From Bacteroidota bacterium (lineage in GTDB: Bacteria > Bacteroidota > Bacteroidia > Bacteroidales > PUMT01): DNA of 37,531 nucleotides. A model generated the notes under the pieces. That model saw only the letters and a program-made list of their open reading frames with translations. It did not search any database and had not been told where the DNA came from. Location of the stretch: the NCBI GenBank assembly GCA_003551495.1, contig PUMT01000166.1, positions 1-37,531 on the forward strand, in the 5' to 3' direction. Positions 1 to 37,531 of the stretch are shown one piece after another. Within the stretch, counting starts at the first letter, position 1; each line of letters starts with the position of its first letter. The position numbers and the translations under genes were made by a program.

Positions 1-2
1 AA

Positions 3-1217
3 ACTACCAGGGAAAGGGAGAGAAGTGAAATCCGGGATCCTTTTGAGTTTTTTTTCGGACCAAGGCAGAGGGAAATTGAACCGGAACCGGTTGTTGGTTT
101 TGGGTCGGGCGTTATTCTGACAACTGATGGATATATAGTTACAAATCATCATGTTATAAAAGATGCTGACAAGGTTGAGGTAACACTTAATGATAAGCGT
201 GTCTTTGATGCAGAAATTGTAGGTAAAGACCCCAATACAGATATTGCATTGCTGAAGATTGAAGAAGAAAACCTTCCTTTTGTTCCCTTCGGCAATTCAG
301 ATGATCTGAAACTGGGACAATGGGTGCTGGCGGTAGGTAACCCATTCAATCTTACTTCAACCGTTACCGCCGGTATTGTCAGTGCAAAAGGCAGGGCTTT
401 CGGTGTCCTCAGGGACGGTGAAATGCCGATAGAATCGTTTATACAGACCGATGCTGCAGTAAATGTGGGAAACAGCGGAGGCGCACTCGTTAATTTGCGG
501 GGTGAGCTAATCGGTATCCCAACCCTTATAGTATCTCCAACCCGGACACATGCCGGCAATGCATTTGCCGTACCTTCCGCAATTGTTAAAAAAGTTGTGG
601 AAGATATTATCGAGTTTGGAGAAGTGCAGCGTGGAGTTCTCGGGGTTACAATAGAAAATGCATCTGAGGTGGCCAGGGATAAAGGTCTTGAAAAGACGGA
701 TGGAATTTATATTATTGATGTAGTTGAGGGAAGTGCTGCCGATAAAGCGGGAATAAGAGCCGGGGATGTGGTAATTGAAGTAAACGGAGTTAAGGTAAAC
801 AGTACCGGTGAATTACAGGAACAGATAGGACGCCACCGTCCGGGTGATAATGTTAACATTCTACTTAGAAGGAACGGCAGGACAAGGGAGGTTACCGCAG
901 AACTTCTTTCAATGGATGATCACAGGGATCTGGTAGTACGCCAGGAAGAAGCGCTTCTTGGTGCCCGGTTCAGGAAAGTACCCGATGATCTTAAAGATGA
1001 ACTTAATCTACGGAACGGTGTTCAGGTAGTAGATCTTGAAGAAGGTGAGCTTCGTTCGGCCGGAGTCAGGGAAGGGTTTATAATAATTACCGTTAACAAT
1101 TACCGTATAAGTGAACCCTCGGATATTTTGCGACTTCTGCAGGGGCACAGCGGTGGTGTATTCATTGAAGGTGTTTATCCTGACGGGACAAGGGCATACT
1201 ATGCATTCGGACTCTGA
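3..1217 (+). CDS. htrA: HtrA/DegP-family periplasmic serine protease with PDZ domains (5' partial, continues left of window)
   Basis: Frame 3 is open from the window edge. GFGSGVILTTDGYIVTNHHVI (His), NTDIALLKI (Asp) and GNSGGALVN (Ser) form the trypsin-like triad, followed by PDZ-like sequence (GSAADKAGIRAGDVVIEVNG). Confidence 0.95.
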   Translation, partial: TTRERERSEIRDPFEFFFGPRQREIEPEPVVGFGSGVILTTDGYIVTNHHVIKDADKVEVTLNDKRVFDAEIVGKDPNTDIALLKIEEENLPFVPFGNSDDLKLGQWVLAVGNPFNLTSTVTAGIVSAKGRAFGVLRDGEMPIESFIQTDAAVNVGNSGGALVNLRGELIGIPTLIVSPTRTHAGNAFAVPSAIVKKVVEDIIEFGEVQRGVLGVTIENASEVARDKGLEKTDGIYIIDVVEGSAADKAGIRAGDVVIEVNGVKVNSTGELQEQIGRHRPGDNVNILLRRNGRTREVTAELLSMDDHRDLVVRQEEALLGARFRKVPDDLKDELNLRNGVQVVDLEEGELRSAGVREGFIIITVNNYRISEPSDILRLLQGHSGGVFIEGVYPDGTRAYYAFGL

Positions 1218-1233
1218 TCCGTATATTGCAAAT

Positions 1234-1266
1234 AAGGGGCTGTCTTATAAGGGCAGCCTTTTTTTT
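1234..1266 (+). terminator. Rho-independent terminator after htrA
   Basis: Hairpin aaggGGCTGTC-ttataag-GGCAGCCtt followed by a T run. Confidence 0.8.
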
Positions 1267-1373
1267 GGCCTTTTCAGCAATATTGCAATAGCCGTAGCGT
1301 TTAACCGTTTTAAAAAATGCACTCTATCAAGTATAAAACATTTGAAGATGCCTGATAAAACAAATATTTGCTT

Positions 1374-1381
1374 TAAATTTG
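1374..1381 (+). promoter_or_regulatory. Bacteroidota -7 element (TAAATTTG) upstream of rpoD
   Basis: Matches TAnnTTTG 20 nt before the ATG at 1402. No good -33 TTTG at canonical spacing. Confidence 0.4.
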
Positions 1382-1401
1382 GAGGAACATTTTAAAGGAG
1401 A

Positions 1402-2262
1402 ATGAGACAGTTAAAAATTACAAAGTCAATTACCAACCGGGACAGCGAATCGCTGGAAAGATATCTCCAGGAAATCGGAAAGGAAGAGATGATCACTGTT
1501 GAGGAAGAGGTTGAACTGGCACAAAGAATAAGAAAGGGAGATCATACTGCTTTGGACAAATTAACAAGGGCCAATCTGAGATTCGTGGTTTCCGTGGCAA
1601 AGCAGTATCAGAACCAGGGACTGACTTTGCCCGACCTGATCAATGAAGGAAATCTCGGATTGATAAAGGCAGCAGAAAAATTTGATGAAACCAGGGGGTT
1701 CAAATTTATTTCCTATGCAGTCTGGTGGATCAGGCAATCAATTCTTCAGGCACTTGCTGAACAATCCAGGATAGTTCGCCTCCCGCTCAATCAGGTTGGT
1801 TCACTGAACAGGATCAACAAGGCTTTTGCTAAATTCGAACAGGAATATGAACGCACACCCTCTGCTGAAGAGCTTGCTGAAGTACTTGAGTTAACAAGGG
1901 AAAAGGTTTCAGACACACTTCATATTTCCGGCAGGCATATATCTGTTGATGCCCCTTTCAAAGACAATGAAGAAAACAGCCTGCTGGATGTACTTGCAAA
2001 CAATGACTCCCCTTCGGCTGACAATATTCTTCTGAGCGAATCCCTGAAAAAAGAAATTGACCGTGCACTTTCAACTCTAACCGACAGGGAACGAGATATA
2101 TTAAGATATTTTTTCGGCATAGGAGTCAGGGAAATGACCCTTGAAGAGATTGGCGAACGTTTTGGCCTGACAAGGGAAAGAGTGAGGCAGATAAAGGAAA
2201 AGGCGATAAGGCGCCTGAGGCATACTTCAAGGAGCAAACTTCTCAAATCCTACCTTGGCTGA
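1402..2262 (+). CDS. rpoD: Primary RNA polymerase sigma factor (RpoD/SigA, short Bacteroidota type)
   Basis: [67 protein letters not shown] (region 2) and [19 protein letters not shown] (region 4.2). SD aaaggag upstream. Confidence 0.97.
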
Positions 2263-2517
2263 CTATACCCGCTTTAATGCACAGATTTTAAACGTCAATT
2301 AAAACTCTCAAATCCTGTATTGGTTGACAATACTCTCTTTTTCTTCCACTTTTTTATATTATATTACACGTTATTTTTCATTCACAATTCCTCCCTGTTA
2401 CGGGCAAAATCTTTCCCGTTTTTTAAAAGGACGGCTTTGTGACCGGAAGATTTTTTGCTTGTGTGTTTGACGCACTTGCGGCTATTAAATGTTTTCTTAT
2501 CAAAAAAAATTTACCTC

Positions 2518-4143
2518 ATGCAAAAAAAATTAATTCGTGCTGCCTTCATCCTGATGGTGGCACTTTCCCCGTTTTTTAATCTTAACGGTCAGGAAGGCTA
2601 TACAAACCATGATGACCTTTCTGCCCGTCTGAATCAACTGGCAAGGGAATTTCCTGCAGTGGCAACCCTGGAATCGCTTGACAAAACGAACGGTGGAAAA
2701 GAGATATGGTTGCTGTCAATCGGAACAGGTGACCTGGAAAACCGTCCTGCCATCGCTGTAGCAGGTGGTGTTTCCGGTGAGTATCCGGTTGGAACGGAAC
2801 TTGCCCTTCTGTTTGCCGAAAAGATCCTCGAAAACTCGGGCGATGACCGTGTAAAGGAATTACTCTCAGAAACAACTTTTTATGTGTTTCCCGACATGAA
2901 TCCGGATGCACGGGCACAGTTTTTTTCCAGGCTTCGCTATGAGCGTACCGGAAATGCTTATCCGCCTCATTCTGTTGAAAGGAATGCCCGCCTGGCAGAA
3001 GATCCCTACAGAGACCTGAACGGCGATAATATGATCACCATGATGAGGACCGAAGATCCTTCAGGTGAATGGATAACCCACCCCAAAGATCCCAGGGTTA
3101 TGGTCAGGGCATCCTTTGAAAAGGGAGAAACCGGCAAGTACACTCTAAAGCCCGAGGGGATTGACAGTGACATGTATGACCTTTTCAATATGCACAGGGA
3201 AGGGATGGTTGATTTCAACAAAAACTTCACTTTTCAATACCCTGCATTCACCCCCAGGGCAGGTGAGCATGCAGTATCGGAAATTGAGTCCAGGGCAATT
3301 GCAGATTTCCTGTTTGAATCAAAAAATGTATTTGCCGTTGTGGGATTCGGTCCTGCTGATAACCTAACCGCCCCCCTTACCTATAATGAAAGGGCTGCAT
3401 CAGGCAGGATGGTAACCGGTATCCTTCAGGAAGATGCAAAGGTAAACAGTATGGTTTCCAATAAGTATAGTGGACTGGTCAGCACAGAAGGCGCAACAGG
3501 GAAAAGTGGTACGGATGGGGATTTCTTCCAGTGGGCTTACTTTCATTACGGAAGATTTAGTTTCAGCACTCCCGGCTGGTGGGTTCCTGCATCTGAAGGC
3601 GGCAGTTCCAATCCGGAGATCAATTTTCTTGAATGGGCTGAAAGTGAGGGATTGGAGAATGTATTTGTGCCGTGGCAGGAAGTTGAACATCCGGATTACC
3701 CCGGCCAAAAGACCGAGGTTGGGGGTATAGCACCGTTTGTGATGAATAATCCCCCATATGAAATTGTTGAAAGGTCTGCAGGCGAGCATTTCAATTTTTT
3801 GCTGGAGCTTGCAGAAATGAGGCCGGTTACAGATATTGTGAATGTACGCACGGAAAGGCTGGGAAGAGACCTGCACCGGGTAACGGTCGATATTTTCAAT
3901 GAAGGTGTTTTCCCTACTGTTACCGAACTGGGAGAACGGGTAAGATGGGTGCAGAAAACTGTTGTGAATTTTGATCCGGATGAAGGACAGGAGCTGGTCA
4001 GCGGCAAAAGGGTTGAGGTACTTGACCGTATAGAAGGAAAAGGCAGGTATGAATGCAGCTGGCTTGTAAGAGGCAGGGGAGAGATAAAGATAAGGGCTGG
4101 TGCGGAAAGTACCGGTTTCAAAGAAATAGAAATAAACCTTTAA
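2518..4143 (+). CDS. Secreted M14 carboxypeptidase-like protein, predicted catalytically inactive
   Basis: ORF listed from 2455, but the signal peptide MQKKLIRAAFILMVALSPFFNLNGQ begins at 2518. Collinear with the next gene throughout (LEIWLLS, NPDAR, DPRVMVRA, FVPWQEVEHPD), but M14 motifs are substituted. Confidence 0.85.
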   Translation: MQKKLIRAAFILMVALSPFFNLNGQEGYTNHDDLSARLNQLAREFPAVATLESLDKTNGGKEIWLLSIGTGDLENRPAIAVAGGVSGEYPVGTELALLFAEKILENSGDDRVKELLSETTFYVFPDMNPDARAQFFSRLRYERTGNAYPPHSVERNARLAEDPYRDLNGDNMITMMRTEDPSGEWITHPKDPRVMVRASFEKGETGKYTLKPEGIDSDMYDLFNMHREGMVDFNKNFTFQYPAFTPRAGEHAVSEIESRAIADFLFESKNVFAVVGFGPADNLTAPLTYNERAASGRMVTGILQEDAKVNSMVSNKYSGLVSTEGATGKSGTDGDFFQWAYFHYGRFSFSTPGWWVPASEGGSSNPEINFLEWAESEGLENVFVPWQEVEHPDYPGQKTEVGGIAPFVMNNPPYEIVERSAGEHFNFLLELAEMRPVTDIVNVRTERLGRDLHRVTVDIFNEGVFPTVTELGERVRWVQKTVVNFDPDEGQELVSGKRVEVLDRIEGKGRYECSWLVRGRGEIKIRAGAESTGFKEIEINL

Positions 4144-4153
4144 ACAAGAAGCA

Positions 4154-5905
4154 ATGAAAATAAAAACAAATATTACCCGAATAAAGCTGCTGCTTTTTGT
4201 ATTCATATTGTTTTCAAACACAGTTTACAGTCAGACAGCAGACCAGATTTTCAAGGCAGCAGGAACACCGGCAACTCCCAAAGTGGAAATACACTGGAAC
4301 CGTTATTATGACTTTGACGGGGTTGCCGAAATATGCCGCAAGCTGGCAGATGCCCATCCTTCTCTGGCAACGCTTGAATCAATAGGCAGCTCCTATGAAG
4401 GCCGTGAAATATGGTTGCTTACCGTTACAAATTTAGAAAACAAGCCACACCGTGAAAAACCCGGATTCTGGATAGATGCCAATATTCATGCCAACGAGAT
4501 CCAGGGTACTGAAATAGCTCTCTATACTGCATGGTATCTTCTTGAGAACTATGGAAAAAATGATTTCATAACAAAACTAATGGATGAAAAGGTGTTTTAT
4601 ATAGCACCTACAATCAATCCTGACGGACGCGATAATTATATTTATGAACCAAACACCGGAAGTACCCCCAGGAGCGGCACTATACCCCTGGATGACAGCG
4701 GAGACGGTGTTGCAGCCAACGACCCTTTCGATGACCTCAACAATGACGGTCATATTACCCAGATGAGAAGGAGGAATCCCCTCGGCCAGTTCAGGGAATG
4801 CCCTGAAGACCCAAGGAGAATGGTGCGTGTGGGTCCGGGAGAGCAGGGAGAGTTTGAGCTGCTCGGACTTGAAGGAATTGACAGGAACCATGACGGCCGT
4901 GTTAATTCAGATGGAATAGGAAGATATGATCCCAATCGTGACTGGGGGTGGAACTGGCAGCCTGACCATGTACAAAGGGGGGCATATCATTATCCATTTG
5001 CATTGCCCGAAAACCGTGCCGTAAGGGATTTTGTTGTGGCACATCCAAATATTGCCGGGGCGCAGACATACCACAATATGGGAGGTATGATCCTGAGAGG
5101 ACCCGGAACAAGGGAGGATGAACAGTATTATACTTTTGCCGACAGGAATGTATATGATGCGCTGGGTGAACTGGGTGACAAACTTTTGCCTGGATACAGG
5201 TACCTGGTACTTTATCAGGACCTATATTCGGTTTATGGAGGCCAGATAGACTGGTTCCATTTCGGCAGGGGTATTTACACATTCACAAATGAACTTTTCA
5301 CAAGGTACCTCTATTTTTATGAACAGTATGAAGACAGGGAGGAAGCACAGAAGGCCCCCTACCAGTTTGACCGATACCTGCTTTTTGAAGATGCTTTTGT
5401 GCCCTGGGAAGAGTACGATCATCCGCAGTTCGGGAAGATTGAAATTGGAGGGTTCAAGAAGAATTTCGGCAGGCTTCATCCCGGCTTTTTACTTGAAACG
5501 GATGCCCACAGGAATATGGCATTCACCCTTTTTCATGCTTATCATACACCTCAGCTTGAGATACACGATGTTCAGGTGAAAGATCTGGGCAGGGGACAAA
5601 AGGAGATAACCGCGGTAATAGCTAACGGCAGAATAATACCTACACATTCGGGAATTGACCTGAGATACAATATTGAACGCCCCAACTATATTTCGCTTGA
5701 AGGCGGTGATGTACTGGCGGGTATGAGGGTACTCAATCCGGATCTCAATGTTGTGGAAGAGCAAAAAAGAAATCCTGAAATTATAGAGGTGGATAACATT
5801 CCCGGTATGGGACATGTAACGGTAAGGTGGATAGTTGACGGAGGCAGAAACTATACAATAAAGGTTGACAGTGCAAAAGGCGGAGTGGTAAGGAAGAGTT
5901 TCTGA
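4154..5905 (+). CDS. Secreted M14 family zinc carboxypeptidase
   Basis: Signal peptide MKIKTNITRIKLLLFVFILFSNTVYSQ; zinc motif ANIHANEIQGTE; NPDGRDNY; DPNRDW; third zinc ligand TYHNMGG; catalytic Glu FTNELF. Confidence 0.93.
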   Translation: MKIKTNITRIKLLLFVFILFSNTVYSQTADQIFKAAGTPATPKVEIHWNRYYDFDGVAEICRKLADAHPSLATLESIGSSYEGREIWLLTVTNLENKPHREKPGFWIDANIHANEIQGTEIALYTAWYLLENYGKNDFITKLMDEKVFYIAPTINPDGRDNYIYEPNTGSTPRSGTIPLDDSGDGVAANDPFDDLNNDGHITQMRRRNPLGQFRECPEDPRRMVRVGPGEQGEFELLGLEGIDRNHDGRVNSDGIGRYDPNRDWGWNWQPDHVQRGAYHYPFALPENRAVRDFVVAHPNIAGAQTYHNMGGMILRGPGTREDEQYYTFADRNVYDALGELGDKLLPGYRYLVLYQDLYSVYGGQIDWFHFGRGIYTFTNELFTRYLYFYEQYEDREEAQKAPYQFDRYLLFEDAFVPWEEYDHPQFGKIEIGGFKKNFGRLHPGFLLETDAHRNMAFTLFHAYHTPQLEIHDVQVKDLGRGQKEITAVIANGRIIPTHSGIDLRYNIERPNYISLEGGDVLAGMRVLNPDLNVVEEQKRNPEIIEVDNIPGMGHVTVRWIVDGGRNYTIKVDSAKGGVVRKSF

Positions 5906-5931
5906 CCGGAAAGTGTATTTAATGATCTGAG

Positions 5932-5961
5932 CCGGGAATCTGCAGGATTCCCGGTTTTTTT
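5932..5961 (+). terminator. Rho-independent terminator after M14 gene pair
   Basis: Perfect 9-bp stem CCGGGAATC-tgcag-GATTCCCGG followed by 7 T. Confidence 0.9.
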
Positions 5962-6064
5962 CATATGAGAAGATAAGAACTGTTGGTTGTTCCTGCCAGG
6001 TTTTAAGAATAACGAAATTCTGAAACTACGTATGAAGGGTAATCAATTGCGGTTGCAACATATT

Positions 6065-6454
6065 TTATTCCCTGACCGGGATAGGGACCATTTTGAATGG
6101 AACTTTCAGTATAGAAGCGTAATCCTCGCCAGACTCAAGCATTTCGTAATCGTCTTTTTCATAATACCAGTGAATAGTAACAGGATTACCCGAAACATGA
6201 TATTTTTCAAGGGTTTTGAATATGCCGAAAAGATACCGTGAAGTGCTGGTATTGAAATATTCAAGGTTTACATGCAGGTTGGTTTGCTCACTTCTTTGCT
6301 GGCTTATATATTTTTTTAACCACTCCAGGATCGGTTCGTAAAATTTGACCGTGTCCTCCGGAATAGACCTGCCTTCGAAATGAAGCTTGCGGTTTTCGGG
6401 ATCCAGAGTTACCGATGGAGTTTTCTTATTGCCTTTTATGGTTAATTTTTCCAT
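6065..6454 (-). CDS. SiaC-like / DUF1987 regulatory phosphoprotein
   Basis: KTPSVTLDPENRKLHFEGRSIPEDTVKFYEPILEWLKKY...LEYFNTSTSRYLFGIFKTLE is characteristic of the DUF1987/SiaC domain. Confidence 0.85.
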   Translation of the reverse strand: MEKLTIKGNKKTPSVTLDPENRKLHFEGRSIPEDTVKFYEPILEWLKKYISQQRSEQTNLHVNLEYFNTSTSRYLFGIFKTLEKYHVSGNPVTIHWYYEKDDYEMLESGEDYASILKVPFKMVPIPVRE

Positions 6455-6672
6455 TTATAATGCAGAAATATTTTTTTCTTATGCCTTAAGTTTGTTATGA
6501 CAGGTTATGTATAATCCCTGGATAATGGTAAAAATGAAAACCGGGATGTGTACAATAGTTTACCAAATTTTGTACTAAGCTAATAATTTTCTGTAAATAA
6601 AAAAAATCCGCAATCCGTTTACCTGAAAAACAACGCTCAAATCTTTTTGTTTTATAGTGGCTGGAAAAAGTA

Positions 6673-8688
6673 TCATGCCGGGCTTTCCCGAAAATCTCCC
6701 CGGGCAATTTTTTCCAGTTCAGAGAGTTCGTCCCTGTAACGGGCTGCATCCTTGAAATTCAGTTCGGCTGCCGCCTCTTCCATATTTCTCCTTGTTTTTG
6801 CAATTACTTTCTTTAACTCGTCCATAGTCATGTACTTAATAACCGGGTCTGCTGCAATATTGGTGCGTATGGTTTCTTCCTCAACGGGACTTGTATAGAG
6901 GATCGACTTTCTGGAAGATCTGACGGGAGTGGGGGAGATGTTATGCTTTTTGTTATAGGCAAGTTGTTTTTCCCTGCGGCTGTGGGTGTCGTCAATAGCT
7001 TTTCTCATTGAACCGGTTACTGTATCAGCATACATAATGACCCTGCCGTTAATATGCCTGGCCGCCCTCCCGGATGTCTGTGTAAGCGATCTGGCAGACC
7101 TCAGGAAACCTTCCTTGTCCGCATCAAGAATTGCCACCAGTGATACTTCAGGAAGGTCAAGTCCTTCCCTTAGAAGGTTAACCCCTACAAGAACATCGAA
7201 AATACCGCTTCTCAACCCATCCATTATTTCTATCCTCTCAATTGTGTCTATATCCGAGTGGATGTAACGGCATTTTATATCCATCCTGTCAAGGTATTTT
7301 GAAAGCTCTTCAGCCATTCTTTTGGTTAATGTGGTAACCAGGACTCTTTCACCCCGGGATGTGCAATTATTGATTTCACCTATCAGGTCGTCAATCTGGT
7401 TTTTACTTGCTCTTACTTCAACGTACGGCTCCAGTAGTCCGGTAGGCCTTATGATCTGCTCTACCGTTTCACCGCCGCATTTTGCTTCTTCATATTCGGC
7501 AGGTGTTGCACTCATAAATATGGTCTGACCGGAAAGCCCTTCAAACTCCTCAAACCTGAGCGGTCTGTTATCTATAGCAGCGGGCAGCCTGAAACCGTAT
7601 TCCACAAGGGTTTTTTTCCTTGAATAATCGCCTCCGTACATAGCCCTTATCTGGGGTATTGTAACGTGACTTTCGTCTATTACCATAAGGTAATCATCGG
7701 GAAAGTAGTCCAGTAAGCAGAATGGGCGGGAACCAGGTATCCTTCCGTCAAAATAGCGTGAGTAATTCTCTATTCCGGAGCAATACCCAAGCTCGCGGAT
7801 CATTTCAAGGTCGTATTCAACTTTTTGCAGTAAACGGTTTGCCTCAAGCTCCCTTCCCGAATCCCTGAAGTACTGAACCTGTTTTACCAGGTCATCCTGA
7901 ATGCTTTTAATAGCATTTTGCATCCTCTCTTTGGTAGTAATGAAAATATTGGCAGGGTATATGGCCATTTCATCCGGATTACTGATGATTTCACCGGTTT
8001 CAGGATCGAAGGTTTCAATATCTTCAATTTCATCCCCCCAGAAAATTACCCTGCATGCAATATCGCCGTATGCAAGAAATATATCAACAGTGTCTCCCCT
8101 TACCCTGAAGTTTCCCCTCCTGAAATCCCCTTCACTTCTGGAATAAAGGCTTTCGACCAGCCTGTGCAGCAGCCTGTTCCGGCCAATTATCCCTCCTCTT
8201 TTGAGTGATATCATATTGCTGTGAAAATCTTCAGGATTACCAATTCCGTAAAGACATGAAACTGATGAAACCACAATCACATCCCGCCGCCCGGAAAGGA
8301 GTGAAGATGTAGCACTAAGCCTAAGCTTCTCAATTTCCTCATTTATGGAAAGGTCTTTTTCTATATAGGTATCGCTCGCGGGGAGATATGCTTCAGGCTG
8401 GTAATAATCATAATAGGAAACAAAATATTCAACCGCGTTGTCAGGGAAAAAGTGTTTGAATTCACTGTATAGTTGTGCCGCAAGAGTTTTGTTGTGACTA
8501 AGCACCAGTGTGGGGCGCTGAACCTTTTCTATTACATTTGCAATGGTAAATGTTTTTCCCGAGCCGGTTACACCCAGCAGGGTCTGGTATTGTTTCCCGG
8601 TGTGAATACCTTCAGCAAGCTTGCTTATCGCGCCGGGCTGGTCGCCTGTGGGAGTGTACCCCGTTACTATTTTGAAACTGTTTGCCAT
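6673..8688 (-). CDS. uvrB: UvrABC excinuclease subunit B
   Basis: GVTGSGKTFTIANVI Walker A; YYDYYQPEAYLP; GVNLLREGLDLPEVSLVAILDADKEGFLRS; C-terminal UVR motif. Confidence 0.98.
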   Translation of the reverse strand: MANSFKIVTGYTPTGDQPGAISKLAEGIHTGKQYQTLLGVTGSGKTFTIANVIEKVQRPTLVLSHNKTLAAQLYSEFKHFFPDNAVEYFVSYYDYYQPEAYLPASDTYIEKDLSINEEIEKLRLSATSSLLSGRRDVIVVSSVSCLYGIGNPEDFHSNMISLKRGGIIGRNRLLHRLVESLYSRSEGDFRRGNFRVRGDTVDIFLAYGDIACRVIFWGDEIEDIETFDPETGEIISNPDEMAIYPANIFITTKERMQNAIKSIQDDLVKQVQYFRDSGRELEANRLLQKVEYDLEMIRELGYCSGIENYSRYFDGRIPGSRPFCLLDYFPDDYLMVIDESHVTIPQIRAMYGGDYSRKKTLVEYGFRLPAAIDNRPLRFEEFEGLSGQTIFMSATPAEYEEAKCGGETVEQIIRPTGLLEPYVEVRASKNQIDDLIGEINNCTSRGERVLVTTLTKRMAEELSKYLDRMDIKCRYIHSDIDTIERIEIMDGLRSGIFDVLVGVNLLREGLDLPEVSLVAILDADKEGFLRSARSLTQTSGRAARHINGRVIMYADTVTGSMRKAIDDTHSRREKQLAYNKKHNISPTPVRSSRKSILYTSPVEEETIRTNIAADPVIKYMTMDELKKVIAKTRRNMEEAAAELNFKDAARYRDELSELEKIARGDFRESPA

Positions 8689-8791
8689 TATAAAATGTTA
8701 TGGTGAACCCAGCCGGTTTTTTCCTGATTTGTGGAAACTGTTTATAAAAACTCCTATTTTTAACTTTTATTATCTGTTATAAAACAGCATT

Positions 8792-9523
8792 GTGGTGTGT
8801 TTTTCAAATTTCATAACATCAAACGGGGTTCCTGTCCATTCATCGTGGGCCGGTTTCCTGTCCGATCATTCAGTATGCAGCAGGCTGTCTGAAGCAGAGT
8901 CTGCTTTAGCCGGCGAATATTTCACTCCCCCCTCCGGGAAGGTGCTGAGATTCCTTGGCCTCCCCCTTAATGAAATGAAAGTGGTGATCCTTGGCCAGGA
9001 TCCCTATCCCACTGAAGGGGTGGCGACAGGAAGGGCTTTTGAGGTTGGGGGACTGCAGTCCTGGAAGGCTCCTTACAGGAATGTTTCCCTTAAAAATATT
9101 TTACGTGCAATATACAGCTCCCGCAAAGGTGCCATACGTTCATATAATCAGGTGGTAAATGACCCTGAATTCTCCATATTGCCGCCCGACTTGCTATTCA
9201 GCTCATGGGAAAACCAGGGGGCACTTCTGCTTAACACTGCTTTTACATGTGCTGTTGGCAATCCCGGCAAACATTCCTCTTTATGGCAACCTTTTACCAA
9301 ACTGCTCCTGGAATACATTGCCGGTGAAAACCCTGACCTTGTCTGGCTTTTATGGGGGAATCATGCCCAAAAAGCTGTTTCACACATAAACCCCGTTAAC
9401 AGTCTCCGGTCAATGCATCCTATGATGTGTTATCCAGGACGGGACAGGGAAAACGATTTCCTGTACGGCAGGCTGAACCATTTTCATGAAACCCGTTCAC
9501 TGGTTAACTGGTGTGGCATTTGA
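8792..9523 (+). CDS. Uracil-DNA glycosylase (UDG superfamily, Ung-like variant)
   Basis: VVILGQDPYPTEGVATGRAFEVGG; LLLNTAFTC; VWLLWGNHAQK; SMHPM. Confidence 0.88.
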   Translation: MVCFSNFITSNGVPVHSSWAGFLSDHSVCSRLSEAESALAGEYFTPPSGKVLRFLGLPLNEMKVVILGQDPYPTEGVATGRAFEVGGLQSWKAPYRNVSLKNILRAIYSSRKGAIRSYNQVVNDPEFSILPPDLLFSSWENQGALLLNTAFTCAVGNPGKHSSLWQPFTKLLLEYIAGENPDLVWLLWGNHAQKAVSHINPVNSLRSMHPMMCYPGRDRENDFLYGRLNHFHETRSLVNWCGI

Positions 9524-9540
9524 GCATAATTTGAAGGCTG

Positions 9541-12500
9541 TTATTCAAGTTCCCTCAATATATGTTCTATAGCCATATCAAGCTGGGGTTCACTGCCCTT
9601 GAGGCGATCCTTTAAATCCATCCCAACATGGATGTGGGGTGCCACTCCTGACATCTCCAGGTTGACCCCGTCAAGGGTATAACAACCCCATGCAGGTATC
9701 CTGCATGATGAACCGTCAACCATAGTCCTGCCCGATGTAAATATTATCCATCTGTATGTTTCAGTACCCATAACCGTTCCCAGTTCAAGTTCCTTGAATC
9801 CGGCCGCAGTCATTTCAGCATCACTCAGGCTCCTTTCGTTGATCAGCAGTACTATCGGTTTGCCCGAGGGAGCAAAATTGGGCTGTGAAGACATTTCTCC
9901 CTCCCTGAATTGCCATTGAAGATATGGCCGCTGAGAAAGGAAGTTCAGCACATCGTCGTGTACGTTTCCGCCCCTGTTGTACCTCAGGTCGAGTATCAGT
10001 GCGTCCCGCCGCTCGGCAATAGAGGTCATATCAATAATGAACTGGTTGAGGGCCTGGGCAGACATGTTTTTCATGTGGATATAGGCAATTCTTTTACCGC
10101 TTTGCTCATCCACATATGTCCGGTTTTGGGCTATCCATTCGTCATACAGCATTGTGTTAAGCTGACCTGTTGTGTGAGGGTGCACGAAAACGGAAAACTC
10201 TTCACCGTCCCTGCTGAAACTCAATGTAAGCTCTTCAGGCATTGAAGGGAAGGAAAAGTAATATTCCCTGTTTTTGGCCTGTTCTATCCTTTTCCCGTTA
10301 ACCGCAACAAGTATATCACCTTCTTTCACTTCGGTTTCGGTAAGGTCGAGATTGGAATTTCTTACTATCCTTTTAACCCTGTAAGGATCGCTGTTGCTGA
10401 AGAGAACACCCGGGAAAGCAGAGCGGGATGAAAAGTAGGTTCTCTCTTCCTGTCCCCTTGACGAAAATCCCATATGCGAGGAGTTGAGTTCTCCAAGCAT
10501 GTCGTTAAGGAGCCTCCTAAGGTCTTCCCTCTGGCGTATATGAGGAAGCAGTTTTTCGTATTGATCCCTGAGTGCTCTCCAGTCAACCCCGTGAAAATCC
10601 TTGTCATAAAAATTTTCTTCAATTGTAGCCCATGTTTCATAAAACATCTGGTTGAACTCATTTCTCAGGTTCCTGGAAAAATTATAGCTTATATCAATTT
10701 TTTCAAGTGCGTTCCTTTGAAGGTTGATTTTGTGAATATCTCCTCCTGCAAGTATGTAGAAGTTGTTACCGGCTTGTGATATTTGCAGCGTCCTGCCCGG
10801 ACTCGGACCCGAAATCCTTTCAGTCTGAGGCTGTTCAAACGGTTTGAAAACCCTTTTCCAGAGAGCAGTTTGACCTTTATCATGATCCGAAGAAAAGAGG
10901 AGGGTTGTTTCGCTGTTGTTTTCAATGACAAATGGACTGAATTGCTGGCCACCGCTTACGGGGATGGTTTCCCACCTTTCTATCATGTCTGTTGCATCAA
11001 TTACAATGTTTGATGCACTTTCCTCATCTTTCTCTTCTGCAAAGAGCTTCTCAAATTCTGCTGATTTGAATTCCCTGCTGAAACGGTGAAGTGGCAGGCG
11101 GTACATGGTGCTGTTTCTGACACCTCTCGGCCATGATGCCCCGTACCTGTTTGATGTAAAATAGATGTACTTTCCGCATGGTGACCAGAAAGGTTCTCTT
11201 TGAGTGACAAATGTACCGGTCAGGTTCATTGTCTTCCCGGTTGGAAGGTGATGAATGAATATATCCAGTTCAAAGTTGCGCCTGGCTGTGTAAACCACAT
11301 ATTCCCCGTCAGGTGAAAACCCGGGTGTGCAGTTCTGGAAACCCCACAGTTCATCGTCGGCTATTATTTCTGTTTCCATTGTTTCAAGGTCAATTACATT
11401 TACATAGTTCCTTCCTGCCAGGAACACACCTTTTGTCCTCTCCTGATTGAGGGTTAGCTGCCTGTTGTTCATCTCTTCACCGGTGATCTGCTTTTCGGCT
11501 CCGTTGCCGTCGGCTTCGATTGTAAACCAGTTTGGCCAGCCGTTTACAGTCCTGCTGTAAATGAGTGTCCGGCTGTCCTTCATCCATTTCACCTCTAACA
11601 CCCTTTCAGAAGGCTCTGTTTTCATTTGGTTTACCACCCTGCCTTCGATGCATGATACAAACAGCTCGCCTCTTGAAACAAATGCTATTTTTTTATTGTC
11701 CGGAGCAACATCGAAAGCAGTAATCCTTCCGCTAACATTAAAGTTCCTTTCAAGTTCAAGGAAATTCTGCCTGTAGAGTTTTACTGCAGGAGCATCCGTT
11801 CTGCCGGTTGATACATCGTATACATTCAGCCTGTAATCCTTGACAAATACTATCTTTTCCCCGTTTGCGCTTACCTGGGGTCTTCCGATGGAAGTTTCAA
11901 AGGATGTCAGCTGCCTCTTCAGGCCGTTTTCAAAAGTGTAGAGGTTGTATTCTTCATTCCCCTCGTCTGATACAAAATAGACGGACCCTTCTGCAGAAAT
12001 GGCCGGCCACATATCTTTTCCTTTATGCCGGGTGTGCACCGTAAATTCCTCCGTGTCCGGGTTATACGACTTGATCTGGGGTGCATGGGCTCCCCTGTAC
12101 CTTTTCCTTTCAGGGAACCTGAAGCTTTCCCATGATTCTGTAAAATAAAATGAACCGTTATGAGGGTGTTTCACAATGTGGTGCGGTGTGTTGAAGTAGT
12201 GTCCGAAAAGCCGGACCGGTGTACCTCCCTCAATTGCTACTTTGTAGGCACTGTACATATTGTAGCGTGATGAGGAGAAATAGATGTACCTGGAATCCCA
12301 TGACCACGAGTCAACATGGTCGTCTGCGTCATGCCAGGTAAGTTGTGTTATTTCGCCTCCTTCTGCAGGGACAACGTAAATGTTGGTGGTGTTGTCAACC
12401 GACGCTGAGAATGCTATCCATTTACCGTCGGGCGAAAACCTTGGGAGGAATTCCCTGCCCTGCATCGAGGTCAGCCTGTAAGCAATCCCGCCTTCTGCGG

Positions 12501-12654
12501 GCACTTTCCACAGGTTGTTTTCATAACTGAAAACAACTGTTTCACCGTCGGGTGATACTGACGGATCTGTAATAAAGTAGGCATTGTTTTCTGCTGAAAA
12601 TGCAGATAGCTGAATAAAAATAAACAGAGACAGGAGGAAAGATAAATTTTTCAT
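9541..12654 (-). CDS. Tricorn-type protease (beta-propeller repeats, PDZ, C-terminal S41 peptidase domain), secreted
   Basis: Signal peptide MKNLSFLLSLFIFIQLSAFSAE; PD40-like SPDGKWIAFSA repeats; LNSSHMGF, LILDLRYNRGG and NERSLSDAEM motifs of tricorn/S41 peptidases. Confidence 0.93.
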   Translation of the reverse strand: MKNLSFLLSLFIFIQLSAFSAENNAYFITDPSVSPDGETVVFSYENNLWKVPAEGGIAYRLTSMQGREFLPRFSPDGKWIAFSASVDNTTNIYVVPAEGGEITQLTWHDADDHVDSWSWDSRYIYFSSSRYNMYSAYKVAIEGGTPVRLFGHYFNTPHHIVKHPHNGSFYFTESWESFRFPERKRYRGAHAPQIKSYNPDTEEFTVHTRHKGKDMWPAISAEGSVYFVSDEGNEEYNLYTFENGLKRQLTSFETSIGRPQVSANGEKIVFVKDYRLNVYDVSTGRTDAPAVKLYRQNFLELERNFNVSGRITAFDVAPDNKKIAFVSRGELFVSCIEGRVVNQMKTEPSERVLEVKWMKDSRTLIYSRTVNGWPNWFTIEADGNGAEKQITGEEMNNRQLTLNQERTKGVFLAGRNYVNVIDLETMETEIIADDELWGFQNCTPGFSPDGEYVVYTARRNFELDIFIHHLPTGKTMNLTGTFVTQREPFWSPCGKYIYFTSNRYGASWPRGVRNSTMYRLPLHRFSREFKSAEFEKLFAEEKDEESASNIVIDATDMIERWETIPVSGGQQFSPFVIENNSETTLLFSSDHDKGQTALWKRVFKPFEQPQTERISGPSPGRTLQISQAGNNFYILAGGDIHKINLQRNALEKIDISYNFSRNLRNEFNQMFYETWATIEENFYDKDFHGVDWRALRDQYEKLLPHIRQREDLRRLLNDMLGELNSSHMGFSSRGQEERTYFSSRSAFPGVLFSNSDPYRVKRIVRNSNLDLTETEVKEGDILVAVNGKRIEQAKNREYYFSFPSMPEELTLSFSRDGEEFSVFVHPHTTGQLNTMLYDEWIAQNRTYVDEQSGKRIAYIHMKNMSAQALNQFIIDMTSIAERRDALILDLRYNRGGNVHDDVLNFLSQRPYLQWQFREGEMSSQPNFAPSGKPIVLLINERSLSDAEMTAAGFKELELGTVMGTETYRWIIFTSGRTMVDGSSCRIPAWGCYTLDGVNLEMSGVAPHIHVGMDLKDRLKGSEPQLDMAIEHILRELE

Positions 12655-12744
12655 TGCCTGGGATTTAGTTTAAAATATTGTGGGGTTATTTGACTCTTAT
12701 TATATTCCATTAAGTAATTAACTATGGTTGTTAACCTGTTATAC

Positions 12745-13449
12745 TTAATTTCCAGCCGGTTCCTCAAGCACATCATCAGATTTGAACAGGAACCCGAGTC
12801 TTTTCCCTGTTTGCATTTTGGAACTTTCAAACTTTTTATTCATTTGTGCCACAGAGGTTATTTTTACATTGTCGTAGGGAGGCACCAGAAGGTCAAATTC
12901 AAGTGAATAGAGAACCGAGTTGTTCACGATCTGCTTCAGGGCTTCCTTTGTGACAAACTCTTTTCCGAAGATCTTGTAGGAAAATCTTTGCTGGCGTTTC
13001 CCCTCCACAAAAAAACTGACGTCCCTGTTTATAAATATGCGCGATATAAGGTATCCGAGATCGTCTGTTCTGTTGTACTTGAATGAATCTGCAAGAAAGT
13101 TGTAAACATTGATTATTCCACAGTAGCTTTTGCTGTCGTCCTCCTTAATATAGGGAAGGCTTCTGACGATATGGTCCCTGTCGAATTCGAAAATGTTGGA
13201 ATGCATACTGAATATCAGCATGTCTCCTGCTATTTTCAGCTCAGCTTCAAACTTGCCCCTGTCCCTGTACTCTATGAACACCCTTCTGTCAGCTCCTTTA
13301 AGCGATGAGTTGTAATCGACCGAGATTTCGTGGAGTGCTTTTTTAAGCATATCGAAGGCATCGAGTGTTTTGTCATATACCTTCTGCTTTATTGAGGCCT
13401 TTTCACTTAATGTTTTTACAATACGTTCTTTCTGTTCTTCGGGCTTCAT
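12745..13449 (-). CDS. Conserved-looking hypothetical protein immediately downstream of proS
   Basis: 234-aa ORF, 18 nt after the proS stop, same strand, normal composition; no family recognised. Confidence 0.7.
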   Translation of the reverse strand: MKPEEQKERIVKTLSEKASIKQKVYDKTLDAFDMLKKALHEISVDYNSSLKGADRRVFIEYRDRGKFEAELKIAGDMLIFSMHSNIFEFDRDHIVRSLPYIKEDDSKSYCGIINVYNFLADSFKYNRTDDLGYLISRIFINRDVSFFVEGKRQQRFSYKIFGKEFVTKEALKQIVNNSVLYSLEFDLLVPPYDNVKITSVAQMNKKFESSKMQTGKRLGFLFKSDDVLEEPAGN

Positions 13450-13467
13450 GAATGGTAGGTTTGAATG

Positions 13468-14943
13468 TTAATATGCTCTTGCGAAGATCACCCTGCGGGA
13501 AGAGGGTTTACCTGATACAATGCATTTTCCGTTTTCCTTTTTTGCATTAACAGGTATGCAGCGGATAGTAGCTTTGGTATCGTTTTTAATTCTTTCTTCC
13601 GTTTCTGCTGTTCCGTCCCAGTGAGCCATGACAAATCCCCCCCTGTTGTTTATTATTTCCCGGAACTCTTCGTATGTATCTGCATGGAATGTGTTCTCCT
13701 CCTTGAATTTTAATGCCTTCCGGTAAATGTTCTCCTGTATCTCGTCAAGCAGCTTTGTTACTACCTCAGCTATTCTCCCGGCCGGGTAAGTTTCTTTTTC
13801 CAGGGTATCCCGTCTGGCAAGCTCTACGGTGTTTTTTTCCAGGTCACGAGGCCCCAGTGCAAGTCGAACAGGCACTCCCTTAAGCTCATAATCGGCGAAT
13901 TTCCATCCGGGTTTATGGGTGTCGCGGTCATCATATTTCACAGATACTCCCTTTTCTTCAAGCTCTCCTTTTATTATGGCTGCTTTTTCAGATATCTTTT
14001 CAAGCTCGTACGGCTTTTTATATATCGGCACTATCACAACCTGCAGGGGAGCCAGTTTGGGAGGCAGAACCAGTCCATTATCATCAGAATGTGCCATTAT
14101 AAGAGCCCCCATAAGCCTTGTAGATACACCCCATGATGTAGCCCACACATAGTCAAGTTTGCCTTCCTTGCTGGCAAACATCACATCAAAAGCTTTGGCA
14201 AAATTCTGTCCAAGAAAATGCGATGTACCTGCCTGCAAAGCTTTACCGTCCTGCATCAAGGCTTCAATTGCATAGCTTTCTATTGCGCCTGCAAATCTTT
14301 CGCTGGGTGATTTTGTACCCTTTTCCACCGGGAGTGCCATCCATTTTTCTGCAAAGTCTGAGTAAACGTTTATCATCCTGATTGTTTCCTCAATAGCTTC
14401 CTCCTTTGTTGCGTGCGCTGTGTGGCCTTCCTGCCAGAGGAATTCAGCTGTCCTTAAAAAGAGCCTGGTGCGCATTTCCCATCTAACAACATTGGCCCAC
14501 TGGTTCAAAAGGATGGGAAGATCCCTGTAGGATTGTATCCAGTTTTTATAGGTGTTCCATATAATAGTTTCGGAAGTTGGCCTTACTATCAGCTCCTCTT
14601 CAAGTTTTGCATCTTCGTCAACGATAATTCCCTTTCCATCAGGAGAATTTTTAAGCCTGTAATGTGTTACTACTGCGCATTCCTTTGCAAAACCTTCAAC
14701 GTGATTTGCCTCCCTGCTGAAAAAAGATTTTGGAATAAAAAGGGGGAAATAGGCATTGGAATGCCCGGTAGCCTTGAACATGCCGTCAAGCACAGACTGC
14801 ACTTTTTCCCATATTGCGTATCCGTAAGGTTTTATGACCATGCAGCCGCGGACTGCAGAGTTTTCTGCAAGGTCGGCTTTAATAACAAGGTCGTTATACC
14901 ACTGTGCATAATTTTCCTCTTTACTGGTTAAAACTTTCGCCAT
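13468..14943 (-). CDS. proS: Prolyl-tRNA synthetase (archaeal/eukaryotic-like, short type)
   Basis: [78 protein letters not shown]-terminal FARAY. Confidence 0.97.
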
Positions 14944-15051
14944 AATTCTTGATTGGTATAATATTTGTTACTATTTTTATAGAGTTAAGAAATGTTAAGA
15001 AAGCTGCAAATTAAACAAAATATTAATTAAAAAAACAATCGGGAGGTTATC

Positions 15052-16593
15052 ATGAAAACAAATTTGACAATACTGACCCTGATTCTGATTATTACAGGAG
15101 GCTGCTCTTCCGGAGTTTACCTCTCCTCAGGTTACGACGACCTGTATTACACTCCCGGTAGTGAGACTATTGTAATAACGGAGGAAACCACAGCTGTTCA
15201 GGAGCCTGAACAGGAATACTACGAATATTATTATGATGAAACCGAATATGCCGAAGAAGCAGAACAGACCAAGACGACAACGGTGATTCACAGGCATGTT
15301 TATGCAGATCCCTATTACGACTATTACTGGGCATCACGTTTCAGAAGGTTCCATTATGATTATTACTGGGGAGGTTATTACGACCCCTTCTACACAAGCT
15401 ATTACTGGCACACGCTTAACCGGAGACATTTCGGACTTTCGTTCTATTACGGAAGGCCCTGGTATTACACAGGAGTTTACTGGGGGTATGTCCCCAGGCC
15501 GGTATGGTACCACTCACCATGGAGTCACTGGGGCTATTATGGCTATGCCCACTGGGGAAGACCCTACTGGGGACATTACGGATACCATAGTCCATACTGG
15601 GGATGGGCAGGACATGGCGGAAGGGTGAGCTATGCCAACTACCACCATGGCCAGAGAAGAGCTACATCTACATACAGGGGACAGGCAGGTTCGCCTACAC
15701 ATAACCTTGGTGTAAGGGATTCCGAAGGACGCCGCGTAAGCAGCACAGCTACTGCTGCCACAAGGTCTGTAGCAAGGGGTGAAACATCCGGAGATACAAG
15801 GGTTACACGTACCGGAGCAGTTTCGGCCACCAGGGATGCAACAGGTACAGTTACACGTGCAGGTACCACCAGTACACGCCAGGTAGGAACAGCTACCCGC
15901 ACAGGGACTACAAGTACACGCCAGGTTGGAACATCCACCCGGACAGGTACTACAAGCACCCGTCAGGTAGGAACATCTACCCGCACAGGGACTACAAGTA
16001 CACGCCAGGTTGGAACATCCACCCGCACAGGCACTACAAGCACCCGTCAGGTAGGAACAACTACGGGCACAACCCGCCAGACCGGTACAACAACAACCCG
16101 TCAGGCCGGAACTACTACAAGGCAGGCCGGAACTACTACAACTACTACAAGAACCACAAGGCCTGACGAATCAGGACAGGAAGCATCTTCGGTACAATCA
16201 AGAGTCCCTACATACTCCCGTCCTGCTTCCGGTGCAACTTATAACAGGAACACCAGTACATATCAGACAAGGAGTGCCGGACAGAGTCAGGAACAAAATG
16301 TGAACACTTACCGTCGTCCTGCAAGCAGTTCAACCTATGTGCGTCCGGAAAGCCGTACCGATAACAACAGGACTACAACTGTGAGGGTGGGATCTTCAAA
16401 TACCAGCCGTTCTGCCACTTCGGTAGGAAGGACAAGCAGCGGCAGGTCATCGACCGGCACCCGCACAACAACAGTTTCACCTCCTTCGAGAAGCAGCGGT
16501 TCAAGCGGTTCAACAAGGAGTTCCGGGTCTACGAGGACTTCTTCGGGGGGATCGCGGACTTCTTCCAATTCTCGCACTGGAGGCGGAAGATAA
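15052..16593 (+). CDS. Putative lipoprotein: Tyr/Trp/His-rich N-terminal region and Thr/Arg/Ser-rich repetitive tail
   Basis: Lipobox-like signal MKTNLTILTLILIITGGCSSG; aromatic-rich segment DYYWASRFRRFHYDYYWGGYYDPFYTSYYWH; TSTRQVGTSTRTG repeats; SD ggaggt upstream. Confidence 0.85.
   Translation: MKTNLTILTLILIITGGCSSGVYLSSGYDDLYYTPGSETIVITEETTAVQEPEQEYYEYYYDETEYAEEAEQTKTTTVIHRHVYADPYYDYYWASRFRRFHYDYYWGGYYDPFYTSYYWHTLNRRHFGLSFYYGRPWYYTGVYWGYVPRPVWYHSPWSHWGYYGYAHWGRPYWGHYGYHSPYWGWAGHGGRVSYANYHHGQRRATSTYRGQAGSPTHNLGVRDSEGRRVSSTATAATRSVARGETSGDTRVTRTGAVSATRDATGTVTRAGTTSTRQVGTATRTGTTSTRQVGTSTRTGTTSTRQVGTSTRTGTTSTRQVGTSTRTGTTSTRQVGTTTGTTRQTGTTTTRQAGTTTRQAGTTTTTTRTTRPDESGQEASSVQSRVPTYSRPASGATYNRNTSTYQTRSAGQSQEQNVNTYRRPASSSTYVRPESRTDNNRTTTVRVGSSNTSRSATSVGRTSSGRSSTGTRTTTVSPPSRSSGSSGSTRSSGSTRTSSGGSRTSSNSRTGGGR
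15865..16065 (+). repeat. In-frame 42-bp (14-aa) tandem repeats with 84-bp higher-order period
   Basis: Five copies of GTTSTRQVGT. Two codon versions alternate; block 15901-15984 recurs at 15985-16068 with few differences. Confidence 0.9.
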
Positions 16594-16630
16594 TATAGAT
16601 CAGAAATTGAATCCATTCCTGAAACATGTA

Positions 16631-16671
16631 TGTTCAAACCCTTATCCCGCGAAGGCGGGAAAGGGTTGAGC
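16631..16671. repeat. Long imperfect intergenic palindrome (REP-like hairpin)
   Basis: tgttcaaacccttaTCCCGCgaagGCGGGAaagggttgagca: perfect 6-bp core stem with GAAG loop, extended by AACCCTT/AAGGGTT with a bulged A; no T run follows. Confidence 0.75.
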
Positions 16672-16706
16672 ATACCGGAAAAACTCCAATAGAAACTTAA
16701 TTACTT

Positions 16707-18188
16707 ATGATCATGAAGCGATTAATCTCCCTGATAATATTTATGGCGGTTGCATTACCCAACCTTTTGTCTCAAAATGACACCGATGCTCTCCGGTATT
16801 CACAAAGGTTTTTCGGTTCAACTGCCCGCTCGGTATCAATGGGCGGTGCATTTGCATCACTTGGTGGTGATTTTTATTCACTGGGTTATAATCCTGCGGG
16901 ACTTGGTGTATACCGTACCAGCGAGTTTACCTTTACACCCTCTTTCAGTTATCATAATATAGAGACAGAGTATATGGGAACTCTGAGGGATGACAACCTC
17001 TACAGTTTAGGGGTTTACAACCTTGGATTCGTGGCCAGCTTTAACAGCAACAATGAGTCAGGCTGGGTAGGAACAAATATCGGTATCGGCTTTAACAGGC
17101 ACAATAATTTCAATCGCAACCGGATAATACAAGGGGTTAACAACAACAGCTCCATGGCTGATTATTTCATGTATTATGCAGACGGTATTGAGCCCGATAA
17201 TCTGGGTGATCTGGAATGGATGGCTTATGAAACCTTTGTGATTGACCTGATACCCGAAGAGGACAGGTTTTATGAAACCCCTGTAATGCTGGGACAAACA
17301 CAGCGGGAGGTAATGTCAAAAGGCGGGAATGCAGGTGAGTGGACTTTTGCATTTGCAGCCAATTATGAACACAAGCTGTACCTTGGTGCCAGCTTTGGCA
17401 TAGAAACAGTAGATTTTGACTCACGCAGGCATTATTATGAGACAGACGACCAGAACCTGAGCGATTTCAGGGAATTCAAGCTTTCACAATCACTCAGGAC
17501 AACCGGAACCGGTATTACATTCAAGGCAGGTGCGGTATTCAGACCGGTTGATATGCTGAGGATAGGTGCTACGGTGCATCTTCCGACCTTTTACAATTTA
17601 AGGGACAGGTGGGATGATAAGATGGAGTCATGGTTTGATCCTGCGGGCGGATACTATCCTGCATACAGTGAAGCAATAATTGAAACAGCCGTTAAGGATT
17701 ATGCAATAACAACACCTTTCCGGGCTATTGGAGGGATATCTATAATGCTTTTTGAACAGCTTGGTGTGGTAAGTCTTGATTACGAATATGTTGACTATTC
17801 ATCAATGCGACTGAGAGAAACAGACGGCGGATACGATTTTTTTGCAGAAAATGAGATTATAAGGGAAACTTACCGTGCTGCAGGAAATCTCAGGGCGGGC
17901 GCGGAGATCAGGTTCGGCCCCTTTATGCTCAGGGGCGGATATGCCTATCATGCAAGTCCGTTTGCTTCAGACCAGGTTAATCGCGATGCCGACTACACTT
18001 CATACTCAGGAGGTTTTGGATTCAGGGAAGGGAATTTTATGCTTGATTTTGCTTTCATGACTACAAGTCAGACAGAAAGGTATTTTCTGTATGATTTACC
18101 GTTTGGTACAGGTTTGCCACCAATGGAGCCGTCACGGAACTCAAACAGGCATAATAAATTTATGGCAACATTTGGTTTTAAATTCTGA
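16707..18188 (+). CDS. Outer membrane beta-barrel protein, OMPP1/FadL/TodX-like
   Basis: Signal peptide MKRLISLIIFMAVALPNLLSQ; STARSVSMGGAFASLGGDFYSLGYNPAGLGVYRTSEFTFTPSFSY; C-terminal FGFKF. Start may be 16713. Confidence 0.85.
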   Translation: MIMKRLISLIIFMAVALPNLLSQNDTDALRYSQRFFGSTARSVSMGGAFASLGGDFYSLGYNPAGLGVYRTSEFTFTPSFSYHNIETEYMGTLRDDNLYSLGVYNLGFVASFNSNNESGWVGTNIGIGFNRHNNFNRNRIIQGVNNNSSMADYFMYYADGIEPDNLGDLEWMAYETFVIDLIPEEDRFYETPVMLGQTQREVMSKGGNAGEWTFAFAANYEHKLYLGASFGIETVDFDSRRHYYETDDQNLSDFREFKLSQSLRTTGTGITFKAGAVFRPVDMLRIGATVHLPTFYNLRDRWDDKMESWFDPAGGYYPAYSEAIIETAVKDYAITTPFRAIGGISIMLFEQLGVVSLDYEYVDYSSMRLRETDGGYDFFAENEIIRETYRAAGNLRAGAEIRFGPFMLRGGYAYHASPFASDQVNRDADYTSYSGGFGFREGNFMLDFAFMTTSQTERYFLYDLPFGTGLPPMEPSRNSNRHNKFMATFGFKF

Positions 18189-18209
18189 TATTTTGGTTTT
18201 TATCAGAAA

Positions 18210-18242
18210 GAAGCTGTCTCGCAAAAGGGGCAGCTTTTTTTT
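18210..18242 (+). terminator. Rho-independent terminator after OMPP1/FadL-like gene
   Basis: AAGCTGTC...GGCAGCTT stem (one G-U pair) followed by a T run. Confidence 0.8.
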
Positions 18243-18293
18243 GCTGTAACCCATTATACGGGTTGCAACTATCAGCCTTTAATGACCATGGGC

Positions 18294-18932
18294 TTATACA
18301 GAGCTCAGTCTGATAATTTCCGTTGTACCCGGGCCTTCATTGAACAGAAGATCCAGAATGCTCAGATTCGGTACGAACCCACTTCTGTCGGAGAAAACCT
18401 GAATGTACTCTGCAGGCGAAAAGTCACTGTCTGTTTCCTCAAACTTTTTCCTGGGATGGATGATATTCCTGAAATCATCTGCATCTTTTGGTTCTTTTTC
18501 AAATGAATCCGTAAACAGTATATTTTTTTCAATTTCACAAATATCCAGTAATATTTCCAGTATTTCACAGTTGAGGTCAAACAGGTATTTATAACTTCCT
18601 TTAAAGAAAGGCAGGATATGATCGTAATAATATTCAAAAAACGGTGAAGAACGGTAAGCCGACTCAATAGAAATACGGTGAAGCCGCTGCCAGCTGTAAT
18701 GATTATCAATTACCACCTCCCTTACGGGCATTTTTGTTCCGCTTCTTTTTTTTACAGGGATCACAAGTGGCAGCACTTTGTTGGCGGATAAAATGTTGCA
18801 CCTGTTCCTGAAAGTTTGCTTTAAGTAATTTTCATGGCATTCCAGGTAAACTTCACTGTACAGTAATATTTTTGTAAAATACTGAATATTCGGAAAATAA
18901 GCTGTTGAAAGCAATATTTTGTTTTTAGCCAT
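18294..18932 (-). CDS. WbqC-like family protein
   Basis: LLSTAYFPNIQYFTKILLYSEVYLECHENYLKQTFRNRCNILSANKVLPLVIPVKK resembles the WbqC family N-terminus. Confidence 0.8.
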   Translation of the reverse strand: MAKNKILLSTAYFPNIQYFTKILLYSEVYLECHENYLKQTFRNRCNILSANKVLPLVIPVKKRSGTKMPVREVVIDNHYSWQRLHRISIESAYRSSPFFEYYYDHILPFFKGSYKYLFDLNCEILEILLDICEIEKNILFTDSFEKEPKDADDFRNIIHPRKKFEETDSDFSPAEYIQVFSDRSGFVPNLSILDLLFNEGPGTTEIIRLSSV

Positions 18933-19122
18933 ATTGTAAACCGGAGGTTATAAAATTGTTTGATACAATTCCCGTTAAATAAAAATAAGGAATTATAATT
19001 TTTCCATTAAGAATTCTTTTATATATATTTGATTGGAAAAATATATACTTTTTGTTATATATCAATTGTTGCATTGATAAACTTTTTTTAGAACACAATA
19101 TTAATAATAAATAATCAGCAAT

Positions 19123-20046
19123 ATGAAACGAAGGGAATTCATAAGAAAATCTGTAGGTGCCGGAATTGTAGGATCGGCTTTATCTTTTGCCGGATACAAT
19201 AAACTGTTCGGTGCGGAAATGCCTGATAGCGGAACGCCTTATGACCTTGTGGCAGTACGCGGCGGCGAACCCGAGATTATGTTCGACCGGGCAATAGAAG
19301 CGCTCGGCGGGATGGGGAATTTTGTAAAAAGCGGGCAGACTGTTGTCCTTAAACCGAACATGTCGTGGGATGTGCCTCCTGAAAGGGCAGCCAACACCAA
19401 TCCCGGACTTGTAAAGCATATAGTAAAGAAATGTTATGAAGCCGGTGCAAGTCAGGTTTACGCTTTTGACAACACCTGTGATAACTGGATAAGAAGCTAC
19501 AGGAACAGCGGAGTAGAAGAAGCTGTCAAAGAGGGCGGGGGACGAGTTTTGCCTGGCAATACCGAAGATTATTACAAGGATGTTAAGGTGGAACAGGGAA
19601 GGCGCCTTACAGAAGCAAAGGTTCACGAACTGGTACTCAACAGTGACGTCTACATTAATATCCCGGTTCTCAAGCACCATTCCTCAAGCAGGATCACCAT
19701 CTGCCTGAAAAACCTTATGGGAATTGTATGGGATCGCCGCTTCTGGCACACCAACGACCTTCACCAGTGCATTGCCGATTTTGGAACCTGGGAAAGGAAA
19801 CCTGATCTCAATATAGTTGATGCATACAGGGTTATGATGAGAAATGGCCCGCGGGGAGTATCAGTTGACGACGTTTCTGAAATGAAGTCACTTATAGCTT
19901 CAACCGACATGGTAGCAGCCGACGCAGCCGCCACACGTTTATTCGGGTTGGAGCCCGAAGAGGTCGGCCATATCAGGATAGCACATGAAATGGGTGTTGG
20001 CAACATGAAGCTTGACCAGCTCAATATCAGCCGTATCACGGTTTAA
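19123..20046 (+). CDS. DUF362 domain-containing protein with Tat signal
   Basis: MKRREFIRKSVGAGIVGSALSFAGYNKLFGAE (RRxFIRK); VVLKPNMSW, HHSSSRITICLKNLMG and DLNIVDAYRVM motifs of DUF362. Confidence 0.88.
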   Translation: MKRREFIRKSVGAGIVGSALSFAGYNKLFGAEMPDSGTPYDLVAVRGGEPEIMFDRAIEALGGMGNFVKSGQTVVLKPNMSWDVPPERAANTNPGLVKHIVKKCYEAGASQVYAFDNTCDNWIRSYRNSGVEEAVKEGGGRVLPGNTEDYYKDVKVEQGRRLTEAKVHELVLNSDVYINIPVLKHHSSSRITICLKNLMGIVWDRRFWHTNDLHQCIADFGTWERKPDLNIVDAYRVMMRNGPRGVSVDDVSEMKSLIASTDMVAADAAATRLFGLEPEEVGHIRIAHEMGVGNMKLDQLNISRITV

Positions 20047-20073
20047 TCCTTTATTTCAATAAGGTATTACCTG

Positions 20074-20099
20074 CCTGTCTGCCTGATTTTGCAGACAGG
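20074..20099 (+). other. Intergenic perfect hairpin between DUF362 and polyferredoxin genes
   Basis: CCTGTCTGC-ctgatttt-GCAGACAGG, 9-bp perfect stem, no T run following. Confidence 0.7.
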
Positions 20100-20147
20100 A
20101 ATGAATTATAGTATACTTGAACAGTAGTCACCTTTTAAAAATAGACT

Positions 20148-21776
20148 ATGCAAAACCATCTGAAACCTTTTAGGGTTATTATTTCGCTCTTCTTTCTTAT
20201 AGTGGCCGCACTGATCTTTATAGACTTCAGGGAGGTATTTTCAGAATCATTCATTTCAGGATTTCTTTCCCTTCAGTTCGGGCCTTCCGTTATCAGGTTT
20301 ATACATATAGCAGGTATCACCCTGTTTGGTTTTATATTCATTCTTCTGATTACGTTGCTTTTTGGAAGGGTATATTGCTCAACAATTTGTCCGCTTGGAA
20401 TTTTTCAGGATGTAGTATCATGGATATCAAAAAAGGTAAGGAGGAGGATGCGCCCGTACAGATACGCCCTTCCCAAAAATCTTTTACGCTATTCCCTGCT
20501 GGGACTGACCATAATATTTTTGCTGTTCGGAAGCATTTTGTTAATGAACCTGCTCGATCCTTACAGCAATTTCGGCAGGTTTGTTACCTATTTTGTCAGG
20601 CCTGTTGCAGCCTGGATTAACAACACTCTGGCAGGCACATTGTCCTCCATGGGGGTCTACACACTTTACCGTGTAAGTTTCCCTTCCATACAGTGGGAGA
20701 TAATGGTTTTCCCGGCATTGATGCTTGGACTTGTAATATGGCTTTCCTACAGGTACGGAAGATTATACTGCAACACTGTTTGTCCTGTTGGCACCCTGCT
20801 TGGTTTCCTGTCAAAATTTTCCATTTTCAGGATAGCAATTGAGAATTCGGGATGTACCAATTGTGCCCGTTGCGAACGCATCTGCAAATCATCCTGCATT
20901 GATTTCAAAACAAATGAGATTGATTTTTCAAGGTGTGTGGGGTGCATGAACTGCCTCAATATATGTCCGGAAAATGCTATTAAGTACTATTTCAAGGGCC
21001 GTCCTGTTCCCGTTGCCGTAACGGAAAGCGAACCGGTTGAACAATCAGGTGCCCCTGACAACACCAAGCGGAGCTTTCTAATAGTAATGGCAGCTTCCCT
21101 GTTGGGATTCAATAAGTTTGTTTCAGCGGCCGAGCAGCAGGGAAGGAGATTACGCAGAAGAAAGAACAATGGTTCTAACGAAGTGCAAATGTCCCGCCCC
21201 TCAACAATACCCGAAAACAGGCAATATCCCGTTTCGCCTCCGGGGTCGGTTAGTATCGAAAAATTCAACAAGGCTTGTACCGCCTGTGGTGTTTGTGTAA
21301 CCAAATGTCCCGGCAATGTGCTTCAACCCTCTTTCCTGGAATACGGTCTTGCCGGCTTTATGCAGCCCAGAATGGATTACCTTTCAGGGTTCTGCAACTT
21401 TGACTGTACTACGTGCGGAGAGATTTGCCCGACCGGTGCCATTAAACCACTGACCATCGAAAAGAAACATGTGGCACAGGTAGGAGTTGCCGTTTTTATT
21501 ATGGAAAACTGTGTGGTTTTTATTGATCATACCGATTGCGGAGCATGCTCCGAGCACTGTCCCACAAAGGCGGTAGATATGGTTCCGTTTACAGGAGGTG
21601 TTACAATTCCCGAAGTTACCGAGAATATATGCATCGGATGTGGAGCTTGTGAATATGCTTGTCCTACAGAACCATACAAGGCCATTTATGTCGAGGGCAA
21701 TCCTGTTCACGTAGAAGCTGACAGGCCGGAGCATGAAGAGCTTGAAAGGCCGGATACGGAGGAATTCCCGTTTTAG
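20148..21776 (+). CDS. Membrane polyferredoxin: NapH-like N-terminal half plus NapG-like four-cluster ferredoxin C-terminal half
   Basis: Transmembrane segments with CSTICPLG and CNTVCPVG; CTNCARCERICKSSC; CVGCMNCLNICP; internal TKRSFLIVMAASLLGF; then CTACGVCVTKCP, CNFDCTTCGEICPTGAI, CGACSEHCPTKAV, CIGCGACEYACP. Confidence 0.9.
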   Translation: MQNHLKPFRVIISLFFLIVAALIFIDFREVFSESFISGFLSLQFGPSVIRFIHIAGITLFGFIFILLITLLFGRVYCSTICPLGIFQDVVSWISKKVRRRMRPYRYALPKNLLRYSLLGLTIIFLLFGSILLMNLLDPYSNFGRFVTYFVRPVAAWINNTLAGTLSSMGVYTLYRVSFPSIQWEIMVFPALMLGLVIWLSYRYGRLYCNTVCPVGTLLGFLSKFSIFRIAIENSGCTNCARCERICKSSCIDFKTNEIDFSRCVGCMNCLNICPENAIKYYFKGRPVPVAVTESEPVEQSGAPDNTKRSFLIVMAASLLGFNKFVSAAEQQGRRLRRRKNNGSNEVQMSRPSTIPENRQYPVSPPGSVSIEKFNKACTACGVCVTKCPGNVLQPSFLEYGLAGFMQPRMDYLSGFCNFDCTTCGEICPTGAIKPLTIEKKHVAQVGVAVFIMENCVVFIDHTDCGACSEHCPTKAVDMVPFTGGVTIPEVTENICIGCGACEYACPTEPYKAIYVEGNPVHVEADRPEHEELERPDTEEFPF

Positions 21777-21934
21777 AACACCTTAACAGGCAAAAATATT
21801 TTAGAACAACTTGACCGGCAAAAATATTTTAGAACAACTTGACCGGCAAAAATATTTTAGAACAACTTGACCGGCAAAAATATTTTAGAACAGCTTGACC
21901 GGCAACAATATTATAGAACTTACCAGCAACAATA
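21771..21934 (+). repeat. 28-bp tandem direct repeat, 6 units
   Basis: Units start at 21771, 21799, 21827, 21855, 21883 and 21911. Consensus TTTTAGAACAACTTGACCGGCAAAAATA; three central units identical, flanking units degenerate. Confidence 0.95.
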
Positions 21935-22068
21935 CCGGTGTTCAAATATTCCTGACCTGTTCCACCTGTAATTGTCTGGCTCAGGACACCTGAACAACCA
22001 ATTTACAGCAAACGGAGGGGTAACGTTCTGTATTATGTCTTAATTTTGCTGATGCTGGCTGATAGGCC

Positions 22069-23466
22069 TTATTCTATTCCTGAAAAAAGCCTGTTCCACC
22101 TTATTCTGCCGAGGCCCGACCTGTTTTGGTCAAGTGACAGCCAGATGAAAACCGGACTCCCGACTATATGGTCGTGCGGCACGAAGCCCCAGTACCTTGA
22201 GTCGAGCGAGTTATGCCTGTTGTCTCCAACCATGAAGTAATAGTCCATCTGAAAAGTGTAGTAATCTGCCTGGCGTCCGTTTATATATATTTCTCCGTTT
22301 GTAACTGACAGCTCATTTCCCTCATAGGCCTCAATTATTCGGCTGTATTTTGAGATATTTACACTGTCAAGCTGTACAGTTTCATTCTTTGCCGGGATTA
22401 CAAGCGGACCGAAAAAATCTTCGTTCCAGGGATATTCCGGGTTATGAGGGAATACATACGGACTGAAGTTGCCTTTACGGTTTTCCCATTTGTTTATTGA
22501 AAGCACATTCGGGAAACCGGAAAGGGTTTCGGCATTTGACCTTGTGAGGGGAATGAAGTACTCGGTTGAGCTGTAGGACATTATTTCATTCCGGTTTATT
22601 CCCATATTTTCCAGAGCCCTTTTGTTCAGGGGAGTTCCGTCTGTCCTCACTATATGCTGATACTGGATCTTTTCATTTCCCTCGTCGAAAGGCTTTCCGT
22701 TTATGAATATTTCCCCGCTGACAATCTCAAGTGTGTCACCCGGAATGGCAACACACCTTTTGATGTAATTGTCCCGCTTATCAACCGGCCGGGAAGTAAC
22801 GGTAAAATTTTCATGAATATATCTTCTTGCGCGTGTTATATACTCCTCTGTCTCACTCCGGCTTCTTCCCTGGAACAACCTGTTCTCAGCAAGTTCGTTT
22901 GCATATTGAATTATTACATTATAATAGCTCTGGTCCTGCATCCCAAGAATAACAGTATCGCCTTCAGGAAAGTTGAAAACAACTATATCATTGTTCTCAA
23001 CCTCTTTAAAACCTGCAAGTCGCCTGTACGACCATTGTACCCACTCCACATACGACTTTACATTGCTGGTAAGGGGCATGGTGTTGTGGGCAAAAGGGAA
23101 TGAGATGGGTGTGTTGGGCAGTTTAGGACCGTATGTCAGCTTGCTTACAAAAAGGTGGTCTCCTATAAGAAGGGACTTTTCCATCGACCCTGTGGGTATC
23201 TTATAGTTCTGGAAGAAAAAAATGTTGATGAAAGTAACGGCTATAACAGCAAATATTAGTGCATCCAGCCATTCAACAAGAGTGCTGTTCTTGCCTTCAC
23301 GCTTTTTCCAGAAAGTCCAGTTAACCTTTCTGGAGACATATATATCGAAAATAACGGGTAATCCCAGTAAAAACCAGAAGTTCCCGAGCCAGATCACCCA
23401 CATTATATAGAGAGCCGAAACAACTCCAAATTTGATCCAGGCAAAATGTTTTTTATTCAGTTGCAT
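22069..23466 (-). CDS. lepB: Signal peptidase I
   Basis: PTGSMEKSLLIGDHLFVSKL (Ser) and NYIKRCVAIPGD (Lys); MVGDNRHNSLDSRYWGFVPHDHIVG. Start taken at MQLNKKHFAW (23466), just past the dapB stop, rather than 23517. Confidence 0.95.
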   Translation of the reverse strand: MQLNKKHFAWIKFGVVSALYIMWVIWLGNFWFLLGLPVIFDIYVSRKVNWTFWKKREGKNSTLVEWLDALIFAVIAVTFINIFFFQNYKIPTGSMEKSLLIGDHLFVSKLTYGPKLPNTPISFPFAHNTMPLTSNVKSYVEWVQWSYRRLAGFKEVENNDIVVFNFPEGDTVILGMQDQSYYNVIIQYANELAENRLFQGRSRSETEEYITRARRYIHENFTVTSRPVDKRDNYIKRCVAIPGDTLEIVSGEIFINGKPFDEGNEKIQYQHIVRTDGTPLNKRALENMGINRNEIMSYSSTEYFIPLTRSNAETLSGFPNVLSINKWENRKGNFSPYVFPHNPEYPWNEDFFGPLVIPAKNETVQLDSVNISKYSRIIEAYEGNELSVTNGEIYINGRQADYYTFQMDYYFMVGDNRHNSLDSRYWGFVPHDHIVGSPVFIWLSLDQNRSGLGRIRWNRLFSGIE

Positions 23467-23503
23467 TTTAATTTGTATTGGTGTATGATATTTTTTATTA
23501 TTC

Positions 23504-24223
23504 CTAATCCAGTCCAAGCAGGTCTTTCATTGAAAAAAGCCCTTTTTTCCCTCTTGCAAATTCAGCAGCTGCAACAGCACCGGTTGCAAATCCTTTTCTG
23601 TTGAGTGCACGGTGACTAATTTCCAGTTCATCAAACGGCGATTTCCAGCTTATAACATGTGTGCCCGGCACGTTTCCGGTGCGTTCTGAATGTATTGACA
23701 AAAGTGAGGGGTCATCACCCTTTTCCATAGTCCAGTCCTTTATCCTCTTTAACCCATCTTTCAGTCCGTCAGCCAGCGTTATAGCCGTTCCGCTCGGGGC
23801 ATCCTTTTTGTGAATGTGGTGGACTTCGCTAATATTTACCCCGTAGTCGGGGAACCTGTCCATTATGCCGGCCAGGTATTTGTTAAGGCTGAAAAGGATA
23901 TTGACTCCCGGACTGAAATTTGAGGCGTAGAAAAAGCAGCCTCCTTTTCTTATGCAGGCTTCACGTACTTCCTCCATTCTTTCCGTCCATCCTGTGGTTC
24001 CGGATACAACCGGCACACCTGCATCAAAGCATAGCAAAATGTTGCCGGGAGCTGATGAAGGTGTTGAAAACTCGATTGCAACATCCGCTTTGGATATATT
24101 TGAAGCGGTTAGTTCATCAAGGTTGCTTTCATCGATTTTAAGAACGGCAATGTGGCCCTTTTCAATTGCTGCCTTTTCAATCTCCCTGCCCATTTTTCCA
24201 TATCCGATAAGGGCAATTTTCAT
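23504..24223 (-). CDS. dapB: 4-hydroxy-tetrahydrodipicolinate reductase
   Basis: MKIALIGYGKMGREIEKAA; EVHHIHKKDAPSGTAITLAD. Confidence 0.96.
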   Translation of the reverse strand: MKIALIGYGKMGREIEKAAIEKGHIAVLKIDESNLDELTASNISKADVAIEFSTPSSAPGNILLCFDAGVPVVSGTTGWTERMEEVREACIRKGGCFFYASNFSPGVNILFSLNKYLAGIMDRFPDYGVNISEVHHIHKKDAPSGTAITLADGLKDGLKRIKDWTMEKGDDPSLLSIHSERTGNVPGTHVISWKSPFDELEISHRALNRKGFATGAVAAAEFARGKKGLFSMKDLLGLD

Positions 24224-24308
24224 ATATTAATTTTTTGGCGTTATTAAATGTTTGATGCATTTGCTTATTAAAACCGGAAGAGTTGCACAGAGAAACAACC
24301 GTAAAAAT

Positions 24309-24336
24309 AAAAAAAGGGAAACAAATATGCTTCCCT
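24309..24336 (-). terminator. Rho-independent terminator after rplT
   Basis: Minus strand AGGGAA-gcatatttgt-TTCCCT followed by a T run. Confidence 0.7.
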
Positions 24337-24361
24337 GTATAAGAATAAAGTGTTTTATTGC

Positions 24362-24709
24362 TTATTTTTTTACAACTTTCACAACAGCCTTGAATGCACC
24401 GGGGTGGTTCATTGCCAGGTCTGCCAGAACCTTGCGGTTCAGTTCAATCCCCTTTTTGTTCACTGCTCCCATAAATTCGCTGTAGGACATACCGTGCTCC
24501 CTGGCTGCGGCATTAATCCTCTGGATCCATATTCCCCTGAAAGCTGTCTTTTTCTTTCTCCTGTCCCGGTAAGCATATAGCAAACCTTTCTCTACGGCAT
24601 TTTTGGCTACGGTGTAAACATTTTTTCTTCTTCCGAAATAGCCTTTTGCCTGTTTAATGACCTTTTTCCTTCTTCTCTTTGCTGCTACAGCATTTACTGA
24701 TCTTGGCAT
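24362..24709 (-). CDS. rplT: 50S ribosomal protein L20
   Basis: [70 protein letters not shown]. Confidence 0.99.
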
Positions 24710-24810
24710 AGTTTTGCAATTTTGGAGTGGTTAGCGTTTCGGTAGTAATCACGAAATCTTGGGGGCTAATTCACTCTGGTTAATTAATAATATCCTGAAA
24801 ATCCCAGGCT

Positions 24811-25008
24811 CTACTTCATTGCAAGCAAAAGCTTGATATTTTTCTCATCCGGCTTGCTTACGGTAGTGGAATAAGTAAGATTCCTTTTCCTTTTAGTTGA
24901 CTTTTTTGTAAGGATGTGGCTCTTGTAAGCATGCTTGCGTTTAATCTTCCCTGTTCCGGTCAGTGAAAATCTCTTTTTGGAACCGGAATTGGTCTTCATC
25001 TTAGGCAT
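24811..25008 (-). CDS. rpmI: 50S ribosomal protein L35
   Basis: [44 protein letters not shown]. Confidence 0.98.
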
Positions 25009-25045
25009 TTTAATTTCACTTTTTTGTTATGTAACGATTCAATTT

Positions 25046-25633
25046 TTATTGTTTTTTTTGGGCTTTCGGACTGATCAGCATGATCATTCTTTTTCCCTCA
25101 AGCCTGGGAAGCTGTTCAACCTTGCCGAGCTCTTCGAGTTCCTGGGCAAACCTGAGAAGCAGTATTTCCCCTTTTTCCTTGAAAAGAATTGTCCTTCCCT
25201 TAAAAAATACATACGCTTTAATCTTGCACCCGTCATTCAGAAACTTTTTTGCATGATTCAGCTTGAACTGGAAATCATGCTCATCTGTGTTGGGCCCGAA
25301 GCGTATTTCCTTTACAACTATTTTTACGGCTTTCGCCTTGATCTCTTTTTGCTTCTTCTTTTGCTGGTAAAGAAATTTCTGATAATCAATTATCCTGCAA
25401 ACAGGTGGATCTGCCTTTGGTGATATTTCAACAAGGTCGAGCTCCATTTCATCGGCTAGCTTAATACATTTTTCCAGCGGGTATATCCCCGGTTCTTCAA
25501 TGTTATCACCAACCAGCCTTACTTTTGAAGCCCTGATCTCATTATTTTTTTTGTACCTGGGCTCCTGATCACTCCTTTTGCCAAATCTTCTGCCTTGCTG
25601 GCCTTTATGAAAACTGCTTTTCTTGATTGCTAT
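25046..25633 (-). CDS. infC: Translation initiation factor IF-3, predicted ATA start codon
   Basis: The ORF track begins at an internal ATG (25447). The frame continues upstream as (I)[69 protein letters not shown]..., the IF-3 N-terminal domain. ATA at 25633-25631 sits 8 nt after aaggagg. Confidence 0.9.
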
Positions 25634-25640
25634 GGTAAAA

Positions 25641-25648
25641 CCCTCCTT
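25641..25648 (-). promoter_or_regulatory. Shine-Dalgarno of infC
   Basis: Minus strand AAGGAGGG, with AAGGAGG 8 nt before the ATA codon. Confidence 0.8.
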
Positions 25649-25682
25649 AATATTTAGTTAACAATCCGGTTTAATTATCTTA

Positions 25683-27635
25683 TTATGTCTTTATCTGACT
25701 CTTTACCTCTTTTTTAATCAAAGAAGCAAATTGTTCCAGCGTCATTGTGCCTTTGTCGCCTTCCCCCTGCCTGCGGACGGAAACCGTGTTTTCGCTTTCT
25801 TCCTTTTCTCCCACAATTAATAGATAGGGGATGCGGCTCATTTCGTTATCCCTTATCTTTCTTCCCACTTTCTCGTTCCTGTCGTCAATCAACGCGCGAA
25901 TATCGTAATTATTTAGGAAATTTGAAACTTTTTTTGCATAAACATTGAATTTTTCACTTACTGAAATTATTACCGCCTGTTGGGGGGCCAGCCACAACGG
26001 GAATTTTCCTGCCGTGTGCTCTATCATTACAGCAACAAACCTCTCCATTGAACCGAAAGGGGCGCGGTGTATCATTACCGGCCTGTGCTTCAAATTGTCA
26101 GATCCGGTATATTCAAGATCAAAACGTTCAGGAAGGTTGTAGTCCACCTGTATTGTACCAAGCTGCCAGTTTCTTCCCAGAGCATCCTTTACCATGAAAT
26201 CAAGTTTCGGGCCGTAAAAAGCTGCTTCCCCGTAAACAACCTTTACTTCAAGCCCCTTTTCCCGGGTGGCTTCCAGGATTGCATTTTCAGCTTTTTCCCA
26301 GTTCTCATCACTGCCAATATATTTATCATTCCCGTTTTTTTCACGCAGCGAAACCTGTATTTCGAAATCTGAGAAGTCGAGGGCGTTGAATATTATAAAT
26401 ACTATGTCGATCACCTTTATAAATTCATCTTTAAGCTGATCGGGCCTGCAGAAAATGTGGGCATCGTCCTGTGTGAACCCTCTCACCCTTGTAAGGCCGT
26501 GAAGTTCTCCGCTTTGTTCGTAACGGTAAACAGTCCCGAATTCAGCATACCTAATCGGCAGGTCTTTATAAGAGCGGGGTGAGGATTTGTAAATTTCACA
26601 GTGGTGGGGACAGTTCATGGGCTTGAGCATGAATTCTTCCCCTTCAATGGGGGTGCTTATCGGCCTGAATGAGGATTCTCCGTATTTGTCATAATGACCT
26701 GAGGTGATGTAAAGCTCTTTATGCCCTATATGGGGAGTCAGCACCGGCTGGTATCCGTATTCCACCTGTACGTTCCTGAGGAAATTCTCCAGCCGTTCCC
26801 TCAGTTGTGCTCCTTTTGGAAGCCACAATGGAAGTCCCGGACCCACTTTTTCAGAAAAGGTAAACAGTCCCAGTTCCCTGCCCAGCTTCCTGTGATCACG
26901 TTTTTTGGCCTCCTCGAGCATTTGCAGGTATTCATCCAGAAGCTTTTGTTTTGGGAAGCTTATACCGTATATGCGTGTCAGCTGCTTGTTTTTTTCGTTA
27001 CCCCGCCAGTAGGCGCCTGCAATATTGAGCAGCTTTACCGCCTTGATATATCCGGTGTCAGGCAGATGGGGGCCGCGGCACAGGTCTGAAAAATTGCCGT
27101 GATTGTAGAATGTTATAGTTTGGTTTTCCATCTCCTCCAAAAGCTCTGTCTTGTACCGGTTGCCTTCGGACTTGTAGCGTGACAGCGCCTCTTCAGAAGT
27201 CACTTCCTTCCTGGAAAACCGGTTTTTCTGACGGGCAAGCTCAATCATTTTTTTTTCAATTTCAGGGAAATTGTTCTCGGATATGTTGTGTTCGCCCGGA
27301 TCAATATCGTAATAGAATCCGTTTTCTATTGAAGGACCTATGCCAAGTTTTATCCCCGGATAAATAGCTTCCAGGGCTTCAGCCATCAGGTGGGCGGAGG
27401 AGTGCCAGAAGGCATGCCTTCCTTCCTGGTCATCCCATTTATGAAGCTTCACATCCGCGTCTTCTTCAATGGGAAGGGTTAAGTCCTGTAAATGACCGTT
27501 CACGGTAATTGCAAGCACTTCCTTAGCAAGACTGTTGCTTATACTTTTTGCAATTTCCAGTCCGGTAACCCCTTCATTATATTTTTTCACCGAATTATCC
27601 GGCAGCTTAATTTCGATCATTTTTCCCTTCTTCAT
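25683..27635 (-). CDS. thrS: Threonyl-tRNA synthetase
   Basis: TGS domain, [59 protein letters not shown]. Start may be 27620 (MIEIKLPD). Confidence 0.98.
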
Positions 27636-27643
27636 TTAACCTG

Positions 27644-27651
27644 CAAAGTTA
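27644..27651 (-). promoter_or_regulatory. Possible -7 element (TAACTTTG) for thrS operon
   Basis: TAnnTTTG match on the minus strand 8 nt before the first ATG (27635); no clear -33. Confidence 0.4.
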
Positions 27652-27759
27652 TTAAAATTTTTTTTGAACTGAATACTGTGCTGCCCTGTGGGATAAAATC
27701 CTGTAACCTCCAAATAGTGCGGTGCAGGTTGCGATCATCCATGTTGATTACGGATCACA

Positions 27760-27806
27760 GGGAGAAAACACTTGAACAGATACTGCTTGAAAACAGGTTT
27801 TCTCCC
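27760..27806. other. Intergenic structured element: 10-bp stem hairpin
   Basis: GGGAGAAAAC (27760-27769) pairs with GTTTTCTCCC (27797-27806); flanking TTACGG/CCGTAA can extend the stem across an internal loop. Confidence 0.6.
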
Positions 27807-27870
27807 CGTACCGTAACCGGCCTCCGTATGATTTAATCAGTCCTCAACAATCCGTCGTTACGGAGATCAA

Positions 27871-27903
27871 ATCCCCGGTGTCATACTATTAAACGCCGGG
27901 GAT
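27871..27903 (+). other. Intergenic 11-bp stem hairpin (possible weak terminator)
   Basis: ATCCCCGGTGT-catactattaa-ACGCCGGGGAT (one G-U pair) followed by aatttcctttttgtttttt. Confidence 0.6.
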
Positions 27904-27940
27904 AATTTCCTTTTTGTTTTTTAAATATTCAAAAAATTTA

Positions 27941-27948
27941 TACTTTTG
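27941..27948 (+). promoter_or_regulatory. -7 element (TACTTTTG) of tRNA-Leu pair promoter
   Basis: TAnnTTTG match 14 nt before the tRNA 5' end; a possible TTTG at 27913-27916. Confidence 0.5.
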
Positions 27949-27962
27949 CAATCTCCAGAGTT

Positions 27963-28046
27963 GCCCGGATGGCGGAATTGGTAGACGCGCTAGTTTCAGG
28001 GACTAGTGTTCGCAAGAACGTGCTGGTTCGAGTCCAGTTCCGGGCA
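27963..28046 (+). tRNA. tRNA-Leu (anticodon CAG)
   Basis: Acceptor GCCCGGA/TCCGGGC + A; anticodon arm CTAGT-TTCAGGG-ACTAG; T arm GGTTCGAGTCC; class II variable arm; no encoded CCA. Confidence 0.95.
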
Positions 28047-28058
28047 CTTGACAACACT

Positions 28059-28143
28059 GCCCAGGTGGTGGAATAGGTAGACACGCCAGCTTGAGGGGCT
28101 GGTGCTCGTTTAGGGCGTGCTGGTTCGAATCCAGTCCTGGGCA
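28059..28143 (+). tRNA. tRNA-Leu (anticodon GAG)
   Basis: Acceptor GCCCAGG/CCTGGGC + A; anticodon arm CCAGC-TTGAGGG-GCTGG; T arm GGTTCGAATCC; class II variable arm. Confidence 0.95.
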
Positions 28144-28145
28144 CA

Positions 28146-28601
28146 TCAATAACCCACAACCCATAACACCCTTTCCTCTTCAATGCATTTATCAATCAAC
28201 CGGATGATATCCCTGTTTGTGCCTGCCAACTCTTCCCTGTAGCTCTCCCAGTTTTTTTTCCACTCAGGATCAACCTTTTTGATCTCCAGGATGAAGTTGT
28301 TTCCCATGAAGAAGCGCTTCAGAAAAGTTTCGAACTCCTCAACGCTTTTCAGTCCCTCAATTTCTGCCAGGGTCTTTTTAAGCTCGTTCTGAAGGGGAAC
28401 TATGTTGCGGACATTGTATTTAGTGGGGCCAAAATAATCAAATGATTCTTTGCTTTTTTCAAAGCAGGGAGCAAAAATGCTGAATACTTCCCCGTCAAGG
28501 AATTTTGATTCCGGATCACATTTGTTGAAGTATTCGTAATTGCCGGATATGTTAAATTCAACAAAATTCAACCAGTCTGCACCTTGAAGCTTTATCTCCA
28601 T
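28146..28601 (-). CDS. Hypothetical protein (~151 aa)
   Basis: Listed ORF starts at 28802 but would overlap the next gene; the likely start is MEIKLQGADWLNFVEF at 28601. No family recognised. Confidence 0.65.
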   Translation of the reverse strand: MEIKLQGADWLNFVEFNISGNYEYFNKCDPESKFLDGEVFSIFAPCFEKSKESFDYFGPTKYNVRNIVPLQNELKKTLAEIEGLKSVEEFETFLKRFFMGNNFILEIKKVDPEWKKNWESYREELAGTNRDIIRLIDKCIEEERVLWVVGY

Positions 28602-28702
28602 CTTTGACTGTTTTTTTCTAAATATAGGAATTTTAAGTTTAATTGGCAAATATATGCCCGTTGCATGCTGCAAATGGTAGCTGGCATCAGTGTTAATAAA
28701 GT

Positions 28703-28987
28703 CTAACGTGAAAGGTTGTTCAGCCTTTTGAGCAATGAAACATTTTGCCTGTAAAGTTCCTCCCTGATCTGACTGTAATATTCCTTTACAGAACCGGGCC
28801 ACTCTCTTTCTTTAGGATGGTTAACCATGTATATAAGCTTATTGCGGAGGTTGACCGCATCGTACATTATATCCCTTGTATTTTCCTGGTTGAGGGAAGG
28901 CGTATATTCAAGGAATGTAAAACATTCAAAAACAACCTTCAGACAAAATGAATTTATGTCTTTTTTCAGCTTTTTGCGGCTTGCCAT
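28703..28987 (-). CDS. Small hypothetical protein (~94 aa)
   Basis: MASRKKLKKDINSFCLKVVFECFTFLEYTPSLNQE; helical, normal composition. Start moved from 29032 to 28987. Confidence 0.65.
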   Translation of the reverse strand: MASRKKLKKDINSFCLKVVFECFTFLEYTPSLNQENTRDIMYDAVNLRNKLIYMVNHPKEREWPGSVKEYYSQIREELYRQNVSLLKRLNNLSR

Positions 28988-29149
28988 TTCCCGGGTTTGA
29001 GTTGTTTGAAAGACATCAATTATTTTAAACAAATTACGAATAAATGATAAATAAACAACAAACGCGGGAAAAAAAAGTTATATTTTTCATACGTTTGCTT
29101 CTATATTTTCAAGCGGATAGTTTTTTCTCAATTCTTACAGAAAAACAGG

Positions 29150-30001
29150 ATGTCAGATTGCAAAGGATCTTATTTTGTGCAGAACAGTAAGGTGTTACCG
29201 GTTGCTGACTTTGATGAGAAGTTGCTTTCGGGGGGATGTTCTGTCTATGAGGTTATCAGGGTAATTGAAGGAATGCCTTTATTCATTGAAGACCACCTGG
29301 AAAGGCTTTTTACATCACTAACTGAAGCAGGTTTGGATACTTCGCTGACTACAAGTGAAATGAACACCTCAGTTTTGCAACTTATATCTTCCAACAACCG
29401 AAGGCAGGGAAATATCAGGGTTGTATTACATTATCAGGGTACATGTGAGAGGAAAAACGGTGTCTTTCTGGCTTATTATACCGGTCACAATTACCCCACC
29501 CCTGAACAGTATAAAAACGGTGTTGATACCGCTCTTCTGGAAGGGAAAAGAGATAAGCCACATGCCAAGATAATTGACATCGGGTTAAGAAACAGCATTG
29601 AATATTACATCAGGGAAAGGAATGTTTATGAAGCTTTGCTGGTTAACGAAAACGGTTGTGTGACAGAAGGCAGCAAATCCAATTTCTTTGCCGTACGGGG
29701 GAACAGTTTGATTACCGCTCCCGGGGAAGATGTTTTGCAGGGCATAACCAGGAAATACATTTTTCTTATTTGCAGGGAAGAAGGTATTCCAATCCGGCAG
29801 GAAAAGATCAGAAAGGATGACCTGCTGGGTATGGATGCGGCTTTCATATCAGGTACATCGCCCAGGATCTTGCCCGTCAGGAGTATTAACGGTATAATAT
29901 ATGACGTTGATCATGTGTTGGTTACCAGACTAATTGACCGGTTTGACAAGCTTATTGAGGACTATGTGAGCGGTTCACACAATAACACATTTTCCACATG
30001 A
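29150..30001 (+). CDS. PLP-dependent aminotransferase class IV (BCAT/DAAT/ADCL-like)
   Basis: SVYEVIRVIEGMPLFIEDHLERLF; NSIEYYIRERNVYEALLVNENGCVTEGSKSNFFAVRGNSLITAP; ITRKYIFLICREEGIP. Confidence 0.9.
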   Translation: MSDCKGSYFVQNSKVLPVADFDEKLLSGGCSVYEVIRVIEGMPLFIEDHLERLFTSLTEAGLDTSLTTSEMNTSVLQLISSNNRRQGNIRVVLHYQGTCERKNGVFLAYYTGHNYPTPEQYKNGVDTALLEGKRDKPHAKIIDIGLRNSIEYYIRERNVYEALLVNENGCVTEGSKSNFFAVRGNSLITAPGEDVLQGITRKYIFLICREEGIPIRQEKIRKDDLLGMDAAFISGTSPRILPVRSINGIIYDVDHVLVTRLIDRFDKLIEDYVSGSHNNTFST

Positions 30002-31371
30002 TGAGTATGCGGGAACATGTCAACAGGCTGCACACCGGTTATCCTGTAATGCCCTGAAAGAAGTTCCGTATCCCGGGACTGTGTTGCAGGATTACAGCTT
30101 ACATAGACAATTTTTGAAGGTTTAATCTCTGTAAGTGCTTTGGCAACATCCTTGTGGATGCCTGCCCTTGGGGGATCCAGAATAACTGTGTGAGGAGCCC
30201 CGTTTTTCTCGACAAATCCGGGTGTAAGCAGATCCCTTATGTCTCCCGCGAAAAAGAATGTATTATCTATTCCATTCAAATCCGAGTTTGTTTCTGCAAA
30301 ATCTATCGCTTCCTGCACATATTCCATTCCTGTTACCTTTCCGGCTTCGCGGGCAATAAAATTTGCAATTGTACCGGTACCGGTGTACAGGTCGTATATA
30401 ACCTCGTGTTTTTGGGGTGATGCAAAATCCCTTACAACCCTGTAGAGGTTATATGCCTGAAGCGAATTTGTCTGATAAAATGATTTGGGCCCTATCCTGA
30501 ACTTCAGGTCTTCCATGGTTTCAATAATATGATCTTTGCCGTGGAACAGCTCCGGATCAAGATCTGTTATTGAGTCGTTCACTTTTCTGTTTATCATATA
30601 CATCAGGGAAGTTACCTCCGGAAAGGAATCCCTGATATAGCCCAGCAATCCTTCAATCACTCTTTCATCCCTTTCTGAAAAAACCACAATCACCATAATA
30701 TCGCCCGTAGTGGATGTCCGTATTATCAGGTTGCGGAGAATACCTTCCTGCTTAATAATGTAAAAAAAAGGAATATTGTTTTCAGTTGCATATTTTTTGA
30801 CGGCAAGACGTATTGAGTTGGAAGGTTCTTCCTGGAGGTAGCACTTTTCAATATCGAGTACCTTGTCAAAGCGTCCCGGAACATGGAAACCGAGGGCATT
30901 CATCTCTTCAAAGGTTTTACCTGACTCAATTTCGTCAGCCGTCAGCCATCGCCTTGATGAAAATGTGAATTCAAGCTTGTTCCTGTAAAAAGTGGTTTTT
31001 GGCGAAGGTATTATTTCCCTCATTTCAGGGATGTCTGCTTTTCCAATTCTGGAGAGGTTATCTGCAACCTGCTGCTGTTTGAACTTCAGCTGCTCGCTGT
31101 AAGCAAGGTGCTGCCACCTGCAACCGCCGCACACACCGAAATGGCTGCAAAAAGGCTTCACCCTGTAAGGGGAGTGTTTGTGGAAATGGTTCACAATCCC
31201 CTCCGCGTGCTTTTTCCTCTTCTTTGTAACCGTTATATCAACCACATCACCCGGGGCTGCAAATGGCACAAAAACAACCATCCCGTCAATCCTGGCAATT
31301 GCTTTGCCTTCGGCTGCCAAACCGGTTATCTCAACTTTTTCAAAAACCTCATGTCGCTTTTTCCTTCCCAT
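29962..31371 (-). CDS. rlmD: 23S rRNA (uracil-5-)-methyltransferase, RlmD/RumA-like
   Basis: TRAM domain, CSHFGVCGGCRWQHLAYSEQLKFKQQQV, YDLYTGTGTIANFIA, ILDPPRAGIHKD, IVYVSCNPATQSRD. Confidence 0.93.
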   Translation of the reverse strand: MGRKKRHEVFEKVEITGLAAEGKAIARIDGMVVFVPFAAPGDVVDITVTKKRKKHAEGIVNHFHKHSPYRVKPFCSHFGVCGGCRWQHLAYSEQLKFKQQQVADNLSRIGKADIPEMREIIPSPKTTFYRNKLEFTFSSRRWLTADEIESGKTFEEMNALGFHVPGRFDKVLDIEKCYLQEEPSNSIRLAVKKYATENNIPFFYIIKQEGILRNLIIRTSTTGDIMVIVVFSERDERVIEGLLGYIRDSFPEVTSLMYMINRKVNDSITDLDPELFHGKDHIIETMEDLKFRIGPKSFYQTNSLQAYNLYRVVRDFASPQKHEVIYDLYTGTGTIANFIAREAGKVTGMEYVQEAIDFAETNSDLNGIDNTFFFAGDIRDLLTPGFVEKNGAPHTVILDPPRAGIHKDVAKALTEIKPSKIVYVSCNPATQSRDTELLSGHYRITGVQPVDMFPHTHHVENVLLCEPLT

Positions 31372-31602
31372 AAACTTCTGTTACATTCAAAAAAATAGGT
31401 AACCCGGTTTTAATTTTTGCAAAGGTAAGAAATCAATCTGTATAATATTATTTTGCCAAAGGCCGATCTGCGCTTCATCAGAACCAATCTGAGCCAGTCA
31501 TTACTCCATTCCTGAATGATTATTCCTGTTATGTGAAATTTTTGTCCCGATAGCAATCCGTTTAATGTTAAATCATTTTCTTTCATTTGCCGCCGTAATG
31601 GT

Positions 31603-31610
31603 TATTTTTG
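31603..31610 (+). promoter_or_regulatory. Possible -7 element (TATTTTTG) of ABC-F gene
   Basis: TAnnTTTG match 20 nt before the ATG at 31631; favours that start over 31565. Confidence 0.35.
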
Positions 31611-31630
31611 CAGTTGAAAAAAATGGCGAC

Positions 31631-33595
31631 ATGATCACAATAGACGGTGTATCGGTTTATTTCGGGGGAGTTAAACTATTTGGTGATATTTCGTTCCAGG
31701 TAGGGAAACGCGACAGGATAGGGCTTGTGGGAAGGAACGGTGCCGGAAAGACCACACTTCTCAGGCTCATTGCCGGGGAGCTGGAGCCGTCAGAGGGTGA
31801 GATCACCTTACCGGCGGGGACAACAGTTGGTTACCTTCCTCAGCAAATGGTACACAGGGACGGGAAAACACTTTTTGATGAAGCTCTTTCTGCTTTTTCC
31901 GAAATAAAGGCCATTGAAAAACAAACAGAAGAGATTAACAAAAAGTTATCCGGAAGAACTGACTATGAATCTTCCGGATACATGGAACTTATTGCAAAAC
32001 TTTCTGAATACACCGAGCGGTATCGCATACTGGGAGGTGAAACGGTCAACGCAAGGGTTGAGAAAGTTCTGCTTGGACTGGGATTCGAGCCAAAGGATTT
32101 CGAAAGGGAAACAAAAGAGTTCAGCGGCGGATGGCGTATGCGGATCGAGCTTGCCAAGATCCTCCTTAGAGAACCCGACCTCCTGCTGCTTGATGAGCCA
32201 ACCAATCATCTTGACATAGAATCCATACAGTGGATTGAGGAATTCCTGACCGGTTTTGCAGGTGCGGTAATATTGATCTCTCATGACCGTGCTTTGCTGG
32301 ACGGACTGACAAATCGCACAATAGAGATATCCCTTGGAAGAATTTACGATTACAGGGCGCCTTATTCAAAATATGTTGAACTTCGCCGTGAAAGGAGGGA
32401 GCAGCAAATGGCTGCCCAAAAGAACCAGCAGAAGGAGATCCGCGACACCGAAAGGTTTATAGAACGTTTTCGTTACAAGGCCACCAAGGCAGTCCAGGTA
32501 CAATCACGCATCAAGCATCTTGAAAAGATGGAGCGGATGGAGGTAGATGAAGAGGATACAAGCAGCATAAATGTGAGGTTCCCCCCTGCTCCGAGGTCAG
32601 GAAGCATTGTAGTTGAAATAGAAGGGGTAAGCAAGAGTTACGGTGATCTGAATGTTTTACAAAATATAGATGTTATCATAGAAAGAGGGGAAAAGGTGGC
32701 TTTTGTCGGCAGGAACGGTGAAGGGAAGACAACCCTTTCCCGGATAATTACGGGCGAACTGGATTGTACAGGGAAGGTCTGCCTCGGCCACAATGTAACT
32801 TTAGGGTACTTTGCACAGAACCAGGATGAACTGCTGGATGAAGAAAAAACAGTTTTTGAAACTATTGACTCCATTGCAACTGGGGAGGTGAGAAAGAAGA
32901 TAAGGGGCATACTTGGGGCGTTTCTTTTCAGTGATGAAGCGGTTGACAAGAAAGTGAAAGTCCTTTCCGGTGGTGAGCGTTCAAGACTTGCCATAGCAAA
33001 GTTGTTGCTGGAACCACGGAACCTGCTTGTACTTGATGAGCCCACCAATCACCTCGATATGCACTCGAAAGATGTGCTGAAGCAGGCCCTTGAAAATTAT
33101 GAAGGGACAGTAATTGTTGTTTCGCACGACAGGGAGTTTCTTGATGGACTTGTTTCCAGGATATACGAGTTCAGGGACAAAAAAGTGAGGGAGCATACCG
33201 GAGGTATTTACGATTTCCTCAGGAAAAAAAATATCAGTTCCCTGGGTCAGCTTGAGACACAGGTAAAACAGGATAACAAACCGTCGGGCAGGGAAGAACT
33301 TTCACAAAATAAAATTATTTTCGGGAAGAAAAAGGAACAGGAGAAGGAGATCAGAAAGGTGGTTTCAAAAATTGAAAAGAATGAAAACCGGATCCACGAA
33401 CTGGAAGAGGAGCTGAACAAGATGGACAGTGAGCTAGCAAATCCGGATCAGACCACTGAAAAACCGGGAGGGGAGGATTTCTTTAAAAGGTATGAAGAGT
33501 TAAAAAAGGAGCTGGAAAAGGAAATGGAGGAGTGGGAGGAACTGAACACCAAACTGGAATCATTGCAAAAAAGGTTATCAACGTTAAAAAAATAA
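31631..33595 (+). CDS. ABC-F family ATPase
   Basis: Two ABC cassettes (GLVGRNGAGKTTLLRLIAGE; FVGRNGEGKTTLSRIITGE), FSGGWRMRIELAKILLREPDLLLLDEPTNHLD and LSGGERSRLAIAKLLLEPRNLLVLDEPTNHLD; no transmembrane domain. Start MITIDGVSVYFGG. Confidence 0.95.
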   Translation: MITIDGVSVYFGGVKLFGDISFQVGKRDRIGLVGRNGAGKTTLLRLIAGELEPSEGEITLPAGTTVGYLPQQMVHRDGKTLFDEALSAFSEIKAIEKQTEEINKKLSGRTDYESSGYMELIAKLSEYTERYRILGGETVNARVEKVLLGLGFEPKDFERETKEFSGGWRMRIELAKILLREPDLLLLDEPTNHLDIESIQWIEEFLTGFAGAVILISHDRALLDGLTNRTIEISLGRIYDYRAPYSKYVELRRERREQQMAAQKNQQKEIRDTERFIERFRYKATKAVQVQSRIKHLEKMERMEVDEEDTSSINVRFPPAPRSGSIVVEIEGVSKSYGDLNVLQNIDVIIERGEKVAFVGRNGEGKTTLSRIITGELDCTGKVCLGHNVTLGYFAQNQDELLDEEKTVFETIDSIATGEVRKKIRGILGAFLFSDEAVDKKVKVLSGGERSRLAIAKLLLEPRNLLVLDEPTNHLDMHSKDVLKQALENYEGTVIVVSHDREFLDGLVSRIYEFRDKKVREHTGGIYDFLRKKNISSLGQLETQVKQDNKPSGREELSQNKIIFGKKKEQEKEIRKVVSKIEKNENRIHELEEELNKMDSELANPDQTTEKPGGEDFFKRYEELKKELEKEMEEWEELNTKLESLQKRLSTLKK

Positions 33596-33596
33596 T

Positions 33597-34346
33597 ATGC
33601 CTCCAAAAAGCAGGGAAATTATATTCGGACTTCATCCGGTGATTGAAGCCGTTAAATCAGGAAGGGAGATAGAGAAGATTTTTGTGAAGAATGGACTCAG
33701 GGGGGAGAAATACAGCGAGCTGATGGCTGGGATTAAAAAGTCCGGTATCCCCTTCCAGTACGTTCCCCAGGAAAAGCTTCAGAGAATAACAAGAAAAAAC
33801 CACCAGGGTGTAATTGCATATATATCGCAGATAAGTTATCATCCCGTTGAAAATGTACTCCCTTCCATTTATGAGAAAGGGGAGACACCTTTCATTGTAG
33901 TGCTCGACAGGATTACAGATGTGAGGAATATGGGGGCGGTTGCCCGTACGGCATTGTGTGCCGGTGTACATGCACTTGTGGTACCTGAAAGGGGAGGGGC
34001 ACTGGTTACTGCAGCCGCTGTAAAAAGTTCGGCCGGCGCCCTCAATTCAATTACAGTATGCAGGGAGCGCAATCTGGCAGAGGCGGTAAAATTTCTCAGG
34101 GAAAGCGGTTTGACAATAGTAGCTGCAAGTGAAAAAGCTACCCGGTATTATTTTGAGGCAGAATATGGCCGCCCTGTCGCGATTATTATGGGAGGCGAAG
34201 AGAGCGGAATTTCCGGAGAACTTTATGAACTCTCTGATGAACAGGTGAGGATACCTGTGAGCGGACCGGTAGAATCACTTAATGTTTCTGCAGCCGCCTC
34301 CGTAATACTTTTCGAGGTTGTCAGGCAAAGAATGGGAGGGAAGTGA
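33597..34346 (+). CDS. rlmB: 23S rRNA (guanosine-2'-O-)-methyltransferase RlmB-like (SpoU family)
   Basis: IIFGLHPVIEAVKSGREIEKIFVKNG; LDRITDVRNMGAVARTALCAGVHALV; IIMGGEESGISGELYELSDEQVRIPVSGPVESLNVSAAASVILFE. Confidence 0.93.
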   Translation: MPPKSREIIFGLHPVIEAVKSGREIEKIFVKNGLRGEKYSELMAGIKKSGIPFQYVPQEKLQRITRKNHQGVIAYISQISYHPVENVLPSIYEKGETPFIVVLDRITDVRNMGAVARTALCAGVHALVVPERGGALVTAAAVKSSAGALNSITVCRERNLAEAVKFLRESGLTIVAASEKATRYYFEAEYGRPVAIIMGGEESGISGELYELSDEQVRIPVSGPVESLNVSAAASVILFEVVRQRMGGK

Positions 34347-34396
34347 CTTATCTGACTGTTTTCTTTTGCCGCCGCACTGAACGGCTGTTATATCAT

Positions 34397-35677
34397 TTAC
34401 CTGTTCTCCTCAACCCCGCCCAGTTTCCTGAAATCGTCACCGGTAGGATTCTGGAAGACTCTCAATCCGAATTCCGGAACCACGGCAAAAATATGGTCGA
34501 AAATATCAGCCTGTAACGATTCATAAACCGGCCATGCCTGCTCCTTGCTGAAAACGAAAATCTCTATCGGCACTCCCCTCTCGGTTGGTTGCAGGTGCCT
34601 GACCAGAAAAGTCATATCATTATGAATTTTCGGATGCCTTCTCAGGTACTGGGTAATATACTGGCGGAAAACCCCAAGGTTGGTCTGCCTTCGTCCGTTC
34701 ACCAGCACTTCCTCATCTATGCCGTGTTTTTCGTTATATTCCTTCAGCTCATTCTCTTTTCTTTCAATATAGTCGTGCAGTATCTGAATTTTTTTGAATT
34801 TTTCAAGCATCTCTTCCGAGCAGAACCTTACGCTTTTCAGGTCAATGTATACAGAACGCTTGATCCTTCTGCCTCCCGACTCTTCCATTCCCCTCCAGTT
34901 TATGAAAGATTCGGAAATTAGTGCATATGCGGGGAAGGAGGATATTGTCTTATCCCAGTTCTGCACTTTAACCGTGTTTACTGTAATATCAATAACCGGG
35001 CCGTCGGCATTCCTGCTGGGCATCTCTATCCAGTCGCCCACCCTTACAAGATTGTTTGCAGAAGCCTGTATGCCTGCAACAAAGCCAAGGATTGTGTCTT
35101 TGAATACCAGCATCAAAACGGCGCTCATAGCACCCAGTCCGCCAAAAAACACCAGGGGAGACCTTCCGATTATAATAGAAAGTATTATAATACCTCCCAA
35201 AAAGAATATGAAGATTTTCAGAACCTGCACAAACCCTTTTATGTTCTTTTCCCGGGACATGGGGAAGGTGTTGTAAATACCATGCAGTACGTTTATAAAT
35301 GCATCCAGGGCGAGAAGTCCCAGAAGCACCATTACGGATGAGATGATTGCATGGATTGCGGGGATCACCTCAGGGTAGCTCTCCAGTGCAAACGGTATTG
35401 TGTTGTATATAATGAGTGCGGGAGCAAAATTGGCTATCCTTCTAAGAAGTTTCTTCTCAATTATTATTGCATTCCAGCTCTTTTCACTTTTCCTTAGGAA
35501 TCTCCGCACCTGGACAAGCAGAATCTTTTTAACCACATAATTGGCAACCCAGGCAAGGAGAAGGATAGCTGTTATTACAATAAGAGTTTTAAGCAGCTCG
35601 GCATTTTCTTCTCCAATACCAATTGATAAAAGCCACTCTTTCAGGCGGATTGTTAATTGTACGGCTGTTGGGTTCAT
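34397..35677 (-). CDS. Mechanosensitive ion channel, MscS family, YbdG-like
   Basis: Several TM helices then FFGGLGAMSAVLMLVFKDTILGFVAGIQASANNLVRVGDWIEMPSRNADGPVIDITVNTVKVQNWDKTISSFPAYALISESFINWRGM. Confidence 0.92.
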   Translation of the reverse strand: MNPTAVQLTIRLKEWLLSIGIGEENAELLKTLIVITAILLLAWVANYVVKKILLVQVRRFLRKSEKSWNAIIIEKKLLRRIANFAPALIIYNTIPFALESYPEVIPAIHAIISSVMVLLGLLALDAFINVLHGIYNTFPMSREKNIKGFVQVLKIFIFFLGGIIILSIIIGRSPLVFFGGLGAMSAVLMLVFKDTILGFVAGIQASANNLVRVGDWIEMPSRNADGPVIDITVNTVKVQNWDKTISSFPAYALISESFINWRGMEESGGRRIKRSVYIDLKSVRFCSEEMLEKFKKIQILHDYIERKENELKEYNEKHGIDEEVLVNGRRQTNLGVFRQYITQYLRRHPKIHNDMTFLVRHLQPTERGVPIEIFVFSKEQAWPVYESLQADIFDHIFAVVPEFGLRVFQNPTGDDFRKLGGVEENR

Positions 35678-35882
35678 TTTGATGATAAAAAAATTTATGC
35701 GAAAATAATCCCAAAAGCCCTCTATTCAAAATTTTTCATGGAATTACTACCGGAAATTTAGAGATTTCTTATTCTGATATTACTCCCTTAAAGTGGACAG
35801 TAAGTTAAGCAAAAAATCTTTACTTAACCAGTGGGTTTAAAAATGGGAAGTATTATAGTTCACCACAATTCACGAAAGGGAA

Positions 35883-36224
35883 CTATTCAGCTGACTCCCG
35901 GTTGTGCTTCCTGTTAATCAGGTAATAAATTATCAGTCCTATTCCGCCGAACAGAAAGATCATTGAAAAATAAGCCACTTCACTCTGCATGGCTGTGGTC
36001 TGCTCAAGAAGATTCCCAACCAGAAGTCCTGCCGCTATACCCACAAGGAAAATACCCCATTTAAGGGAAGTGTAGGCTTGTTTGCCGTTGATCCTGAATA
36101 TCGAGGCGTCGGCCCCTTTCTCAATGAGCATTTCTCTTTCGCGAGTCCTGTTCTTTATATATGAAAGGGCAACAACGGCTCCAAAGATTATTGCAACTAT
36201 AAAAACTGGTGTTAAAGCTACCAT
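35883..36224 (-). CDS. Small membrane protein (DUF6249-like)
   Basis: 113 aa, three predicted TM helices with IKNRTREREMLIEKGADASIF between the first two; divergent from the ECF sigma gene. Confidence 0.75.
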   Translation of the reverse strand: MVALTPVFIVAIIFGAVVALSYIKNRTREREMLIEKGADASIFRINGKQAYTSLKWGIFLVGIAAGLLVGNLLEQTTAMQSEVAYFSMIFLFGGIGLIIYYLINRKHNRESAE

Positions 36225-36262
36225 AATTGAAAAGTTTTAAATTGTTATTGTTTTGTCTTTAT

Positions 36263-36287
36263 GACGCACTTTTTTCAATTGGTTACA
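36263..36287 (-). promoter_or_regulatory. Predicted ECF-type promoter for the small membrane protein
   Basis: Minus strand TGTAACC-N12-TGCGTC, about 40 nt before the ATG at 36224. Confidence 0.6.
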
Positions 36288-36317
36288 AAAAGTGGCAAAT
36301 AAAATTAAAAACTATTT

Positions 36318-36343
36318 TGTAACCATCCGGATTTATATGCGTC
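36318..36343 (+). promoter_or_regulatory. Predicted ECF-type (autoregulatory) promoter for the sigma gene
   Basis: TGTAACC-N13-TGCGTC (AAC-N16-CGT), just before the ATG at 36357. Confidence 0.65.
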
Positions 36344-36356
36344 GTATATTTGTATA

Positions 36357-36917
36357 ATGGAACAAAAGAGCGATGAATATTACATAGAGAAAGTCCTTAA
36401 CGGAGATGCCGATGCATACAGGTTCCTGGTTGAAAAGCACAAGAACCTTGCTTATACCGTTGCATACCGCATGTCCGGCAACCGTGAGGATGCCGAGGAG
36501 ATCGCCCAGGATGCATTTGTAAAGGTTTATCGTTCATTGAAAAGTTTCAGGGGTAAGGCAAAATTCTCCACATGGCTTTACCGTATAATATATAATACGG
36601 CAGTGTCAAGGCACAGGGTTAAAAAAAGGTATGTTTTGAGCGAAGATTTTGCCGGAATGGACAAAGATGATATTGAATCTGACGGCAATTATGATAACGA
36701 CAGGGAAGATAAGCTGCAGGCCCTGGAAAGGGCGTTGAATGACCTGGCGGAAGATGAAAAATTCATTGTGCAACTCTATTATTACAGTCAGACACCCGTC
36801 AGGGAGATGTCAAGTATAACAGGGCTCTCTGAAGCTAATGTGAAAGTGAAGCTTTTTCGTGCCAGGAAGAAACTGCAGGAACTGGTGCCCCTGTTTATGA
36901 ACAATAAAATGGAATGA
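36357..36917 (+). CDS. RNA polymerase sigma factor, ECF subfamily (RpoE-like)
   Basis: YRFLVEKHKNLAYTVAYRMSGNREDAEEIAQDAFVKVYRSLKSFRGKAKFSTWLYRIIYNTAVSRHR; MSSITGLSEANVKVKLFRARKKLQE. Confidence 0.97.
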   Translation: MEQKSDEYYIEKVLNGDADAYRFLVEKHKNLAYTVAYRMSGNREDAEEIAQDAFVKVYRSLKSFRGKAKFSTWLYRIIYNTAVSRHRVKKRYVLSEDFAGMDKDDIESDGNYDNDREDKLQALERALNDLAEDEKFIVQLYYYSQTPVREMSSITGLSEANVKVKLFRARKKLQELVPLFMNNKME

Positions 36918-37327
36918 TTATGGGAAAACAGAATAAAAAAGATGACAGACTGCTGGAGGAACTATTCCGTGAAACCGGATTCAGGAAAGTCCCGGATGAT
37001 TTCACCTTTAAGGTTATGGACAGGGTTAAATCCCTTCCCGAAGCGGAAACATCCGTGATCAGGATAACTTATGAGTGGAAACTGTTTTTTTTAGCTGCGG
37101 CTGCAGTGGCTGTTCTCTTCATAGTATCAGGTATTTTGCCGGAAGGTGAGGGAGTTATTCAAACATCCGCAAAGGCGGCTGCTTTGACTGCTGAAAGCTT
37201 TAACAGCCTGTTTTCATATATCCCGGGGAATGTACTTTTGATCTTTACCGCAACTCTCTTTCCCTTGCTGTTTGATTTTATCTACAGGTTTTTCAGGAAA
37301 AAGGATGTAAAAATAGTTTTTCAGTGA
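36914..37327 (+). CDS. Putative membrane anti-sigma factor
   Basis: ATGA overlap with the sigma stop codon; soluble N-terminus then two TM helices. Start may be 36920 (MGKQNKK). No anti-sigma domain recognised; call rests on position and topology. Confidence 0.65.
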   Translation: MIMGKQNKKDDRLLEELFRETGFRKVPDDFTFKVMDRVKSLPEAETSVIRITYEWKLFFLAAAAVAVLFIVSGILPEGEGVIQTSAKAAALTAESFNSLFSYIPGNVLLIFTATLFPLLFDFIYRFFRKKDVKIVFQ

Positions 37328-37365
37328 AACACCACTGAAACACCTCTGAAACGCCTCTGAAACAG
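37322..37365 (+). repeat. 11-bp tandem repeat, 4 units
   Basis: CAGTGAAACAC / CACTGAAACAC / CTCTGAAACGC / CTCTGAAACAG. Confidence 0.9.
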
Positions 37366-37427
37366 CATTGTAATATGATATTTTCTGTTTGAAACAGACT
37401 TTTTTTTCGTTTTTTTAAAAAATCTTC

Positions 37428-37458
37428 TTTGACAATACGGGAAATTAATTTAGGTTTG
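37428..37458 (+). promoter_or_regulatory. Bacteroidota housekeeping promoter for a gene beyond the window
   Basis: TTTG (37428-37431) - 19 nt - TAGGTTTG (37451-37458). Confidence 0.65.
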
Positions 37459-37531
37459 GACGGTATAACAATAAATCCAGTCCAAAATTTTTCATTGTGA
37501 AGACTCTTACGGATCCTGAAATCTTATATGG

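Follow-up and report, generated by a model that had tools for sequence, protein, structure and literature searches.

An Ancient Gene Pair in Bacteroidota Links an Active-Type M14 Carboxypeptidase to a Catalytically Dead Paralog

Introduction

Pseudopeptidases of the M14 family have been described in animals and fungi: AEBP1/ACLP, CPXM1, CPXM2, CPD domain III, and yeast Ecm14 (PMC11266112; for Ecm14, PMC7706225). AEBP1, CPXM1, CPXM2, and Ecm14 keep His69 and Glu72 and mostly fail at Arg145 or Glu270, and CPD-III keeps His69 (PMC11266112, Table 2). All of the M14 pseudopeptidases in that review are eukaryotic, and most of them have no known mechanism (PMC11266112). Active/inactive pairs have been described among the M16 peptidases: alpha/beta-MPP and, in bacteria, SPH2681/SPH2682, AlbF/AlbE, and TTHA1264/TTHA1265. 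Their subunits are homologous, one of them is without the metal motif, the bacterial genes sometimes adjoin, and the inactive half is required (PMC12731061). In the open-licence literature, we found no description of bacterial M14 genes that form a dead/live pair.

Here, we describe such a pair in a stretch of 37,531 nucleotides from a Bacteroidota bacterium (contig PUMT01000166.1), hereafter the window. The upstream gene encodes a catalytically dead protein (PS) and the downstream gene an active-type enzyme (AC). Residue numbering follows carboxypeptidase A, and equivalences were taken from sequence and profile alignments.

Like the eukaryotic M14 pseudopeptidases, PS has the M14 fold, appears to be exported, and carries substitutions of catalytic residues that are nevertheless conserved across species. 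However, the pattern is reversed in the main clade of PS, in which the zinc ligands and the general base are gone and Arg127, Asn144, and Arg(Lys)145 are kept; in addition, PMC11266112 describes no eukaryotic pseudopeptidase that partners an active paralog encoded in the same operon. The nearest functional analogue is provided by the M16 pairs, in which the metal motif is present in just one of the two homologous halves. These have an unrelated clam shell fold, and their complexes are proven, whereas a PS–AC complex is a prediction. The closest solved structures for both proteins are carboxypeptidase T (1obr, 3v38) and the pancreatic carboxypeptidases A/B (M14A). AC has the same catalytic set as these enzymes; unlike them, PS and AC have no prodomain and carry an extra C-terminal beta-rich domain, and PS is also catalytically dead.

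The Gene Pair and its Products

The locus consists of the following features:

2518..4143, + strand: PS (P0001), M14-fold pseudocarboxypeptidase of 541 aa, assigned from its PF00246 match, AlphaFold model, Foldseek matches, and the absence of the zinc ligands and Glu270
4154..5905, + strand: AC (P0002), M14 carboxypeptidase of 583 aa with an intact active site, assigned from PF00246, six key residues, and Foldseek
5929..5957, + strand: terminator-like hairpin right after AC, with a 13-pair stem and a T run, identified by its match to the consensus

Both proteins belong to M14 by homology and by fold. They match Pfam PF00246 (Peptidase_M14) above the cut-off (P0001, E 4e-20; P0002, E 1.2e-40), and NCBIfam holds no family for either. 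The two sequences are collinear and align end to end with 27–29% identity (E = 2e-41), and a profile comparison relates the two families with 100% probability. The AlphaFold model of PS, built on 44 PS sequences, has a pLDDT of 82.4 and a pTM of 0.84, with a confidence in loops 225–254 and 332–334 that is too low to judge pocket geometry; that of AC, built on 42 AC sequences, has a pLDDT of 79. For both models, the Foldseek search returned carboxypeptidases at a probability of 1.00, with carboxypeptidase T as the best match (PS, E 1.8e-13; AC, E 9.7e-17) and TM-scores normalized to the template of about 0.7.

Both proteins appear to be exported. The N-terminus of PS (MQKKLIRAAFILMVALSPFFNLNGQ) resembles a signal peptide, as does that of AC, and neither has a lipobox cysteine. 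Because only about 20 residues lie between the signal peptide and the catalytic domain of AC, there is no room in this protein for an M14 prodomain. The stop codon of PS is separated from the ATG of AC by 10 nt, and the hairpin is likely to mark the end of a two-gene PS–AC transcript. The pair is flanked on its 5′ side by a gene that we take to encode a primary-sigma-factor-like protein (1402–2262) and on its 3′ side, on the other strand, by what is presumably a uvrB-like gene (6673–8688), both named from their translations. No structured RNA was found near the two genes. The window genome (G000) contains about 10 M14 loci, among them two adjoining long M14 genes (C20, 16101–19263; L004 and L006) with an open frame of more than 870 aa and HxxE motifs in both.

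Active-Site Residues

In active M14 enzymes, Arg127, Asn144, and Arg145 hold the C-terminal carboxylate of the peptide and the oxyanion. In AC, the sites that correspond to the catalytic set are:

4487..4498, + strand: HANE, zinc ligands His69 and Glu72 (81/81 family members)
4934..4945, + strand: NRDW, Asn144 and Arg145 (81/81)
5069..5077, + strand: YHN, zinc ligand His196 (81/81)
5291..5293, + strand: E380, general base Glu270 (81/81)

The six residues His69, Glu72, Asn144, Arg145, His196, and Glu270 (H112, E115, N261, R262, H307, and E380 in AC) are thus found in all 81 members of the AC family. The equivalent of Tyr248 (Y358) is present in 79 of the 81, and that of Arg127 (R173) in all 42 AC sequences. 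With its HxxE + H zinc site and the full set of Arg127, Asn144, Arg145, Tyr248, and Glu270, AC is predicted to be an active-type M14 carboxypeptidase.

The corresponding sites in PS are:

2764..2784, + strand: GGVSGEY, the first zinc-binding motif in its dead form (AC has HxxE here), which reads GGVEGxH in most orthologs
2944..2946, + strand: R143, the Arg127 equivalent, kept in 44/44; aligns with the Arg of FWRKTR in human CPB and with AC R173
3217..3228, + strand: NKNF, in which Asn144 is kept (N234) and Arg145 is replaced by Lys (K235); orthologs have N in 81/82 and K or R in 78/82
3343..3360, + strand: GFGPAD, in which the third zinc ligand, His196, is replaced by Gly or Ser (S in 51 and G in 31 of 82 orthologs)

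At the positions of His69, Glu72, His196, Tyr248, and Glu270, PS has S86, Y89, G278, S330, and P352; both the HxxE + H zinc site and Glu270 are therefore missing. None of 82 PS orthologs has His69, His196, or Glu270, Glu72 alone occurs in five, and Tyr248 is replaced as well. Most orthologs have a Glu and a His at the old His69 and Glu72 positions, that is, a swapped pair. R143 was placed both by direct alignment to human CPB and by profile alignment of the PS and AC families, and the replacement of Arg145 by Lys is a conservative change. A zinc site shifted to another part of PS was sought and none was found: the sole HxxE of P0001 (H151–E154) was rejected as a candidate, since the ortholog alignment (44 rows) has H151 in a single row, that of P0001 itself. 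In the most divergent PS subclade, Asn144 and Arg145 are lost, and PS is still paired with AC.

An earlier note on this DNA had reported the collinearity of the two proteins, and had quoted their coordinates and motifs; these all proved correct. Its further statement that PS had lost all catalytic and zinc residues holds for Glu270, Tyr248, and the three zinc ligands, but not for Arg127 and Asn144, which are kept, nor for Arg145, which has become Lys.

Distribution and Linkage

Relatives of PS were sought in GTDB-type genomes with patterns taken from the window protein, which biases the scan toward closer relatives. It returned 148 PS relatives, the best 80 of which are loci with the same losses. 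These 80 belong to Bacteroidales MAGs (several from sediment), Cyclobacteriaceae, Flavobacteriaceae, Roseivirga, and one Balneolaceae MAG, and they span the orders Bacteroidales, Cytophagales, and Flavobacteriales in addition to the Balneolaceae MAG. At every locus with enough DNA to judge (79/79, the window and 78 others), PS lies directly upstream of AC on the same strand, and in most of the orthologous loci the gap does not exceed 15 nt. The same order was seen again in one set of 12 loci and in another of seven. The genes that flank the pair differ between lineages and are conserved only among close relatives.

Co-occurrence was assessed in a phylum sample of 248 genomes, one per species and MAGs included, in which strong matches were defined as more than 200 bits for PS and more than 500 bits for AC, cut-offs picked after a gap in the scores had been seen. 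Strong PS matches were present in 25 genomes and strong AC matches in 26; these are the same genomes except for G194, and the remainder had neither at that level. In G194, the only mismatch, the AC gene starts at contig base 26, so that an upstream PS would be invisible. Two homologous adjacent genes, one dead and one live, are thus conserved together.

Several loci depart from the standard layout. In G251, PS (L155, 6073–7713 of C46) is the only one without an adjoining AC; it sits well inside its contig, and AC is found on C57, so that both genes are kept on different contigs. In G175 (C74; L156, 6233–7866), the PS sequence is divided between two overlapping frames, next to two AC genes that are intact; AC may therefore manage without PS in this genome, provided that the split does not stem from a faulty assembly. 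Two AC genes per PS are also found in L051, L055, and L061. The genome G151 has, besides the standard pair, a second, divergent dead/live pair in the same order (C3; L157, 4944–8857), which suggests that such pairs occur as paralogs of one another. A search around the tandem M14 genes of G037 (see below) brought to light a deeper set of Bacteroidales pairs, with the dead gene upstream and the live one downstream. Finally, a related M14 family of about 530–660 aa (L163, 4754–6739; L165, 4295–6232; L187, 4239–5837) keeps HxxE in its two full-length rows and the Glu270 region in all three, with MDT in place of YHN.

Evolution and Selection

In a tree of 69 proteins, PS forms one clade (support 100/100) and AC another (98/96), with matching subclades. 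In an earlier tree of 32 loci, the correlation between PS and AC distances was 0.926, a value that was reached in none of 2000 permutations. Because PS forms a single clade whose subclades match those of AC, the zinc site and the base were lost a single time. This took place before the pair reached its present range in Bacteroidota and Balneolota, or else before later transfers in which both genes moved together.

PS diverges faster than AC, with a median distance ratio of 1.62. Between congeneric genomes, dN/dS is 0.08–0.11 for PS and about 0.03 for AC; these values are rough, with dS near or at saturation, and that of AC comes from one measurable pair, synonymous sites being saturated against the third species. 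Since the loss, PS has been kept by purifying selection. It is a conserved M14 pseudoenzyme, with catalytic residues lost and frame and fold conserved.

Two tandems of intact M14 genes, G037:C19 (L044, 2257–6154) and G397:C94 (L179, 3774–7666), may be related to the origin of the pair: their upstream copy groups weakly with PS (94/79) and their downstream copy with AC (99/92). However, AU tests rejected neither a clade of their own for both active copies (p 0.11) nor a grouping of PS and AC alone (p 0.16); because other placements are left possible, an active/active ancestor of the PS–AC pair is a lead only. A search of 297 genomes found no further active/active M14 pairs.

Possible Role of the Dead Paralog

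The reading that we prefer, with a probability of roughly 0.6, is that PS and AC constitute an ancient, exported enzyme–pseudoenzyme pair encoded in a two-gene operon, in which PS is a noncatalytic subunit or activator that binds AC. AC, to judge from its residues, would be a zinc M14 carboxypeptidase that trims the C-terminal residues of peptides outside the cytoplasm. PS, an ancient paralog of AC whose zinc site and general base disappeared in a single loss early in the history of the family, would act in the periplasm or extracellularly, where it would most likely bind AC and then stabilize it, activate it, or present peptide C-termini to it. Gene order, co-occurrence, the agreement of the trees, and the absence from the sample of any AC without PS argue for a functional unit. 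The model also draws on the contrast between the fixed key residues of AC and their uniform loss in PS, the low dN/dS of PS, the retention of both genes on separate contigs in G251, the second dead/live pair of G151, and the lack of space for a prodomain in AC. However, two independent proteins that are passed on as a single block could likewise show linkage and congruent trees, and the split PS of G175 beside two AC genes, as well as the three loci with two AC genes per PS, speak against the pair model.

The carboxylate contacts that are kept in the main clade may allow PS to hold peptide C-termini. This is not the whole story, because the most divergent subclade has lost Asn144 and Arg145, and a kept carboxylate clamp was for this reason rejected as the universal function of PS. 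A bolder version of the model is less likely than not. In it, PS and AC would form an M14 heterodimer that is obligate across the phylum; PS would grip peptide C-termini through Arg127/Asn144/Arg(Lys)145 and hand them to AC or gate it, and would have arisen once from an active/active tandem with active relatives in G037 and G397.

The same contacts, together with the position of the most conserved PS segment at the old active site, the apparent export of both proteins, and their unlinked persistence in G251, would also fit a free-standing exported protein that shares a pathway with AC without touching it and binds either peptide C-termini or some other ligand. Such a protein would be expected to occur at times without AC, or AC without it, but neither was seen in the sample, and the subclade devoid of Asn144 and Arg145 stays paired nonetheless; we therefore hold this alternative to be rather unlikely.

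The conserved segment itself raises the question of a new activity:

3517..3576, + strand: GDFFQWAYFHYGRFSFSTPG, the most conserved stretch of PS, situated where active enzymes have their Tyr248/Glu270 segment; Pro takes the place of Glu270

Across the family, it reads GDFFQWAYFHxGRxSFSTPG, 14 of the 27 positions of residues 330–356 are invariant in 44 sequences, and a version of it is present even in the most divergent subclade. Invariant residues are enriched in the old pocket as a whole (p 7e-6), an enrichment that is due to residues 330–356 alone (p = 0.25 without them). A rebuilt pocket could use D335, H343, R346, T351, or similar conserved residues, since these four are invariant in the 44 sequences and lie where active enzymes bear Tyr248 and Glu270, and the swapped Glu/His pair of many orthologs could contribute to it. 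However, the window PS has Ser and Tyr at those two positions, several invariant residues coincide with positions that are structural in AC (G362, W367, G373), and the model around residues 332–334 is too uncertain for its geometry to be read. A new enzymatic activity of PS is, in our view, quite improbable.

It is very improbable that PS is only a folding helper or inhibitor of AC, comparable to a prodomain and outside the working enzyme. AC is indeed without the prodomain of classical procarboxypeptidases, and PS is translated first, in cis, in nearly all loci; for such a role, though, the kept carboxylate contacts would be needless, and the present results fit a lasting subunit equally well. 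Decay of a duplicate, to which the faster evolution of PS and the broken frame in G175 might point, is refuted as a general explanation by conserved orthologs with invariant motifs, a dN/dS of about 0.1, one ancient clade, and a frame that, among about 100 loci, is broken in a single one.

The preferred enzyme–pseudoenzyme reading agrees in its outline with the earlier note, which had taken PS for a maintained pseudoenzyme rather than a decaying gene: orthologs with the same losses and intact frames recur in the whole family, dN/dS is low, and the PS clade is a single old one. Co-transcription, which it had thought probable from the 10-nt spacing, gains support from the short gaps elsewhere and the strong terminator-like stem after AC. 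The partner role, which it had called plausible, has become much more likely given the near-perfect co-occurrence and the matching trees.

Significance

Pfam annotation would name both genes zinc carboxypeptidases, and the dead members in Bacteroidota may thus pass for enzymes in gene counts. If the G037 and G397 tandems are indeed active/active relatives of the pair, they could serve to trace how the dead copy came about. As a bacterial pair with an adjoining live partner and culturable hosts (Algoriphagus, Belliella, Psychroflexus, Salegentibacter), PS–AC would make the role of a dead carboxypeptidase directly testable.
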